A DNA stretch of 64,000 nt from contig NZ_CANMDU010000008.1 in the NCBI RefSeq assembly GCF_947496775.1, forward strand, positions 124,001 through 188,000. Direction: 5' to 3'. This document shows, piece after piece, positions 1-64,000 of the stretch. Positions within the stretch are counted from its first letter, which is position 1, and the number at the start of each line of letters is the position of its first letter. The notes beneath the pieces are model-generated. The model was not told where the DNA came from. It did not search any database and was given only the letters and a program-made list of their open reading frames with translations. Position numbers and translations under genes: made by a program. Origin of the DNA: an uncultured Maribacter sp. (GTDB lineage: Bacteria > Bacteroidota > Bacteroidia > Flavobacteriales > Flavobacteriaceae).

Positions 1-3000
1 AAAATGCCCTATATATTGGTTCTTGCTTTTATTATTTTCATTAACCTCATACCAATAATCCCCTGTTGGTACTGGTGAACCTTCATAATTACCATCCCAA
101 TAACTAACATTGTCAAGTATTGCTACAACTCTACCATAGCGGTCATAAATCTTAACTTCTATATCTGGGAAATACTCTCTATTTTTTGGATACCACATAT
201 CATTATTTCCATCACCATCTGGAGTAAAGAAATTTGGTATATCTAACATTCCAGTAAATTCAAAGGGAACAGATACTATTGCCGCGCACCCGTTTTGATC
301 CACAACTCTTACTGTTACCAATTCACTTTCATTGGTAGTATAAACTCCGTTTGTACCAAAAGATTCCCCTTGGAAGAAAAATTCATACCCTCCATAGCCA
401 CCTTCAGCAGTTGCCGTTAATTCATTAGGCGCTGTTTTAATTGCACTTAGTATTAGAGGATCATATGCTTCCATTGTAAAATCTACAATATTTGTACAAC
501 CGTTTTGATGGTATATATAAACCGTATGGTCTCCTTCAGCCAAATCCCCCCAAACATTCTCCGTCCCTGCTAAAGCAGTTACTGGATCTGTAGGATCTAA
601 TGGATCTAAGGCGAAAAGCAAATCGGACATTAAACCTTGTTCTTGCATTTCTATAGTAACCGTACTATTAGGAAAAATTCCTTCACAACCATATTCAATA
701 ATTGGCTCTGCAGTTAAATCTACGCCTATATTGATAGTTACAACTTCCGTTACGGCACACAAATTAACATCTTGAATATACAATGCGTAAGATGCCCCTC
801 CTTCTAAATTCTGAATTGATGTACCGTCATATGGTGCAAAGACACCGGTTCCTGTTTCATCCACAGGACTTATTTTCTCTAATTTATATTCATAATATGG
901 AGTCGGATGTACTAATACATCGTTAAATAGGGTTCCTCCTACAATATTAAAAATTAAAGTACCATCATTTGCTCCAATACACAACTCTGGGGTTGTAACT
1001 AGATTTGTTACCTCAAGGACATTAGGCTCCGTAACCGTTATGAAGTCTTTTTCAAAACAACCATTGTCATCCTTAATGAGAATCTCATAATCACCAGCCG
1101 CAAGTTCATCGAAAATATATGCATTCGGAGTTAATGGATCACTAAAAAACTCATCGAAATGTGGACCTATAGCAAATTGTAGCAACCCTTCCCCTCCTGA
1201 TTGCACTTCAACAGTAATAGAACCATCTTCTTCTCCATTACAAGTTACAGGAGTTTCATTTGCCGTAAATAAAATAGGCACAGGTCTTATAATTTCAAAA
1301 GGTCCTTTAATGTCACTACAAGTAGCCCCACTAGTTACAGCAATATAATAATCACTACCTTCAGGAAGCCCTTCAAAAGTACCATCTGGTTGCGGCCCTC
1401 TAAAAACTGTGGCAGATGCTGCGGGAGAAAAAGCGTCAACTGGATCACCTACATACAATATAAACTGGTTATTCCCGACTCCACCATTCACAAAAGATTC
1501 TATTCTTCCATCTAATTCCGATGCACAAGAAATATCATCTATTTGATTCGGTAATATAGTAATACCAGTTGCATCGGTCATGGTAATACCATTAGATCTT
1601 ACAGGTAAACAAGTGTTTAATATATTTTTCTTTCTAACATCAAATTGGTAAGAAATACCTGCATCTCCTAAAATAAGAACAGAAGTCCCTACCATATCGG
1701 TATAAGTCCCTACTGCTACCCCATTTTCTATTTGTAAATATTCATATACAAAGGAAGGTTCTGGGTTTTCTATAGACAAACGCACTTCACCTTGACCTCC
1801 ACAACCAGGCACTTGTGTTTGCACAAGTATCGGCTCAACTGGTGGCGGTGGATCTACGTAATAAGGAGTAGTAACAAATACACATCCAAAACTAGATGAG
1901 ACCTCAATTGCATACCAACCTGCACTAATAAATCCGCCAGTAGCGCCTATAAAAGTAGGTGAATTTTGAAGTCCACTTGCAGAAGCTATATCTGTATTGT
2001 TATTACTATTTAAATACAATAATCTATAATTATAACCAGCTCCAGGAAAACCTCCTGATGCTCCTGGTGTAGCAGTAGTAGATGTACCACTTGTTGGATC
2101 ATAAGCTTCTAATACTGCATTGTTTCCGCTAGGACATTGTAATCCTTGCGGCTCCCTTATTCCTGCATCTATTTGCGGTACCACAGCCAAGGTAATATCA
2201 ACATCACTTACACAGCCTTCTACATCTCTTATTTCTACTCTATAATCACCACTTGACAAATTTTCAAAATCATTAAGATTAGAATATGCTACAATTTCAT
2301 TTGGATAGGTTGTACCACCATCTACGCTCTCTAACAATCTAAATTCATAAGGAGACGTATCCCAACCTTGAGAACCAATAGCTTCTATTCTACCAGTGTT
2401 ATTATTACAACTTGTATTTCCTATTTCATTAGCAGTTACCTGTAAATCTCCATTAGGAGTACGTATCGTAGCTACGTTACTATCTCCATCACAAAATGGC
2501 GTTCCCGTAGAAGTTACCTCAACAAAATAATTTCCTCCTGCTAATCCTGCAATTATTTCTGGATTATTAGCCGTATTTAAACCTGTTCCTGAGGCTATGG
2601 CTGTTGTTTTACTAGGATCATCTCCTCTAAATACTCTATAATCATAAAGCCCTGTATAATCAGTAACAGATATAGATAATTCACCATCATTACCAGGAGT
2701 AAAACAACTTATTGGTTTAGCTTCTGCTATAATTACTGTTGGGCGTATTGGATCTATCACGGTATGAACAGGTAAAGGATAAAAACACCCTCCTGTATGA
2801 TCTTCAACTTCAAATATATAATCTCCAGAAGCAGGCAATGCTATATCTACTGAAGAACTTCCTCCTGAAGAAACCGGTGCTACAGCAATTGCAGAAACTG
2901 TGGATACCGTAAAGTTCGTTGTCCCTGTAACACTGATAGTAACCACTTCGTCATCTGCACAATTCAAAGGAACTATATTGGTTATATTTGGAACTACACC

Positions 3001-6000
3001 TGTTGGTGGATTTATTATAACATCAGCTGTTGCTTCACAACCATTACCATCTATGGCATAAACGGTTATATTTTGTATACTACCGTTATCTACGATTTCA
3101 AATGTATTTGAAGTTTGGTAATTAGAAAAACCTGTAATACTATAACGATATCCACTACCAACAGTTCCTACATTTACAGCTGAAACGGTAGCGGTTAATG
3201 TTGTAGAACTAAATCTATTTGCACCTGGTTCACATGCAAAATCTGGTGCGGCAGCTGTTAGAGAAAAATCAGCTGGATTATCAATTTGATGCTGATTAGA
3301 AGTAACGGAACAACCTCTCGCTGTTACGACCTCTACCTCATAATTAGCTTCTGATAAACCGGTAAAGGATCCAGTATTATTACGCGACTCTTCTGTCGCA
3401 GTATCTAAATTAGTAAGAATATATTCTAAAGGTAAATCTTCAGATGTAAAGGGAATTAAAACATCTGCTGGATCCACTACAATTTCTATAGTACCATCAT
3501 CCGCATCATGGCAACTTATATCTGTATAACCTTGAGATGAAATTGCAGGTGATGCAGCTCTATTAAGAATTATATCTGTTACTGTAAAAGCACAATTAGC
3601 ACCTAATAAATCTGTTACTACTACTTCATAATTTCCTGGCAAAAGACCTGTAAAAACAGGATTATTAGTTTGTTGAGGAGCAGAATATGCACCTCCTGTA
3701 TAATCTGTTCCCGTAATATCATAGGTAAAAGAACCACTACCTCCAGTTGTTTGTATAGTAATTATACCATCCGCAGCATTACAAGTAGATTCTGTTGTAA
3801 AGTCTCCTGATGCTGCTAAAAAATCATAGACCGTAGCTGTTCCTTGCCCTGTACACCCATTAGCATCTATTACATCTACCACATAATCTCCTGGGCTACT
3901 TACCGTATAAGTATGTTCCCAAAAAGCACCATTAATAACGGGAAAAGCCTCCACACCACCTAAAGTATACCTTGGTGTATCCACTGTATTAGGCATTTGA
4001 ACAAGTATATCGAAAGATGTAGCACTTGTATTACATTGATTAACAACATTAAAGATTGGAGTTGGTAAATTTGGCTCTAGTAATATTACCGTTGCAATAT
4101 CAAATGAAGTACATCCGCTCACGTCCCTAACATATACATCATAATCACCATTAGCAGCTACAAAAGTTGTATTCGTTGTATAATCTCCTGGGTAAACTGG
4201 CACAACACCATTATTCATATAAGCATACTCATAAGGTCCACCATTGCCACCTCTACCTTGTACTGTAATTTGCCCTAAAGCATTACAATTTGCAGGTTCT
4301 TGAGTTAATATATCTATGGATGGTAAATTTTGGTCAATTACCACTCCCACAGCAGCTGTACAACTATCTGTTAAATTTGTAACTAAAATTTGATAATCTC
4401 CTGCCAATTCCGCATAAGTATCTGCAAAAGGATCCGCTGTTGTTGTTATTGAATTATGTAGAACAGTAACAGTATTATCATCATTATTGAGTAATTCTAC
4501 TCTCAAATTATCACCAATAGTAAAACCTGTAATTTCATATGCTATCTCTCCATTTCTATTTACATCACATGCCCCAGGGGTAGAATTAGCAGTTACATCT
4601 AGTGTAGACGGACCATCTATTGGTAGTATTTCTTGTTCGTAAATACAACCAGTACCAGTATCATTAACCTCAACCGTATATGCTACTCCGTATATTATAC
4701 CATCTGTAGCATTATCAAAAGTATGGTTATTTGCTCCTGGAGTGTTATTTAAAGCATAAAATGCTGGTTGATTAGACAATCTAATAGTATAAGGACCAGA
4801 CCCTCCACTTACCGCAACGGCATATGTAAAAGCAGAATCATCACACGTTATTGGTGCTGGTGGCGGAATAGGAGTAATTAAAACTTCATTACTTGTTATA
4901 GTAACTGTATCTATATCTGTACAACCGTTGGCATCTATGGTTATTACGGTATAGCTTCCTGGTATTAAATCTACATCAAAAATATCCAAAGAAGAAGCTG
5001 CTGCTCTGGTTACATTGTCTTGGCGCGCAACTTCCGTTCCAGTATTATCTTCTATAATAAAACTAAAATTTTCAGCTCCATTAGTTACACTATTTATACG
5101 TATGCCTCCGCTTAAAACACTTGCTGCACATGTAGCGGGTATTTCTACTACATCTGTATCTGGTGTTGGCGTAGTATCCAAAACTATATCTACAGTTTGA
5201 TTCACTATACAACCTCTCGCATCTCTTACTGTAAAAGGATAGGTTCCTACAGCTAAATTAGAATATACAGTCTGTGGAGTAAATGCACTACCATTAAAAC
5301 TAATTTCATAAGGAGGCACACCACTTGTTGCATCTGGAGTAATTGTTACTGCTCCATTTGCTGTTTGCCCACAAGTTACATCTCTAGTATCTAATGCAGC
5401 TGCAGCAATTGGATCAGGTGGATTAACAATAAGTGGATTTGATATTGCAATACACCCCGTATTCGTGGTATTAGTATCTGTAATTCTAAACCTGTACGTA
5501 CCGTCTATCCTTGTATCGTAATTAAAGTTGTTCGATGTAAATGCAGTTGGTGCTCCCCACGTACTACCATCGTCAACGCTAACCTCATATTGCGATCCTG
5601 GTGTATATCCCCCACTTACATTAACTCGTATCCTACCGTCGTTTGTTCCACAAGGAATTTCTGTTACCAAACTAATATTTACTCTTAACTGCGGTTCTAT
5701 TGTTATGTTAACTGTATCCGAACAGTTATTACTATCTACAACTTCTATAGAATAGTTTCCAGGAGTTAAATCTGTAAAAGTAGATGAAGCCTGTAATGTA
5801 CCTCCGTTAATTCTATACTGATGAGTTCCTATAGCAGCTGAACCAGCTGTTGAATTTACCACTGCTGTAGCTCCTGTTCCTGCAACATAACAAAAATCAG
5901 ATGCTCCAGTGTCTAAACTAATACTAGGGGCACTCAAAGGAGTTAAACTAAAATTAAAAGTAGCTGTACATCCTTCTGCATCTTCCACAGATAATACATA

Positions 6001-8544
6001 TGCTCCGCCCAGAGACAAATTATTAAATGTTCTTCCAGACTTTGGTCCTTGTACTGGACCGCTGGGTGGAGTTAAAGTGTACCTATAAGCGCCCCAACCA
6101 CCAGTTGCTGTTGCTGTTACCCTACCTATATTCCCATTAGCACAGCTCATATCAACAACAGCACCTGCTAAGGATAATGGAGCTGCTTCTAATATATCAA
6201 AAGAGCTGGTATCTGTACATCCTGTATCGGTATCTGTAACTGTAATAGTATAGGTACCTGGACCTGATAAAGGCAGCACCACTTCTCCATCATTTTGCGG
6301 TCCTCCACTAAATAATCCTCCATTAATATCGTACGTGTAATTGCTTGCAAAACCATCTATTAAAAAAGTTCCCGTACCATCGGTTGCTCCATTACAAACA
6401 CGTAAATCTCCACCCGATTTTACTCTAGCTCTTATAGAGCTTGTTAAAACTGGGCTATAACCTTCTGTATAAGTACAACCATTACTATCTCTTATTTGAA
6501 AAATATAGGATTGCGTGGCATCTAAAGCAACAAAAGTATCATTAGCTCCATTATCATTTATTATAGGACTAATAATAGAAAAATTGGCAATTGTAGCTCC
6601 TCCTGTTCCTAGAGTAGGAACCAATTGTAAGTCTACTGTATTTGCCGTACAATTACTATTAGTAGCTACAAAATCTATATCGGTTGGTGGGTCTACATCT
6701 AAGATTGTTATAGGTGTTAACTCCAATCTACAACCACCTCCATCTTCTATCATTGGAGTATATGTACCAGTTACTAAATTTGTATATGACGTAGTTGCTG
6801 TAAAGTTTGTTCCATCAATACTATATATATAACCGCTTCCTGAACCACCGCTAGCAGGGCCAAAATCTATTTGTCCTCCTATTGTACCTCCAGAACCATC
6901 GCAAGTTCTATCTGATACCTTTGTTGCAGTACCGGTAATTACACCAACACTACTTACAGTAACATCATTTAACGGCATAGTACACTCAAATCCACCTTGC
7001 TGATAACGCACTTCTATATCCTCATAAGGTGTTCCTCCAGGTGTAGCTGGCACAGAAATTTGGTTCGTTGTAACCCAAGGGTCTAATGGGTTTACCCTAT
7101 AGGACAAATTATATCCTCTAGCATCAACCACATTAAAATTAATTTTTGCTCCTCCATTAGAACAAGTTCCATTTATTCCAGTTGCCGTTACATCTGGCGA
7201 AAGCAAAGATTCTACATTAGAAGATGCTGTTATTGTACATCCATTACTATCCGTAATTAAAAAATCATAAGATCCAGCAGCTGTAACTGTATAAGTAGTA
7301 GTTCCTGTATAAGAAGGGCTAGAAGGCCCTGCCCCATTAACTATAAAAGTATACGGTGGTGCACCCCCAGAAGTATTAACTGTTATATCTACACTAGAAA
7401 TTGTAGAACAACCAAAACTACTATTTACCTCTGTAGAGGCATCTAAGGCCAATAATCCGTTTCCAATTACAATCGGATTTCCAGACGTGTCTAAATTTTG
7501 TCTTGGAGGGTCTATTCCATTTAAAGGGTCCCCAGTACATTGTTGTGTTTCTACCTGAACCGTATAAGTTCCAAAACCTACTGCCGAAAAAGTATATGGG
7601 TTATCTGGTATAAAGGCTGTAAATTCCTGAGCAACTCCACTAGAATTTAACAAAGTATATTTATATGGTCCAGGTACATTATTTGCGGTAACTGTTATAC
7701 TTCCAGTTTCTCCACTACATTGCGCATCTACAAAGGTAGCTTCAATATCTAAATCTAACTGCTCAATAATTATTGGTTCGTAAGGATACTCACAAGTATT
7801 AGGTGTATTCTGTAAACGGGCTTTAACTATGTAAGTGCCTGGTGTTAAATTATCAAATATTGGTCCTTGCCATGGCCCAAAACCACTTCCACTATCAATA
7901 CTAAACTCATATGCACTAGAAAGGTTTGTTATTTGTATTCTACCATCTACCCCACATATATAATCTTGTTTAACATAAGTTTGCGTAATACTACTTTTCT
8001 TTACTTTAATAAAAAATTGTTGCCCATCTGCAATTACTCTATACTCTGACCCTGTTATTGCTGATATTGCACTGGCATCTAGAGTATATGTCTGATCTGT
8101 TGAAACTGTAGTATAACAAGAAATGGTTGTATCGGGACAATCTTCATTAATATCAGCTGAACAAGTTCCTCCCAAAATTTGCCATTGTACTGAAGCATAT
8201 GGCCCACCAGACAGACTAAGTATTCTATCGTCAAAATCCCCACACAGATTAAATCTTGCCACAGTTAAACCATTGGTACTACAACCAACTTCTTCATCTG
8301 CTCCTTGTACAATGGTAGTAAACATCGGAGCTAAACTTGGCGAAGCATCTTTTTTATTAAAACTAAAAGAATCAGAACTATCTATAAGTTTTTCAGTTGC
8401 ATCTTCAGAAGAACTAGCTTTTAAAATGATTGTTTCATGAATCATTTTAAAAACCTTAGTATTTGCAATAGCTGTGGTGGAAACTACTGAGGCAAACACA
8501 AAAAATAAAGCATATAAGATATACTTGGTTTTTTTTGGGAGCAT
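1..8544 (-). CDS. Giant SprB-like repeat protein with T9SS type B sorting domain (3' end outside window)
   Basis: The frame is open from an ATG at 8544 to base 1, at least 2848 residues. An in-frame TAA two codons upstream fixes the start. The first ~27 residues form a signal peptide (KK, hydrophobic core, TTAIA). The rest is a long series, roughly 30, of 75-95-residue modules. Each has one or two Cys and ends in forms such as YVVDVIDANGC, YRVEIRDVEGC or YEILIKDDNGC, as in SprB repeats. The last ~80 residues in the window (bases 1-243) carry PNFFTPDGDGNNDMW, KIYDRYGRVV and GDYWYEV, the T9SS type B (gliding-associated) C-terminal domain, so only a few residues are missing. Inference: a cell-surface adhesin or gliding/attachment filament exported by T9SS. 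Family is sure; ligand and exact role are not. Confidence 0.93.
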   Translation of the reverse strand, partial: MLPKKTKYILYALFFVFASVVSTTAIANTKVFKMIHETIILKASSSEDATEKLIDSSDSFSFNKKDASPSLAPMFTTIVQGADEEVGCSTNGLTVARFNLCGDFDDRILSLSGGPYASVQWQILGGTCSADINEDCPDTTISCYTTVSTDQTYTLDASAISAITGSEYRVIADGQQFFIKVKKSSITQTYVKQDYICGVDGRIQITNLSSAYEFSIDSGSGFGPWQGPIFDNLTPGTYIVKARLQNTPNTCEYPYEPIIIEQLDLDIEATFVDAQCSGETGSITVTANNVPGPYKYTLLNSSGVAQEFTAFIPDNPYTFSAVGFGTYTVQVETQQCTGDPLNGIDPPRQNLDTSGNPIVIGNGLLALDASTEVNSSFGCSTISSVDITVNTSGGAPPYTFIVNGAGPSSPSYTGTTTYTVTAAGSYDFLITDSNGCTITASSNVESLLSPDVTATGINGTCSNGGAKINFNVVDARGYNLSYRVNPLDPWVTTNQISVPATPGGTPYEDIEVRYQQGGFECTMPLNDVTVSSVGVITGTATKVSDRTCDGSGGTIGGQIDFGPASGGSGSGYIYSIDGTNFTATTSYTNLVTGTYTPMIEDGGGCRLELTPITILDVDPPTDIDFVATNSNCTANTVDLQLVPTLGTGGATIANFSIISPIINDNGANDTFVALDATQSYIFQIRDSNGCTYTEGYSPVLTSSIRARVKSGGDLRVCNGATDGTGTFLIDGFASNYTYDINGGLFSGGPQNDGEVVLPLSGPGTYTITVTDTDTGCTDTSSFDILEAAPLSLAGAVVDMSCANGNIGRVTATATGGWGAYRYTLTPPSGPVQGPKSGRTFNNLSLGGAYVLSVEDAEGCTATFNFSLTPLSAPSISLDTGASDFCYVAGTGATAVVNSTAGSAAIGTHQYRINGGTLQASSTFTDLTPGNYSIEVVDSNNCSDTVNITIEPQLRVNISLVTEIPCGTNDGRIRVNVSGGYTPGSQYEVSVDDGSTWGAPTAFTSNNFNYDTRIDGTYRFRITDTNTTNTGCIAISNPLIVNPPDPIAAAALDTRDVTCGQTANGAVTITPDATSGVPPYEISFNGSAFTPQTVYSNLAVGTYPFTVRDARGCIVNQTVDIVLDTTPTPDTDVVEIPATCAASVLSGGIRINSVTNGAENFSFIIEDNTGTEVARQDNVTRAAASSLDIFDVDLIPGSYTVITIDANGCTDIDTVTITSNEVLITPIPPPAPITCDDSAFTYAVAVSGGSGPYTIRLSNQPAFYALNNTPGANNHTFDNATDGIIYGVAYTVEVNDTGTGCIYEQEILPIDGPSTLDVTANSTPGACDVNRNGEIAYEITGFTIGDNLRVELLNNDDNTVTVLHNSITTTADPFADTYAELAGDYQILVTNLTDSCTAAVGVVIDQNLPSIDILTQEPANCNALGQITVQGRGGNGGPYEYAYMNNGVVPVYPGDYTTNTTFVAANGDYDVYVRDVSGCTSFDIATVILLEPNLPTPIFNVVNQCNTSATSFDILVQMPNTVDTPRYTLGGVEAFPVINGAFWEHTYTVSSPGDYVVDVIDANGCTGQGTATVYDFLAASGDFTTESTCNAADGIITIQTTGGSGSFTYDITGTDYTGGAYSAPQQTNNPVFTGLLPGNYEVVVTDLLGANCAFTVTDIILNRAASPAISSQGYTDISCHDADDGTIEIVVDPADVLIPFTSEDLPLEYILTNLDTATEESRNNTGSFTGLSEANYEVEVVTARGCSVTSNQHQIDNPADFSLTAAAPDFACEPGANRFSSTTLTATVSAVNVGTVGSGYRYSITGFSNYQTSNTFEIVDNGSIQNITVYAIDGNGCEATADVIINPPTGVVPNITNIVPLNCADDEVVTISVTGTTNFTVSTVSAIAVAPVSSGGSSSVDIALPASGDYIFEVEDHTGGCFYPLPVHTVIDPIRPTVIIAEAKPISCFTPGNDGELSISVTDYTGLYDYRVFRGDDPSKTTAIASGTGLNTANNPEIIAGLAGGNYFVEVTSTGTPFCDGDSNVATIRTPNGDLQVTANEIGNTSCNNNTGRIEAIGSQGWDTSPYEFRLLESVDGGTTYPNEIVAYSNLNDFENLSSGDYRVEIRDVEGCVSDVDITLAVVPQIDAGIREPQGLQCPSGNNAVLEAYDPTSGTSTTATPGASGGFPGAGYNYRLLYLNSNNNTDIASASGLQNSPTFIGATGGFISAGWYAIEVSSSFGCVFVTTPYYVDPPPPVEPILVQTQVPGCGGQGEVRLSIENPEPSFVYEYLQIENGVAVGTYTDMVGTSVLILGDAGISYQFDVRKKNILNTCLPVRSNGITMTDATGITILPNQIDDISCASELDGRIESFVNGGVGNNQFILYVGDPVDAFSPAASATVFRGPQPDGTFEGLPEGSDYYIAVTSGATCSDIKGPFEIIRPVPILFTANETPVTCNGEEDGSITVEVQSGGEGLLQFAIGPHFDEFFSDPLTPNAYIFDELAAGDYEILIKDDNGCFEKDFITVTEPNVLEVTNLVTTPELCIGANDGTLIFNIVGGTLFNDVLVHPTPYYEYKLEKISPVDETGTGVFAPYDGTSIQNLEGGASYALYIQDVNLCAVTEVVTINIGVDLTAEPIIEYGCEGIFPNSTVTIEMQEQGLMSDLLFALDPLDPTDPVTALAGTENVWGDLAEGDHTVYIYHQNGCTNIVDFTMEAYDPLILSAIKTAPNELTATAEGGYGGYEFFFQGESFGTNGVYTTNESELVTVRVVDQNGCAAIVSVPFEFTGMLDIPNFFTPDGDGNNDMWYPKNREYFPDIEVKIYDRYGRVVAILDNVSYWDGNYEGSPVPTGDYWYEVNENNKSKNQYIGHF

Positions 8545-8611
8545 AGGTTAAGTCGTATTTTAAAAAATGTTTCGAATTTGGGGAACTCCAAACATTCTTG
8601 GTGTAATTCTT

Positions 8612-8643
8612 TAAACTTATATATTCTAGTTATTTTTAAACAA
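8612..8643 (-). promoter_or_regulatory. Possible promoter of the giant repeat protein
   Basis: On the minus strand a TTG (8641-8643) is followed after 21 bases by TAAGTTTA (8612-8619), 7 of 8 matches to the Bacteroidota -7 box TAnnTTTG. It would leave a leader of about 65 bases. The spacing is at the long end, so this is weak. Confidence 0.3.
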
Positions 8644-8684
8644 TAATTTTTCTTACATTTCTAATATATTTCTAACGTAGATCT

Positions 8685-9812
8685 ATGAAAAAAAGTGTCC
8701 TATATTTCTATTTTTTCGTTGTAATACACAATTTGACGTTTTCACAAAAAACTGGAAACAAGATATATACGCCAAAAAAAAACTTATATTCACCTGTGTT
8801 ATTCGTCGATAAACTGCAGGTTCCATGGGGCTTTACATTCCTACCAGACGGTAGTATATTAATTACAGAAAAAAAAGGAGAACTAATTCTCTTTAAAAAC
8901 GATAAAAAACAAAAAATAGGCAATATTCCTGAAGTTTATGTTCGAGGACAAGGCGGATTATTAGATGTAGAGCTACACCCTAATTACAAAGAAAACGGAT
9001 GGATTTACATGTCTTTTGCCTCTCCTAAAGGCAAAGAAAAAGGTGGGCACACTGCTATATTGCGAGCTAAACTAAAAGACACCTCGTTAATAGAAAAAGA
9101 AGTTCTTTATAAAGCATTACCAAATACCACAAAGGGACAACATTTTGGATCTAGAATTGTATTTGATTCTGACAACTATTTATACTTTTCCATAGGAGAA
9201 CGTGGTGCTCGTGATATAAATCCGCAGAACATAAAAAGAGATGGAGGAAAAATATATAGACTGCATGATGACGGAAGAATTCCTAAAGACAATCCATTTA
9301 TAGGTATAGACAGTGCTAAGACCGCAATTTACAGTTACGGTCATAGAAATCCTCAAGGACTAGCTATACATCCGAAAACAGGGGGAATTTGGAATAATGA
9401 ACATGGTCCTAAAGGTGGAGATGAAATAAATATCATAAAAAAAGGAGCTAACTACGGTTGGCCTATGGTAACTTACGGGGTAAATTATAGTGGCTCAACG
9501 ATAACCGACAAAACAGAAATGCAAGGAACAGAACAACCAATACACTACTGGGTTCCTTCTATTGCGCCTAGTGGAATGGCTTTTGTTACTTCTGATAAAT
9601 ATCCAGAGTGGAAAGGAAATCTTTTAGTTGGTTCTCTAAAATTTCAATATTTAGAAAGACTCGTTTTAAAAGACAATAAAGTAATATATCGAGAAAAACT
9701 TATACCCAATTTAGGAAGAGTTAGAGCTGTAAAACAAGCTCCGGATGGCTTCATATACGTAGCTATAGAGGGAAAAGGCATTTACAAATTAATTCCTAAT
9801 ACTAAAAAATAA
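8685..9812 (+). CDS. PQQ-dependent sugar dehydrogenase (soluble aldose dehydrogenase family)
   Basis: A 375-residue exported protein: residues 1-20 are a signal peptide ending FSQ. The body matches the glucose/sorbosone dehydrogenase beta-propeller family: VPWGFTFLPDG, GGLLDVELHPNY, HFGSRIVFD, YGHRNPQGLAIHP, and NEHGPKGGDEIN with the Glu-His and Gly-rich loop that line the PQQ pocket in the family. Members oxidise aldose sugars in the periplasm and pass electrons to a carrier. The cytochrome c gene starts 8 bases downstream, which fits a dehydrogenase-cytochrome pair. No PQQ biosynthesis gene lies in the window, so the cofactor would come from elsewhere. Substrate unknown. Confidence 0.88.
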   Translation: MKKSVLYFYFFVVIHNLTFSQKTGNKIYTPKKNLYSPVLFVDKLQVPWGFTFLPDGSILITEKKGELILFKNDKKQKIGNIPEVYVRGQGGLLDVELHPNYKENGWIYMSFASPKGKEKGGHTAILRAKLKDTSLIEKEVLYKALPNTTKGQHFGSRIVFDSDNYLYFSIGERGARDINPQNIKRDGGKIYRLHDDGRIPKDNPFIGIDSAKTAIYSYGHRNPQGLAIHPKTGGIWNNEHGPKGGDEINIIKKGANYGWPMVTYGVNYSGSTITDKTEMQGTEQPIHYWVPSIAPSGMAFVTSDKYPEWKGNLLVGSLKFQYLERLVLKDNKVIYREKLIPNLGRVRAVKQAPDGFIYVAIEGKGIYKLIPNTKK

Positions 9813-9820
9813 ATTAACGA

Positions 9821-10222
9821 ATGAAAATTTTCGCAACCCTATATGTTCTTTTTATAACTATTAGTTTTTCTTTCTTAAAACAACAAACCCCTTTACAAGA
9901 AAGTATACAACGCGGAAAAGAAGTTTATTCTGATTTTTGTGTTACTTGCCATTTAGAAAACGGAGAAGGCATACCTTCTACTTTTCCTCCTCTTGCAAAA
10001 TCAGACTATTTGTTAAATAATAGAAATAAAAGTATTAAAGGTTTAAAATATGGCCAGCAAGGAGAAATTATCGTAAACGGTTTAATATATAATAATAGCA
10101 TGCCTGCACTTGGCCTAGAAGATGAAGAAATTGCAGATGTTATGAACTACATTTTAAATTCTTGGGAGAATACAAGTAACAAAATGGTAACACCAGAAGA
10201 AGTCTCTAAAATTACAGAGTAA
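9821..10222 (+). CDS. Exported class I cytochrome c, monohaem
   Basis: A 133-residue protein with an N-terminal hydrophobic export segment (residues 1-20). It has one haem site CVTCH (about residues 47-51) and a likely distal Met in NNSMPALG, followed by the family's closing helix (DEEIADVMNYILNSW). It lies 8 bases after the sugar dehydrogenase, so it is probably its electron acceptor in the periplasm. It stops 6 bases from the convergent murQ stop, with no obvious terminator between them. Confidence 0.88.
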   Translation: MKIFATLYVLFITISFSFLKQQTPLQESIQRGKEVYSDFCVTCHLENGEGIPSTFPPLAKSDYLLNNRNKSIKGLKYGQQGEIIVNGLIYNNSMPALGLEDEEIADVMNYILNSWENTSNKMVTPEEVSKITE

Positions 10223-10228
10223 ACAATT

Positions 10229-11038
10229 CTACTTTTGCGAATCTATTGCCAACTTAACTGACCCAAACTCTTTCAGTAATTCTTCTGCTTTTTCATAAGA
10301 AACATTAAGGCCTTCCATAATATATCGGGTTCCTCTATCCACTAATTTATCATTGGTAAGTTGCATATTCACCATTTTGTTTCCTTTAACGCGCCCTATT
10401 CGTATCATTAAAGCAGTAGAAATCATATTTAAAGCCAATTTCTGCGATGTTCCGCTTTTCATTCTAGTACTACCGGTTACAAACTCAGGACCTACGTTTA
10501 TTTCTATAGGAATTTCAGATAATTCTGCTAACGGAGAACCTGGGTTATTTGTTATACCAGCAGTAAGTAAACCATTTGCTTTGGCTTCTTGTATTCCTCC
10601 CAAAACATAAGGAGTTGTACCTGAAGCTGCTATGCCAACCACCACATCTATCGCAGTAATTTTATGTTCTTCTAAATCTTTCCAAGCCTGGTTAGTAGCG
10701 TCTTCTGCATTTTCTACCGCTTTACGTATTGCTGTATCTCCTCCTGCAATTAAACCAACCACTCGTTCATGTGGCATTCCAAATGTCGGTGGAATTTCAG
10801 AAGCATCCAAAATACCCAATCGGCCACTTGTCCCCGCTCCTATATAAAATAAACGTCCTCCTTTATTAAATCTCTCTTCCAATCCATCTACTAACTCCGT
10901 AATCTGAGGAATAACCTTTTCAACTGCATCTGCTATTTTTTTATCCTCATCATTCATTGCTGCCAATATAGAAGCAGTATCCATTAGTTCTAAGTCATTG
11001 TGGTTCGATGGAGATTCTGTAATTTTCTTATAACTCAT
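10229..11038 (-). CDS. murQ: N-acetylmuramic acid 6-phosphate etherase
   Basis: A 269-residue SIS-domain protein. It cleaves the D-lactyl ether of MurNAc-6P to give GlcNAc-6P and lactate in the cytoplasm. Diagnostic stretches are GGRLFYIGAGTSGRLG and DASEIPPTFG near residues 60-88, the GGDTAIRKAVENAED segment with the catalytic-region Glu, GIAASGTTPYV, and the closing STRMKSGTSQK. It is about 30 residues shorter than the E. coli enzyme at the C-terminus, common in this phylum. It sits 4 bases after the DeoR-type regulator gene, so the two form an operon read away from nagB. With anmK at 18.4 kb it forms the MurNAc branch of peptidoglycan recycling. Confidence 0.96.
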   Translation of the reverse strand: MSYKKITESPSNHNDLELMDTASILAAMNDEDKKIADAVEKVIPQITELVDGLEERFNKGGRLFYIGAGTSGRLGILDASEIPPTFGMPHERVVGLIAGGDTAIRKAVENAEDATNQAWKDLEEHKITAIDVVVGIAASGTTPYVLGGIQEAKANGLLTAGITNNPGSPLAELSEIPIEINVGPEFVTGSTRMKSGTSQKLALNMISTALMIRIGRVKGNKMVNMQLTNDKLVDRGTRYIMEGLNVSYEKAEELLKEFGSVKLAIDSQK

Positions 11039-11042
11039 AATT

Positions 11043-11792
11043 TTATAAAAGGCGTATATCGTTGTTTCTAAAAAGGTTCAATAAATCATTTTCTGGATGC
11101 AACTCCGTAATCATGGTATTAATAGCATTTACATCGCAACTCTTATATCTATGTTGCGAATTCAGTTTTTCTGAAATAGACAATAAAACTGTTTTCTTTG
11201 ATGCTTTAATAACCGCTTTTTTCATTTGTACAATATCCCAATCGAACTCCGTTAAACCATGTAAAGCATCCACATAACCAGTACCTATAAATCCGTAGTC
11301 TACTTTTATTTCGGATAAATTATGAATAGCATTCGCTCCCAATGCCAATTGTGCATCTTTAGATATTTGTCCTCCCACAAAAATAACGGTAATATTTTCT
11401 TTCTCCAGCAATTCCATTGCTACCGTTAAACTTAAGGTAAAACAAGTGAGTTTAAGATGATCCGGTATCAATCTTGCTAACTCCATACAAGTAGTTCCGC
11501 CGTCTACGAATATTACAGCACCATCTTTTAACAAAGAAATCGCTTTTTGAGCAATAATAATTTTTTCAGGAAGTGCGTATACATTCTCATTAGGAAAACT
11601 CTTATTTGTAAAGCCAAGAGATATTGCTCCTCCATGAACTTTTTTTAACTTATTTTCTGCATCTAGTTCCTTAACATCTCTTCTTACTGTGTCTATAGAA
11701 ACATCTAAGATTTCCGCAAGATCCATTAAAAGTACTCTATTATGTAAGGCAACCTCATTTAGTATTGCAATATGCCTTTCCTCTTTTAACAT
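11043..11792 (-). CDS. DeoR/GlpR-family transcriptional regulator
   Basis: A 249-residue protein with an N-terminal winged HTH (residues 3-57, LAEILDVSIDTVRRDVKEL, then KKVHGGA) and a C-terminal DeoR sugar-phosphate sensor domain (VFVDGGTTCMELARLIP and IGTGYVDALHGLTEFD). Members usually repress sugar-catabolic operons and are released by a phosphorylated sugar. It is co-transcribed with murQ and divergent from the NagB/PIG-L gene, with a perfect 16-bp palindrome in between. The natural inference is that it controls amino-sugar recycling in response to a GlcNAc-6P-like or MurNAc-6P-like ligand. Ligand not shown by sequence. Confidence 0.9.
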   Translation of the reverse strand: MLKEERHIAILNEVALHNRVLLMDLAEILDVSIDTVRRDVKELDAENKLKKVHGGAISLGFTNKSFPNENVYALPEKIIIAQKAISLLKDGAVIFVDGGTTCMELARLIPDHLKLTCFTLSLTVAMELLEKENITVIFVGGQISKDAQLALGANAIHNLSEIKVDYGFIGTGYVDALHGLTEFDWDIVQMKKAVIKASKKTVLLSISEKLNSQHRYKSCDVNAINTMITELHPENDLLNLFRNNDIRLL

Positions 11793-11825
11793 GGTTACTT
11801 TAGTCGTTTTATCTAATTACAACAG

Positions 11826-11833
11826 CAAAGGTA
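11826..11833 (-). promoter_or_regulatory. -7 box for the regulator-murQ operon
   Basis: The minus strand reads TACCTTTG, a perfect TAnnTTTG, 33 bases upstream of the regulator ATG. I see no TTG at the usual -33 distance, so promoter use may depend on an activator or may be weak. Confidence 0.45.
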
Positions 11834-11910
11834 ACAAATAAAAATCATTGCTTTTTTGTGCTGTTTATCTAACTCAAAAACGAAATATAATTATAATGAT
11901 TGCAAATAAA

Positions 11911-11926
11911 TGCAGTAATTACTGCA
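11911..11926. promoter_or_regulatory. Perfect 16-bp palindrome, candidate operator
   Basis: TGCAGTAATTACTGCA equals its own reverse complement. It lies midway between the divergent -7 boxes at 11826-11833 and 11955-11962, about 30 bases upstream of the nagB box. The position fits an operator serving both promoters. The divergent DeoR-type regulator is the likely binder, by inference. Confidence 0.5.
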
Positions 11927-11954
11927 AAAAACAGCATATTTTGTTTTTTTTTAT

Positions 11955-11962
11955 TAAATTTG
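11955..11962 (+). promoter_or_regulatory. -7 box for the NagB/PIG-L gene
   Basis: TAAATTTG is a perfect TAnnTTTG, 29 bases before the ATG at 11992. It lies downstream of the alternative upstream start in the same frame (11848), which supports 11992 as the real start. No clear -33 TTG is seen at 17-23 bases. Confidence 0.5.
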
Positions 11963-11991
11963 AACTACAAAATCGAAAAAGACTTCAAAAA

Positions 11992-13956
11992 ATGGCACTA
12001 GTTACTATCCAACCACAGGCTCAAAAAATTCCAAAAGACGAAGAATCTAGAAAGTTTGAAAAAATAACCTCTTTTATTCATCAGAATTCAGAATCTGCCT
12101 CGCTATCTGTTGCCGCAGAAATTGCGGAATTAATAAAGCAGAGACAAAAACAAGGCAAGAATGTTGTTCTGGGATTAGCAACTGGCTCTACTCCTACCAG
12201 AGTGTATGATTATCTAGTACAATTTCATAAAGAAGAAGGATTAAGTTTCAAGAATGTCATCTCTTTTAATTTAGATGAATATTTTCCAATGCAACCAGAT
12301 TCTATACATAGCTACGTAAGGTTCATGAAAGAACATCTTTTTGACCACATAGATATAAAACCTGATAACATTCATATTCCAGATGGAAATCTCGAAAAAG
12401 AAGATGTAAAAGAATTTTGCGAGGCATATGAACAAAAAATACTGCATTCTGGAGGAATAGACATCCAAATACTTGGGATTGGAAGAACGGGGCACATTGG
12501 ATTTAATGAGCCCGGCTCCTCATTAAAAAGTAAAACCCGTATGGTTAGGCTAGACCGTGTTACCCGCTTGGATGCAGCTAGTGATTTTTTTGGGTTAGAA
12601 AATGTTCCCGCAAAAGCAATTACCATGGGTGTCGGAACCATAATGGCCGCAAGAAAGATAATTCTAATGGCATGGGGAGAAGGCAAATCCGATGTAATTC
12701 GTGAAGCCGTCGAAGGCTCTATCAGAGAATCTGTCCCAGCTACTTTTTTGCAACATCATAAAAACTGTGAGTTCATCGTAGATTTTGCTGCGGCATCGTC
12801 ATTAACAAGAATAAAAACACCTTGGCTAGTAAGTGAATGTAATTGGACGGATAATCTTATTCTAAAAGCTACCATTTGGCTTTCAGAAAAGCTTAACAAG
12901 GCTATCCTTAAACTCACCAATGAAGATTACAACGAACAAGGAATGGGCAGCTTAATCGCAGAAATCGGTTCTTCCGAACAAATAAACCTGCAGGTTTTTA
13001 ATCATTTACAACGTACTATAACAGGTTGGCCAGGAGGAAAACCAAATGCAGATGATAGCAGTAGACCGGAAAGAAAATTTCCATACCCAAAAACATCTCT
13101 TATTTTTAGTCCACATCCTGATGATGATGTAATATCTATGGGAGGAACACTTTTGAGACTTGTAGATCAAGGCCACAAAGTTCATGTCGCTTACCAAACT
13201 TCTGGTAATATTGCGGTTTTTGACGATGAAGTAATTCGCTTTCTTGACTTTGCTAAGGATTTAGAAGAGCAAAATACAGAGTTACATGAAAAATTAAAAA
13301 AAGTTAAAACCTTTCTAAAAAATAAAAAACCAGGACAAATAGACAGCCCCGAGATTCAAAAAATAAAAGGACTTATAAGAAAAGGAGAAGCTCTTTCCGC
13401 TTGCAGGTATTGCGGTGTCAATGGAGAAAATGCACATTTTCAAAACTTACCGTTTTATGAAACTGGGACGGTAAAGAAAAAACCACATTCTGAACAAGAC
13501 ATTCGACTAACCTACGATTTATTAAACAAAGTTAAACCTAATCAAATATTTGCAGCAGGAGATTTATCTGACCCTCATGGAACCCATCGAGTTTGTTTAC
13601 AAGTCATTTACGATGCCATAGAACTACTGGTAGCAGACAATGTAGACTGGATAAAAGATTGTTATGTTTGGTTATATAGAGGTGCTTGGCAAGAATGGGA
13701 TATTGCAGATATGGAAATGACCGTACCCATTGGACCGAGAGATATGCAGCGTAAAAAAAATGCAATTTTTAAACATCAATCTCAAAAAGATGCCGCTATG
13801 TTTCCAGGAAATGATGAGAGAGAATTTTGGCAACGAGCAGAACAAAGAAATACATCTACCGCCGTAAAATACAACTCCTTAGGTATGGCAGAATACGAAG
13901 CTATGGAAGGTTTCGTTAGATACCATTTTCAACAATCAATTAAATCTAAGGATTGA
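11992..13956 (+). CDS. nagB: Glucosamine-6-phosphate deaminase fused to a PIG-L (LmbE-like) deacetylase domain
   Basis: A 654-residue fusion. Residues ~20-300 are NagB: GLATGSTPT, NLDEY with the catalytic Asp, and GIGRTGHIGFNEPGSS with catalytic His and Glu. They convert GlcN-6P to fructose-6P and ammonia. Residues ~365-640 are a PIG-L/LmbE domain: PHPDDD at 374-379 (metal ligands His and Asp), then DPHGTHR with a third His ligand, plus a CRYC pair between them. PIG-L members are zinc N-deacetylases of GlcNAc conjugates (MshB, BshB). No nagA is seen nearby, so the second domain might deacetylate GlcNAc-6P; this is inference. The frame is open further upstream, but the ATG at 11992 follows the -7 box and begins the conserved protein. 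Confidence 0.92.
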   Translation: MALVTIQPQAQKIPKDEESRKFEKITSFIHQNSESASLSVAAEIAELIKQRQKQGKNVVLGLATGSTPTRVYDYLVQFHKEEGLSFKNVISFNLDEYFPMQPDSIHSYVRFMKEHLFDHIDIKPDNIHIPDGNLEKEDVKEFCEAYEQKILHSGGIDIQILGIGRTGHIGFNEPGSSLKSKTRMVRLDRVTRLDAASDFFGLENVPAKAITMGVGTIMAARKIILMAWGEGKSDVIREAVEGSIRESVPATFLQHHKNCEFIVDFAAASSLTRIKTPWLVSECNWTDNLILKATIWLSEKLNKAILKLTNEDYNEQGMGSLIAEIGSSEQINLQVFNHLQRTITGWPGGKPNADDSSRPERKFPYPKTSLIFSPHPDDDVISMGGTLLRLVDQGHKVHVAYQTSGNIAVFDDEVIRFLDFAKDLEEQNTELHEKLKKVKTFLKNKKPGQIDSPEIQKIKGLIRKGEALSACRYCGVNGENAHFQNLPFYETGTVKKKPHSEQDIRLTYDLLNKVKPNQIFAAGDLSDPHGTHRVCLQVIYDAIELLVADNVDWIKDCYVWLYRGAWQEWDIADMEMTVPIGPRDMQRKKNAIFKHQSQKDAAMFPGNDEREFWQRAEQRNTSTAVKYNSLGMAEYEAMEGFVRYHFQQSIKSKD

Positions 13957-14009
13957 ACAATTTATATAATTTGGTCGTCATCCTCCATTTATATTCATTA
14001 TAATTTTAA

Positions 14010-14047
14010 AAAGGTCTATTTTAGTAGTAAATAGACCTTTCTTTTTC
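14010..14047 (+). terminator. Intrinsic terminator after the NagB/PIG-L gene
   Basis: A perfect 12-bp stem (14010-14021 with 14029-14040, loop TAGTAGT) is followed by CTTTTTCTT. It ends only a few bases before the next ATG at 14050, so read-through would place the hairpin in the leader of the GHL10 gene. Confidence 0.75.
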
Positions 14048-14049
14048 TT

Positions 14050-15558
14050 ATGACAAAGTTTTTTTTACTTCTTTTATCTTTTGCTGCTCTTATTTCTTGT
14101 AGCTCTCTACAATCCTACAACAAACATCCAAAAACAGAATTTAGAGGGGTTTGGATTGCTACAGTAGTGAATATAGATTGGCCAAAAAATGGATTAGACG
14201 AAATAGAAAAACAAAAAAAAGACTATTTAGAAATATTAGATTTTTACCAAAACCTAAATTTCAATGCTGTTATTGTACAAATTAGAACTGCCGGAGATTC
14301 TTTTTACAGATCAGAATATGCGCCATGGTCTCGCTTTTTAACAGGTAAAGAAGGTAAAGCTCCTAAAGAAAACTTTGATGTCTTAGGTTGGATGATCAAT
14401 GAAGCACACTCTAGAGGCATGGAGTTCCATGCATGGTTAAATCCGTACAGGGCTACTTTTGATTTAGAAACAGAGGTTTTAAGTCCTACCCACGATTTTA
14501 ATCTGCACCCCGAATGGATGGTTAAATACGGAAAAAAATACTATTACAATCCTGGCTTACCAGAAGTACAAGAAAAAATGGTTTCCATTATGAAAGAAGT
14601 AGTCGCCGACTATGACATAGATGCCATACATTTTGATGACTATTTTTATCCCTACAAAATTAAAGATAAAGTATTTCAAGATTCTTCCTGTTATGAATTT
14701 TATAAGCGGCCCAAACAATCTATTGCTGATTGGCGCAGAAGTAATATAGACTCGTTAGTTAAAAAAACATATCGGACTATAAAAAAAGAAAAACCTTGGG
14801 TACAATTTGGTATAAGTCCTTTTGGAGTATGGAAAAACAAAAGTACTGATCCAAAAGGTTCAGATACGAAAGCTGGGCAAACTACCTATGAAGATTTATA
14901 TGCAGACCCTTTATTATGGATGAAAAAAGGGTGGGTAGACTATCTAATTCCTCAGGTATATTGGAGTATGGATTTACCAGTAGCATCTCATAGTAAAATT
15001 GTAGACTGGTGGGCGCAAAACAAAAGTAACAGTAATCTATATATTGGCAATGGCGCTTACAAAATCCGCAATAATAGTGATCATGCTTGGCAAAAGAAAA
15101 AAGAACTCCCTAACCAATTAAAACTAGCCAGAAACACACAGCAAATGAGCGGAAATGCATTTTTTAGTGCTAAATCTTTAATGAAAAATAATTCCGATGT
15201 CGTAAAATATATTAAAAGAAAATACTATAAAAAAGCAGCCCTTACCCCTATTTCTTCTTTAACAAAAAACACTTTTAATGAAGTTAAGGTTCAAGTTTCT
15301 AAACATAGTGAAGAAAAAATTGAATTTACGGTTAATAGTCCGCAAAAACTCCGGTATGCTATAATCTACGATAGTGGAAAAAAAACAAAGCTAACTTATC
15401 CTACCACAAAATTACTTAACAAAACGTTTATAGACGATTCCTCTATATTTTCCATATCTAAAAGTGAATTTAAAGGCAAAAAACATATTGCTATAACTTT
15501 TATCAATTATTATGGTCGAGAGAGTAAGCCAACAGTATTAAAGATAAAGAATGATTAA
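14050..15558 (+). CDS. GHL10-family glycoside hydrolase lipoprotein (DigH-like)
   Basis: A 502-residue lipoprotein: the signal peptide ends in lipobox LISC, Cys at residue 17. Residues ~28-345 are the glycosyl-hydrolase-like GHL10 domain (formerly DUF187): EFRGVWIATVVNIDWP, NFNAVIVQIRTAGDSFY, GMEFHAWLNPYR, DAIHFDDYFYPY and VDYLIPQVYWS. The Asp pair in HFDDYF is the likely catalytic region. The tail (~390-502) looks like a beta-sandwich. The E. coli GHL10 lipoprotein DigH cleaves peptide-free (denuded) peptidoglycan glycans, and position in a recycling cluster fits that role in the periplasm. The end overlaps the AmpG-like gene by 8 bases, so the two are translationally coupled. Confidence 0.85.
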   Translation: MTKFFLLLLSFAALISCSSLQSYNKHPKTEFRGVWIATVVNIDWPKNGLDEIEKQKKDYLEILDFYQNLNFNAVIVQIRTAGDSFYRSEYAPWSRFLTGKEGKAPKENFDVLGWMINEAHSRGMEFHAWLNPYRATFDLETEVLSPTHDFNLHPEWMVKYGKKYYYNPGLPEVQEKMVSIMKEVVADYDIDAIHFDDYFYPYKIKDKVFQDSSCYEFYKRPKQSIADWRRSNIDSLVKKTYRTIKKEKPWVQFGISPFGVWKNKSTDPKGSDTKAGQTTYEDLYADPLLWMKKGWVDYLIPQVYWSMDLPVASHSKIVDWWAQNKSNSNLYIGNGAYKIRNNSDHAWQKKKELPNQLKLARNTQQMSGNAFFSAKSLMKNNSDVVKYIKRKYYKKAALTPISSLTKNTFNEVKVQVSKHSEEKIEFTVNSPQKLRYAIIYDSGKKTKLTYPTTKLLNKTFIDDSSIFSISKSEFKGKKHIAITFINYYGRESKPTVLKIKND

Positions 15559-16825
15559 AAAAGACAAAGGCGCTTGGGCATGGGTTCCAGTTTTATATTT
15601 TACTCAAGGACTTCCTTACGTAATGGTTGTAACCGTATCGGTTATTATGTATAAAAAACTAGGTGTTAGTAATGCTGATATAGGTTTATATACTAGCTGG
15701 CTCTACCTTCCTTGGGTTCTAAAACCATTTTGGAGCCCTTTTGTAGATTTAAAAAGCACTAAGCGTAAATGGTTTCTAGGAATGCAATCCCTAATTGCTT
15801 TAGCTCTATTAGGAGTTGGTTTAACCCTACCTACTAATATATTTTTTATTACCACATTAGCTTGTTTCTGGATGGCAGCATTTGCTTCTGCTACGAACGA
15901 CATAGCTTCTGATGGATATTATATGCTAGGGTTAACAGAAAAAAAACAATCTTTTTTTGTTGGTATGCGAAGTACTTTTTATAGACTAGCAATGGTTACT
16001 GGAGAAGGTTTAATTGTAATATTAGCAGGTTTTTTAGAACATAAATATGGAGATAGCACAAAAGCATGGAGTATAACAATGATTGCTGCAGCTGGTTTGA
16101 TGCTTGTCTTAACAATAGCTAATTACTTTACCACCCCTAAATATGAAAACGAAGAAAATAACGATTTAGAGAAACCACAAAATTTTGGCGATATTTTAGG
16201 CTCTTTCTTTGATAAACCGAATATAGGAATTGCATTAGCCTTTATTTTAACCTATCGCTTAGGAGAATCGCAATTAGTAAAAATGGCTGCCCCTTTTATG
16301 TTAGATGATATTACTAAAGGAGGCTTGGGTTTTTCAACTGAAAAACTAGGAACATTATTTGGTACTGTAGGTGTTATTATGCTTTCCGTAGGTGGAATAC
16401 TTGGCGGTATTTTAATCTCTAGAGACGGACTAAAAAAATGGATGTTACCCATGGTATTATCTTTAAATATTCCAAACATTTTATATGCAGTACTTGCTCT
16501 AACAAAAACAACCAATATTATTGCTGTTTCAGCAACTGTAATATTCGAAAAATTTGGATATGGTTTTGGTTTTGCTGCATTTTTAATGTACCTAATTTAT
16601 ATTGCAGAGGGTAAATCTAAAACTTCTCATTATGCTTTAGCAACTGGTTTTATGGCATTAGGAATGATGTTACCTGGAATGATTAGTGGTTTTATGCAAG
16701 AATGGTTAGGCTACGGCGGATTCTTTATTTGGGTAGTTATTGCTGCTCTCCCAGCTTTAATCCTTTTGAAATATATTGAATACCCTGCAGAATACGGTAA
16801 AAAATCAAACTCAGACAATGCGTAA
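15551..16825 (+). CDS. ampG: AmpG-like MFS permease for anhydro-muropeptides
   Basis: A 424-residue protein with about 12 membrane segments. The N-terminus (WVPVLYFTQGLPYVMV, LYTSWLYLPWVLKPFWSP) and FASATNDIASDGYYM match the AmpG branch of the MFS, which brings GlcNAc-anhMurNAc muropeptides across the inner membrane. It overlaps the GHL10 gene (8 bases) and the GH3 gene (8 bases), so the three are one operon. The neighbours NagZ and AnmK act on the imported sugar, which supports the substrate. Transport specificity itself cannot be read from sequence. Confidence 0.85.
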   Translation: MIKKDKGAWAWVPVLYFTQGLPYVMVVTVSVIMYKKLGVSNADIGLYTSWLYLPWVLKPFWSPFVDLKSTKRKWFLGMQSLIALALLGVGLTLPTNIFFITTLACFWMAAFASATNDIASDGYYMLGLTEKKQSFFVGMRSTFYRLAMVTGEGLIVILAGFLEHKYGDSTKAWSITMIAAAGLMLVLTIANYFTTPKYENEENNDLEKPQNFGDILGSFFDKPNIGIALAFILTYRLGESQLVKMAAPFMLDDITKGGLGFSTEKLGTLFGTVGVIMLSVGGILGGILISRDGLKKWMLPMVLSLNIPNILYAVLALTKTTNIIAVSATVIFEKFGYGFGFAAFLMYLIYIAEGKSKTSHYALATGFMALGMMLPGMISGFMQEWLGYGGFFIWVVIAALPALILLKYIEYPAEYGKKSNSDNA

Positions 16826-18404
16826 TATCATCCCTTATAGTAAAGCATCAAAATCTCTTAGTAAAAGAGAAAAAGTTGGCCAATTTTTTATGCCAGCTGC
16901 TTTTATTAATGATACCGAAGAAGAAATCTCTGCATTAGAAAATCTAATAAAAGAACAAGGAATTGGCGGATTATGTTTTTTTCACAGTAGAGCCAGTGCA
17001 GCAACAAATTTTGAAGGAAAGAAAAAAATAATTTATAATACGGATAGTCTAAACACTTTAAAAAAATTAATAAAAAGATACCAAAAAGCAGCAAAACACA
17101 CCCTTTTAATTAGTATTGATGCCGAATGGGGATTAGCAATGCGCATTGAAAACACCCCGCAATACCCATATGCTATTTGTTTAGGAGCAATGACCAGTAA
17201 TTTAGATTTAGTTGAAGCTGTTGGAAAAAATATTGCTTTAGATTGTAAAGACGCTGGTATACATTGGAATTTAGCACCTGTCGTAGATATTAATAACAAC
17301 CCCAACAACCCTGTAATTGGTTATCGTTCTTTTGGGGAGGATAAAAAAAATGTTACCCAAAAAGCACTTGCATTTATAAAAGGAACCCAAGAAGCAGGAA
17401 TACTAACTAGTATTAAACATTTTCCCGGACATGGCGATACTGCTACAGACTCGCACTTAGATTTACCTTTAATAGACAAAACCAAAGAAGCTTTATGGGA
17501 AAACGAGCTATATCCTTTTAGAAAAGCTATTGCCTCTGGAGTAGATTCTGTAATGGTTGGGCATTTATCGGTGCCCGCCTTAGCAAACGGAAGCACGATA
17601 TCTTCCAGTATATCTAAAGACATTATTAAAGGTGTTTTACGTAAAGAAATGGGGTTTAACGGTGTTGTAATTTCCGATGCCCTAAACATGCATGCCGTTT
17701 CTAAAAACTACCCTATAAAAGGAGAATTAGAAGGTCTAGCTTTTGATGCTGGAAATGACATTTTATGTTTTGCAGAAAACACCAAAGAAGGGATAGAAAC
17801 TATTCTAAAAAATGCAGATGCAAAAGCCATAGAAGAGAGTTTTAAAAGAATATGGTTGTTAAAAGAAAAAGCTATAAATCAATCTAATGATAAAGAAGGA
17901 AAAAGGATAAGCTTAAGTTCTTTAAACAGTCTTATTGCAGAAAAAAGTATCACACAACTACAAAATAACACGAAAGATTTTGATAAAAATTCTTTCGCAG
18001 GAATTAGTATAAATTTTAGCAAAGACACTACTTTTTTTAATAACATTCAAAAAGAAAGAAAATTCGATTTTTATAGTTTAACTAATTACTCTATTTCAGA
18101 AATCAAAGAAAAAATAAAAGGTGTAAAAAACATCCTCATTAGTATAGAAGCTCCTAAAGTAAAGCCTCAGAATAAGTTTGATATTCCTGAAAAATATTGG
18201 GATTTTATCACCGAATTATTACTTACTAAAAGTACGATTTTGTACTTATTTGGAAATCCGTATATTCTAAATCATTTAAACTATAAAAAAGCACAATCTG
18301 TAATAATTTCTTATCAAAATTTTGAAGAATTTAAAATTGTTGCCGCCCATCATTTTTTAGGAAAAGTAGAAGCCAAAGGAAAATTACCCGTTTCCATAAA
18401 ATAA
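16818..18404 (+). CDS. nagZ: Family 3 beta-N-acetylhexosaminidase (NagZ-like)
   Basis: A 528-residue protein without signal peptide, so cytoplasmic. It carries the NagZ signature KHFPGHGDTATDSHLDLP (residues 200-217), whose Asp-His dyad acts as general acid/base, and the nucleophile Asp287 in SDALNMHAV. It should remove GlcNAc from GlcNAc-anhMurNAc. A second domain (~390-528) exceeds the ~340-residue proteobacterial NagZ and resembles the alpha/beta domain of longer GH3 enzymes. I chose the ATG at 16818 over an upstream in-frame ATG at 16776, because it gives the usual 8-base overlap with ampG and the family N-terminus. Confidence 0.9.
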   Translation: MRNIIPYSKASKSLSKREKVGQFFMPAAFINDTEEEISALENLIKEQGIGGLCFFHSRASAATNFEGKKKIIYNTDSLNTLKKLIKRYQKAAKHTLLISIDAEWGLAMRIENTPQYPYAICLGAMTSNLDLVEAVGKNIALDCKDAGIHWNLAPVVDINNNPNNPVIGYRSFGEDKKNVTQKALAFIKGTQEAGILTSIKHFPGHGDTATDSHLDLPLIDKTKEALWENELYPFRKAIASGVDSVMVGHLSVPALANGSTISSSISKDIIKGVLRKEMGFNGVVISDALNMHAVSKNYPIKGELEGLAFDAGNDILCFAENTKEGIETILKNADAKAIEESFKRIWLLKEKAINQSNDKEGKRISLSSLNSLIAEKSITQLQNNTKDFDKNSFAGISINFSKDTTFFNNIQKERKFDFYSLTNYSISEIKEKIKGVKNILISIEAPKVKPQNKFDIPEKYWDFITELLLTKSTILYLFGNPYILNHLNYKKAQSVIISYQNFEEFKIVAAHHFLGKVEAKGKLPVSIK

Positions 18405-18410
18405 AACAGT

Positions 18411-19490
18411 ATGAAAAAAACGTTTAATGTTATAGGATTAATGTCTGGCACTTCTTTAGATGGGTTAGATTTGGTTTACTGTCAAATTTCAGAAATAGAC
18501 GGAGTCTATGGATACACCATTGCAGAAACAAAAAATATAGACTACACACCAGAAATGAAAAGCAATCTTAAAAATGCTATTCATTTACCTGCTCTAGGAT
18601 TGTTAGAATTAAACAATACATACGGAACTTGGCTAGGAGAACAAACTAAACTTTTTATTGAAGAAGAAAATTTAGAAGTTGATTTTATTGCTAGCCATGG
18701 ACATACCACCCACCACCAACCAAAAAAAGGAGTTACCTATCAAGTCGGGAGCGGACAACATATAGCAAATGCATGTAACAAGATTGTAATTAACGATTTT
18801 AGAACTAATGATGTTGCGCTAGGTGGTCAAGGAGCTCCGTTAGTTCCTATTGGAGATATGTTATTTTTTAAAGAATATGATTTTTGCTTAAACCTTGGCG
18901 GTATTAGTAATATTTCTTTCCAGAAAGGAAAAGATAGAATTGCTTATGATATTGGATTAGCAAATATGCTACTAAATTACATCACTCAAAAAATAGATTT
19001 AGCTTACGATAAAGATGGAAATCTTGCACGTTCAGGAAAACTAAACCAAAATTTATTAGACCGTTTAAATGCTTTAGAATTTTACAAACTACACTACCCA
19101 AAATCTATTGGATATGAATGGTTTTTACAAGAAGTTATTCCATTAGTAAACAAAACGGAGGATACTATTCCTAATCTGTTACACACCGCAGTGGTGCATA
19201 TATGCAATCAAATTACACTACAAATAGAGCAAAACATTTCAAAAGAAAACAACAAACTTTTAGTAACTGGAGGTGGTGCCCTAAACTCCTTTTTAATAGA
19301 CACTTTAAAAAAGGAATTACAAAACTCAACAACAGTTGTTATACCTTCTAAAACGGTTATAGAATTTAAAGAAGCTTTAATTTTTGCTTTAATGGGTGTT
19401 TTAAAACATCAAAACAAAACAAATGTACTTAGTACTGTTACTGGAGCTATAAAAGACTCCGTTTCAGGTATTGTTTACCTCCCTCAGTAG
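18411..19490 (+). CDS. anmK: Anhydro-N-acetylmuramic acid kinase
   Basis: A 359-residue ASKHA-fold kinase. It opens and phosphorylates 1,6-anhydroMurNAc with ATP to MurNAc-6P, the substrate of MurQ. Visible motifs are GLMSGTSLDGLD at residues 9-20, ASHGHTTHHQP, NDFRTNDVALGGQGAPLVP, NLGGISNIS and LVTGGGALN near the end. Length matches the family (~360-370). It starts 6 bases after nagZ, closing the GHL10-ampG-nagZ-anmK operon. The following 84 bases hold no gene and contain the tandem repeat at 19536-19575. Confidence 0.96.
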   Translation: MKKTFNVIGLMSGTSLDGLDLVYCQISEIDGVYGYTIAETKNIDYTPEMKSNLKNAIHLPALGLLELNNTYGTWLGEQTKLFIEEENLEVDFIASHGHTTHHQPKKGVTYQVGSGQHIANACNKIVINDFRTNDVALGGQGAPLVPIGDMLFFKEYDFCLNLGGISNISFQKGKDRIAYDIGLANMLLNYITQKIDLAYDKDGNLARSGKLNQNLLDRLNALEFYKLHYPKSIGYEWFLQEVIPLVNKTEDTIPNLLHTAVVHICNQITLQIEQNISKENNKLLVTGGGALNSFLIDTLKKELQNSTTVVIPSKTVIEFKEALIFALMGVLKHQNKTNVLSTVTGAIKDSVSGIVYLPQ

Positions 19491-19535
19491 TCTTACGTTT
19501 TCAAAAAGCCTAATTATCAACGAAATAGAATAAAA

Positions 19536-19575
19536 TATATTTGCTAAATTGATATATATTTGCTAAATTGATATA
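19536..19575 (+). repeat. Tandem direct repeat (period 19) overlapping the promoter and start of the IS1-like HTH gene
   Basis: TTGCTAAATTGATATA occurs at 19541-19556 and again exactly 19 bases later at 19560-19575. Each copy is preceded by TATATTTG (19536-19543 and 19555-19562), a perfect Bacteroidota -7 box. The second copy runs into the ATG at 19575. An inverted copy lies at 19996-20011. A protein bound here would cover both -7 boxes and the start codon. Confidence 0.75.
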
Positions 19576-19994
19576 TGCAACAAAATATATGTCCAAATTG
19601 CGGCTCTGATCGAAATACCAAAAGCGGGATAATAAATAAAAGACAGCGTTACAAATGCAAGAATTGCTCTTATTATTTCACTGTAAACAAAATTGGAAAG
19701 AAGATAGATGATTATTACGTTAATAAAGCATTACAACTATATTTAGAAGGGCTTACCTATAGAGAAATTGAGCGTATACTTAGCATTTCTCATGTAACTG
19801 TAATGAATTGGGTAAAAAAATATAACATAAAACGCCCTTACAATTCCAACTACCACCCAACATACAAAATACTAACTGCAAAAGAACTAGGCAATTACTT
19901 TAGTGACGCATCTAATTTAAAAGGTGCAGGAGCTATTGTTACAGAGCTTGGAGATAAATTTATGCTAATAAAATGGGAGCGTTTTAAAGATTAA
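19575..19994 (+). CDS. Orphan IS1 InsA-like zinc-ribbon / helix-turn-helix protein
   Basis: A 139-residue protein. Residues 6-34 form a zinc ribbon, CPNC then CKNC, in the typical IS1/InsA layout (KSGIINKRQRYKCKNC). Residues ~50-90 form an HTH of the kind found in IS1 InsA (LTYREIERILSISHVTVMNWVKKY). There is no DDE catalytic domain and no partner ORF follows. The last ~40 residues are unlike InsA. It looks like a transposase-derived DNA-binding protein kept as a regulator, placed just before the porin-permease operon. Copies of a 16-bp motif flank the gene. Function as regulator is inference; a decayed IS is the alternative. Confidence 0.8.
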   Translation: MQQNICPNCGSDRNTKSGIINKRQRYKCKNCSYYFTVNKIGKKIDDYYVNKALQLYLEGLTYREIERILSISHVTVMNWVKKYNIKRPYNSNYHPTYKILTAKELGNYFSDASNLKGAGAIVTELGDKFMLIKWERFKD

Positions 19995-19995
19995 C

Positions 19996-20011
19996 TATAT
20001 CAATTTAACAA
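19996..20011 (-). repeat. Inverted copy of the 16-bp motif, 2 bases after the HTH gene
   Basis: The minus strand reads TTGTTAAATTGATATA, 15 of 16 identical to the two direct copies before the gene. It begins 2 bases after the HTH stop and lies about 95 bases upstream of the porin ATG. It could be an operator for the porin-permease operon or a remnant terminal inverted repeat. Confidence 0.7.
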
Positions 20012-20028
20012 TTAAGTATATTAATTTT

Positions 20029-20038
20029 TTGTTAACAA
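20029..20038. promoter_or_regulatory. Short palindrome in the porin leader
   Basis: TTGTTAACAA is a perfect 10-bp palindrome about 65 bases upstream of the porin ATG. One more half-site, TTAACAA, is at 20005-20011 inside the inverted 16-bp motif. No good TAnnTTTG box is seen in this 108-base gap. AT-rich palindromes of this length can arise by chance. Confidence 0.25.
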
Positions 20039-20102
20039 TATCTTTTACGGAGTTTAGCACTGCACACAAAACCAGTATTAATCAACCTAAACACCTAAAT
20101 TT

Positions 20103-21323
20103 ATGAAACAAAAACTATTACTAATTGTATTCTTTCTTGCATCATTTTCTATGATTAATGCTCAAGAAGATGTTGAAACCGGTTATGGTAAAGGCTACAG
20201 GTTAAATTTTGATGACGACGGCACAAAATACCTCCGAATTATTGCTTGGGGCCAATTTTGGGGTCAGTACAACGAAAATGTTCCAGATGAAACTCAAAAA
20301 TTCTCAACTAGCATTAGAAGAGCACGTGTATTAATGTGGACAAAGTTTAGCGATAAATTCTCGTTAGTCACTCATTTTGGTCTAAATAGTTTAAATGGCA
20401 ATAACCAAAGTCCATTAGGTAGTCAAGGAGAGAATGCAGATGCTTCTCAATTGTTTTTTAATGATTTTTGGGGCGAATGGAAAATTGCCGACAATTTCTA
20501 TGCAGGCGCTGGACTACATTACTGGAATGGTATTTCTAGACTTAACAATCAAAGTACCCTTAATCTTTTAACATTAGATAACAACCGTTCCTCATGGGCA
20601 ACTATTGGCCTCTCTGATCAATTTGCACGCCACATTGGTATTTACTCAAAAGGTAAAATAGGCAAATTACAATATCGTGTAGCTATAAACCAAGCAGGTA
20701 AAAATTCGCTAGGCACTTTTGATGGTACTGCAACTGCTTATAAAGGTGTTGATATACTTGGTACCGCTGATGCAGGTAAAGTATATCAAGGTTATTTTGA
20801 TTACAACTTTATGGATGAAGAGTCTAACGCATTACCGTACAAAGTAGGTACTTATATGGGAGCTAAAAAGGTATTTAATATTGGAGCAGGTTTCTTTAGC
20901 CATCCTAACGGCGCTGTAAAAGCAGATGGCACAGGAGACAATGTAAATATTTTCGCTGCTGATGTATTTTATGATGCTCCTGTAGGAGCTAATGGCTCTG
21001 CTATCACTGCATATGCAACCTATCAAAGTAATGATTACGGTGAAGATTTTGTTCTTGGACCATATGCAACAGGCAACATGCTTTATGCTCACTTTGGTTA
21101 TCTATTGCCAGGTGAAAAAACAAAAACTAGATTCCAACCGTATGTTGCCGCATCATCACGCGCAGTTGATGCCATAGATGATAATGCAACTCAATTTAAA
21201 TTAGGTGCTAACCTTTTCTTTACAGGGCACCATTCTAAATTAAGTTTAGATTACACCAACAGTAAAGTAGGTGATGGTGATGCTGCAGGTGTTTTAACCC
21301 TGCAAGCAATGATTTTCCTATAA
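20103..21323 (+). CDS. Outer-membrane porin-like beta-barrel protein
   Basis: A 406-residue exported protein, signal peptide residues 1-20 ending INAQ. The mature part alternates polar and hydrophobic residues with many aromatic ends of strands, and has IRRARVLMWTKFSDKFSLVTHFG near residues 68-90, the Arg-rich start often seen in phosphate-selective or other 16-18-strand porins of Bacteroidota. It ends in an aromatic-Leu strand (LQAMIFL). It lies 27 bases before the DUF4212-symporter pair, so it likely provides outer-membrane passage for the same small organic acid. The solute is inferred from neighbours. Confidence 0.75.
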   Translation: MKQKLLLIVFFLASFSMINAQEDVETGYGKGYRLNFDDDGTKYLRIIAWGQFWGQYNENVPDETQKFSTSIRRARVLMWTKFSDKFSLVTHFGLNSLNGNNQSPLGSQGENADASQLFFNDFWGEWKIADNFYAGAGLHYWNGISRLNNQSTLNLLTLDNNRSSWATIGLSDQFARHIGIYSKGKIGKLQYRVAINQAGKNSLGTFDGTATAYKGVDILGTADAGKVYQGYFDYNFMDEESNALPYKVGTYMGAKKVFNIGAGFFSHPNGAVKADGTGDNVNIFAADVFYDAPVGANGSAITAYATYQSNDYGEDFVLGPYATGNMLYAHFGYLLPGEKTKTRFQPYVAASSRAVDAIDDNATQFKLGANLFFTGHHSKLSLDYTNSKVGDGDAAGVLTLQAMIFL

Positions 21324-21350
21324 AATTCAACCAACAAAAAATTATAAATT

Positions 21351-21614
21351 ATGAGTGAAGATAAACAAGAAAAAGCAACTGCCTATTGGAAAGAAAACCT
21401 TAGGTATTTAATAATCCTTTTAACCATATGGTTCTCTGTTTCTTTTGGAGCCGGAATAATTTTCAAAGATACCCTTAACGAATTTAGATTAGGCGGATTT
21501 AAGTTAGGATTTTGGTTTGCGCAACAAGGGTCCATTTATGTCTTTGTAATTCTAATATTCGTATACGTACGATTAATGAATAAACTAGACAAAAAATATG
21601 GTTACGATGAGTAA
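21351..21614 (+). CDS. DUF4212 small subunit of a sodium:solute symporter
   Basis: An 87-residue protein with two membrane segments (about 19-40 and 60-80). YWKENLRYL at residues 12-20, the FGAGIIF segment and the closing charged NKLDKKYG match DUF4212, a family found directly before a long sodium:solute symporter, as here (34 bases). It is thought to be an accessory subunit of that permease in the inner membrane. Confidence 0.9.
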   Translation: MSEDKQEKATAYWKENLRYLIILLTIWFSVSFGAGIIFKDTLNEFRLGGFKLGFWFAQQGSIYVFVILIFVYVRLMNKLDKKYGYDE

Positions 21615-21648
21615 TCAATAAAATCACTAATTTAAAAAATACAATATT

Positions 21649-23424
21649 ATGAGTGTTCAAACATGGACTTGGATTTTAGTCGGGCTAACTTTTGCCCTAT
21701 ATTTTGGAATAGCTATATGGGCAAGAGCTGGTTCCACAAAAGAATTTTATGTTGCAGGCGGTGGTGTTTCTCCATTAGCAAACGGAATGGCAACAGCAGC
21801 AGATTGGATGAGTGCCGCATCCTTTATTTCAATGGCAGGTATTATTTCCTTTTCAGGATATGATGGTTCCGTATATCTTATGGGATGGACTGGCGGTTAT
21901 GTATTACTAGCACTATTACTCGCCCCATATCTACGTAAGTTTGGAAAATTTACAGTACCTGATTTTATTGGGGACAGATATTACTCTAACACAGCAAGAA
22001 CAGTAGCTATATTTTGCGCATTAATCGTATCTTTTACTTACGTTGCAGGACAAATGAGAGGTGTAGGAATTGTATTTTCTCAATTCTTACAGGTTGACAT
22101 TACTTTAGGAGTAGTCATTGGTATGGCTGTAGTTCTTGTATTTGCCTTTTTAGGAGGTATGAAAGGAATTACATACACACAAGTAGCACAATATTGTGTA
22201 CTTATTTTTGCTTTCATGGTTCCCGCATTTTTTATATCAATGCAAATGACAGGAAACCCAATACCACAATTAGGAATGGGCGGTAAAGTAGAAGGTGGCA
22301 CATTTTTATTAGACAAATTAGACACCTTACACACCCAATTAGGCTTTAACGAATACACAAGCGGAAAAAAATCTACCTGGGATGTTTTTGCAATAACATT
22401 AGCACTTATGGCTGGTACTGCAGGATTACCTCACGTAATTGTACGTTTCTTTACAGTTCCTAAAGTGAAAGATGCGCGTAAATCTGCAGGATATGCACTC
22501 TTCTTAATTGCTATTCTTTATACAACTGCACCAGCTATTGCAGTATTCTCTAGAACAAATTTAATAGAAACAGTAAGTAATAAAGAATATACAGAAATTC
22601 CTCAATGGTTTAAAAACTGGGAAGACACAGGTTTAATCGCATGGTCAGACAAAAATAATGATGGCAAAATACAATATGTAGCAGGAAGTGCTCTTTCTAG
22701 CAAAAAACCAGTTTTCACAAATGAAAGAGGCACTAATGGAGAACGATTAATTTCTAACGCTAATGATTCTTCAAATGAATTATATGTAGACCGTGATATT
22801 ATGGTATTAGCGAATCCAGAAATTGCTAATTTACCAAATTGGGTAATTGCTTTAGTAGCAGCTGGTGGTTTAGCCGCTGCACTTTCTACAGCAGCAGGTT
22901 TATTACTTGTTATATCCACTTCAATTTCTCACGATTTAATTAAAAAACAATTAAAACCAGACATTTCTGAAAAAGGAGAATTAATGGCAGCACGTATAGC
23001 AATATTAGTAGCTATTATCATTGCAGGTATTTTTGGAATATATCCTCCAGGATTTGTCGCCGCCGTCGTCGCCTTAGCATTCGGTTTAGCCGCTGCATCA
23101 TTCTTTCCTGCAATTATTCTTGGAATCTTTGATAAACGAATGAACAAAGAAGGTGCTATCGCAGGAATGGTTGTTGGTATCACAATAATGTTATTTTACA
23201 TGATACGATACAAAACAGGCCTTATAGGAACTTTTGACCCTAGACCAGCAAGTGAATGGTGGTTTGGAACATCTCCTGAAGGTTTTGGAACAATTGCAAT
23301 GTTAATAAATGTTGTTGTTTCTGTTGTAGTGTCCAGAATGACAGCTGCTCCACCACAAAACGTTCAAGATATGGTAGAGAGTATTAGAATACCTAGTGGA
23401 GCTGGTGAAGCTTCACAACATTAA
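21649..23424 (+). CDS. Sodium:solute symporter, ActP/acetate-permease type
   Basis: A 591-residue SSS-family permease with about 13 membrane segments. It has EFYVAGGGVSPLANGMATAADWMSAASF near the N-terminus, FLGGMKGITYTQVAQY and GTAGLPHVIVRFFTVP, all shared with ActP-type monocarboxylate transporters. A soluble loop of about 80 residues (~305-385) contains DKNNDGKIQ, an EF-hand-like loop, followed by PNWVIALVAAGGLAAALSTAAGLLL. The gene follows the porin and DUF4212 genes; acs and a prpE-like gene lie downstream. Inference: uptake of acetate or propionate. It ends before a strong terminator. Confidence 0.88.
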   Translation: MSVQTWTWILVGLTFALYFGIAIWARAGSTKEFYVAGGGVSPLANGMATAADWMSAASFISMAGIISFSGYDGSVYLMGWTGGYVLLALLLAPYLRKFGKFTVPDFIGDRYYSNTARTVAIFCALIVSFTYVAGQMRGVGIVFSQFLQVDITLGVVIGMAVVLVFAFLGGMKGITYTQVAQYCVLIFAFMVPAFFISMQMTGNPIPQLGMGGKVEGGTFLLDKLDTLHTQLGFNEYTSGKKSTWDVFAITLALMAGTAGLPHVIVRFFTVPKVKDARKSAGYALFLIAILYTTAPAIAVFSRTNLIETVSNKEYTEIPQWFKNWEDTGLIAWSDKNNDGKIQYVAGSALSSKKPVFTNERGTNGERLISNANDSSNELYVDRDIMVLANPEIANLPNWVIALVAAGGLAAALSTAAGLLLVISTSISHDLIKKQLKPDISEKGELMAARIAILVAIIIAGIFGIYPPGFVAAVVALAFGLAAASFFPAIILGIFDKRMNKEGAIAGMVVGITIMLFYMIRYKTGLIGTFDPRPASEWWFGTSPEGFGTIAMLINVVVSVVVSRMTAAPPQNVQDMVESIRIPSGAGEASQH

Positions 23425-23514
23425 AAAAATGTTCCAAAATATTATTAACATATAGTAAAAAGGATCAAACAAAATCTCATTTTTTAACATTTTGAGATAT
23501 TAAATTAGTTGGTT

Positions 23515-23549
23515 AAAAAAACAGTGTCGTGTATATGACACTGTTTTTT
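23515..23549 (+). terminator. Intrinsic terminator after the symporter
   Basis: A 12-bp stem AAAAACAGTGTC / GACACTGTTTTT (23517-23528 with 23537-23548), loop of 8 bases, ends in a T run. It separates the porin-permease unit from the sensor genes. A weaker hairpin (ATCTCA/TGAGAT) lies at about 23474-23498. Confidence 0.8.
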
Positions 23550-23575
23550 GTCATTTTTACTATCTTTAGAAATAG

Positions 23576-23770
23576 ATGAAAAAGAGACATATTCAAAAAT
23601 TAGTAGTGCTTTCATTAGGATTATTTTTCATCCTTAATATTCCTTTTCTCCTAATATTTAATCTTAATGATGCCATTTTAGGAATACCAATAATATATTT
23701 TGCTATTTTTTCTATTTGGGCTCTTTCGATTATCATTTCCTATAGTGTACTAAAAAAGCACTATGAATAA
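23576..23770 (+). CDS. Small two-helix membrane protein before the transporter-kinase
   Basis: A 64-residue protein with two hydrophobic segments (about 9-30 and 37-57) and a basic start. It overlaps the following kinase gene by 8 bases, so the two are made together. Small membrane proteins commonly precede SSS-type genes and may assist assembly. I do not recognise a named family with certainty. Confidence 0.7.
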   Translation: MKKRHIQKLVVLSLGLFFILNIPFLLIFNLNDAILGIPIIYFAIFSIWALSIIISYSVLKKHYE

Positions 23771-26453
23771 TTACTATTTGCTAACTATAATAGTTGCCTA
23801 TTTATTAGTTCTATTTTTCATAGCCTACAAAGCTGAGAAAAATTCTAAAAGTAAATGGGTTAACAACCCCTATGTTTACACTCTTTCTCTAGCTGTTTAT
23901 TGTTCCGCTTGGACGTATTATGGTAGTGTTGGTATTGCTGCAAATTCTGGTGTAAATTTTTTACCTATTTACTTAGGTCCTGTTATAGCTGCTCCTTTAT
24001 GGATAGTATTATTGCGGAAAATTATGCGCATATCCAAACAACATAAAATTTCTACTATTGCAGATTTTATTTCTTTGCGATATGGAAACAACAGGTTTCT
24101 TGGTGCTCTTATTACTGTAATTTGTTTAATAGGTACTGTCCCGTACATTTCTTTACAACTTAAAGCAGTTTCCGAAACTTTTGAAATTATGTCTTTTGGG
24201 AATGGACATATTGCCAGTGGTATTTTAGATGATTCCACTTTTTATATTGCTGTTTTACTAGCAATTTTCGCTACTTTTTTTGGAACACAAAGTACAGATG
24301 CATCAGAACATCATAGAGGAATTATAGCTTCAGTAGCTTTTGAATCTGTTATAAAACTAATTTTCTTCTTAATAGTAGGTGCATATATCACTTTTTATTT
24401 ATTTGATGGTACTTCGGATATTTATTATCAAATGTCCAAGACAGATAACTTTAAAAAACTAATAACCTTTGGAAATCTAGAAGAAGGGTTTGATTGGTTT
24501 TTTGTCATAATTCTATCTTTTATGATGATATTTCTTTTACCAAGAATGTTTCAAGTTTCCGTATTAGAAAACAGTAGAGATAAACATTTAAAAAAAGCTA
24601 TCTGGCTATTCCCATTATATTTATTACTATTTAACTTATTTGTAGTTTATATTGCATGGGGAGGAAAATTATCGCTTGGAAATACCGTAAATGCAGAGTA
24701 TTTTTCTCTACTTCTACCGCTGGCAAATGGCAATACTTTACTAGCACTATTAGTTTTTTTAGGTGGTTTTTCTGCAGTAATTTCAATGGTGGTTATTTCA
24801 ACCTTAGCATTATCTACAATGGTTAGTAATAACTTAATTATTCCATATGGTTTTTTAGAAAAATTCATAGAAAATCATCCAGAAAAAAACGCTACTTATA
24901 TTAAAAACATAAGAAGAATATCAATTTTCACTATTATAATTTTAGCGTATATTTTTTATATAAATTTTTCAATAGAACTTTCTTTGTATTCTATTGGCTT
25001 AATCTCATTTGTAATTATTGCGCAATTAGCCCCCTCTTTCTTCTTAGGTCTTTTTTGGAACCGAGGTTCATCAAAAGGAGTTATCATTGGCATTATAGTC
25101 GGCATAATAGTTACTGGTTATACTTTAATACTTCCATTTACTATTGAAGCACTTACGGGCTACACATCTTTCACAACTGAAGGACCTTTTGAAATTGTAT
25201 TACTTAAACCCTACAATTTATTCGGAATAGACTTATTAAGTCCACCATCACATGCATTCTTCTGGAGCATTCTAGCTAACACATTATCATATCTTACATT
25301 TTCATTAACTTCTAAAGGAAACTATAGAGAAAGAAACTATGCAGAAATGTTTGTAGATAGTAGTAATTACAATACACTACAAGACAGTGCTTTAATTTGG
25401 AAAGGAGAAGCTTATGTTGCAGACATTAAAAATGTATTAGTAAAATTCCTAGGAGAAAGAAGAACAAAAAGGGCATTAAATTTATTTTTCAAGAAATACG
25501 ATTTACCTGCAGACACCCAAATGGCTGATGCTCGTTTAATAAATTTTTCAGAAAAACTATTAACAGGAAGTATTGGTGGAGCATCTGCTAAAATACTAAT
25601 CGCTGGCGTTGTCAAAGAAGAAGAAATAAGCTTAGTTGAAGTTTTAAAAATCTTAGAAGAATCTAAAGAAACTATAAATAGAAATAAAATTCTTAGAGAA
25701 AAATCTAACGAACTAACAGAAATGACTTCTCAACTTAAAGAAGTAAATGATGAGTTAATTTTTAAAGACAAACAAAAAGATGAATTTTTAGATACGGTTG
25801 CACATGAACTAAAAACACCGATTACAGGAATACGAGCAGCAACAGAACTTTTAATGGATGAAGATGGAGATATGCCTGGGGAAATAAAAGAACAATTTTT
25901 AAAAAATATTCTTCAGGATTCTGACCGCTTAGCTCGTTTAATTAATAATATTCTTGAATTTGAAAAATTATCTACAGATAGGGCTTATATAAATTTACAG
26001 ACTCATAACATACAAAAAACACTAAAAAGAGCCATTGGAAACATGCAGCACATAGCTGCAAAAAAAGAAGTGGAATTAATAAATAAAAATCAATTTCATT
26101 TTGAATTGATTTATGATGAAGATAAAATTCTTCAAGTTTTAACCAACTTAATTGGTAATGCTATTAAATTTTGTGAGCCAAAAAAAGGAAAAATAATTGT
26201 CGATTACAAAATGGGGAATCAGGCTATCGAATTTTACGTTAAAGACAACGGAAAAGGAATTCCTGAAGAGGATATTGAATATATTTTTGATAAATTCTAC
26301 CAATCTAAAAACCAAAATACTATAAAACCCATTGGAAGTGGACTTGGATTAGCAATTAGTAAACAAATAATTGAAAAACACAAAGGAAAAATTTGGGTAG
26401 AAAAAGGAACTAAAGTTGGAACAATTTTTGGTTTTAAACTTCCTTTTTATTAA
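23763..26453 (+). CDS. CrbS-like sensor: sodium:solute symporter domain fused to STAC and histidine kinase
   Basis: An 896-residue fusion. Residues ~1-520 are an SSS transporter domain with about 13 membrane segments (YTLSLAVYCSAWTYYGSVG, RISTIADFISLRYGNN). Residues ~585-645 fit a STAC linker (ADARLINFSEKLLTGSIGG). Residues 650-675 form a short coiled coil. The HisKA box TVAHELKTPITG has phospho-acceptor His681, and the HATPase has NAIKFCE, DNGKGIPEED and GSGLGLAISKQI. No receiver is attached. CrbS proteins in other bacteria turn on acs in response to acetate; position in an acetate cluster supports the same input here. Whether the transporter part moves solute is unknown. Confidence 0.9.
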   Translation: MNNYYLLTIIVAYLLVLFFIAYKAEKNSKSKWVNNPYVYTLSLAVYCSAWTYYGSVGIAANSGVNFLPIYLGPVIAAPLWIVLLRKIMRISKQHKISTIADFISLRYGNNRFLGALITVICLIGTVPYISLQLKAVSETFEIMSFGNGHIASGILDDSTFYIAVLLAIFATFFGTQSTDASEHHRGIIASVAFESVIKLIFFLIVGAYITFYLFDGTSDIYYQMSKTDNFKKLITFGNLEEGFDWFFVIILSFMMIFLLPRMFQVSVLENSRDKHLKKAIWLFPLYLLLFNLFVVYIAWGGKLSLGNTVNAEYFSLLLPLANGNTLLALLVFLGGFSAVISMVVISTLALSTMVSNNLIIPYGFLEKFIENHPEKNATYIKNIRRISIFTIIILAYIFYINFSIELSLYSIGLISFVIIAQLAPSFFLGLFWNRGSSKGVIIGIIVGIIVTGYTLILPFTIEALTGYTSFTTEGPFEIVLLKPYNLFGIDLLSPPSHAFFWSILANTLSYLTFSLTSKGNYRERNYAEMFVDSSNYNTLQDSALIWKGEAYVADIKNVLVKFLGERRTKRALNLFFKKYDLPADTQMADARLINFSEKLLTGSIGGASAKILIAGVVKEEEISLVEVLKILEESKETINRNKILREKSNELTEMTSQLKEVNDELIFKDKQKDEFLDTVAHELKTPITGIRAATELLMDEDGDMPGEIKEQFLKNILQDSDRLARLINNILEFEKLSTDRAYINLQTHNIQKTLKRAIGNMQHIAAKKEVELINKNQFHFELIYDEDKILQVLTNLIGNAIKFCEPKKGKIIVDYKMGNQAIEFYVKDNGKGIPEEDIEYIFDKFYQSKNQNTIKPIGSGLGLAISKQIIEKHKGKIWVEKGTKVGTIFGFKLPFY

Positions 26454-26469
26454 ATTGTAAACATAAAGT

Positions 26470-26835
26470 ATGAGGAAGAAAATACTCATTGTAGATGATG
26501 AGCCAAATATTGTAATGACTTTAGAGTATGCCTTTAAAAAGCAGAACTATGAAGTTTTCATTGCAAGAGATGGCAGTGAAGCTTTAGAGATTGTAATTAA
26601 CAATATTCCAGATGTAGTTTTACTAGATATTATGATGCCCAATGTAGATGGGTATCAAACATTAAAATATATTAAAAATAAACCTGATTTAAAAAACACC
26701 AAGATTGTATTTCTAACTGCAAAAAACAAAAGTTCTGATGTTGAAAAAGGACTAAAATTAGGAGCAGATAAGTATTTAACAAAACCCTTTTCGGTTAAAA
26801 AAATAGTTTCAGAAATAAACAATCTTCTTAAATAA
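26470..26835 (+). CDS. Single-domain response regulator (receiver only)
   Basis: A 121-residue CheY-type receiver with nothing attached. Acidic pocket residues are Asp9 and Asp10, the phospho-acceptor Asp53 is in LLDIMMP, Thr83 is in FLTAKN, and Lys105 is in TKPFS. It lies 16 bases after the kinase gene, so it is the likely partner. CrbR, the usual partner of CrbS in gammaproteobacteria, has a LuxR-type DNA-binding domain that is absent here. Output must go through another protein. Confidence 0.93.
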   Translation: MRKKILIVDDEPNIVMTLEYAFKKQNYEVFIARDGSEALEIVINNIPDVVLLDIMMPNVDGYQTLKYIKNKPDLKNTKIVFLTAKNKSSDVEKGLKLGADKYLTKPFSVKKIVSEINNLLK

Positions 26836-26884
26836 AACCTGGTTTTGTGTGCAAACAAACCTTGTCTAATTTAAGATAGTGCAA

Positions 26885-27109
26885 ATGAAATTACGTTTAA
26901 ACCCGTTGGTATCTGATATTATTATTAGTGCCTACATTCTTATATCGTTATATTTTCGTTTTAAATTTGAAAACGAAACGCCAATTAGTCCTATGAACTC
27001 TATAGTTATAGGGATATGTTTTGTAACCATACTATGGGTTCTCATTAAACTTAAAGTGTTAAACCCCAACTGGTTTGGTCTATTTAATTCAAAAAAGACC
27101 AAGTCATGA
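26885..27109 (+). CDS. Small two-helix membrane protein
   Basis: A 74-residue protein with two hydrophobic segments (about 9-25 and 37-58 from this ATG) and a basic C-terminus. A GTG two codons upstream is an alternative start. Its stop overlaps the ATG of the acyl-CoA synthetase by 4 bases (ATGA), so they are translationally coupled. I do not recognise a family. It may be a membrane anchor or regulator for the kinase-synthetase operon. Confidence 0.65.
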   Translation: MKLRLNPLVSDIIISAYILISLYFRFKFENETPISPMNSIVIGICFVTILWVLIKLKVLNPNWFGLFNSKKTKS

Positions 27110-28998
27110 ATTATAGCGAATTCCACAATAAAAGCATTAGTAATCCGTCTGAATTCTGGAAAGAACAATCTCAAAATTTAGACTGGCAAACTAAACCAAA
27201 AACCATTCTTTCAAAGGATAAAGAAGGCTATACACAATGGTTTACAGACGGTAAACTTAACCTTAGTTATTTATGTATTGACAAACACATAAATGATGGT
27301 TTTGGAGAACAAAATGCCATTATATATGACTCCCCTGTAACTAACACAAAAGAGCATATTACTTATAACAAATTACATACAGAAGTTTCCAAATTAGCAG
27401 GAGGTTTACAAGCTTTAGGACTAAAAAAAGGCGACACTATTATAATTTATATGCCAATGATTCCACAAGCTATTTATGCAATGCTTGCTTGTGTTAGGAT
27501 TGGCGTTATACATTCTGTTGTCTTTGGTGGTTTTGCTCCGCATGAGTTAGCAATACGTATTGATGATTGTAAACCAAAAGCCATAATTACCGCTTCTAGC
27601 GGTATAGAAGTTACTAGGATTATACCATACAAACCATTTGTAGATACTGCAATAACGCAATCTAAATACAAGCCAGAACATGTAATTGTATTTGACAGAA
27701 ATTTAAATGCAGAAATCCCTCACATGCCCTATGACATAGATTATGAAGCATTAATAAACAAATCTACTTCTGCAGAAGCTATACCTCTAGAATCTACACA
27801 CCCCTCATACATTTTATATACTTCTGGAACTACTGGAACCCCAAAAGGGATTATTAGAGACACTGGCGGATATGCAACTGCTTTAAAATTTTCTATGCAA
27901 TATGTTTATGGTGTTGACCAAGGTGATGTTTATTGGGCTGCAAGTGATGTTGGCTGGGTTGTAGGACATAGCTATATTGTTTATGCTCCTTTGTTACACA
28001 GAAACACTACTATTCTATTTGAAGGAAAACCAATAAAAACACCAGATGCATCAACTTTTTGGCGCGTTATAAGTGAACACCAAGTAAAGGTTATGTTTAC
28101 AGCACCAACAGCAATTAGGGCTATAAAAAAAGAAGACCCAGAAGGCCTTCTAATAAAAAAATACGACTTAAGTTGTTTAAAATATCAATTTTTGGCTGGT
28201 GAACGTTGTGATGTAGCAACTTTAGAATGGATAGAAAAACACTTGCAAATTCCCGTTATAGATCATTGGTGGCAAACAGAATCTGGCTGGCCTATGTTAG
28301 CGAATATGGTTGGAGTTGAATTACAAAAAGTAAAACCAGGATCAGCCTCTTTACCTGTTTGTGGTTATGATATTCAAATTTTAAATGCAGATGGCAATAA
28401 AGTTAAAGCTAACGAAGAAGGCTTTGTAACGGTAAAATTACCTTTACCTCCTGGAACATTAACTAACCTTTGGGGTAACCCACAAAGATTTAAATCTGGG
28501 TATTTAGAACGTTTTCCAGGATATTATTTTTCAGGTGATGGAGGCTATAAAGATGAAGATGGTTATGTGTTTATTACAGGCAGAGTCGATGATATCATTA
28601 ATGTTGCAGGCCATAGACTTTCTACAGCAGAAATGGAAGAGATTGTTGCCTCGCATTCCTCTGTTGCAGAATGTGCTGTTTTTGGAATTCATTGTGAATT
28701 AAAAGGACAAAAACCTTTAGGACTAATAGTATTAAAATCTGGAGAAACTTTAAATGAGAATCAGATACAAACAGAAATCATTAAAGAAGTTCGTCAAGAG
28801 ATAGGCCCTGTTGCTTCTTTTAAAGATGTATTTGTTGTAAAAAGATTACCCAAAACACGATCCGGAAAAATATTACGAAAATTACTCCGTAACATAGCAG
28901 ATACAAAAGATTACAAAATACCATCTACCATAGATGACATCTTAATAATTGATGAAATTAAAGCAGTTTATAATAAAAATAAAATAGCACCAAGCTAA
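27106..28998 (+). CDS. prpE: Acyl-CoA synthetase, propionate-CoA ligase (PrpE/ACSS3) type
   Basis: A 630-residue adenylate-forming enzyme. It has the P-loop TSGTTGTPKG (from residue 239), WAASDVGWVVGHSYIVYAPLL, FTAPTAIRAIKKEDP, HWWQTESGWP, the hinge GRVDDIINVAGHRLS and catalytic Lys in TRSGKILR. The DPxG and GERCD stretches group it with propionyl-CoA synthetases rather than Acs. The reaction is short acid + ATP + CoA to acyl-CoA + AMP + PPi. It is coupled to the small membrane gene upstream and followed by acs, in the operon led by the CrbS-like sensor. Exact chain length preference is inferred. Confidence 0.85.
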   Translation: MNYSEFHNKSISNPSEFWKEQSQNLDWQTKPKTILSKDKEGYTQWFTDGKLNLSYLCIDKHINDGFGEQNAIIYDSPVTNTKEHITYNKLHTEVSKLAGGLQALGLKKGDTIIIYMPMIPQAIYAMLACVRIGVIHSVVFGGFAPHELAIRIDDCKPKAIITASSGIEVTRIIPYKPFVDTAITQSKYKPEHVIVFDRNLNAEIPHMPYDIDYEALINKSTSAEAIPLESTHPSYILYTSGTTGTPKGIIRDTGGYATALKFSMQYVYGVDQGDVYWAASDVGWVVGHSYIVYAPLLHRNTTILFEGKPIKTPDASTFWRVISEHQVKVMFTAPTAIRAIKKEDPEGLLIKKYDLSCLKYQFLAGERCDVATLEWIEKHLQIPVIDHWWQTESGWPMLANMVGVELQKVKPGSASLPVCGYDIQILNADGNKVKANEEGFVTVKLPLPPGTLTNLWGNPQRFKSGYLERFPGYYFSGDGGYKDEDGYVFITGRVDDIINVAGHRLSTAEMEEIVASHSSVAECAVFGIHCELKGQKPLGLIVLKSGETLNENQIQTEIIKEVRQEIGPVASFKDVFVVKRLPKTRSGKILRKLLRNIADTKDYKIPSTIDDILIIDEIKAVYNKNKIAPS

Positions 28999-29056
28999 CA
29001 ACTAACTCAACACCTAAATATTAAACTTAAATACAATACAACATAAAAATAATAGC

Positions 29057-30964
29057 ATGAGTAATTATCATATAAAACATTTAGAAGAATACTATCAAGT
29101 CTACAGAAAATCTGTTCGAAATCCAGAAGCTTTTTGGGAAGAAATTGCAGAAGAGCATTTTGTTTGGAGAAAAAAGTGGGACAGGGTTTTAGACTGGGAT
29201 TTTACCAAACCTGAAGTAAAATGGTTTGAAGGCGCACAACTAAATATCACGGAAAACTGTATTGATAGGCATTTAACTACTCGTGGAAATAAAACAGCTA
29301 TTCTATTTGAACCTAATAATCCTAAAGAAGAAGCATTACATATAACTTACTCTCAGTTACATGAACGCGTTTCTAAAATGGCAAATGTTCTAAAAGAAAA
29401 AGGCGTAAAAAAAGGAGATAGAGTATGCATATACCTACCCATGATTCCTGAATTGGCAGTTTCTGTTTTAGCATGCGCAAGAATAGGTGCTATACATTCT
29501 GTTGTTTTTGCAGGATTTTCGTCTAATGCTTTATCCACTAGAATTAACGATTCTGATTGCAAACTAGTCATTACTTCTGATGGTTCCTATAGAGGCTCTA
29601 AAACTATAGACCTAAAAGGCATTGTAGATAAAGGACTTGAAGACTGCCCCGGAGTAAAAAATGTTTTAGTTGTAAAACGTATTAATTCTGAGATAGATAT
29701 GATTGAAGAAAGAGACGAATGGTTACAACCTCTATTAGATGATGCTTATGGCGATTGCGTACCAGAAATAATGAATGCAGAAGACCCTTTATTTATACTG
29801 TATACATCTGGATCCACCGGAAAGCCAAAAGGCATGGTACATTCTACTGCCGGTTATATGGTATATACCGCTTATACTTTTAAAAATATTTTTCAATATA
29901 AAGAAGAAGATATTTATTGGTGTACAGCAGATATTGGGTGGATTACTGGTCACTCCTATATTGTCTATGGACCATTAGCTAATGGTGCTACTACAGTAAT
30001 GTTTGAAGGCGTTCCATCTTTCCCTGATTATGGAAGGTTTTGGGAAGTGGTAGAAAAACACAAAATAAATCAGTTTTATACTGCTCCAACTGCAATTAGA
30101 GCTCTTGCTAAAGAAAATTTAGAATATGTAGAGAAGTACGATTTAAGCTCTCTAAAAGTATTAGGCTCTGTTGGTGAACCTATTAACGAAGAAGCATGGC
30201 ATTGGTACAATAATAATGTTGGAAAAAAACACAGTCCCATAGTAGATACTTGGTGGCAAACAGAGACAGGTGGAATAATGATTTCCCCTATTCCCTATGT
30301 AACACCTACCACCCCAACCTTTGCCACACTACCTTTTATTGGTATTCAACCAGCATTAATGGATGAAAACGGTGATGAAATTAAAGGAAATCAAGTAGAT
30401 GGAAGATTATGTATTAAATTCCCTTGGCCATCTATAGCCAGAACTATTTGGGGTAACCATGAACGATATAGAGACACTTATTTCTCTGCATACGAGAACA
30501 AATATTTTACAGGAGATGGCGCTCATAGAGATGCCGTAGGGTACTACAGAATAACTGGTAGAGTAGATGATGTTATTATCGTTTCTGGACATAACCTTGG
30601 AACCGCTCCAATAGAGGATTCCATTAACGAGCACCCAGCTATAGCAGAATCTGCTATTGTAGGATTCCCGCATGATGTAAAAGGCAATGCTTTATACGGC
30701 TATGTTATTCTTAAAGAAACAGGAGAAGGAAGAGACAGAGAAAATTTAAAACGAGAAATAAACCTTCAAATAACAGAACATATCGGACCTATTGCAAAAC
30801 TAGATAAGATTCAATTTGTAACTGGATTACCCAAGACTAGAAGCGGAAAAATTATGCGTAGAATACTACGCAAAATTGCACACAAAGACACTTCAAACCT
30901 TGGAGACACAAGTACCTTATTAAACCCAGAAGTGGTTCAAGAAATTATGGATAACGCTTTATAA
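29057..30964 (+). CDS. acs: Acetate-CoA ligase
   Basis: A 635-residue Acs. Motifs are TSGSTGKPKG (residues 250-259), WCTADIGWITGHSYIVYGPL, FYTAPTAIRAL, DTWWQTETGG with the Trp that limits the acyl pocket to acetate, the hinge GRVDDVIIVSGHNLGT, and LPKTRSGKIMRR with the catalytic, acetylatable Lys. It activates acetate to acetyl-CoA in the cytoplasm. Length matches E. coli Acs (652) closely. It sits 58 bases after the prpE-like gene and ends at a bidirectional terminator, closing the acetate region. Confidence 0.96.
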   Translation: MSNYHIKHLEEYYQVYRKSVRNPEAFWEEIAEEHFVWRKKWDRVLDWDFTKPEVKWFEGAQLNITENCIDRHLTTRGNKTAILFEPNNPKEEALHITYSQLHERVSKMANVLKEKGVKKGDRVCIYLPMIPELAVSVLACARIGAIHSVVFAGFSSNALSTRINDSDCKLVITSDGSYRGSKTIDLKGIVDKGLEDCPGVKNVLVVKRINSEIDMIEERDEWLQPLLDDAYGDCVPEIMNAEDPLFILYTSGSTGKPKGMVHSTAGYMVYTAYTFKNIFQYKEEDIYWCTADIGWITGHSYIVYGPLANGATTVMFEGVPSFPDYGRFWEVVEKHKINQFYTAPTAIRALAKENLEYVEKYDLSSLKVLGSVGEPINEEAWHWYNNNVGKKHSPIVDTWWQTETGGIMISPIPYVTPTTPTFATLPFIGIQPALMDENGDEIKGNQVDGRLCIKFPWPSIARTIWGNHERYRDTYFSAYENKYFTGDGAHRDAVGYYRITGRVDDVIIVSGHNLGTAPIEDSINEHPAIAESAIVGFPHDVKGNALYGYVILKETGEGRDRENLKREINLQITEHIGPIAKLDKIQFVTGLPKTRSGKIMRRILRKIAHKDTSNLGDTSTLLNPEVVQEIMDNAL

Positions 30965-30990
30965 ACTTATCCTCAACATATTCAAATTTT

Positions 30991-31021
30991 AGCCGGACTT
31001 GTTTATAGTTCGGCTTTTTTT
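30991..31021. terminator. Bidirectional terminator between acs and the MFS gene
   Basis: The stem AGCCGGACT / AGTTCGGCT (30991-30999 with 31007-31015, one G-T pair) is followed on the plus strand by seven T. The convergent MFS gene ends at 31020 inside the T run. Confidence 0.8.
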
Positions 31022-32228
31022 AAGCAATAGCGATTCTTTGTTTTCTTTTTATTAGAATAAATATCAAAAGGGAAACAAAGCCACATACTGCCAAACCAGC
31101 AAAAAGAGGCAATACCGTATATTCTACAAAACTACCTACAAAAGTTGCAATTGGAATAGAAATAATGGTAGATATAAATCCAGTTATAGCAGCACCAATA
31201 CCCGCTATATGACCTATAGGTTCCATTGCAATAGAGCGCAAATTTCCGAACAAAAAACCCAAACTAAAGAACTGAGCTGAGAGAAAACCTAACAAAACAA
31301 TAACATTTGGATTACTACTATTCCAAAACAAAATAACATACAATAAAGAGACACCAAAAAACAGAATAAGAGCTATAAAAGCCAATTTGCGCATACCCAA
31401 TTTTAAAACTAAAGTGCCATTTAAAAAAGTGGCAATTCCAATAGAAATTGCTAAACCCGCAAAAATGTATGGAAATTCATCCGCCAAATTATATTGCTCT
31501 TCAAAAACCTGTTGCGCTGCACTTAAATACACTAAAAAAGACCCTGTTATTAATCCTGAGATTATGGTGAAAGCTAAGGTTGCTCTATAGCGAATTAACT
31601 CCAAAAAGCCATCTAAAAAAACATGTTTAGAAAAAGGAATTTTGTACTCTTGCTTTAATGTTTCTGGCTGTCTTTTCCAAAACCAAATTACCACAATAAA
31701 AGCACAAAATAACTGTACATAAAAAATAGCTTGCCAACCCCAGTAATCTAAAACTGTTTTACCCAATGCCGGTGCTACTACAGGAACTAAAATAAAAAAT
31801 GCTGTTACAAAAGACATCACTTTAGCCATGTAATCCCCTTTATATGTATCTCTTATTATAGAAATACTTATAGACCGTGCAACAGACAATCCTATCCCCT
31901 GTAATATTCTACCAAAAATCATCCATCCCATTGTTGGAGCAAAAACACAAACAAGACTTGCAATAAAAAACACTATAAAGCCAATATAAATCATTGGTTT
32001 CCTACCGTAACTATCCGATAAAGGGCCAAAAAACAATTGTCCAACTCCAAGCCCTAAAAATATCATTGTAATAAGCATTTGGTTATCCGTAGCACCGATA
32101 CTATTAAGAGCCATTCCAATACTAGACAAGCCCGGTAAAATAGCATCTATTGCCAATGCAGTTATAGACATTAAAGATGCCATTAAAGCAACAAATTCAA
32201 AATTTGGTTTTACGTTCTCCTTTTGCAT
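31020..32228 (-). CDS. Bcr/CflA-type MFS drug efflux transporter
   Basis: A 402-residue, 12-segment MFS protein. Residues 10-60 (ALAIDAILPGLSSIGMAL, GLGVGQLFFGPLSDSYGRKP) hold the MFS motif A DSYGRKP, and RILQGIGLSVARSISISIIRD matches the Bcr/CflA drug/H+ antiporter group. The substrate cannot be told from sequence. A TACCTTTG box ends 4 bases before the ATG, so the mRNA may be leaderless. The gene is divergent from udk. Confidence 0.88.
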   Translation of the reverse strand: MQKENVKPNFEFVALMASLMSITALAIDAILPGLSSIGMALNSIGATDNQMLITMIFLGLGVGQLFFGPLSDSYGRKPMIYIGFIVFFIASLVCVFAPTMGWMIFGRILQGIGLSVARSISISIIRDTYKGDYMAKVMSFVTAFFILVPVVAPALGKTVLDYWGWQAIFYVQLFCAFIVVIWFWKRQPETLKQEYKIPFSKHVFLDGFLELIRYRATLAFTIISGLITGSFLVYLSAAQQVFEEQYNLADEFPYIFAGLAISIGIATFLNGTLVLKLGMRKLAFIALILFFGVSLLYVILFWNSSNPNVIVLLGFLSAQFFSLGFLFGNLRSIAMEPIGHIAGIGAAITGFISTIISIPIATFVGSFVEYTVLPLFAGLAVCGFVSLLIFILIKRKQRIAIA

Positions 32229-32232
32229 TTAG

Positions 32233-32240
32233 CAAAGGTA
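32233..32240 (-). promoter_or_regulatory. -7 box directly before the MFS start codon
   Basis: The minus strand reads TACCTTTG, a perfect TAnnTTTG, followed by CTAA and the ATG. With transcription starting a few bases after the box, almost no leader would remain. No -33 TTG is seen. Confidence 0.4.
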
Positions 32241-32330
32241 TACATAACATACAGAGCATCATATGTATTTACCATAATTAATACCTATAAAACCATAAAG
32301 GATTATTACCACCATTAAATTGCAAATACC

Positions 32331-32338
32331 TATTTTTG
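32331..32338 (+). promoter_or_regulatory. -7 box for udk
   Basis: TATTTTTG, a perfect TAnnTTTG, lies 17 bases before the ATG at 32356 and downstream of an alternative TTG start at 32320. This decides for 32356. Confidence 0.45.
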
Positions 32339-32355
32339 TTAAAAAATTAAACAGC

Positions 32356-32964
32356 ATGCTAATTATAGGAATTGCGGGAGGCACTGGTTGTGGAAAAACA
32401 ACTGTTGTAAACCAAATTATAAATGAATTGCCAAAAAACGAAGTTGGTTTAATTTCTCAAGATTCTTATTATAATGACCTATCAGAACTTAGTTTAGAAG
32501 ATCGAAAAAACACAAATTTCGACCATCCTTCGGCAATAGATTTTGATCTTTTAGGAAAACATTTAGAGCTCTTAAAAAAAGGAAAATCTATTGAACAACC
32601 TGTCTATTCTTTTTTAGAATGCAATAGAACAAAAGAAACTGTTTTAACCCGTCCGAGAAAAGTAATGATTGTAGAAGGTATTCTAATTTTAACCAATCCG
32701 AAAATTAGAGAAATGTTCGATATTAAAATCTATGTTCATGCGGATTCAGACGAGCGTTTAATTCGTAGATTAAAAAGAGATATATTAGAGAGAGGGTGGA
32801 GCTTAGAGGATACCTTAAACCGATACCAAAACACTCTTAAACCTATGCACAATCAATTTATTGAACCAACAAAAGAGTATGCTGATATTATTATACCAAA
32901 TAACAAATATAATACGGTTGCCATTGATATTGTCAGAACAATTATAAATGAAAAACTATCTTAA
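32356..32964 (+). CDS. udk: Uridine kinase
   Basis: A 202-residue P-loop kinase. Walker A is GGTGCGKTT (residues 7-15), followed by SQDSYYNDL, NFDHPSAIDFDLL, PVYSF and the lid ERLIRRLKRDILERG. It phosphorylates uridine and cytidine with GTP or ATP for pyrimidine salvage. It lies 3 bases before the DivIC-like gene, so the two are one operon, a pairing I have seen often in this family of bacteria. Confidence 0.95.
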   Translation: MLIIGIAGGTGCGKTTVVNQIINELPKNEVGLISQDSYYNDLSELSLEDRKNTNFDHPSAIDFDLLGKHLELLKKGKSIEQPVYSFLECNRTKETVLTRPRKVMIVEGILILTNPKIREMFDIKIYVHADSDERLIRRLKRDILERGWSLEDTLNRYQNTLKPMHNQFIEPTKEYADIIIPNNKYNTVAIDIVRTIINEKLS

Positions 32965-32967
32965 TAA

Positions 32968-33294
32968 ATGGGCCTAAACAACCTTATTAATAAGCCGTGG
33001 TTTAAACTTATTACCAATACCTATGTATTAGTTTTAACAGCTTTTGTCATTTGGATGCTCTTTTTCGACACCAACTCTTTGTTAATACATTTAGAATTAA
33101 AAAAAGAAATTAAAAAATTAGAAAAACAGCAAGAGTTTTTAAAAGAAGAAATAGCCAAGGACAAAATAATTATTAAAAAATTATCCGATAAAGGCGAATT
33201 AGAAAAATTTGCTAGAGAAGAATATTATTTAAAAAAGAAAAACGAAGAAATTTATCTAATTGAGTACGCTGATAGTCTTAAAAAAGCTAATTAA
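32968..33294 (+). CDS. FtsB/DivIC-like septum formation initiator
   Basis: A 108-residue bitopic membrane protein. It has a short cytoplasmic start, one membrane segment (about 16-33), a Lys/Glu-rich coiled coil (~42-75), and the conserved end EKFAREEYYLKKKNEEIYLIEY of the FtsB/DivIC family. The family joins FtsL and FtsQ/DivIB at the division septum and activates septal peptidoglycan synthesis. The length is typical. A weak 7-bp hairpin (33297-33317, CTTGTTA/TAACAAG) follows the stop without a T run. Confidence 0.88.
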   Translation: MGLNNLINKPWFKLITNTYVLVLTAFVIWMLFFDTNSLLIHLELKKEIKKLEKQQEFLKEEIAKDKIIIKKLSDKGELEKFAREEYYLKKKNEEIYLIEYADSLKKAN

Positions 33295-33495
33295 GCCTTG
33301 TTATAACTTTTAACAAGTCTAACAATACTAAAATCTCCTAAAAATTCCTGTCGACTGTTTCTTCTTATAAAATATTCGTTATTAAAACTTTAACTCTATT
33401 TAACGCAAGCTTATGCACTAATTCACTTTGTGTTAACAAAAACGTTTCAAGAACGTCGTAAATAATTGTATTTTTACAATCTAACTTACTTTATA

Positions 33496-34269
33496 ATGGG
33501 CAAGATAATTGCTATAGCAAATCAGAAAGGTGGCGTAGGTAAAACCACAACTACAGTAAACTTGGCTGCCTCGCTAGGTGTACTGGAGAAAAAAGTTCTG
33601 TTAATTGATGCAGACCCCCAAGCGAATGCAACTTCTGGATTAGGAATTGATGTAGAAAGTGTTGAACTAGGAACGTATCAGTTATTAGAGCATACAAAAA
33701 ATGCCAAAGAAACTATTTTAGAAACAACCTCTCCGAATGTAGATTTAATTCCGTCTCATATAGACCTAGTGGCTATTGAAATAGAATTAGTAGACAAAGA
33801 AGAGCGAGAGTATATGATGAAAAAAGCGATAGAAAAGCTTAAAGATTCTTACGATTACATTTTAATTGATTGTGCCCCTTCCTTAGGCTTATTAACCTTA
33901 AATGCATTAACCGCTGCAGATTCTGTTATTATTCCTATTCAATGCGAATATTTTGCATTAGAAGGGCTAGGCAAATTATTAAACACTATAAAGAGTGTTC
34001 AAAAAATACACAATACAAATTTAGATATAGAAGGCATGTTATTAACCATGTACGATTCTAGATTACGACTTTCTAATCAAGTTGTTGAAGAGGTGCGAAA
34101 GCATTTTGGAGACATGGTTTTTGAAACTATAATTCAAAGAAATGTACGCCTTAGTGAGGCCCCAAGTTATGGCGAAAGTATTATTAAATATGACGCTAGT
34201 AGCAAGGGAGCGGAAAATTATTTAAATATGGCGAATGAAGTTGTGAATAAAAACAAGGAAATTGTATAA
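33496..34269 (+). CDS. parA: Chromosome-partitioning ATPase ParA
   Basis: A 257-residue ParA/Soj ATPase. The deviant Walker A KGGVGKTTT starts at residue 11, DADPQANATSGLG is switch I, and LIDCAPSLGLLTLNAL is Walker B. An in-frame extension of 10 codons (from 33466) precedes the ATG, but family members start at MGKIIAIANQKGG. The gene overlaps parB by one base (TAATG). The 201-base gap upstream holds no gene; it has an ACGTT-TCAAG-AACGT inverted repeat at 33442-33456 that might be an autoregulatory site. Confidence 0.96.
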   Translation: MGKIIAIANQKGGVGKTTTTVNLAASLGVLEKKVLLIDADPQANATSGLGIDVESVELGTYQLLEHTKNAKETILETTSPNVDLIPSHIDLVAIEIELVDKEEREYMMKKAIEKLKDSYDYILIDCAPSLGLLTLNALTAADSVIIPIQCEYFALEGLGKLLNTIKSVQKIHNTNLDIEGMLLTMYDSRLRLSNQVVEEVRKHFGDMVFETIIQRNVRLSEAPSYGESIIKYDASSKGAENYLNMANEVVNKNKEIV

Positions 34270-35168
34270 TGGCCAAAGCAACAAAAAAACAAGCTTTAGG
34301 CAGAGGGTTATCTGCCTTATTAAAAGATCCTGAAAACGATATACAATCTGCATCTGATAAAAATGCAGATAAAGTAGTTGGCAATATTGTAGAATTAGAT
34401 ATTACTACGATAGAGGTTAATCCGTTTCAGCCAAGATCTTATTTTAATGATGAAGCCCTAAGCGAATTAGCAACTTCTATTAAAGAATTAGGTGTTATAC
34501 AACCAATTACGGTTCGGAAATTAGACTTCAACAAATATCAATTAGTATCAGGGGAAAGAAGGTTTAGAGCATCGAAACTTATAAATCTTCAAACCATACC
34601 AGCATATATTCGTATTGCCAACGATCAAGAGTCTTTAGAAATGGCTTTGGTTGAAAATATCCAAAGACAAGATTTGGATCCTATTGAAATTGCTCTTTCT
34701 TATCAAAGGTTAATTGACGAAATTGAACTTACGCAAGAGAAACTTAGTGATCGTGTTGGTAAAAAAAGATCTACAATCGCAAATTATTTAAGATTATTAA
34801 AACTAGATCCAATCATACAAACAGGTATTAGAGATGGTTTTTTAAGTATGGGTCACGGTAGAACCTTAGTTAACATCGAAAAAAAAGAAGATCAAATTGC
34901 TCTTTACGAGAAAATTGTTGGACAGAGCCTATCTGTTAGAGAAACAGAAAAAGCAGTAAAAGCTTATCAAAATGGTAGTAGTACAACAGCGAAAAAGCCA
35001 AAAAGTAATGCTCCTGCATTTATCACTAAAGAAATAAGTAATTTTTCGGAACACCTATCTGTAAAAGTAGATATAAAGCACACCACAGGTAACAAAGGAA
35101 AAATTACAATTCCTTTTACTTCTAAAGAAGAATTTGAACGAATTAAAAAAATAATAACAGGTGAATAA
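34269..35168 (+). CDS. parB: Chromosome-partitioning protein ParB
   Basis: A 299-residue CTP-dependent clamp and parS-binding protein. The N-terminal ParB/Srx domain holds NPFQPR and GERRFRASK. The segment MALVENIQRQDLDPIEIALSY leads into the HTH (LTQEKLSDRVGKKRSTIANYLRLL) and MGHGRTLV. The C-terminal ~60 residues (SVKVDIKHTTGNKGKITIPF) form the dimer domain. It is coupled to parA at the start and overlaps the DUF5683 gene by 8 bases at the end. Confidence 0.96.
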   Translation: MAKATKKQALGRGLSALLKDPENDIQSASDKNADKVVGNIVELDITTIEVNPFQPRSYFNDEALSELATSIKELGVIQPITVRKLDFNKYQLVSGERRFRASKLINLQTIPAYIRIANDQESLEMALVENIQRQDLDPIEIALSYQRLIDEIELTQEKLSDRVGKKRSTIANYLRLLKLDPIIQTGIRDGFLSMGHGRTLVNIEKKEDQIALYEKIVGQSLSVRETEKAVKAYQNGSSTTAKKPKSNAPAFITKEISNFSEHLSVKVDIKHTTGNKGKITIPFTSKEEFERIKKIITGE

Positions 35169-35790
35169 ATACCTTGTTATATTCGGTTTTTTATGCATTT
35201 CCTCTTGGCACTCCTTTGCTCAAGAAGAGAATAAAGAAATTGACAGTTTACAAACTGACCTTAAAAAAGAAGGGATTGTAATAGACAAAAAGGCTTTAAA
35301 AAAGAAAAAAAACTTTAACCCTTTAGCTCCGAGCAAGGCTGCGTTCTATTCTGCCGTACTCCCTGGTTTAGGGCAAATCTATAATAAAAGATATTGGAAA
35401 GCACCAATTGTATGGATTGCTTTAGGCTCTGGTATTTATGGGTATACATTTTACAATGATCGTTATGACGGCCTTAGAACAGCTTTTAAAAGGCGACAAG
35501 CTGGTTTCACAGACGATTTATACTATAATCCTACAGGCGCTGGAAGCAATACGCATTTAGACATCAATGTTTTAGAAAGACAACAAGAAAGAACACAAGA
35601 ATCAAGAGATTTAGTATTAGTATATACTATTGCCGCATATATATTAAACATTGTAGATGCTAATGTAGATGCTCATTTACAACAATTTAATGTAGATGAT
35701 GACCTTAGTATAGATTTTAAACCTTTTTTTGATTTAGATCCCATAACCAGTAACCCTAATTATGGAATGGGACTTACTATTAATTTTTAA
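35161..35790 (+). CDS. DUF5683 membrane/exported protein
   Basis: A 209-residue protein with a GTG start, the only one that keeps the signal peptide (residues 1-20, ending SFAQ). After a Lys-rich stretch, PSKAAFYSAVLPGLGQIYNKRYWKAPIVW (residues 57-85) is the DUF5683 signature with membrane segments, and another hydrophobic stretch is at ~157-172. The family regularly follows parB in Bacteroidota and has no assigned function. It overlaps parB by 8 bases and lies 3 bases before dapB. Confidence 0.88.
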   Translation: MNKYLVIFGFLCISSWHSFAQEENKEIDSLQTDLKKEGIVIDKKALKKKKNFNPLAPSKAAFYSAVLPGLGQIYNKRYWKAPIVWIALGSGIYGYTFYNDRYDGLRTAFKRRQAGFTDDLYYNPTGAGSNTHLDINVLERQQERTQESRDLVLVYTIAAYILNIVDANVDAHLQQFNVDDDLSIDFKPFFDLDPITSNPNYGMGLTINF

Positions 35791-35793
35791 CTT

Positions 35794-36495
35794 ATGAAAA
35801 TAGCATTATTTGGATATGGTAGAATGGGTAAAATGATAGAGCAAGCAGCCCTAAAGAGAAACCACACCATTGTAGCCAAAATAGATATAGACACTAAAGA
35901 AATAGACTTCTCTAATATTGATGTTGCTATTGACTTTAGCATGCCTTCCGCTGCCTATGAAAATATTACAAAATGCCTAAAAAATAACATCCCTATAATC
36001 TCTGGAACTACAGGATGGCTAGAAAACTATGATGAAGCAGTTGCTCTTTGCAAAGAAAAAGAAGGTGCATTTATCTATGCATCGAACTTTAGTTTGGGAG
36101 TAAATGTTTTTTTTGAGCTGAATGAATATTTAGCTAAAATGCTTAAAAACTTAAAACAGTATAATGTTTCTCTGGAAGAGATACACCATACCAAAAAATT
36201 AGATGCTCCAAGTGGAACAGCTATTACTTTGGCAGAAGGTGTTATTAACAATTCTGATTATACAAAATGGAAATTAGATGAAGCAGACGTACATCAAATT
36301 CCTATTACAGCTAAAAGAATAAAAGAAGTACCAGGCACGCACACTGTAGCTTATGATAGCACTATCGACAGTATCGAAATTAAACATACAGCTCACAATA
36401 GAGAAGGGTTTGCCTTGGGAGCTGTAATAGCTGCAGAATGGATTATAGATAAAAAAGGAATTTTTTCAATGAGAGATGTGTTAAATCTAGGTTAA
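35794..36495 (+). CDS. dapB: 4-hydroxy-tetrahydrodipicolinate reductase
   Basis: A 233-residue DapB. The NAD(P)H site is GYGRMG at residues 7-12. SGTTGW (~70-75), SNFSLGVNVF and EIHHTKKLDAPSGTA (catalytic His pair and Lys) follow. It makes tetrahydrodipicolinate for lysine and meso-diaminopimelate, hence for peptidoglycan. It is at the short end of the family (~235-270). It is co-transcribed with parAB-DUF5683, and a hairpin follows the stop. Confidence 0.95.
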   Translation: MKIALFGYGRMGKMIEQAALKRNHTIVAKIDIDTKEIDFSNIDVAIDFSMPSAAYENITKCLKNNIPIISGTTGWLENYDEAVALCKEKEGAFIYASNFSLGVNVFFELNEYLAKMLKNLKQYNVSLEEIHHTKKLDAPSGTAITLAEGVINNSDYTKWKLDEADVHQIPITAKRIKEVPGTHTVAYDSTIDSIEIKHTAHNREGFALGAVIAAEWIIDKKGIFSMRDVLNLG

Positions 36496-36543
36496 CACCT
36501 GTAACACATTACCACATAAATATACCTATATCAAAATAGTAAA

Positions 36544-36570
36544 AGAGAGTATTATTAACTATACCTCTCT
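36544..36570 (+). other. Hairpin in the dapB-lepB gap
   Basis: AGAGAGTAT pairs with ATA-C-CTCTCT (36544-36552 with 36561-36570, one bulged C, 8-base loop). No T run follows, so it may be a leader structure of lepB or an mRNA-processing/stability element rather than a terminator. Confidence 0.35.
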
Positions 36571-36602
36571 ATAAAAACATTAGACAACAAATAGCAATTT
36601 TT

Positions 36603-38303
36603 ATGGATACTACGCAGTGGATTATTTTTATACTAATAGTACAAGTTATTCATTTTTTAGGAACCTGGAAACTATACGTTAAACCTGGGAGAAAAGCATG
36701 GGAAGCAGCTATACCTGTTTACAATGCTATTGTATTAATGCAAATTATTAATAGACCAAAATGGTGGACTATTCTCTTATTTATTCCCATTGTTAACTTG
36801 TTAATGTTTCCTGTTATTTGGGTAGAGACTATTCGTAGTTTCGGTAGAAACAGCTTAATGGAATCTTGGTTAGTTGTTCTTACTCTAGGCTTTTACACCT
36901 ACTATGTTAACTACATCTTAGATGCTAAATACATAGAAGACCGAAGCTTGCACCCGACTACCGCTTTGGGAGAATGGGTAAGCTCTATCGTTTTTGCTGT
37001 TGTTGCTGCTACATTGGTTCACACCTATTTTATACAGCCTTATGTAATACCAACTGGATCTCTTGAACGCACCCTAAGAGTTGGTGATTTTCTATTTGTT
37101 AGCAAATTCCATTACGGCGCAAGAACCCCTATGACTACGGTTGCTGCACCCATGGTCCATGACACCATTCCGAAAATTGGCACCCGTTCTTACTTAAACA
37201 AACCGCAATTACCTTATTTTAGATTACCTGGCTTTAAAAAAGTAAAAAAGAATGATATAGTTGTTTTCAGCTGGCCTGCTGATACCGTACGTGTATTTTT
37301 TAAAAAAGAAAAAGGGGTTAAAAAACCTATAGATAAAAAATCAAATTATGTAAAGCGTTGTGTTGGAACACCTGGAGATTCTTTAGAGGTTATCGATGGC
37401 TATGTATTCATTAATGGAAAGCAACTACAATTAACAGACAGAGCAAAACCGCAATACGACTATATGGTCTATAGCAACAAGGGAGTTTCTTCGCGCTTAT
37501 TACTAGATTTAGGCGTGGTAGATTTAACTAGAAAATATGTATCAGACCCCATTAACCAAGAACAAGCTCAATTATTACAAGAATATCTTTTAGGATACAA
37601 CCAAACACCGGATGGCAAATTAGAACTATACACTAAACATCTTGGTATTCCGATTGATGTAATTAAACAAACGAGACTTTCCTTAAAAGAAATTACAGAT
37701 AGACAAAGACTTGTAGCCCTAACAGATAAAATGGCAGCACAACTTAAAGCAAATGCCGATATTGATTCTATTGTAAGACAAATATCTCCAAAAAACACAA
37801 GAGGAGTCAATATATTCCCTCAAAGTCCGGATTACAGTTGGAATAATGATAACTTTGGCCCTATTTACCTTCCTAAAAAAGGGGTAACTATCCCTCTAAA
37901 CTTAGAAGTTCTGCCTGTATATAAAAAGATTATTAAAGATTACGAAGGAAATAAAATAAGTGTTTCTGGAAACCAAATAAGTCTTAATGGAAAAATAGCC
38001 ACATCCTATACCTTTAAACAAGATTACTATTGGATGATGGGTGATAATAGAGACCATTCCGAAGACAGTAGAACATGGGGCTATGTTCCTGAAAATCATA
38101 TTGTTGGAACCCCAATTTTTATCTGGATGAGTTTTGATAATTTCACAGACGGATTCAAAAACTGGAAAATTCGCTGGGATCGTGTTTTTACAACTGTCAA
38201 TGGAGACGGAGAACCTAGATCCTATTTTAAATTCTTTTTAATAGCCTTAGCCGGTTGGTTTATATTTGATTTTATCCGCAAGAAAAGAAAAAACAAAGCA
38301 TAA
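36603..38303 (+). CDS. lepB: Signal peptidase I with N-terminal multi-span DUF5684-like domain
   Basis: A 566-residue type I leader peptidase, almost twice the usual length. Residues 1-110 contain about four membrane segments (DUF5684-like). Another segment is at ~125-145. The catalytic Ser153 is in IPTGSLERTL, the general base Lys251 is in YVKRCVGTPGDS, and box E GDNRDHSEDSR starts at about 480. A ~200-residue insertion separates the Lys box from box E, and a final membrane segment (~545-560) ends in a basic tail. The enzyme removes signal peptides at the inner membrane. Long LepB forms are usual in Bacteroidota. Confidence 0.93.
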   Translation: MDTTQWIIFILIVQVIHFLGTWKLYVKPGRKAWEAAIPVYNAIVLMQIINRPKWWTILLFIPIVNLLMFPVIWVETIRSFGRNSLMESWLVVLTLGFYTYYVNYILDAKYIEDRSLHPTTALGEWVSSIVFAVVAATLVHTYFIQPYVIPTGSLERTLRVGDFLFVSKFHYGARTPMTTVAAPMVHDTIPKIGTRSYLNKPQLPYFRLPGFKKVKKNDIVVFSWPADTVRVFFKKEKGVKKPIDKKSNYVKRCVGTPGDSLEVIDGYVFINGKQLQLTDRAKPQYDYMVYSNKGVSSRLLLDLGVVDLTRKYVSDPINQEQAQLLQEYLLGYNQTPDGKLELYTKHLGIPIDVIKQTRLSLKEITDRQRLVALTDKMAAQLKANADIDSIVRQISPKNTRGVNIFPQSPDYSWNNDNFGPIYLPKKGVTIPLNLEVLPVYKKIIKDYEGNKISVSGNQISLNGKIATSYTFKQDYYWMMGDNRDHSEDSRTWGYVPENHIVGTPIFIWMSFDNFTDGFKNWKIRWDRVFTTVNGDGEPRSYFKFFLIALAGWFIFDFIRKKRKNKA

Positions 38304-38306
38304 GTT

Positions 38307-38939
38307 TTGAAACATTTAATACACCCTACCTATTTTCCAAACATTGCAACTTTTGCTGTAATTGCTCAACAAGATGTTTATTGGGAAGTCATGGATAATT
38401 ACCAAAAACAAACCTATAGAAATCGTACTTATGTTTGTACCGATAATGGAAAGCACATATTGAACATCCCCATAGTTCATGTTGGAAAAGAAAAAGGTCG
38501 TCAAAAATACAAAGATGTTCAATTAGACAATTCCTACGCTTGGCAACGTCAACATTGGCGCACCTTAGAAACAGCTTATAGATCTTCTCCTTTTTTTGAA
38601 TTTTATGAGGACGAAATTGTCCCTCTTTTTTTGGAAAAACATACCCATTTAATGGATTTTAATTTAAAAGCAATAGAGATTATATGCGATTGTCTACAAA
38701 TTGAAACTCCTAAAGAACGCACTACAGAATATAAATCCAATATTAAAGATTCTATAGATTTACGTTTTCTTGCGAATGCAAAAATAGAACCTAAATTCAA
38801 TACCGAAAAATACATACAAGTATTTAGCGACAGGCATACCTTTATCCCTAATTTAAGTATCTTAGATCTTCTTTTTAATGAAGGAACAAATGCTTTATCT
38901 TACTTAAAAGAACTTAAGTTAGGTTTTATAAATGCTTAG
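38307..38939 (+). CDS. WbqC-family protein
   Basis: A 210-residue protein with a TTG start; the next Met lies at about residue 29, inside the conserved domain. The family signature HPTYFPNIATFAVIAQQDVYWEV is at residues 5-27, with NRTYVCTDNGKHILNIPI and WQRQHWRTLETAYRSSPFFEFYEDE further on. WbqC proteins occur in O-antigen and cell-envelope contexts and resemble thioester-dependent N-acyl/aminotransfer enzymes, but the reaction here is not known. It lies 3 bases after lepB and overlaps the DUF6122 gene by 8 bases. Confidence 0.87.
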   Translation: MKHLIHPTYFPNIATFAVIAQQDVYWEVMDNYQKQTYRNRTYVCTDNGKHILNIPIVHVGKEKGRQKYKDVQLDNSYAWQRQHWRTLETAYRSSPFFEFYEDEIVPLFLEKHTHLMDFNLKAIEIICDCLQIETPKERTTEYKSNIKDSIDLRFLANAKIEPKFNTEKYIQVFSDRHTFIPNLSILDLLFNEGTNALSYLKELKLGFINA

Positions 38940-39249
38940 GTTTATACTCCATTACGGCATACATTTTATTGTTCCCATAATAATTGCTCTATTCTTGTTT
39001 AAGAAGAATAAAGGTGTTGTTATGTTAATTCTACTTTCTGGGATTATTATCGATATAGATCATTTTTTTTCAAATCCTATATTTGATCCTAATCGATGTA
39101 GCATTAACTTTCACCCATTACATTCGTACATAGCTATATTTATATACTTTTCCTTTTTGTTTTTTAAAAAAACTAGAATTTACGGAATAGCCTTGTTAAT
39201 TCATATCCTAGCCGATATGGTAGATTGTTATATGATTAATTTAAACTAA
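38932..39249 (+). CDS. DUF6122 small membrane protein with metal-site-like residues
   Basis: A 105-residue protein with about four hydrophobic segments. It carries IDIDHFF (~38-44), FHPLHS (~61-66) and HILADMVDC (~91-99). This set of Asp and His at membrane borders resembles YdjM-type membrane-bound metal-dependent hydrolases. DUF6122 often ends the lepB-wbqC unit in Flavobacteriaceae. It overlaps the converging EEP gene by 14 bases. Activity is inferred only. Confidence 0.75.
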   Translation: MLRFILHYGIHFIVPIIIALFLFKKNKGVVMLILLSGIIIDIDHFFSNPIFDPNRCSINFHPLHSYIAIFIYFSFLFFKKTRIYGIALLIHILADMVDCYMINLN

Positions 39250-40264
39250 AAGAAGCCATTACAGGAAAATGATCCGAGTATTTTACGTTGAAATTCTTGT
39301 GAGATTGCACGTTAAACTCCTTATCCGCTAGAATAAAATCTATCCGAACCTGGACTCCATGATAGTTGTATGTTCGCCCGTACCCAGAGCCTTTTTCAAT
39401 AAAAGTATCCTGAAATTCTCCTTTTAACCTTTTATACACAACTGAGTATTGGGTATTATTAAAATCACCACAAATCAACGTTTTATGCTTATTATTAATA
39501 CGATGTTTCTCTATTAAATCAACCTGTTCTTCCTGCATTACAAAAGAAGAAGACATTCTATGGTAGAATTTATTTGACAAGCCCTTACGATTAACTAAAG
39601 AGCGTATTTTTAATGATTGAAGATGTACATTATATATTCGTATTGTATCCTTTTTCAATAAAATGTCCACGAAAATGGCATTATTTCCAGAGTCTGGAAA
39701 ATTCAAATCTCCCTTAGCAATTATTGGAAATTTAGAATAAATTGCTTGAATTGCTTTACCATCATGATTTCCAAATTCAAAATCTACATAATTATAAGGG
39801 TACGCATTTAATTCGCCACTTTTAATTCTCCAACGATCAAATTCTTGAAAGCAAATAATATCAGGGTCTTGTTGTGAAATAAAATTAATTATATTAATAC
39901 CGTTTTCTTTTATTTTGTTATAATCTAATCCATTAAAACCATATGTATTATACGTCATTACACTAAACTCTTCTTTTAAATTATCCTCAGTAGAACTATT
40001 ATATTGAACAAAAGAACCTAAGAATACGTAACCAATAACTAAGGCCAAAATAGACAATAAGCTCTTTCGTATTTTAACATATACCCAATATAACGCAAAA
40101 AATAAATTTACAACAACCAGTACAGGTACACCCAGGCTTAAAAATGAAAATATAGGTATAAATTTAACAGGAAAATAAGGAATTACACAGGCTAACAATA
40201 AAAGTAAAGCCATTACCATCGTTACGAAATAAATGAACTTTTTAAAAATAGATGTTTTTTTCAC
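39236..40264 (-). CDS. Endonuclease/exonuclease/phosphatase-family protein with N-terminal membrane segments
   Basis: A 342-residue protein. Residues ~10-90 hold three membrane helices. The EEP domain follows: FSVMTYNTYGF, PDIICFQEFDRW (metal-binding Glu), YNVHLQSL, TLICGDFNNTQYS (catalytic Asp and Asn) and KYSDHFPVMASF (Asp-His). EEP enzymes hydrolyse phosphodiesters of nucleic acids, inositol phosphates or lipids; this membrane-anchored kind is common in Flavobacteriaceae with unknown substrate. It is the last gene of the mutL-rhomboid run, 3 bases after a rhomboid gene. Confidence 0.85.
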   Translation of the reverse strand: MKKTSIFKKFIYFVTMVMALLLLLACVIPYFPVKFIPIFSFLSLGVPVLVVVNLFFALYWVYVKIRKSLLSILALVIGYVFLGSFVQYNSSTEDNLKEEFSVMTYNTYGFNGLDYNKIKENGINIINFISQQDPDIICFQEFDRWRIKSGELNAYPYNYVDFEFGNHDGKAIQAIYSKFPIIAKGDLNFPDSGNNAIFVDILLKKDTIRIYNVHLQSLKIRSLVNRKGLSNKFYHRMSSSFVMQEEQVDLIEKHRINNKHKTLICGDFNNTQYSVVYKRLKGEFQDTFIEKGSGYGRTYNYHGVQVRIDFILADKEFNVQSHKNFNVKYSDHFPVMASFSLN

Positions 40265-40267
40265 TCT

Positions 40268-41134
40268 TTAATTCTCTTTTCCTGCTTTAAACAAAAAATC
40301 TTTTTCCTCTTGAGATAAACTCTCGTAACCTGACTTACTTATCTTATCTAAAATAGCGTCTATTTTCTTTTGCCTTACATCTTTATCATAAGCCTGCTTA
40401 GATTGCTTATTTTCTTTTTTATTTCTATACACTGTTTTTAAAGGGGCTTTCTTTTCTTTTCCTTTTAAAATATTTACTAGAGAATCTAGTAACCTACCAA
40501 ATCCCGAACCAATATCCGTTCCGTTGAGAAGTTGTCTTGCATAAAAATACCCTAATGCTGCACCTCCCAAATGGGCTAAATGTCCTCCTATATTTCCACT
40601 AGTCGGAATTTGTATTAAATCTGTAAGAACCACAAAAGCACCTATATACCAGAGTTTAATATTAAATACAAACAAACGAACTTCTTGCGTTGGAATATAA
40701 GAACAAACAAAAATAAGAACCGAAGTAACACCCGCAGAAGCACCAATAAGAGCAGTATTGGAGTGAATTAATGTTGGAAAAACATTGTAACTTAATAAAA
40801 AAACAAGTCCACCTGCTATAACTCCTAAAAAATAAACATTGAGAAAACGCTTATTACCAAAGAGGTTAAGAAAAATACGTCCCGCAAAATAAAGAAGAAA
40901 CATATTCCAAAAAACATGACCTAGACTTCCATGGAAAAAAGAATAACTAACAATAGACCATGGTTGCTTTAAGAAACTGAAAAAATCTTTAGGAAGCTCA
41001 AACCAAGACATAATACTAAAGCCAAGAAGAGCAGTAAATAAACCTTCAACAATAAAGAATATTACATTTATTGCTATTAACTTTTCTGCAATAGAGAGTC
41101 TTGCAAATTGATATTTTAAATTTCCTTGTGCCAT
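40268..41134 (-). CDS. Rhomboid-family intramembrane serine protease, C-terminally extended
   Basis: A 288-residue rhomboid protease with six membrane segments. It has the helix-2 motif HGSLGHVFWNMFLLYFAG, the catalytic Ser in IGASAGVTS (~130) and His in GGHLAHLGGAALGY (~185). A basic, Lys-rich tail of about 85 residues follows, ending in a conserved SQEEKDFLFKAGKE. Rhomboids cleave membrane helices of other proteins; targets are unknown. It lies 3 bases after a second rhomboid gene. Confidence 0.92.
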   Translation of the reverse strand: MAQGNLKYQFARLSIAEKLIAINVIFFIVEGLFTALLGFSIMSWFELPKDFFSFLKQPWSIVSYSFFHGSLGHVFWNMFLLYFAGRIFLNLFGNKRFLNVYFLGVIAGGLVFLLSYNVFPTLIHSNTALIGASAGVTSVLIFVCSYIPTQEVRLFVFNIKLWYIGAFVVLTDLIQIPTSGNIGGHLAHLGGAALGYFYARQLLNGTDIGSGFGRLLDSLVNILKGKEKKAPLKTVYRNKKENKQSKQAYDKDVRQKKIDAILDKISKSGYESLSQEEKDFLFKAGKEN

Positions 41135-41137
41135 ATA

Positions 41138-41872
41138 TTAATTCCAGCGATTACCATTAAATTGGTTCTTTTTCCAATACCACATCATTATAAAACCAAG
41201 CAAAGCTCCCCCAATATGAGCAAAATGAGCTATACCATCCCCCGCATTACTAAAACCATAATAAAAATCTCCGATAAAATATAATGGAACAAAGTATTTT
41301 GCCTTAATAGGAACAGGCAGAAACATAAGCATCAATTCCATATTAGGAAACATAAACGCAAACGCAACCATAATTCCCGCAGTAGCTCCAGAAGCACCCA
41401 ACATTCTGCCGTTAAACTCCGACAACATATTATCCACAACATCTTGCGATGTTAAGTCATACCAACCCGTGTTATATTGACCTTCAATTAAGGTATCGAT
41501 TATTTCAGTTTTTACTGCTCCAGCATGAACCAAAACATCTAAAGATTGAGAAAAGAAATAATAATTAGCCCCAGTTTGTAATAGCAATGCTCCTAAACCA
41601 GCTGAGAAATAGAAAAACAAAAATTTATTTCTTCCCCACATTTTTTCTAATGGAGAACCAAACATCCATAAAACAAACATATTAGCAACTATATGCATCA
41701 CACTGCCATGCATAAACATATGAGTTATTACTTGCCAAACCTGAAAATTATCATTTTTAGGAAACCACATAGAAAACAAATGATACATTTGATTGCTATA
41801 TAGTTGTGTTGCTACAAAAAACAAAATGTTTATTATAAGCAAATGTTTAATAGCATCTGTTAATCTAGCCAT
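41138..41872 (-). CDS. Rhomboid-family intramembrane serine protease
   Basis: A 244-residue rhomboid. It has MFMHGSVMHIVANMFVLWMFG, catalytic Ser in LGASGATAGIM (~160) and His in AHFAHIGGALLG (~218). A loop of about 45 residues (~115-160) between segments is longer than in the neighbour. Both catalytic residues are present. The start follows the mutL stop directly, so it is in the mutL operon. Confidence 0.92.
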   Translation of the reverse strand: MARLTDAIKHLLIINILFFVATQLYSNQMYHLFSMWFPKNDNFQVWQVITHMFMHGSVMHIVANMFVLWMFGSPLEKMWGRNKFLFFYFSAGLGALLLQTGANYYFFSQSLDVLVHAGAVKTEIIDTLIEGQYNTGWYDLTSQDVVDNMLSEFNGRMLGASGATAGIMVAFAFMFPNMELMLMFLPVPIKAKYFVPLYFIGDFYYGFSNAGDGIAHFAHIGGALLGFIMMWYWKKNQFNGNRWN

Positions 41873-43747
41873 TTATATAAATTTTTTATCAATATCATTT
41901 TCTGTTATAGTAATATATGTAGGTTTATTAAACGGACTCAGCCCCGGTTCCTTACAGGCAAACAAATCGTTTACCAAAGCTAATTGAGATGCATTATCCA
42001 AAATAGTTCCTGTTTTTACAGATAAGGTTTTAGATAATGTTTTAGATAGAATATCCGTTTGCGAAAAACTATCGCCTACAATTTCCATTTGGTAATCCGA
42101 TATAAGCTGTTCTAATATCATTCCTACCTCGCTCTCCGCTACCTGCAAAGGTACTCCTGTTACTTCTACCTTATCTTTCTCTAAAACACTAAAAGCAAAA
42201 CCAATAGTGGTTAATTGCCCTTGTATTTCATTTAAAATTGCGACATCAGCATTAGAAAAAGATAGAGAAAGAGGAAATAGCAATTGTTGACTTACTGCTT
42301 CTTTTATTGTTATGTTCTTTAAAAATTTTTCATACAAAACTCTTTGGTGTGCCCTGCCTTGATCAATAACAACCATACCAGACTTTATAGTAGTAACTAT
42401 ATATTTTCTTCGAAGTTGAAAAGTAGTCGTAACCGATTCCTCTTCTTCATTTTCTTCTTTAAAAATAGACCCAGTTATTACTTCTGATTCAAATTCTATA
42501 CTAGAAACCGTATTACTACTTTCTTTTTTACCTCCTAAACCCTCATACAAATTTTCCCAACCTTTGGCACTAGGTTTAGAAAAACTAGAATACCCTCCAG
42601 AATTACCCCCGCTAACGCTCTGCGATGTAGATGGGCTTTCTGCAAACGGATTAAATGTGGCATCCACCGCTACTTTTGGTAATTCTGCTTGCTTATCCTT
42701 AAAGGAATATGGTGTATTTAAATTAGGGTCTTGATCAAAATCTATTGCAGGTACAACACTAAATTGCCCTAGACTATGTTTTATGGTTGACCTTAATAAA
42801 GCATAAAGAGTATGCTCGTCGTCAAACTTAACCTCTGTTTTTGTTGGATGTATGTTTATATCAATAGTTGCCGGATCTACCTCTAAACAAAGAAAATATC
42901 CCGGGTAGGTATTAGGATGTATTAAACCCTCAAAAGCTGCCACTACCGCATGATGTAAATAAGGGCTTTTTATAAATCTATCATTAACAAAAAAAAACTG
43001 TTCCCCTCTACTCTTTTTCGCAAACTCTGGCTTATTTACAAATCCAGTAATTTTAACCACTTGTGTTTCTTCCTCTACAGGCACTAATTTAGGGTTTGTT
43101 TTTCCCCCAAAAATTTGAACTATACGTTTTCTATAATTTACTGCTGGCAAATTAAAGAGCTCACTACCATTATTGTAATAATGAAACGCTATACCGGGAT
43201 GCGCTAATGCTACTCTATGAAATTCGTCTGTAATATGCCTTAATTCTACTTGATTAGATTTTAAAAAATTTCTTCGTGCCGGAATATTAAAAAACAAATT
43301 CTTAACCAACATGGATGTCCCCTTTGGTGTAACCATAACCTCTTGAGAAATTACTTTACTACCTTCCATTTTTATTTGGGTTCCTACTTCATCACCTTCC
43401 GTTTTTGTCTGCAACTCTACATGAGCAATTGCCCCAATCGAAGCAAGGGCCTCCCCTCGAAATCCTTTAGTATTTAGATTAAAAAGGTCTTCTGCTTTTT
43501 GAATTTTAGAAGTTGCATGTCTTTCAAAACTTAAACGAGCATCGGTAGGACTCATTCCTTTTCCATTATCTACAACTTGAATAAGGTTTTTACCCCCATC
43601 TTTTACAATAAGTTTTATTGTACTCGCTCCTGCATCAATCGCATTTTCTAGCAATTCTTTAACCACAGAAGCCGGTCGTTGAACAACCTCGCCAGCAGCA
43701 ATCTGATTTGCTACATGGTCTGGCAAAAGTTTTATTATATCTGCCAT
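41873..43747 (-). CDS. mutL: DNA mismatch repair protein MutL
   Basis: A 624-residue MutL. The N-terminal GHKL ATPase has IAAGEVVQRPASVVKELLENAIDAGA, DNGKGM, RHATSKI and GFRGEALASI. A low-complexity linker follows (~350-440). The C-terminal dimer domain (~440-624) replaces the endonuclease motif DQHA(X)2E(X)4E by DQGRAHQRVLYE at about 462, and the late Cys-Pro-His zinc motif by SPFNKPT. The nicking activity therefore looks lost or altered. It couples MutS recognition to strand removal in the cytoplasm. It is in an operon with rhomboids and the small membrane protein. Confidence 0.95.
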   Translation of the reverse strand: MADIIKLLPDHVANQIAAGEVVQRPASVVKELLENAIDAGASTIKLIVKDGGKNLIQVVDNGKGMSPTDARLSFERHATSKIQKAEDLFNLNTKGFRGEALASIGAIAHVELQTKTEGDEVGTQIKMEGSKVISQEVMVTPKGTSMLVKNLFFNIPARRNFLKSNQVELRHITDEFHRVALAHPGIAFHYYNNGSELFNLPAVNYRKRIVQIFGGKTNPKLVPVEEETQVVKITGFVNKPEFAKKSRGEQFFFVNDRFIKSPYLHHAVVAAFEGLIHPNTYPGYFLCLEVDPATIDINIHPTKTEVKFDDEHTLYALLRSTIKHSLGQFSVVPAIDFDQDPNLNTPYSFKDKQAELPKVAVDATFNPFAESPSTSQSVSGGNSGGYSSFSKPSAKGWENLYEGLGGKKESSNTVSSIEFESEVITGSIFKEENEEEESVTTTFQLRRKYIVTTIKSGMVVIDQGRAHQRVLYEKFLKNITIKEAVSQQLLFPLSLSFSNADVAILNEIQGQLTTIGFAFSVLEKDKVEVTGVPLQVAESEVGMILEQLISDYQMEIVGDSFSQTDILSKTLSKTLSVKTGTILDNASQLALVNDLFACKEPGLSPFNKPTYITITENDIDKKFI

Positions 43748-43748
43748 A

Positions 43749-44045
43749 TTAACTTATAAAAATAGATAAATCAAAATCTATAATGAAGAGAAATAGTAGT
43801 ACCAAAACTACTAATATAATTATCATTCTTTTTCTGAGGTCCCGATCTCCTTTTCTTTTTACATCGTCTAAAACATTATTAAACTTTCTTTTTAAACCTC
43901 TATTTCTACCTACGGTAGACCGGAACTTATCAAACTTATGTTCTATTTCATACGGACTCCCCTCTCCTTTATCGTCATAAAAACGAGGAGAATACCCAAA
44001 TTTCTTATTCTTACTTAATTTTGTGATTTTGCTTAGCATACCCAT
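43749..44045 (-). CDS. Small membrane protein between ribH and mutL
   Basis: About 98 residues from the ATG at 44045. Other in-frame ATGs are at 44069 and 44039. It has a basic, soluble N-terminal part (GYSPRFYDDKG is conserved in relatives, in my recollection) and one hydrophobic segment near the C-terminus (IIILVVLVLLFLFII). Relatives are often mislabelled riboflavin synthase subunit beta because of their place after ribH. There is no enzyme motif. A -7 box at 44051-44058 lies between the first ATG and the others, so I prefer 44045 or 44039. Confidence 0.7.
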   Translation of the reverse strand: MGMLSKITKLSKNKKFGYSPRFYDDKGEGSPYEIEHKFDKFRSTVGRNRGLKRKFNNVLDDVKRKGDRDLRKRMIIILVVLVLLFLFIIDFDLSIFIS

Positions 44046-44050
44046 TGTAT

Positions 44051-44058
44051 CAAAGTTA
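44051..44058 (-). promoter_or_regulatory. -7 box before the small membrane protein-mutL-rhomboid run
   Basis: The minus strand reads TAACTTTG, a perfect TAnnTTTG, five bases before the ATG at 44045. This implies a very short or absent leader. No -33 TTG is seen at the usual distance. Confidence 0.4.
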
Positions 44059-44158
44059 CTTAAAATCAAAAAATATGCCGTAATAGGAATACTAAAATTT
44101 GTTAACAGTTTTAAAGTTTCCTGTATTTTTTAAAATAGAAGTGGTGGTTATTAGAAAT

Positions 44159-44638
44159 CTAACCCAAAGTAGCCATTTTTATTGCTGCTATCGCGGCCTC
44201 TGCTCCTTTATTACCATGTTTACCTCCACTACGATCAATTGCTTGTTGCATCGTATTATCGGTAAGCACACAAAATATAACAGGAGTATCTGTTTGTACA
44301 TTTAGATCCTTTATTCCTTGAGCGGTTGCACTACATACGAAATCGAAATGTTTAGTCTCTCCTTGTATAACACTCCCAATAGCAATAACAGCGTCTACAT
44401 TTTGCGTTGCTAGCATTTTTTTACAACCGTAAGTTAACTCAAAACTTCCTGGAACATCCCATTTAATAATATTACTTTGTATAGCCCCACAATCTAGTAA
44501 AGCTTCAAGTGCTCCAGAGTAAAGTCCTTCTGTTATATCTGAATTCCATTCAGAAACAACAATCCCAAACCGAAGTTCCTTCGCGTTTGGGATTGCAGAC
44601 TTATCATAAGTTGATAAATTTTTATTGACTGTTGCCAT
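44159..44638 (-). CDS. ribH: 6,7-dimethyl-8-ribityllumazine synthase
   Basis: A 159-residue lumazine synthase. It has FGIVVSEWN at residues 24-32, WDVPGSFEL, IGSVIQGETKHFDFVC with the catalytic His, and FCVLTDNTMQQA. It joins the ribitylaminouracil with dihydroxybutanone phosphate in riboflavin synthesis and builds an icosahedral or pentameric shell. Its ATG overlaps the stop of the TPR gene by one base, so the two are coupled. Confidence 0.96.
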   Translation of the reverse strand: MATVNKNLSTYDKSAIPNAKELRFGIVVSEWNSDITEGLYSGALEALLDCGAIQSNIIKWDVPGSFELTYGCKKMLATQNVDAVIAIGSVIQGETKHFDFVCSATAQGIKDLNVQTDTPVIFCVLTDNTMQQAIDRSGGKHGNKGAEAAIAAIKMATLG

Positions 44639-45405
44639 TATTTTGAACTTTTCGCCATTCCTATAAAAGCATCTATAGTACGTGCTTCATCTGAGCTAGA
44701 AAAATCATCCTTAATCCTTTGGAAGAATTTTAATGCTTTAGCATTTTCCTTTAACTCTAAAGCCGTAACTCCTGCCTTATATAAAAACTTAGGAGTTGTA
44801 TATTCATTTCCACTGTGCGCAATTGCACTTTCATAATATCCTAAAGCATCATTAGTCTGTCCTAATTGCATAAAAGCATCTCCCAAACCTCCTTTTGCTA
44901 AAGCTCCTAAAATAGCATCATCCGAAGAAAAATTTTCTAAATGGCTTATAGCTTCTTCATATTTCTGCATATTCATATAAGACATTCCAGCAGAATAATT
45001 TGCTAAATTAGCCGCTTTAGTACCGCTATATTCCTCTATAATATTTAAAAATCCGTATTTACCATCTGCTCCATTTAAAGCTAAAGAAAACAAGGAATCT
45101 TTTGCAGTTGTACTTGCTAGGGCTTGATCAAAATGTTGTTGCGGATAATACATCTCATTAGCGGCATCTGCCTCTTTTGGGTTTTGCACAAATTGCATAT
45201 ATCCTAAATAGCCAAGAACTATAACAGCTATTACACCAATAACACCTAATATATAGTTTTGATTACTAGAAACCCACTCTTCACTTTTAGAAGCACTTTC
45301 ATCCAATGTATTAAACACTTCCGCAGTTGTGCTTTCTTGTTCATCAAACTCTTTCTCTTCTACTTGATTCTTAGGTTTAAATCCTCGCTTTTTGTATGTT
45401 GCCAT
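44638..45405 (-). CDS. Membrane-anchored tetratricopeptide (YfgM-like) protein
   Basis: A 255-residue protein with an acidic cytoplasmic N-terminus and one membrane helix (~52-71, ILGVIGVIAVIVLGYLGY). Several TPR-like helical pairs follow (ANYSAGMSYMNMQKYEEAISHL, GLGDAFMQLGQTNDALGYYESAI). This matches the YfgM/TPR_21 layout, an ancillary factor of the SecYEG translocon or envelope assembly. It is first gene before ribH and divergent from recF. A TATTTTTG box is 20 bases upstream. Confidence 0.82.
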   Translation of the reverse strand: MATYKKRGFKPKNQVEEKEFDEQESTTAEVFNTLDESASKSEEWVSSNQNYILGVIGVIAVIVLGYLGYMQFVQNPKEADAANEMYYPQQHFDQALASTTAKDSLFSLALNGADGKYGFLNIIEEYSGTKAANLANYSAGMSYMNMQKYEEAISHLENFSSDDAILGALAKGGLGDAFMQLGQTNDALGYYESAIAHSGNEYTTPKFLYKAGVTALELKENAKALKFFQRIKDDFSSSDEARTIDAFIGMAKSSK

Positions 45406-45425
45406 TTTAAATTTTATTGATCGCG

Positions 45426-45433
45426 CAAAAATA
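45426..45433 (-). promoter_or_regulatory. -7 box for the TPR-ribH operon
   Basis: The minus strand reads TATTTTTG followed by CGCG, a perfect TAnnTTTG about 20 bases before the TPR ATG. The box and following CGC are the same as at the ndk promoter. No convincing box is seen for recF in the same 125-base gap. Confidence 0.45.
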
Positions 45434-45530
45434 AAGTTTTTATTGAAATTCGAGTGGTAATTTATTCGTTATTTTTCGATAATTTGCACGTTTATATGAG
45501 AATTCAGAACAAAACACTCGAATAAAAAGC

Positions 45531-46610
45531 ATGCATCTTCATAAATTATCATTAATTAATTATAAAAATTTCGATTCCAAAAATTTCGAATTTGACTCAA
45601 AAACCAACTGTTTTGTTGGACATAATGGAGTAGGAAAAACGAATGTTTTAGATGCTATTTACCATTTGTCTTTTGGAAAGAGTTATTTTAACCCTGTAAC
45701 TTCTCAGAACATTAAGCATGGAGAAGATTTCTTTGTTGTCGATGGTTTCTTTTTAAAAAATGATAAAGAAGAACATATTGTTAGCAGCTTAAAAAGAGGA
45801 GCAAAAAAAGTTATTAAAAGAAACGGAAAAGTATATGATCGTTTTTCTGACCATATCGGCTTATTGCCATTAGTAATTATTTCTCCTTATGACAGAGACC
45901 TTATAGCAGAGGGAAGCGATACTAGAAGAAAATTTATTGATGGAGTAATATCGCAGTCAGACAAAGAATACTTACTTACCCTAATTAAATACAACAAAGT
46001 ACTATCTCAAAGAAACTCTTTATTAAAATACTTTGCGGCTAACCATACTTTTGATACCACCAATTTAGCTGTTTATAACGAGCAGTTAAATAAATATGGC
46101 TCTATTATTTTTGCAAAAAGAGAACAATTCTTAAAAACTTTTATTCCTATTTTTCAAGAACAGTATTCGGCAATCACCAACGATATTGAAGAAGTAAGTA
46201 TTTCGTTTGAAAGTAAATTAAAAGATAATACGTTATTGCAATTATTAGAAAATGCAGTAGACAAAGACAGGGCTTTACAATACACTAGTGTAGGCACGCA
46301 TAAAGATGATTTAAGCTTTAAAATTAATGGTTATCCGGTTAAAAAATTTGGGAGCCAGGGGCAACAAAAATCTTTTTTAATAGCCTTAAAATTTGCTCAA
46401 TTTCATTTTATAAAAAAACAATCTAAAACTACTCCTATTCTAGTTTTAGATGATATTTTTGATAAATTAGATGAAAACAGAGTATCTCATATTATTAGCC
46501 TTGTGGATAATGAAAGTTTTGGTCAAATTTTCATAAGCGATACGCATGCCGAACGAACCGAAAACTTAGTAAAAAACATACATCAATCTTACAAAATATT
46601 TAAACTCTAA
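45531..46610 (+). CDS. recF: DNA replication/repair protein RecF
   Basis: A 359-residue SMC-like ATPase. Walker [10 protein letters not shown] starts at residue 34, the signature [17 protein letters not shown] is at ~270, and Walker [14 protein letters not shown] is at ~305. It loads RecA at gaps with RecOR. It begins 126 bases from the divergent TPR gene and is followed after 1 base by a lipoprotein gene and then a DciA-like gene. dnaA and dnaN are not in the window. Confidence 0.95.
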
Positions 46611-46611
46611 A

Positions 46612-47031
46612 ATGTTAAGAATAACCATCTTTGTTTTATCAATTCTATTCTTTGGTTGTAAATCCGAAATCACCGAAGAAAATTTAACTAACCTCAATGG
46701 GTATTGGGAGATAAAATCTGTTACCTTCAACAATGGCAATACAAAAGACTATAAAGGCAGCACAACGCTAGATTATATTAAAATAGATAAACTGAGCGGA
46801 TTTAGAAAAAAAGTACAACCCAAATTCAATGGTACTTATGATACTTCTAACGATGCAGAAATGTTTACAATATCTCAAAAAGAAGGCACTTTTGTTTTTC
46901 ATTATAAAACAAAATTAAGTTTATGGACAGAAGAATTAATTACCCTAAGTAAGAATGAATTTTCCGTAAAAAACGAGCAAGAAAAAATATATAAATATCA
47001 AAGATATACACCTATTAATATTACAAAATAA
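46612..47031 (+). CDS. Small lipocalin-like lipoprotein
   Basis: A 139-residue lipoprotein, lipobox FFGC with Cys at 16. The mature part starts NLNGYWEIKSVTFNNG and alternates short beta strands ending in a Lys/Tyr-rich strand, as in lipocalin-like DUF proteins of Flavobacteriaceae. It lies one base after recF and overlaps the DciA-like gene by one base. Ligand and role unknown. Confidence 0.75.
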   Translation: MLRITIFVLSILFFGCKSEITEENLTNLNGYWEIKSVTFNNGNTKDYKGSTTLDYIKIDKLSGFRKKVQPKFNGTYDTSNDAEMFTISQKEGTFVFHYKTKLSLWTEELITLSKNEFSVKNEQEKIYKYQRYTPINITK

Positions 47032-47327
47032 TGGCAAAACGTAAATTTGGTAATTTAGCTTTAAATGATGCCCTTAAGGAGTTTATAAAAGAAAACAAAC
47101 TACAAGGCGGAATGGATAAAGTTAATGTACGCGAAGCTTGGGCTAATTTAATGGGAAACGGTGTAAACAATTACACAACCGCTGTTGAATTGCGTAATGA
47201 CACTTTATATGTTGCTCTTTCGTCATCCGTATTAAGGAACGAATTAATGCAAGGCAAATCTAAAATTATAACTATGCTTAACGAAGAACTAGGCAAAGAA
47301 CTAATTACTAAAATTGTACTGAGATAA
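47031..47327 (+). CDS. DUF721/DciA-like protein, putative replicative helicase loader
   Basis: A 98-residue protein matching the DciA (DUF721) core: LNDALKEFIKENKL, VREAWANLMGNGVNNYTTAVELRNDTLYVALSSSVLRNEL. DciA replaces DnaC as operator of the DnaB helicase in most bacteria. Only the KH-like N-terminal core is present, without a long C-terminal tail. Synteny with recF supports a replication role. It ends at a bidirectional terminator. Confidence 0.87.
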   Translation: MAKRKFGNLALNDALKEFIKENKLQGGMDKVNVREAWANLMGNGVNNYTTAVELRNDTLYVALSSSVLRNELMQGKSKIITMLNEELGKELITKIVLR

Positions 47328-47361
47328 AAAAAGCTACTTATTCAAAACAAGCAGCTTTTTT
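47326..47361. terminator. Bidirectional terminator between the DciA-like gene and ndk
   Basis: AAAAAGCTACTT pairs with AAGCAGCTTTTT (left arm ending 47339, right arm from 47349, one A-C mismatch), with A and T runs on the two sides that give a T tail in both directions. Confidence 0.75.
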
Positions 47362-47381
47362 ATTTTATAAAAGAAAATATA

Positions 47382-47801
47382 TTAGTAAATTTCTCTTCCT
47401 GAAAAATGAAAAGAACCTTCTATTGCAGCATTCTCGTCACTATCTGAACCATGTACAGCATTTTCCCCGATGCTAGTCGCAAACATTTTACGAATAGTAC
47501 CTTCTGCAGCTTCTGCAGGATTAGTAGCTCCTATTAGAGCTCTAAAATCTTCTACTGCATTATCTTTTTCTAAAATTGCAGCAACAATAGGTCCCCTTGT
47601 CATAAACTCCACTAATTCTCCAAAAAATGGACGTTCGTTATGTACTGCATAAAAAGCTTGAGCATCTCTTTTGCTTAATTGTGTATATTTCATTGCAACA
47701 ATTTTAAATCCAGCTGCTGAAATTTTTTCTAATATACCACCAATATGCCCGTTTTCGACAGCATCTGGCTTAATCATTGTAAAAGTTCTATTTGTTGTCA
47801 T
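47382..47801 (-). CDS. ndk: Nucleoside-diphosphate kinase
   Basis: A 139-residue Ndk. [12 protein letters not shown] is at residues 7-18, [22 protein letters not shown] in the middle, and the phospho-His is in NAVHGSDS (~115). It balances NTP pools by moving the gamma phosphate. Length is standard. It has its own full-consensus promoter and terminator, so it is a single-gene unit. Confidence 0.97.
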
Positions 47802-47817
47802 TTCTTTAAATTTTGCG

Positions 47818-47847
47818 CAAAAATACGTTTTTCCTTACAATGCACAA
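47818..47847 (-). promoter_or_regulatory. Full-consensus Bacteroidota promoter of ndk
   Basis: The minus strand has TTG (47845-47847), then exactly 19 bases, then TATTTTTG (47818-47825). This is the textbook TTG-N19-TAnnTTTG form, 17 bases before the ndk ATG. Confidence 0.75.
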
Positions 47848-47850
47848 GCA

Positions 47851-48912
47851 TTAGTACTGTTGTTCTGTTTTTTCCAATATTCTACCTTTGTCTCCAATAA
47901 TCTGAAAATTTACCTTTCTTTGTTGAAAATCAAAATTTAGTAATCCAAAACTTTCCGTAAACACAACACTTCCTAACCGAAAAGGGTTTTCCTCTCCTTT
48001 ATACCCGCTATAGGCGTGAGTTAATCCGCTAGAAGTAAAATCTATTAAAGGATATACTAAATTTTTAACTCTAGTTTTTGAAAATTCCGAAATATGACGA
48101 TCTCCAGAAAGCAAAATAACTCCCCTTGCTTTTGAAGCTACTATTGTCTCTTTCAATCTTTCTACCTCATGAGGAAAATTACCCCAACATTCAAATCCAT
48201 GCTGATTTGATAATACCTGAATACTACTAAGAATAACATTAAAATCTGCTTTAGAATTCTTCAACTCTTCTCGTAACCACAACCACTGCTTTTCCCCAAG
48301 AATAGTTCCTTGCCCATATATATTAGCCTTATGTCTTCTTTTTGTTTGTGTATCTTTAGTTAACCCTGTTCTAAAATATCTAGTATCTAAAACAATTACC
48401 TTTACTGTCCCTTCATCAACCTTGTACATATGAGAGGCATAAATTCCCTCCCTATTTCTTCTAGGACTATCTTTAGGAACATTCATAAAATCTAAAAACT
48501 CTTCCTGACTTTCTTTTTTTGCTCTAAACTCTACTCCCCCATCATTTAATCCATAATCATGATCATCCCAAGTACCTATCACTGGCACTTTCTCCTTCAA
48601 TAAAGCGTATAAGGGCACTTTATTCTGAGCCTCATACATATTCCTAAGTTTATGCTTATTTTCTGTATCTGCATAAATAATATCTCCTCCCCAAATCCAA
48701 ACGTCCGGATTTAATCTAAGCACATCATCCCATAATTTATTAGGTATTGTTGTTTTATTACAAGAACCAAAAGTCATCACAAAATCTGGCTTATCGTTTT
48801 CCAAAACTACATTATTTATTTTTTCCTCCTGTCGTTTAGATTTTATACTATTACAAGCAAAAAGGAAAAACATAGCAAACCAAATTCCAATAATTTTATT
48901 CATATTTTGCAT
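47851..48912 (-). CDS. PhoD-like alkaline phosphatase/phosphodiesterase lipoprotein
   Basis: A 353-residue lipoprotein (lipobox LFAC; an ATG three codons later is an equally good start). The PhoD-type metallophosphatase core shows TFGSCNK, WGGDIIYADTE, GTWDDHDYGLND (metal Asp and His) and LLSGDRHISEF. PhoD enzymes hydrolyse phosphate mono- or diesters outside the cytoplasm and usually need calcium and iron. It is divergent from nrnA. Confidence 0.87.
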   Translation of the reverse strand: MQNMNKIIGIWFAMFFLFACNSIKSKRQEEKINNVVLENDKPDFVMTFGSCNKTTIPNKLWDDVLRLNPDVWIWGGDIIYADTENKHKLRNMYEAQNKVPLYALLKEKVPVIGTWDDHDYGLNDGGVEFRAKKESQEEFLDFMNVPKDSPRRNREGIYASHMYKVDEGTVKVIVLDTRYFRTGLTKDTQTKRRHKANIYGQGTILGEKQWLWLREELKNSKADFNVILSSIQVLSNQHGFECWGNFPHEVERLKETIVASKARGVILLSGDRHISEFSKTRVKNLVYPLIDFTSSGLTHAYSGYKGEENPFRLGSVVFTESFGLLNFDFQQRKVNFQIIGDKGRILEKTEQQY

Positions 48913-48980
48913 AATTAGTTTTTAGTAAAATTAGCGCTTTCTAATTTACCTTTATGTTATAAAATTGTATATTCGCCTTC

Positions 48981-49997
48981 ATGAATTTAAAGGATCTAAA
49001 TGCGCTTAAAGCGATACTTTCAACACCTCAAAAAATTGTAATTGTCCCGCATAAAAACCCTGATGGAGATGCTATTGGGTCTACTTTAGGGTTACGTCAT
49101 TTTTTACAGAATTCTGGACATAAAGCAACTATCGTTTCTCCTAACGACTATCCTAAGTTTTTAAAATGGATGCCCGGCAATGAAACCATTTTGAATTTTG
49201 AGAAAGAAAACTACCAATCCAAAGATCGTATAAAAGAAGCTACAGTAATTTTTACTTTAGATTTTAATCATTTAGGAAGAATAGGACAAATGCAACCTAT
49301 TTTAGAAGAATCTAATGCTACTTTTGTGATGGTAGACCATCACCAAGAGCCATCGGATTATGCCTCTATTATGTACTCTGATGTTAGCATGAGTTCTACC
49401 TGTGAAATGGTATATAACCTCATAGAATTTTTGGATGGCACTAGCGATATTAATACGGAAATTGCCAATTGCTTATATACTGGTATAATGACAGACACTG
49501 GTTCTTTTAAATTTGCCTCTACAACAAGTAGAACACATGAAGTTGTGGCAGATTTAATTAGAAAAGGTGCAAAAAACACGCAAATACATCATAACATATA
49601 TGATTCTAACAGACCGAGCAGATTACATTTATTAGGCTGCGCTTTAAAAAACATGGTCATATTAGAAGAATACAATACAGTATACATTACATTAAGTCAA
49701 GAAGAATTAGACACATTTAGCTACCAAAAAGGAGATACAGAAGGTTTTGTTAATTACGGCTTAACCCTAGAAGGTATTAGATTTGCTGTTATCTTTATAG
49801 AAAATAAAGAAGAAGGGATTTTAAAAATATCTCTACGCTCTGTTGGTGATTTTTCGGTAAATGAATTCTCTAGGAAACATTTTCAAGGTGGAGGACACGA
49901 TAATGCTGCCGGTGGAAAAAGCGATGATAGCATAGAAGAAACTACAGCTTACTTTAAAAGTTTATTAAAAAACTATAAAGATCAACTTACCGCATGA
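48981..49997 (+). CDS. nrnA: DHH-family oligoribonuclease / pAp phosphatase NrnA
   Basis: A 338-residue DHH/DHHA1 protein. It has PHKNPDGDAIGSTLGL, TLDFNHLGRIG, VDHHQEP (the DHH motif), MTDTGSFKF and GGGHDNAAGG (DHHA1). It degrades 2-5-base RNAs and dephosphorylates 3'-phosphoadenosine 5'-phosphate. It overlaps gldI by 4 bases; the nrnA-gldI-PPIase order is typical for gliding flavobacteria. Confidence 0.93.
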   Translation: MNLKDLNALKAILSTPQKIVIVPHKNPDGDAIGSTLGLRHFLQNSGHKATIVSPNDYPKFLKWMPGNETILNFEKENYQSKDRIKEATVIFTLDFNHLGRIGQMQPILEESNATFVMVDHHQEPSDYASIMYSDVSMSSTCEMVYNLIEFLDGTSDINTEIANCLYTGIMTDTGSFKFASTTSRTHEVVADLIRKGAKNTQIHHNIYDSNRPSRLHLLGCALKNMVILEEYNTVYITLSQEELDTFSYQKGDTEGFVNYGLTLEGIRFAVIFIENKEEGILKISLRSVGDFSVNEFSRKHFQGGGHDNAAGGKSDDSIEETTAYFKSLLKNYKDQLTA

Positions 49998-50533
49998 AAA
50001 AAATTACACTAATTCTATTAGGACTACTACTCTTTAATTGTAAAGGTCCGGAACCAAGAAGAGCAATTAAACAAAGTTCCGGTAGTATAATAAAAGAATC
50101 TGTAGCCAGAAACAAAAGACTTTTACAAGAAGAAGAAAAACTCTTTCAAGAAATAATAGCAAAAGATACAACAAACACTTACCTACATAGTGATACTGGA
50201 TCTTGGTATTTTTACAACGTTAAAGATACTACTAACTACTATACCGCAAAACCTAAGGATTTAGTTACGATGACTTATACTATTTTAAGCACTAATAATG
50301 ATACCATATACTCCTATAAAGAAATAGACACTATTAAGTACAAAGTAGATTTACAAGAATTATTTCCTGGATTACGACATAGTGTTAAGCTTTTAAAAGA
50401 AAACGAAACTGCTACTTTTTTATATCCATCCTCCTTAGGGTATGGATATCATGGAGACACTAAAAAAATTGGAGTAAATGTTCCTTTGAAAGCAACCATA
50501 TCCATTTTAAAAATAGAAAAAGAAAACAAATAG
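49994..50533 (+). CDS. gldI: Gliding-associated FKBP-type peptidyl-prolyl isomerase lipoprotein GldI
   Basis: A 179-residue lipoprotein with lipobox LFNC (Cys16). The C-terminal half is an FKBP domain: [54 protein letters not shown] and [14 protein letters not shown]. GldI of Flavobacterium johnsoniae has this size and layout and is needed for gliding; it is probably a folding factor for gliding/T9SS proteins. Coupled to nrnA and followed after 16 bases by a second PPIase. The presence of an SprB-like protein in the window fits a T9SS/gliding background. Confidence 0.88.
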
Positions 50534-50549
50534 ATTTAAAATTAAAATT

Positions 50550-51656
50550 ATGATTAAAAAAGTATACGCATTTGCTATAATAGCTTTTGCATTAGCTAGT
50601 TGTAAATCTGGTAAACATGCTGATTTAGGGGATGGTATTTTTGCTAATATAGCAACTACGAAAGGAGATATTATTGTAAAACTCGAACAAGAAAAAACAC
50701 CCATTACAGTAGCCAATTTTGTTTCCTTAGCAGAAGGCACTAGCCCCTTTGTTAGCGAAGAGTTTAAAGGCAAAAAATATTACGATGGTATTATTTTCCA
50801 TAGAATCATTAAAGACTTTATGATTCAAGGAGGTGACCCAACTGGAACTGGAACTGGAAACCCTGGTTATAAATTTAAAGATGAGTTCAATGATTCTTTA
50901 ACACACAGTAAAAAAGGAATCTTATCTATGGCCAATTCTGGCCCCACTACAAATGGAAGCCAATTTTTTATAACTCATAAAGAAACTCCATTTTTAGATG
51001 GAAGACATACTGTTTTTGGAGAAGTTGTTGAAGGCTTAGATGTTCTTGACACGATAGCTAACGTAAAAACAGTTTCTGAAAAACCTTTAGACAGTATTGT
51101 TATGGAAAAGGTTAGCATTATTAGAAATGGTAAAATTGCTAAAAAGTTTGATGCAGTAGAAGTAATGAGCTCTTACTTTAAAGAAGAAGAGGAAAAAATT
51201 GCTGCTTTTGAAAAAATGAAAAACGAATTTGCTGCCGAATTAGAGAATAATAAAGCTAAAGCTGTAGAACTGCCTAGTGGTTTAAAAATCTACAAACTAA
51301 CAGAAGGAACAGGAGAAAAGCCAAGAGTAGGACAAAAAGTAAAAGTTTTTTATGCTGGCTATTTAGCTAATGGAGCTTTATTCGATAGTAATTATGAAGA
51401 TGTTGCCGTAAAGTTTAACAAATTCGACCAAAGAAGAAAACAAGGTCGTGGTTATGAAGCTATCCCTATGGATTACAGTCCAGATGCTTCTTTAATACAA
51501 GGTTTTAAAGACGGACTTTTAAGCATGAAAATTGGAGACAAAATTCGTGTATTCATTCCACCACATTTGGGATACGGAGAAGCTGGGGCTGGAAGAGTTA
51601 TCCCACCTAATGCAGATTTGGTTTTTGATTTAGAAATTACCGGTTTAGCGGAGTAA
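50550..51656 (+). CDS. Two-domain peptidyl-prolyl isomerase lipoprotein: cyclophilin plus FKBP
   Basis: A 368-residue lipoprotein (lipobox LASC, Cys18). Residues ~30-185 are a cyclophilin: [35 protein letters not shown] and [16 protein letters not shown] helical linker rich in Glu and Lys (~205-245) leads to an FKBP domain (~250-368): [50 protein letters not shown] and VFDLEITGL. Both domains keep core active-site residues. Joining two unrelated isomerases in one periplasmic lipoprotein, next to gldI, suggests a dedicated chaperone for exported proteins. Confidence 0.92.
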
Positions 51657-51670
51657 ACCAAAAAGATAAT

Positions 51671-51700
51671 AAAAGGCTCGCAAATTGCGAGCCTTTTTTA
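51671..51700. terminator. Strong bidirectional terminator
   Basis: AAAAGGCTCGCAA and TTGCGAGCCTTTT (51671-51683 with 51685-51697) pair perfectly and end in a T run. It serves the PPIase gene and, on the other strand, pepD. The tips of the arms must open to form a loop. Confidence 0.88.
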
Positions 51701-51711
51701 TTTGATTTTAT

Positions 51712-53172
51712 TTATTTCTTTGGACTATCTTCTAAAACTGCCAACACAAATTTCCAATACTTCTGCACAGACGATATACTCACTCTCTCATCCGGAGAAT
51801 GCGCACCTTTAATGGTAGGTCCAAAACTAATCATATCCATTTCTGGATAGTTATTTCCTAAAATCCCACATTCTAGTCCTGCATGGCAGGCAGCAACATT
51901 AGGCTTTTCATTAAACAGCGTCTCGTATTTTTCTACTAACACTTTTAAAATTTCAGAATCTGGATTAGGATTCCATCCTGGATACACACCAGATAGAGTA
52001 ACTTCCATTCCTGCCATTTCAAATGCAGAGGTTAAGGCTTCTGTTAAATCGTTTTTTGACGAATTCAGAGAAGAACGGGTTAAACAAGCTATTTCCATCT
52101 TCCCATTTTTAACTTTTACTCTAGCAAGATTATTAGACGTTTCCACTAAATCTGGTATAGCCGCACTCATTCTATACACTCCATTATGCGCAGCATATAA
52201 TGTCTTAAATAATTTCTCTTGCGAACGTAAACCGACTATTTTCTTTGGTTTTTTGGCAGAAGCAACCTCAATCATAAGATTTGGTTCCATTTCCTTTAAT
52301 TCCTCCTTAATAATCCCCGCCAAATTTTGAACTTTTTTCTCAAACAACACAGTATGGGCTTTATCTACAATTAATACCGTATAACTTTCTCTTGGTATTG
52401 CATTACGTAAACCACCACCATTAATCTCAGAAATTCTAATATTTAAATCCTTATTACAATGGTAGAGAATCCTATTCATAATCTTATTAGCATTCCCTAA
52501 CCCTTTATGAATATCCATACCACTATGACCACCTTGCAACCCACTAACGACTATCTTATAAGGTACTACTCCACGTGGAAGAGATTTTTCTCCATAAGTT
52601 CTCTTTGCCGTTATATCTACACCGCCGGCACAACCTATACCAATTTCATCATCTTCCTCGGTATCTAAGTTCAATAATATTTCTCCTTGAAGTACTCCCT
52701 GCTTAAGACCCATTGCCCCAGTCATACCCGTTTCTTCATCAATAGTAAATAAAGCTTCTAAAGCGGGGTGCGGAATATCTTTACTTTCCAACAAAGCCAT
52801 AATAGTTGCTACACCTAATCCGTTATCTGCACCAAGTGTAGTTCCATTTGCTCGTACCCAATCTCCATCAACAAACATATCTATACCCTGAGAATCAAAA
52901 TCGAAATTAGTATCCTTATTTTTTTGATGCACCATATCTAAATGGGATTGTAATGTTACCATTTTCCTGTCCTCCATTCCTGAGGTTGCAGGTTTTCTAA
53001 CAATAACATTCCCTACGTCATCGGCAAACGTTTCTAAACCAAGTGAATTTCCAAAAGCAAGCATAAAATCTATTACACGCTCTTCTTTTTTAGATGGTCT
53101 TGGCACTTCGTTTAAATCTGCAAACTTATTCCAAACCGATATAGGTTCTAAAATTCTTATTTCTTTACTCAT
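51712..53172 (-). CDS. pepD: Aminoacyl-histidine dipeptidase (M20C, PepD)
   Basis: A 486-residue M20-family dipeptidase. Metal ligands and catalytic residues are visible: His77 and Asp79 in SHLDMVH, Asp116 in GADNGLGVA, Glu146-Glu147 in DEETGM, and a late His in FGPTIKGAHSPDERV. It cleaves Xaa-His and other dipeptides in the cytoplasm. Length equals that of E. coli PepD (485). The upstream 214-base gap shared with the DUF3810 gene holds no other gene. Confidence 0.94.
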   Translation of the reverse strand: MSKEIRILEPISVWNKFADLNEVPRPSKKEERVIDFMLAFGNSLGLETFADDVGNVIVRKPATSGMEDRKMVTLQSHLDMVHQKNKDTNFDFDSQGIDMFVDGDWVRANGTTLGADNGLGVATIMALLESKDIPHPALEALFTIDEETGMTGAMGLKQGVLQGEILLNLDTEEDDEIGIGCAGGVDITAKRTYGEKSLPRGVVPYKIVVSGLQGGHSGMDIHKGLGNANKIMNRILYHCNKDLNIRISEINGGGLRNAIPRESYTVLIVDKAHTVLFEKKVQNLAGIIKEELKEMEPNLMIEVASAKKPKKIVGLRSQEKLFKTLYAAHNGVYRMSAAIPDLVETSNNLARVKVKNGKMEIACLTRSSLNSSKNDLTEALTSAFEMAGMEVTLSGVYPGWNPNPDSEILKVLVEKYETLFNEKPNVAACHAGLECGILGNNYPEMDMISFGPTIKGAHSPDERVSISSVQKYWKFVLAVLEDSPKK

Positions 53173-53337
53173 TTCTTTATTTTAATCAATAGACTTTATC
53201 TTTTTTTAGTTTAATTTCCCCCAACCTCAACATTAAAATAATAAGAGAAACTCTATATAATACGACATTTCTTAAAGGCTATGCCATTTATTAAATCAAA
53301 AATACATATTGATGTACTAGCATCCGAGTAAATTGGC

Positions 53338-53345
53338 TAATTTTG
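53338..53345 (+). promoter_or_regulatory. -7 box for the DUF3810 gene
   Basis: TAATTTTG is a perfect TAnnTTTG, 42 bases before the TTG start codon at 53387. A TTG is found 26 bases upstream, too far for the normal -33 element. Confidence 0.4.
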
Positions 53346-53386
53346 AATAACAAACAAAAATACATTCAACAACATTATTTTTTAAT

Positions 53387-54454
53387 TTGAAAATAACACT
53401 AAACAGAGTAATTGCTTTATTATTAATTCCGCAAATAATTTTGGTGAAATGGATTGGCAATCACCCAGAAATTGTTGAAAATTATTATAGCAATGGGCTA
53501 TACCCAAAAATTTCTTATTTTTTTAGAACAATCTTTGGATGGATTCCTTTTTCTATTGGAGATTTAGCATACTTTTCTCTTATCATATTAGCGATTGGAT
53601 ATATAGTCAATAACAGAAGATACATTCGAAAAAACTTAAAGACGTTTTTCATCAATTGTACTATGATTCTCTCCATTGCCTATTTTACTTTTCATATTTT
53701 ATGGGGATTTAATTATTATAGAGAACCCATTGCTTCTAAATTTAATTTAGAAGAAGAATATTCTCGAGAAGAGTTAATTTCTTTGGCAAAAAAACTTATT
53801 ACAAAAACAAATGCTACACAATTAAAAATCACAAATGATACTATTACTGCTGTAGTAATTCCCTATACTAAAAACGAAATATTTTCTATAACTCTAGACG
53901 GATATGTACAATTAAAAGAAATGTATCCTTTTTTATCTTATCAAAAACCAAGCATAAAACAATCTCTATTCAGTACTGGATTAACCTATATGGGTTACGG
54001 AGGCTACCTTAACCCATTTACAAATGAAGCCCATGTTAATGGCATATTACCAACATTTAGATTTCCCGTAGTAGCGGGTCACGAAATTGGGCATCAAATT
54101 GGTTATTCTGCAGAAAATGAAACAAATTTCATAGGGTATCTTGTAACTATGAATAATAAGGATATATATTTTAAATATGCCGCTTATGCATATGCACTAG
54201 GATATTGCCTAAATGACATTAACAAAAAAGACCCTAATCTTTTCAAGATTTTACTTCGAGATTTAAATCCGGGGGTTAAACTAAATTACCAAGAGATGTC
54301 TAATTTTTGGTCTTCCTATGAAAATCCATTAGAACCCATATTTAAATCTATTTTCAACAACTTCTTAAAAGCAAATAACCAAACGCAGGGAATACAAAGC
54401 TATAATGCAGTAGTTTCTTTATTAATAGCTTACCATAAAGAACACACATTGTAG
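53387..54454 (+). CDS. DUF3810 membrane protein with HEXXH zinc-peptidase motif
   Basis: A 355-residue protein from a TTG start; no ATG occurs before about residue 93, and the two N-terminal membrane segments (~5-22, ~55-75) would be lost otherwise. A third segment is at ~88-108. The soluble part has YMGYGGYLNPFTNEAHVNG and HEIGH (His232-Glu233-His236) followed by ENETNFIGY, the Glu-containing third-ligand pattern of gluzincin-like peptidases. DUF3810 is a Bacteroidota family without assigned substrate. Likely a membrane-anchored metallopeptidase facing the periplasm. Confidence 0.85.
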   Translation: MKITLNRVIALLLIPQIILVKWIGNHPEIVENYYSNGLYPKISYFFRTIFGWIPFSIGDLAYFSLIILAIGYIVNNRRYIRKNLKTFFINCTMILSIAYFTFHILWGFNYYREPIASKFNLEEEYSREELISLAKKLITKTNATQLKITNDTITAVVIPYTKNEIFSITLDGYVQLKEMYPFLSYQKPSIKQSLFSTGLTYMGYGGYLNPFTNEAHVNGILPTFRFPVVAGHEIGHQIGYSAENETNFIGYLVTMNNKDIYFKYAAYAYALGYCLNDINKKDPNLFKILLRDLNPGVKLNYQEMSNFWSSYENPLEPIFKSIFNNFLKANNQTQGIQSYNAVVSLLIAYHKEHTL

Positions 54455-54531
54455 TGTTAAAAAAATGTAAAATTTCCCAATCCTCTTTATTATCTTCTAT
54501 CTTTAAGGTGACTAATTAAATTACCAAAAGT

Positions 54532-57489
54532 ATGAAAATGAAATTTTTAGGATTATGCCTATTATGGTGTAGTTCTACCCTATTTGCTCAAGATTATTTC
54601 CCTGAAAATGAAGGAGTAAAAGCCACCAACAAAAATTTTACTGCATTTACTAACGCAAAAATTTACATTACCCCGGAAGAAGTCATCCAAAATGGCACCC
54701 TTCTTATTCAAAACGGAAAAGTAATTAAATCTGGAACTTCTATTTCTATCCCTACAAATTCTGTTATTATTGATTTAAAAGGAAAGTCTATTTACCCTTC
54801 TTTTATTGACATTTATTCCACATTTGGAGTAGAACAGCCTAAAAAAAGCCCATCTACAAGAAGAGCTGCTCAATACAACCCATCTAGGGAAGGGTTTTAT
54901 TGGAACGACCACATTATGCCAGAGAACAGTGCAAATACCAAATTTAAATTCGATGCAAAAAAAGCAAAAGAACTTGTTGATGTTGGTTTTGGAGTAGTAA
55001 ACTCCCATATACAAGATGGTATTGTAAGGGGTACTGGTATTTTAGTTGCCTTAAATAGTACAGATAATGATGCCAGAAGAATCTTAGATGACCAATCTGC
55101 GCAGTATTTGTCTTTTTCAAAAAGTGTACAAAAAAAACAGGCTTACCCAACATCTCTAATGGGCTCCATGGCATTGTTAAGACAAATGTATTCCGATGCA
55201 AAATGGTATTCCCAAGGAAACGCAACAACCAAAGACCAATCTTTAGAAGCATTGTTAAAAAACAAAACTAAAGTCCAAATATTTGAGGCCAAAGATAAAG
55301 ACAATGCTCTTAGGGCTGATAAAATTGGTGATGCATACGGAATTCAGTATACTATCCTTGGAGGCGGTAACGAATATGAAAATATTGAAGATATAAAAGC
55401 AACTAATGCTACATATATACTCCCAATAAATTTTCCAGATGCTTACGACGTATCCAATCCATACCAAGCAAAATATGTGACTTTAAGGGATATGAGAAAC
55501 TGGAACCAAGCTCCTAGTAATCCAAAAATTCTTGCAGAAAACGGTGTGTTGTTCTCTTTAACAACCCATACATTAAAAAGTCCTTCTCTTTTCAAAAAGA
55601 AATTAGCAAAAGCTATTAAACATGGACTATCCAAAACAGCAGCTTTAAAAGCTTTAACTACCACTCCTGCAGAAATATTAGGTAAATCTAATATTATTGG
55701 TTCTCTTAAAACAGGTAGACAAGCAAACTTTTTAATTACTTCTGGAGACCTTTTTGATACAAATACTACCTTATATGAAAATTGGGTACAGGGTCGTAAA
55801 AATGTAATCAATGATATTACCTTAAATGATATTAGAGGAACGTACGATTTAGATATAGGTGGATTAATATACGAACTAAAAATAAAAGGAAACCCCAGTA
55901 AACCTTCTGCAGAATTAAAACAAGACACAACTAAGTTTAAAGTTAAAATTACTCATACAAACAATTGGCTTACACTTTCTTTTGCCGAGCATAAAGAAAA
56001 TAAGCAATATAGAATGACGGGCATAACCCATTCTAATACTAATACCATTAGTGGAAAATTAGTTCTACCAAACGGAAAAGAAAGTGCTTTTAAAGCCATA
56101 AAAATTGTAAACTATAAAGACTCTAAAGAAGAAAATAAGGGAGCCAATACTTCTAACCTTACCATAGTCCCAATTACATTTCCAAATGTTGGATATGGTT
56201 TCAATTCTAAGCCTAAAAAAGAAACCACCCTATTTAAAAACGCGACAGTTTGGACTGGAGAAAATGAGGGAATTCTAGAAAATACAGATGTTTTAATAAA
56301 AGACGGCAAAATATCTAAAATCGGAAAGAATCTTAATTTTAAAGGAGTTAAAACAATAGATGCGACAGGAAAACACCTAACAGCTGGTATAATAGATGAG
56401 CACACGCACATTGCAGCTGTAGCTATTAATGAAGCCGGACATAATTCTACAGCCGAGGTAAAAATGGAAGATGTTGTAGACTCAGAAGACATTAACATAT
56501 ATTATAATTTGGCAGGCGGAGTCACTTCTGCACAATTACTACATGGCTCTGCAAACCCTATTGGTGGACGCTCTGCTATATTAAAACTAAAATGGGGAGA
56601 AACCGCCGATAAATTAATTTACAACAACTCCCCAAAATTTATAAAATTCGCCTTAGGAGAAAACGTAAAACAATCTAACTGGCAAAGTTTTTCTCGTTTT
56701 CCGCAAACTAGAATGGGTGTAGAACAAGTATTCATGAACTACTTTCAAAGAGGCAAAGAATATGATGCATTAAAAAAGAGCGGCCAACCTTACCGATACG
56801 ATGAAGAAATGGAAGTAATTGCTGAAATATTAAACGGAGAACGTTTTATTAGTTGCCACTCCTATGTTCAAAGCGAAATTAATATGCTAATGAAAGTAGC
56901 AGATAAATTCGATTTTACTGTAAATACTTTTACTCATATTTTAGAAGGGTATAAAGTTGCCGATAAAATGAAAGAACACGGCGTTGGTGCTTCTACTTTT
57001 AGCGATTGGTGGGCTTACAAATATGAAGTAAACGATGCCATACCATATAATGCAGCAATAATGCAAAGCCAAGGAATAACTGTAGCAATCAACAGTGATG
57101 ATGCCGAAATGTCTAGAAGGTTAAACCAAGAAGCAGGAAAAACGGTAAAATATGGAGGCATGACCGAACTAGAAGCTTGGAAAATGGTCACTATTAATCC
57201 CGCAAAATTATTACACATAGACCATCGTGTAGGTAGTATTAAAGAAGGAAAAGACGCTGATATAGTGCTATGGAACGATAATCCTCTTTCCGTTTACGCT
57301 AAAGCGGAAAAAACTATTATCGAAGGTGTTACTTATTTTGATTTACAAACGGACCTACAATATAGAAAAGCGATACAAAAAGAAAGAAATTTACTTATTG
57401 GTTTAATGCTACAGGAAAAAGCCGGAGGTGCTAAAACGCAAGAACCAAAACAAACTAAAAAAGAACACCACCACTGTGACAGTCTTTAA
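54532..57489 (+). CDS. Exported double amidohydrolase, first domain lacking metal ligands
   Basis: A 985-residue exported protein (signal peptide to FAQ, residue 20). Residues ~35-430 form one amidohydrolase domain in which the usual HxH after the first strand is IDIYSTFG (92-99), so metal binding is lost. Residues ~560-960 form a second domain with HTH at 624-626, SCHSYVQSE, TFTHILEGYKVADKM and INSDDAEMSRRL, a complete metal set. The C-terminus is rich in Lys and His. Such imidazolonepropionase-like proteins act on amide or cyclic substrates; the substrate is unknown. A second family member follows after 10 bases. Confidence 0.87.
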   Translation: MKMKFLGLCLLWCSSTLFAQDYFPENEGVKATNKNFTAFTNAKIYITPEEVIQNGTLLIQNGKVIKSGTSISIPTNSVIIDLKGKSIYPSFIDIYSTFGVEQPKKSPSTRRAAQYNPSREGFYWNDHIMPENSANTKFKFDAKKAKELVDVGFGVVNSHIQDGIVRGTGILVALNSTDNDARRILDDQSAQYLSFSKSVQKKQAYPTSLMGSMALLRQMYSDAKWYSQGNATTKDQSLEALLKNKTKVQIFEAKDKDNALRADKIGDAYGIQYTILGGGNEYENIEDIKATNATYILPINFPDAYDVSNPYQAKYVTLRDMRNWNQAPSNPKILAENGVLFSLTTHTLKSPSLFKKKLAKAIKHGLSKTAALKALTTTPAEILGKSNIIGSLKTGRQANFLITSGDLFDTNTTLYENWVQGRKNVINDITLNDIRGTYDLDIGGLIYELKIKGNPSKPSAELKQDTTKFKVKITHTNNWLTLSFAEHKENKQYRMTGITHSNTNTISGKLVLPNGKESAFKAIKIVNYKDSKEENKGANTSNLTIVPITFPNVGYGFNSKPKKETTLFKNATVWTGENEGILENTDVLIKDGKISKIGKNLNFKGVKTIDATGKHLTAGIIDEHTHIAAVAINEAGHNSTAEVKMEDVVDSEDINIYYNLAGGVTSAQLLHGSANPIGGRSAILKLKWGETADKLIYNNSPKFIKFALGENVKQSNWQSFSRFPQTRMGVEQVFMNYFQRGKEYDALKKSGQPYRYDEEMEVIAEILNGERFISCHSYVQSEINMLMKVADKFDFTVNTFTHILEGYKVADKMKEHGVGASTFSDWWAYKYEVNDAIPYNAAIMQSQGITVAINSDDAEMSRRLNQEAGKTVKYGGMTELEAWKMVTINPAKLLHIDHRVGSIKEGKDADIVLWNDNPLSVYAKAEKTIIEGVTYFDLQTDLQYRKAIQKERNLLIGLMLQEKAGGAKTQEPKQTKKEHHHCDSL

Positions 57490-57499
57490 AAAAAACAAA

Positions 57500-58798
57500 A
57501 TGAAAAAATATACAACTATAATATGCGCTTTGTTTTTAAGCTTTTCGCTTACCAGTCTTGCGCAGCAAACACCAGCTCCAAAACAATCGGAAACTATTTC
57601 TATTGAAGGAGCAACAGCTCATTTAGGAAATGGAAAAATCATTGAGAATTCTTTGATTATGTTCGAAGACGGCATACTTACTTTTGTTGGTTCTGCTACT
57701 CAAAAAATTGCAAGAAAAGGCACCTTAATAAATGGCAAAAATAAACATGTATACCCAGGTTTTATTGCCCCGTCCAAAGCCTTAGGATTAATAGAAGTTA
57801 ATGCGGTAAGAGCAAGTAACGACCAGGATGAAATTGGAGAGATAATTCCGCATGTGCGTAGTTTAATAGCTTATAATGCTGAATCCAAACTCGTAGAGAG
57901 TATGCGCCCTAATGGTGTTTTAATTGGCCAAATTACGCCAAATGGAGGACGTATTTCAGGAACCTCATCAATTGTACAATTTGATGCTTGGAATTGGGAA
58001 GATGCTGCTATTAAAGTAGATGATGGTATTCATCTAAATTGGCCTACTACTTTTAGAAAAGGAAAATGGTGGCTTGGAGAGTCAAAAGGATTTCTTCCAA
58101 ATAAGAAATACAACAAACAAGTAGATGAAGTAATTAGTTTTATCCGTAATTCAATAGCGTATGGAAAAAATATAGCTAAAGAAATTAATCCCGCTTTTTC
58201 AGCTTTTCAAGGAGTACTAAATGGCTCTCAAAAATTATATGTGTACGCTAATGGTGAAAAGGAAATTATAGATGCCATTACTAAACTAAAAAAAGAAAAT
58301 ATAGTAGAAGTAGTTTTAGTAGGCGGATATGAAGCACACAAAACATCTTCTTTATTAAAAGATAACAAGATTCCTGTTTTAGTTCAATTTACGCACAATT
58401 TACCATTTTTTGAAGATGACGATTATGATTTACCCTATAAGCTCCCTAAAATATTGGTAGATGCGGGATTGTTAGTTGGAATACAAAATGGCGCGGCATC
58501 AAATTTTCAAACTAGAAATTTACCTTTTTATGCAGGCCAGGCAGTTGGCCAAGGTTTAGATAAAGAAATTGCTTTACAGCTAATATCCGGAAACACTGCT
58601 AAAATTCTAGGTATCGATGCCATGTATGGTACTATTGCTGTGGGTAAAAGTGCAACCCTATTTATTTCTTCTGGCGATGCTCTAGATATGAGAACTAATC
58701 AATTAAGTCATGCTTTTATCGATGGAAGAAACATTTCTCTAGAAACGCACCAGACAGAATTATGGAAACGCTATATGAAAAAGTATAACGGAAAATAA
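57500..58798 (+). CDS. Exported amidohydrolase-family protein without the HxH motif
   Basis: A 432-residue exported protein (signal peptide ending LAQQ, ~residue 22). It has the amidohydrolase frame (GATAHLGNGKIIENSLIMFEDG, ISGNTAKILGIDAMYGTIAVGKSATLFIS) but HVYPGFIAPSKALG in place of the PGxIDxHxH strand, so metal ligands are missing. It resembles the first half of the preceding protein. I chose the ATG at 57500; an in-frame ATG at 57428 lies inside the upstream gene. The pair probably works together, perhaps as one complex in the periplasm. Confidence 0.85.
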   Translation: MKKYTTIICALFLSFSLTSLAQQTPAPKQSETISIEGATAHLGNGKIIENSLIMFEDGILTFVGSATQKIARKGTLINGKNKHVYPGFIAPSKALGLIEVNAVRASNDQDEIGEIIPHVRSLIAYNAESKLVESMRPNGVLIGQITPNGGRISGTSSIVQFDAWNWEDAAIKVDDGIHLNWPTTFRKGKWWLGESKGFLPNKKYNKQVDEVISFIRNSIAYGKNIAKEINPAFSAFQGVLNGSQKLYVYANGEKEIIDAITKLKKENIVEVVLVGGYEAHKTSSLLKDNKIPVLVQFTHNLPFFEDDDYDLPYKLPKILVDAGLLVGIQNGAASNFQTRNLPFYAGQAVGQGLDKEIALQLISGNTAKILGIDAMYGTIAVGKSATLFISSGDALDMRTNQLSHAFIDGRNISLETHQTELWKRYMKKYNGK

Positions 58799-58817
58799 AA
58801 TCCAAAGTTTTACGAAC

Positions 58818-58851
58818 AAAAAGCTCTTTAAAATATCTTAAAGAGCTTTTT
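58818..58851. terminator. Bidirectional terminator after the amidohydrolase pair
   Basis: A 14-bp stem AAAAAGCTCTTTAA / TTAAAGAGCTTTTT (58818-58831 with 58838-58851), 6-base loop. The A and T arms give a T tail in both directions, serving the amidohydrolase gene and the convergent NUMOD4 gene. Confidence 0.85.
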
Positions 58852-58870
58852 GCTATAATGTATTTTGCCT

Positions 58871-59413
58871 CTATTCTACGGAACCCCAGTTTTCACCAGA
58901 TTTAATACGGTATAATTGCATTTCAGAAATACCAAATTGTTTTGCAATCATTTTTAATCTGGTACGCCTATTAGGATCATTTATTTTCTTCTTTAACAAT
59001 CTTACTTTAGCCTCTGAAAGTTTAGAATATCGTCTTCTTTTTGAAGCTTCCTTATATTCAGGATTACTAAATTGATGCTCTTCTTTCTCCTTCTTGGTAG
59101 CCCATTTTAAATTTTCTAGACGATTGTCTTTTTTGTCATAATTCAAGTGAATAACATAAATACCATCTTTTTTCTCCAAAAAGTGTTCTGCTATTAATTT
59201 ATGAACATATCTACTGGTGAGCTTTTTATTTACCTCTTGCCTTAAGGGCAAGTTCTGATACCCATTAATATAAGTGACTTTTACCAATTTTTCGGTTTCG
59301 CCTTTACAATTAATGATTCTTCCGTGATTGGAAATCTTGTAATTTTCACTTTTGGAAATCTTGTCATCAAACTTTATGACTTTCCATTTTTCATTTCTAA
59401 AGTTTCTTATCAT
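58871..59413 (-). CDS. NUMOD4/HNH-like protein with C-terminal helix-turn-helix
   Basis: A 180-residue basic protein. Residues ~8-40 fit NUMOD4 (EKWKVIKFDD...NYKISNHGRI). Residues ~70-107 follow the HNH layout of homing-type nucleases (YVHKLIAEHF, then HLNYDKKDNRLENLKWAT). Residues ~130-178 end in a recogniser helix-turn-helix (LKMIAKQFGISEMQLYRIKSGENW). In HNH_3 nucleases the equivalent segment usually has HH or DH before D/N; here only one His remains (VIHLN). No intron, intein or repeats surround it, so a resident regulator or a domesticated nuclease is possible. Confidence 0.8.
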   Translation of the reverse strand: MIRNFRNEKWKVIKFDDKISKSENYKISNHGRIINCKGETEKLVKVTYINGYQNLPLRQEVNKKLTSRYVHKLIAEHFLEKKDGIYVIHLNYDKKDNRLENLKWATKKEKEEHQFSNPEYKEASKRRRYSKLSEAKVRLLKKKINDPNRRTRLKMIAKQFGISEMQLYRIKSGENWGSVE

Positions 59414-59596
59414 TTATTAGGGGGTTAAAATGACAGTTAATAGTATTATTCGTGTTTATGATAAACAAGATATAAAATTCTTTGCAATGTCAGCTATATT
59501 CAGAGGGATGTCTTACAAACAGCTAATCTAAATCCACAAAAAATCAAAAAACACTATGTTTAATCTTACAAAAATGAGGGTACCAGTCAAAAAGTT

Positions 59597-60082
59597 TCAT
59601 TTACCTTGATTGGCTGAGTATAATAAAATATCTAAAGTTTTACTATTTAATTTATTTTCGGAATTAGGCTCTATAATACAAACAGAGGAAATACTCTCCG
59701 TTGCGATAGAATAATTTATGTTTTCCAAAATACACCCATTAACTAAAATGAGATTATCTTCTTCCAAACCAAAAAAAGTATTTAATTGTTTTTGGGTTTT
59801 GTTTTTTAAATCGGTTTTTAACTTCACAAAAAGAATCCCATTTTTTGACAAACTATAATAGGGCTCACTCTCTTTGGGTTTCTCCAGAAGAACGGAAACA
59901 TCTTCAATCTTCTCCTTGTACCACTCTAGTGTTTTTTCATTGGCTATAACATGATTATTAACTAAGTAGATAACTTTATTTCCAAATTTTCCTTCTACAG
60001 GTTCCTCATCTACTTCTTGCGACCTTAAAGAAAGCCCGCAAAGGATAACACCAATACATAACAAAAAAAAATTACGATTCAT
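59597..60082 (-). CDS. Small exported protein of unknown function
   Basis: A 161-residue protein from the ATG at 60082, with signal peptide to SLRSQ (~20). The frame continues upstream to 60133, but that extension has no export signal. The mature part is acidic then mixed, with ILVNGCILENINYSI and ISSVCIIEP near the end, faintly like the TonB-plug-type small proteins common in this phylum (VNG ... I-SV). I cannot assign a function. It follows the moeB-like gene by 57 bases and may be in the same transcript. Confidence 0.65.
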   Translation of the reverse strand: MNRNFFLLCIGVILCGLSLRSQEVDEEPVEGKFGNKVIYLVNNHVIANEKTLEWYKEKIEDVSVLLEKPKESEPYYSLSKNGILFVKLKTDLKNKTQKQLNTFFGLEEDNLILVNGCILENINYSIATESISSVCIIEPNSENKLNSKTLDILLYSANQGK

Positions 60083-60139
60083 AATGCAGTCACTTTGTTT
60101 TTTTAACACTCTCTTTTCGCAAGCCAAACGCACTATTTT

Positions 60140-61213
60140 TTACGCAAAATTTGCAAAAGAATTCAGGCTATTCATACCACCATTTACATTAACACAGCTT
60201 GCTTCTGGAAAAATAGTTTTTACTATAGAAATTGCCTTCTTGCTTCGTATACCAGATTGACAAATAAAATAAATAGGACCAACAATACGTAACTCTTTCA
60301 ACCTTTCTTCTATTTCATCTAAAGGAATATTCAGAGCTCCTATTAAGTGCTCCGTTTCAAATTCATTTTCTGTACGAACATCAATAAGTTGAATCTCCTC
60401 TTCCTCAAGTAGCTGCTGTAATGCAATTGCCTCTATAGATGACAAATCCACATTACATTGAAAATCGTAACTGGTTTCTAACTTTTTTCGGGTACTATTT
60501 TCAGAAACTAAAGAAAACTTTATTTTTTGTGTTCTTTGCGATAAGCCGTTAAAAATTAATAATGTACCAGATAATAAATCCCCAATTCCTGTAATTAATT
60601 TAACCGTTTCTAATGCCTGTAAATTACCAATTATTCCTGGTAAAATTCCTAAAACTCCATTTTCATTACAGTTAGGAACCTCATCTTCTTTGGGCATGTT
60701 AGGGAATAAACATCTATACGTAGGACCACCATTTGCGTTAAAAACACTTACCTGTCCTTCAAAACCGTGCAAAGCTCCATAAACAAAAGGTTTATTAAGT
60801 AATATACACGCATCATTTACTAAATACCTTGTTGGGAAGTTATCCGAAGCGTCTACCACATAATCATACGGCTTTATAATTTCTATTGCATTAGTAACCT
60901 CTAAAAAAGTATCAATCGCTGTAATCTTAGTATTTGAATTCTGAGCCATTAATTTTCTAACAGCCACCTTTACTTTAGATTTTCCAACATCACATTCATC
61001 ATACAAAACTTGTCTATGTAAATTAGTAATAGAAACAACATCTTTGTCTACTATTCCTATTTCGCCGACACCCATTGCATTTAAATACGTAAGCACAGGT
61101 ACTCCTAAACCGCCAGCACCAATGACTAATACCTTTGCCTCAGATAATTTAGCCTGTGCAGACACCCCAAAATCTTTTAATTGTAATTGCCTACTATATC
61201 TATCCTGACTCAT
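60140..61213 (-). CDS. moeB: MoeB/ThiF-type adenylyltransferase with C-terminal rhodanese domain
   Basis: A 357-residue E1-like enzyme. The ATP site GAGGLGVPVLTYL is at residues ~33-45, DKDVVSITNLHRQVLY follows, and DASDNFPTR and GALHGFEGQVSVF are conserved. The rhodanese domain (~265-357) has LIDVRTENEFETEHLIGALNIP and active-site Cys in FICQSGIRSK. It adenylates MoaD- or ThiS-type sulfur carriers. Unlike most MoeB proteins both zinc CxxC pairs are broken (TYRC, QCNV), while the PNC of the family's active loop remains. It overlaps mobA by 4 bases. ThiF for thiazole is the alternative role. Confidence 0.87.
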   Translation of the reverse strand: MSQDRYSRQLQLKDFGVSAQAKLSEAKVLVIGAGGLGVPVLTYLNAMGVGEIGIVDKDVVSITNLHRQVLYDECDVGKSKVKVAVRKLMAQNSNTKITAIDTFLEVTNAIEIIKPYDYVVDASDNFPTRYLVNDACILLNKPFVYGALHGFEGQVSVFNANGGPTYRCLFPNMPKEDEVPNCNENGVLGILPGIIGNLQALETVKLITGIGDLLSGTLLIFNGLSQRTQKIKFSLVSENSTRKKLETSYDFQCNVDLSSIEAIALQQLLEEEEIQLIDVRTENEFETEHLIGALNIPLDEIEERLKELRIVGPIYFICQSGIRSKKAISIVKTIFPEASCVNVNGGMNSLNSFANFA

Positions 61214-61812
61214 ACTGTAGAAATTTTTCCTATTGCTGCTTTATAATCTTCCATAGAATTGGCATTTAATAAAGCCTCTTCATTGGAAGGAAATACCAAA
61301 TCTACATTATTCTTAATTAAAAATTTGCGAGGACTACTTGCTTTCTGAGTCTGTAGGCAAATTATCGATTGTTTTAAGGCTTCTGGTTCCCATATAGCGC
61401 ACAAAGGCTCTGGCAACGGGTTTTCTTTTAAAGCGAAAGAAGTTGCTAAGGGATGTTTTTTTACATTTCTTACCGCTATAAGTTCTTTTAAAGATTCTAC
61501 ATTCATTAATGGCAAATCGCAAGCTAAAACCAACCAGGCAACATTTGGATACTTTTTATAAGCGGACAAAAGTCCATTATAAGGACCATCATACTCATTA
61601 GTATCTACTATCGTTTTAAATTTTGGTGTAATTTCCGACGCTTGTTCCTTACGAATACTAAGAAACGTTTTAACACAAACAGTATTTAACATTCCGTACA
61701 AATACTCTCTTTGTGGTTTACCATGATAAATCAACAAACCTTTATCTTGTCCCATCCGAGTACTTTTACCCCCAGATAGAACAAGACCATATATTTTAGC
61801 TCCATTAACCAT
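61210..61812 (-). CDS. mobA: Molybdenum cofactor guanylyltransferase
   Basis: A 200-residue nucleotidyltransferase. The start LVLSGGKSTRMGQDKGLL is at residues 10-27 (GTP-binding), DGPYNGLLSAY and VLACDLPLM (metal Asp) follow, and PEPLCAIWEP fits MobA. It adds GMP to molybdopterin, or CMP in the related MocA group used by xanthine-dehydrogenase-type enzymes. The neighbouring molybdo-hydroxylase makes a MocA-type activity possible. It is coupled to the moeB-like gene. The 133 bases upstream hold no gene but an inverted repeat at 61854-61884. Confidence 0.87.
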   Translation of the reverse strand: MVNGAKIYGLVLSGGKSTRMGQDKGLLIYHGKPQREYLYGMLNTVCVKTFLSIRKEQASEITPKFKTIVDTNEYDGPYNGLLSAYKKYPNVAWLVLACDLPLMNVESLKELIAVRNVKKHPLATSFALKENPLPEPLCAIWEPEALKQSIICLQTQKASSPRKFLIKNNVDLVFPSNEEALLNANSMEDYKAAIGKISTV

Positions 61813-61853
61813 TTTCCTTCTACTGCTTTTTTCTATATTACTCTATAATTGAC

Positions 61854-61884
61854 ATATAAGTACACCGAGATAGTTTACTTATAT
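61854..61884. other. Inverted repeat between the molybdo-hydroxylase and mobA
   Basis: ATATAAGTA (61854-61862) and TACTTATAT (61876-61884) pair perfectly across a 13-base loop. There is no T run directly after it. It may be a weak terminator for the upstream molybdo-hydroxylase or an operator for mobA. Confidence 0.35.
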
Positions 61885-61945
61885 AAATAGAAAGGCTTCT
61901 TCATAAAAAAAATTGTAAAGCTTCTGCCTCTACCCTTCTATCTCT

Positions 61946-64000
61946 CTACCCAATTATTTCTTTAGGTGCCATATTATCAATAAAAGGCTGTTTGTATATT
62001 CTATTTCCAGTAGCTTTAGTAATGGCTATAGAAACCGCTGCTCCAGCTGGTGGCAATGTTGGTTCCCCTAATCCTGTAGGTGATAGATCATTCTTTACAA
62101 AATAAGTATCCACTTTAGGTGCTTCATTCATACGAATAAGGCGATAAGCTCCATAATTATTTCTATCTGGCTCCCCTTCCTTAAAACTAAAATCGCCGTA
62201 CATTGCATGTCCAACACCATCTACAACACCACCTTCAATTTGATTTATTGCGCCAAGAGGATTCACTACAATACCACAATCAACAGCAACAGTAACTCTT
62301 TTAACAACTGGCTGGTTATTTTCCATAACCACATCTGCTACTTCTGCCACATGCGTATTATGACAATAGTATGAACAAAAACCTTGATAAACACCTTCTT
62401 TTGGGGTTCTATAGCCCGATTTCTCTACTGCCAAATTTATTACTCCCTCTAAACGTTCTGGAGAATATTTAATTTTCTCATCTTTAGTGCCTTTTACTTT
62501 TTGCAATAAATCCAAACGCATTTGAACAGGGTCTTTTTCTAACACTTCCGCCAGTTCATCTAAAAAACTTTGTTCTGCATAAGATAAAAAGTTGGTATAT
62601 GGTGCACGCCAAGCTCCTGTGGTAATATTACTTTTTAAACTAGCAACATCAACTTGGTAATTTTCAATGGCTCCAGCAGGGAAAAAGTTGGGAATTAAAC
62701 CGTACATATTACCATTTACTGCAGCTTCTTTAAGTTGATATCCTGTTATTTCTCCGTTCTTTATACTTGCCTTAATACGATATTTAATTGCCGGACGGTA
62801 GACTCCTGTTGTCATGTCATCCTCTCTAGAAGAAATCATCTTAACTGGTTTCCTTATAACATCAGAAATTTCGGCCACTTCCATAGCAAAATCTCCATAT
62901 AACCTTCTTCCAAAACCGCCACCCATACGGGTCATCTCTACGCTAATATCTTCTAATTTTCTATCTAATAAAGTAGAAACCGATGTCGCTAATGCTTCAG
63001 GAGTTTGGATAGGCCCTACCAATCTTACTTTATCCTCATTTACACTTGCAAAGAAATTCATAGGCTCCATACAATTATGAGGTAAAAAAGGAGATTCATA
63101 AGTCTTCTCTACTATTTTATCCGCTTGAGCAAAAGCTTTTTTTACATCTCCATCGGAACGCATAGTTTTAAATTTCTTCCCATCTAATAAACTTAATAAT
63201 TCCTTATTATGATTTTCGGAATTCTCTAAAGGGGTATCTATTTTCCAAACCGCTTTTATTGCTTTTTTCCCTTTCATTGCTGCCCAAGTAGAGCTTGCTA
63301 TTACAACTACTTTATCACTACTACATAGTTTTACGGACCATGCAGGGTCTTCACTATTTAACAATTTTCTAGCTTTTTCACCAATAGTAATAACGTCTAA
63401 TACTCCTTGTATTTTTTTTGCCTCAGTAGCATCAAAAGACTCTAATATTTGCCCAAAAGCAGGTGGTCTTAATACAGAAGCATAAACCATTCCATCTTCC
63501 TTATAATCTAATCCAAAAAGTGGCTGTCCTGTCACTATTTTATCAATATCTACATTTGTAGCATCTGTGCCTATAATAGTGAAATCTTTTGGTTCTTTAA
63601 GTTCTATATTTTCAGGAACTTCAAGTAAAGCTGCTTCTTTCACAACATCTCCGTACCCTAGTGTTTCTCCAGCTGCATTTGTAATTACACCATCTTTAGC
63701 CGTACATTCCTTAGCATCTACATTCCAACGCGCTGCTGCTGCATTTACCAACATTTGCCTTGCTGTAGCTCCTGTTTGTCTTAATGCTTCCCAACCAAAA
63801 CGAATAGATTGACTACCACCCGCTACTTGTCTTGTGTAATTTTCAGTATCCAACCCCCCCTGCTCTACAACTACATTTTTCCATTCTACGTTAAGTTCCT
63901 CAGCTATTAGCATAGGCATTGAAGTCTTTACCCCTTGCCCTATTTCTGGGTTTGGAGAAAAAATGGTTACCATGCCATTCTCTGCAATTTTTATAAATGC
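61946..64000 (-). CDS. Xanthine-dehydrogenase-family molybdopterin-binding subunit, IorB-like (5' end outside window)
   Basis: Residues in the window: 684. The frame is open past base 64000, and AFIKIAENG before the first internal ATG (63973) is family sequence, so that ATG is not the start. Motifs are SPNPEIGQGVKTSMPMLIAEEL, GGSQSIRFGWEALR, GGGFGRRLYGDFAMEVAE for cofactor binding, SYAEQSFLDELAE, and GLGEPTLPPAGAAV with the catalytic Glu. The family (isoquinoline 1-oxidoreductase beta subunit and aldehyde dehydrogenase types) hydroxylates heteroaromatics or oxidises aldehydes with small Fe-S and often cytochrome subunits. mobA and a moeB-like gene follow on the same strand and supply the cofactor. 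Substrate unknown. Confidence 0.92.
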   Translation of the reverse strand, partial: AFIKIAENGMVTIFSPNPEIGQGVKTSMPMLIAEELNVEWKNVVVEQGGLDTENYTRQVAGGSQSIRFGWEALRQTGATARQMLVNAAAARWNVDAKECTAKDGVITNAAGETLGYGDVVKEAALLEVPENIELKEPKDFTIIGTDATNVDIDKIVTGQPLFGLDYKEDGMVYASVLRPPAFGQILESFDATEAKKIQGVLDVITIGEKARKLLNSEDPAWSVKLCSSDKVVVIASSTWAAMKGKKAIKAVWKIDTPLENSENHNKELLSLLDGKKFKTMRSDGDVKKAFAQADKIVEKTYESPFLPHNCMEPMNFFASVNEDKVRLVGPIQTPEALATSVSTLLDRKLEDISVEMTRMGGGFGRRLYGDFAMEVAEISDVIRKPVKMISSREDDMTTGVYRPAIKYRIKASIKNGEITGYQLKEAAVNGNMYGLIPNFFPAGAIENYQVDVASLKSNITTGAWRAPYTNFLSYAEQSFLDELAEVLEKDPVQMRLDLLQKVKGTKDEKIKYSPERLEGVINLAVEKSGYRTPKEGVYQGFCSYYCHNTHVAEVADVVMENNQPVVKRVTVAVDCGIVVNPLGAINQIEGGVVDGVGHAMYGDFSFKEGEPDRNNYGAYRLIRMNEAPKVDTYFVKNDLSPTGLGEPTLPPAGAAVSIAITKATGNRIYKQPFIDNMAPKEIIG

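Follow-up and report, generated by a model that had tools for sequence, protein, structure and literature searches.

Organization of the Locus

In the window, the 64,000-nucleotide stretch of DNA that was analyzed, a gene for a 139-residue protein is followed on the same strand by genes for a porin-like protein, a sodium/solute symporter and its small subunit, a sensor histidine kinase, a response regulator and two acyl/acetyl-CoA synthetases (Table 1). The link of this operon to acetate is read from the neighboring acetyl-CoA synthetase and VC_2705-type symporter genes. Among the 896 residues of the kinase, 41–447 match SSF, 671–737 HisKA and 785–895 HATPase_c; with the last ending at residue 895, the kinase has no C-terminal receiver, and in the comparison with Pfam families none matched the stretch between the SLC5 and kinase domains, where the CrbS/CrbR system has its STAC domain. 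The synthetase paralogues stand in tandem at 27106–30964, and only the second adjoins the transporter in six same-genus species without the HTH module.

Table 1. Features of the locus (positions in the window).
Feature	Positions	Strand	Remarks
TATATTTG, further candidate −7 element	19536–19543	+	Perfect in the window, without conservation in orthologues
Operator A half-site 1, TTGCTAAATTGATATA	19541–19556	+	Tandem kept in 55/57 orthologue loci
TATATTTG, candidate −7 element inside operator A	19555–19562	+	TAnnTWTG kept in orthologues
Operator A half-site 2, 19-bp period with half-site 1	19560–19575	+	Tandem kept in 55/57 orthologue loci
139-aa regulator (predicted), related to N-terminal half of IS1 transposase	19575–19994	+
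Operator B, inverted half-site	19996–20011	−	15/16 to TTGCTAAATTGATATA, PWM score 12.8
Weak degenerate second inverted half-site, 21 bp further	20017–20032	−	PWM −2.0
Porin-like outer-membrane protein	20103–21323	+	NF040900 2.8e-16, below its cut-off; no Pfam match
DUF4212 / sodium-substrate symporter small subunit	21351–21614	+	TIGR03647
VC_2705-family sodium/solute symporter	21649–23424	+	TIGR03648
SLC5-type sensor histidine kinase	23763–26453	+	SSF + HisKA + HATPase_c; no receiver
Receiver-only response regulator, 121 aa	26470–26835	+	Without DNA-binding domain
Acyl/acetyl-CoA synthetase paralogue 1	27106–28998	+
Acyl/acetyl-CoA synthetase paralogue 2	29057–30964	+

The 16-mer TTGCTAAATTGATATA occurs in two exact plus-strand copies, the last base of the second being the A of the ATG (19575), and once more, inverted and with 15 of 16 bases matching, after the stop codon. 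The preliminary description of this DNA had reported these three copies and had placed the tandem pair over two perfect −7 boxes and the start codon. Both observations hold: the copies lie where it had put them, and the two TATATTTG boxes of the window are perfect matches to TAnnTTTG. A search of positions 19400–20200 against Rfam for a known RNA element around the gene yielded no match at E ≤ 1.

The 139-Residue Protein and Its Orthologues

The protein carries an IS1/IS1595-type zinc ribbon (residues 6–36), a helix-turn-helix (HTH, about 51–86) and a strongly conserved C-terminal beta-alpha-beta-beta part (93–136). It matched NF050000 with 32.7 bits, above the cut-off of 28, and the IS1 transposase model NF033558 with 73.9 bits, below the whole-protein cut-off of 100; its residues 6–111 align to positions 1–109 of the 199 in the latter. 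All 43 aligned sequences, namely that of the window and 42 from the 80 loci kept, match both models at E ≤ 0.001. The N-terminus is of the zinc-binding and HTH type known from IS1, and downstream neither a catalytic DDE part nor a frameshift partner was found: the model match stops at 109/199 and the porin gene comes next. The structure modeled by AlphaFold2 shows the zinc ribbon, a helical HTH and the C-terminal beta-alpha-beta-beta piece with moderate confidence (mean pLDDT 77, 67–71 for the other four models, pTM 0.54). A fold search of this model against the PDB gave no match at E ≤ 0.001, the top, insignificant Foldseek matches being Lrp/AsnC-type regulators (best E 0.01, TM 0.26), and the best E-value in a profile search of PDB sequences was 0.03, which is not significant. 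From these matches the protein is predicted to consist of an IS1/InsA-type zinc ribbon and HTH with a short extra C-terminal domain.

In a first search the gene was matched in 13 of 60 genomes, giving 12 orthologues including that of the own genome. Among 397 genomes of the family, 63 had a match at E ≤ 0.001 and 50 were counted as having an orthologue, i.e., a gene of full or nearly full length, 45–100% identical and without an internal stop; the other 13, with weak partial matches, were set aside. Each gene-bearing family genome has a single orthologue, and so has the genome of the window. Of the 28 matches that the search of 326 genomes of the phylum gave at E ≤ 1e-15, seven came from further families of the class that lie outside the order and three from the rest of the phylum; internal stops occur in the two weakest (G592 and G603). 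The relatives named among the 80 kept loci include Maribacter, Winogradskyella, Kordia, Aquimarina, Lacinutrix and Polaribacter.

Eleven loci from the first search and 46 from the family search made up the set of 57 orthologue loci, from which the window is excluded. Their usual gene order is hth, porin, DUF4212, SSF symporter, histidine kinase and receiver, and sequence matches were found for the porin in 48, for DUF4212 and SSF in 54, for the kinase in 52 and for the receiver in 53 of them. Six of the nine loci without a porin match hold another ORF of 391–398 aa in its place. Contig ends truncate two loci (L052 and L106), and the kinases of the respective genomes (G006 and G418) lie on another contig. 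Acyl/acetyl-CoA synthetase genes were seen in 16 of the 57 loci, most of the other stretches stopping just past the receiver. Upstream of hth, the orthologue loci mostly have a gene other than the anmK found in the window. Much the same gene order is seen in other families of the class. The gene has a fixed place in a conserved operon and was wrongly called an orphan in the preliminary description, which also overlooked the link to the histidine kinase and its receiver-only response regulator.

Operator A

Alignment of the regions upstream of the orthologues revealed a 33-bp element, roughly GCTAA(A/T)TT(A/G)NTATATTTATGC(T/A)AA(A/T)(A/T)(A/T)(A/G)NTATA, in 55 of the 57 loci. The pattern GCTAAWWTNNTATATWTWTGCWAAWWWNNTATA was matched without mismatch at 47 loci and with one at eight, and operator A was not found upstream of the remaining two orthologues, the divergent G309 and G094, the genes of which are 44–45% identical. 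One base separates element and start codon in 45 of the 55 loci, and the gap is −1, 0, 4, 5, 6, 16 or 28 in the others (in L061 and L092 it was counted to the matched start rather than to an ATG); with such a range, operator A is neither an artefact of the start codon nor kept for its sake. Upstream of the element the conservation drops, apart from two T's and a brief A/T-rich stretch immediately ahead of it, and no conserved classical −33 element was seen there in the orthologue alignment. Among the 55 orthologues, the second −7 box is kept as TAnnTWTG, whereas the first is not.

At up to two mismatches, the composite operator was found in 48 of the 397 family genomes, all of them gene-bearing and each with exactly one site, while not one of the 347 gene-less family genomes has it; the reversed pattern, used as a control, occurred in one of the 397. 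Since the window and the 57 loci together cover every one of the 48 family genomes with the operator and also served to derive the pattern, finding it in those genomes is partly a matter of construction; the telling parts of the survey are the 347 blank genomes and the single copy per genome. A check of 14 genomes of the genus and order gave the operator in 8/8 with the gene, these eight belonging to the 57 loci, while the six same-genus species that lack the gene also lack the operator.

Outside the design set, 16 distant loci were taken from 23 further matching genomes of the phylum search. The operator lies upstream of the gene in ten of them at up to three mismatches, and an eleventh (L271) has it between gene and porin; no further match was found in the 421,236 positions scanned on both strands of the distant loci. 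The tandem of L271 (genome G601) is located at +468 from the gene start, in plus orientation, ahead of the porin and not upstream of the gene. As to the distant loci outside this count, a looser tandem is visible in L270 and one half-site in L274, the contig of L275 ends 37 bases ahead of the matched start of the gene, and the genes of L276 and L277 are 31–37% identical and contain internal stops.

The preliminary description had proposed searching the genome for the 16-mer and comparing the locus in relatives. In the whole 3.96-Mb genome, the three sites of the window are the only places that match TTGCTAAATTGATATA with at most one mismatch. Eight more sites have exactly two mismatches, and these resemble background, since the reversed control gives six at up to two. 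Within the window, eight matches at up to three mismatches were counted against 3.8 expected, a number reached by 4 of 100 shuffles, so a lone degenerate match says little. Given one composite site per genome and no other place for the 16-mer in the own genome at up to one mismatch, no wider regulon is proposed. The motif is kept around homologues of the gene; of the findings named beforehand as counterevidence, neither a lack of such conservation nor numerous copies typical of a MITE were seen. The work supplies a precise and searchable candidate operator for acetate control in Flavobacteriaceae.

Operator B and the Porin Leader

Operator B begins at the second base past the stop of the 139-codon gene and is located 92–107 bp ahead of the porin ATG, the weak second site being 71–86 bp ahead. 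Site B was scored with a position matrix built from the half-sites of other loci, with 100 mononucleotide shuffles per test. A minus-strand site after the hth stop exceeded the 95th percentile of the shuffles in 38 of 55 loci, compared to 4 of 55 for the plus strand, and in 31 of the 38 positive loci it starts at +1 to +3 past the stop. As a natural control, a matrix of the same kind gave scores above 5 after 29 of 55 hth stops but after only 2 of 278 stops of other ORFs. Many loci have a weaker second inverted site 20–21 bp beyond operator B, which scores −2.0 in the window and up to 14.8 in some orthologues. Operator B is degenerate and failed the shuffle test in 17 of the 55 loci, mostly the more divergent ones; in the leader alignment, several of these 17 resemble the same site made one base shorter. 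By this comparison, the inverted site after the stop, though degenerate, is conserved.

In the porin leader (20044–20100) a box GAGTTTAG..TGCACACAAAACC is seen in many orthologues, and its arms look complementary to the bases just before the ATG. Across 48 porin leaders the cognate arms pair with a score of 15.7, while 5000 permutations, in which relatedness was ignored, gave a mean of 13.4 and a maximum of 14.8, which lends such pairing some support; yet only 29% of the 48 cognate pairs exceeded the 95th percentile of shuffled arms. A hairpin in this leader was rejected, as the fold of the window's leader is no better than that of shuffles (z +0.95) and RNAalifold of 48 or 32 leaders gave no structure.

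Linkage of the Gene to the Kinase and Receiver

Kinase orthologues (E ≤ 1e-90) are present in 49 of the 397 family genomes, the gene in 50 and both in 48 (Fisher's test, p about 3e-58, phylogeny ignored). At this threshold two genomes (G094 and G309) have the gene without the kinase and one (G299) has the kinase without the gene. The receiver measures 119–125 aa in 48 of 50 complete copies and is therefore too short to include the usual DNA-binding output domain; the other two are of 138 and 150 aa when counted from the most upstream ATG, and three copies that are cut off stand outside the 50. Among the 16 distant loci, the kinase was found in 12 and the receiver in 11 within the stretches fetched.

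At 13 loci with gene and kinase, an MFS transporter, confirmed by Pfam for L278 and recognized at the others by similar N-terminal sequence, occupies the place where DUF4212/SSF would be. Conversely, none of 20 DUF4212/SSF loci from gene-less genomes has an adjacent kinase or receiver orthologue. These 20 come from 19 genomes, six of them of the same genus, and were drawn from 24 DUF4212 loci in 23 gene-less genomes; two (L156 and L157) show only weak matches of 27–39% and one (L167) a porin match of 30%. The gene thus appears, from this double dissociation, to go with the kinase and not with the transporter.

The six gene-less species of the same genus have DUF4212-SSF-Acs directly behind anmK, i.e., hth and porin are missing on one side of the transporter and kinase and receiver on the other. 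A symporter tree of 74 rows, 54 with the gene including the window and 20 without, requires at least six changes of the gene label, four of them forced by well-supported branches, and places four gene-less same-genus species as sisters of the window's symporter (100/99) within an otherwise gene-bearing clade. The simplest reading of the same-genus case would be the loss of hth-porin and of kinase-receiver with retention of the transporter between them.

Four genomes have the gene without a detectable kinase (G052, G094, G309 and G578). In G052 (L059) gene, operator and receiver are present and no kinase was found at E ≤ 1e-40; the HTH gene directly adjoins the receiver gene, followed by two acetyl-CoA synthetase genes, with neither kinase nor transporter in between. 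Two small genomes of 1.6–1.7 Mb (L107 and L108) have a 44–45% identical HTH gene directly ahead of DUF4212-SSF-Acs, and operator A, porin, kinase and receiver were not found at these loci. In G299 (L284, 6043–11229), a kinase of 39–42% identity and a receiver-only regulator, without the IS1-type HTH gene, have as neighbors an ArsR-type HTH gene, a porin and an operon for a TRAP-type transporter, the last recognized by eye from sequence.

Proposed Function and Alternative Explanations

We consider that the gene probably encodes a dedicated autorepressor of the IS1/InsA type that also regulates the acetate operon and would provide the DNA-binding output of a CrbS-like system. Comparison of the genomes shows the motif and its conservation, one composite site per genome, the conservation of the operon and the co-occurrence with the kinase. 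Of the earlier proposal that the protein binds the motif, represses itself and controls the acetate-uptake operon, the regulatory role in general has good support from this comparison, in which operator A is kept at 55 of 57 loci along with the operon; the binding and autorepression, like the action at operator B, the contact with the receiver and acetate as the signal, are what we infer from it.

The 139-residue protein would most likely bind operator A, over its own −7 region and start codon, and thus repress itself, and would likewise bind the inverted operator B, ahead of the porin, to control the operon of porin, transporter, kinase, receiver and acetyl-CoA synthetase. At operator B it could either activate or repress the porin gene; we lean towards activation, the sign being a guess. 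The signal would most likely pass from the co-inherited SLC5-type kinase to the receiver-only response regulator and from there to the 139-residue protein, which would then supply the DNA-binding part that this CrbS/CrbR-like acetate system otherwise lacks. With no output domain in the receiver, the HTH protein suggests itself for this role.

According to excerpts of PMC6847099, the −7 element of Flavobacterium johnsoniae is TAnnTTTG, with 4–5 nt to the start site in probable promoters, and 87% of the predicted leaders in this species are longer than 10 nt. The conserved TAnnTWTG would place the transcript start some 7–8 nt ahead of the ATG, and the promoter would then lie under both half-sites, as expected of the position of a repressor. 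A leader of 7–8 nt is unusually short and, in view of the F. johnsoniae leaders, counts against the proposal if the conserved box is used; from the upstream, non-conserved box a leader of about 26 nt is predicted.

The rival to be weighed most carefully, though we find it rather unlikely, is a classical one-component autoregulator of the acetate operon, in which the C-terminal domain senses a metabolite and kinase and receiver are merely passengers in the operon with other targets. The operators and the single-copy synteny require no receiver, the C-terminal domain is strongly conserved, the insignificant Foldseek matches of Lrp/AsnC type point the same way, and three genomes (G094, G309 and G578) have the gene without a detectable kinase. 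Against this, the double dissociation ties the gene to the kinase and not to the transporter, 48 of the 50 complete receivers cannot accommodate an output domain, and at L059 the gene stands directly beside the receiver in the absence of both kinase and transporter. Very improbable, in our estimate, is that the tandem motif is only a strong Bacteroidota promoter and translation-start region kept for the sigma factor and ribosome. The TAnnTTTG boxes inside the motif and the adjoining start codon would suit such a region, but the conserved bases reach well past the −7 box over 33 bp in two near-equal halves, the pattern is missing from every gene-less family genome, a related site occurs on the opposite strand after the stop, and the tandem of L271 sits after the gene; this explanation is largely rejected on these grounds.

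The preliminary description had also allowed for the outer copies to be terminal repeats of a decayed or domesticated element, an IS or MITE around a transposase fragment. The match of residues 6–111 to the N-terminal half of the IS1 transposase model and the mutual inversion of the outer copies agree with this, but we regard it as extremely improbable. Copies 1 and 2 form a direct repeat with a 19-bp spacing that is kept across the 55 loci, the genome holds no further copy at up to one mismatch, the catalytic part is absent with the porin operon coming next, and much the same gene order extends to other families of the class. Moreover, what is missing in the same-genus species is hth with porin and kinase with receiver, segments that do not end at the repeats, and not the bracketed 471 bp. 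The autoregulator half of the preliminary description has good support from the comparison, while its mobile-element half is not supported.

Within the preferred reading of an autorepressor serving a CrbS-like system, a more specific model is tentative, with somewhat below an even chance in our judgment. It holds that the system is a split response regulator of transposase origin, in which the phosphorylated receiver would dock on the IS1-type HTH protein, and that protein would give SLC5-kinase acetate sensors throughout Bacteroidia their DNA-binding output, the partner being exchangeable, as the ArsR-type HTH of G299 may illustrate. If true, it would clearly exemplify, in bacteria, the domestication of a transposase for two-component signaling, and it would offer a testable route for pairing uncharacterized single-domain receivers with stand-alone HTH proteins. 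What is new here is the conserved operator system and its tie to a kinase with a receiver-only partner. We found no description of such a regulator in the open-access PMC literature, which does not imply its absence from print.

Comparison with Known Systems

InsA of IS1 is described in excerpts of PMC12428005 as a zinc-finger and HTH repressor that binds the ends of IS1, competes there and represses the promoter of the element. The 139-residue protein shares with it the N-terminal zinc ribbon and HTH and, by our proposal, binding over its own promoter; as InsA represses with the same domain pair, the ancestral activity would fit the proposed role. Unlike InsA, it has neither a DDE part nor any sign of mobility, carries the extra C-terminal beta-alpha-beta-beta part, and is encoded by a single-copy gene fixed in an acetate operon with a tandem direct operator. 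The terminal inverted repeats and multiple genomic copies of IS1 were not seen, the own genome containing three places at up to one mismatch and one orthologue, nor does this genome hold the many dispersed copies of a MITE.

CrbS/CrbR (MxtR/ErdR) is a two-component system for acetate (excerpts of PMC5715377, PMC9100948 and PMC7918813), with CrbR as an activator of LuxR type (PMC9100948, PMC5715377). As in that system, a histidine kinase with an SLC5 domain adjoins genes for an acetate-type transporter and acetyl-CoA synthetase. In contrast, the window's kinase has no C-terminal receiver, its response regulator is receiver-only and not of LuxR type, and the candidate operator is a 19-bp direct repeat with an inverted site, whereas theirs is the ACTU imperfect inverted repeat. 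As far as the excerpted descriptions go, the acetate/pyruvate SLC5-kinase systems CrbS/R and RpuS/R end in LuxR-type response regulators with a DNA-binding domain of their own; here a DNA-binding domain captured from a transposase, with operators of its own, appears to replace that output.

A single-domain response regulator that acts through another transcription factor is described for VemR with HrpG (excerpts of PMC9923393). The arrangement proposed here is alike in that a receiver without an output domain would work via a separate DNA-binding protein. HrpG, the partner of VemR, is itself a response regulator, whereas the proposed partner in the present system is an IS1-type HTH protein, the gene of which comes first in the operon.
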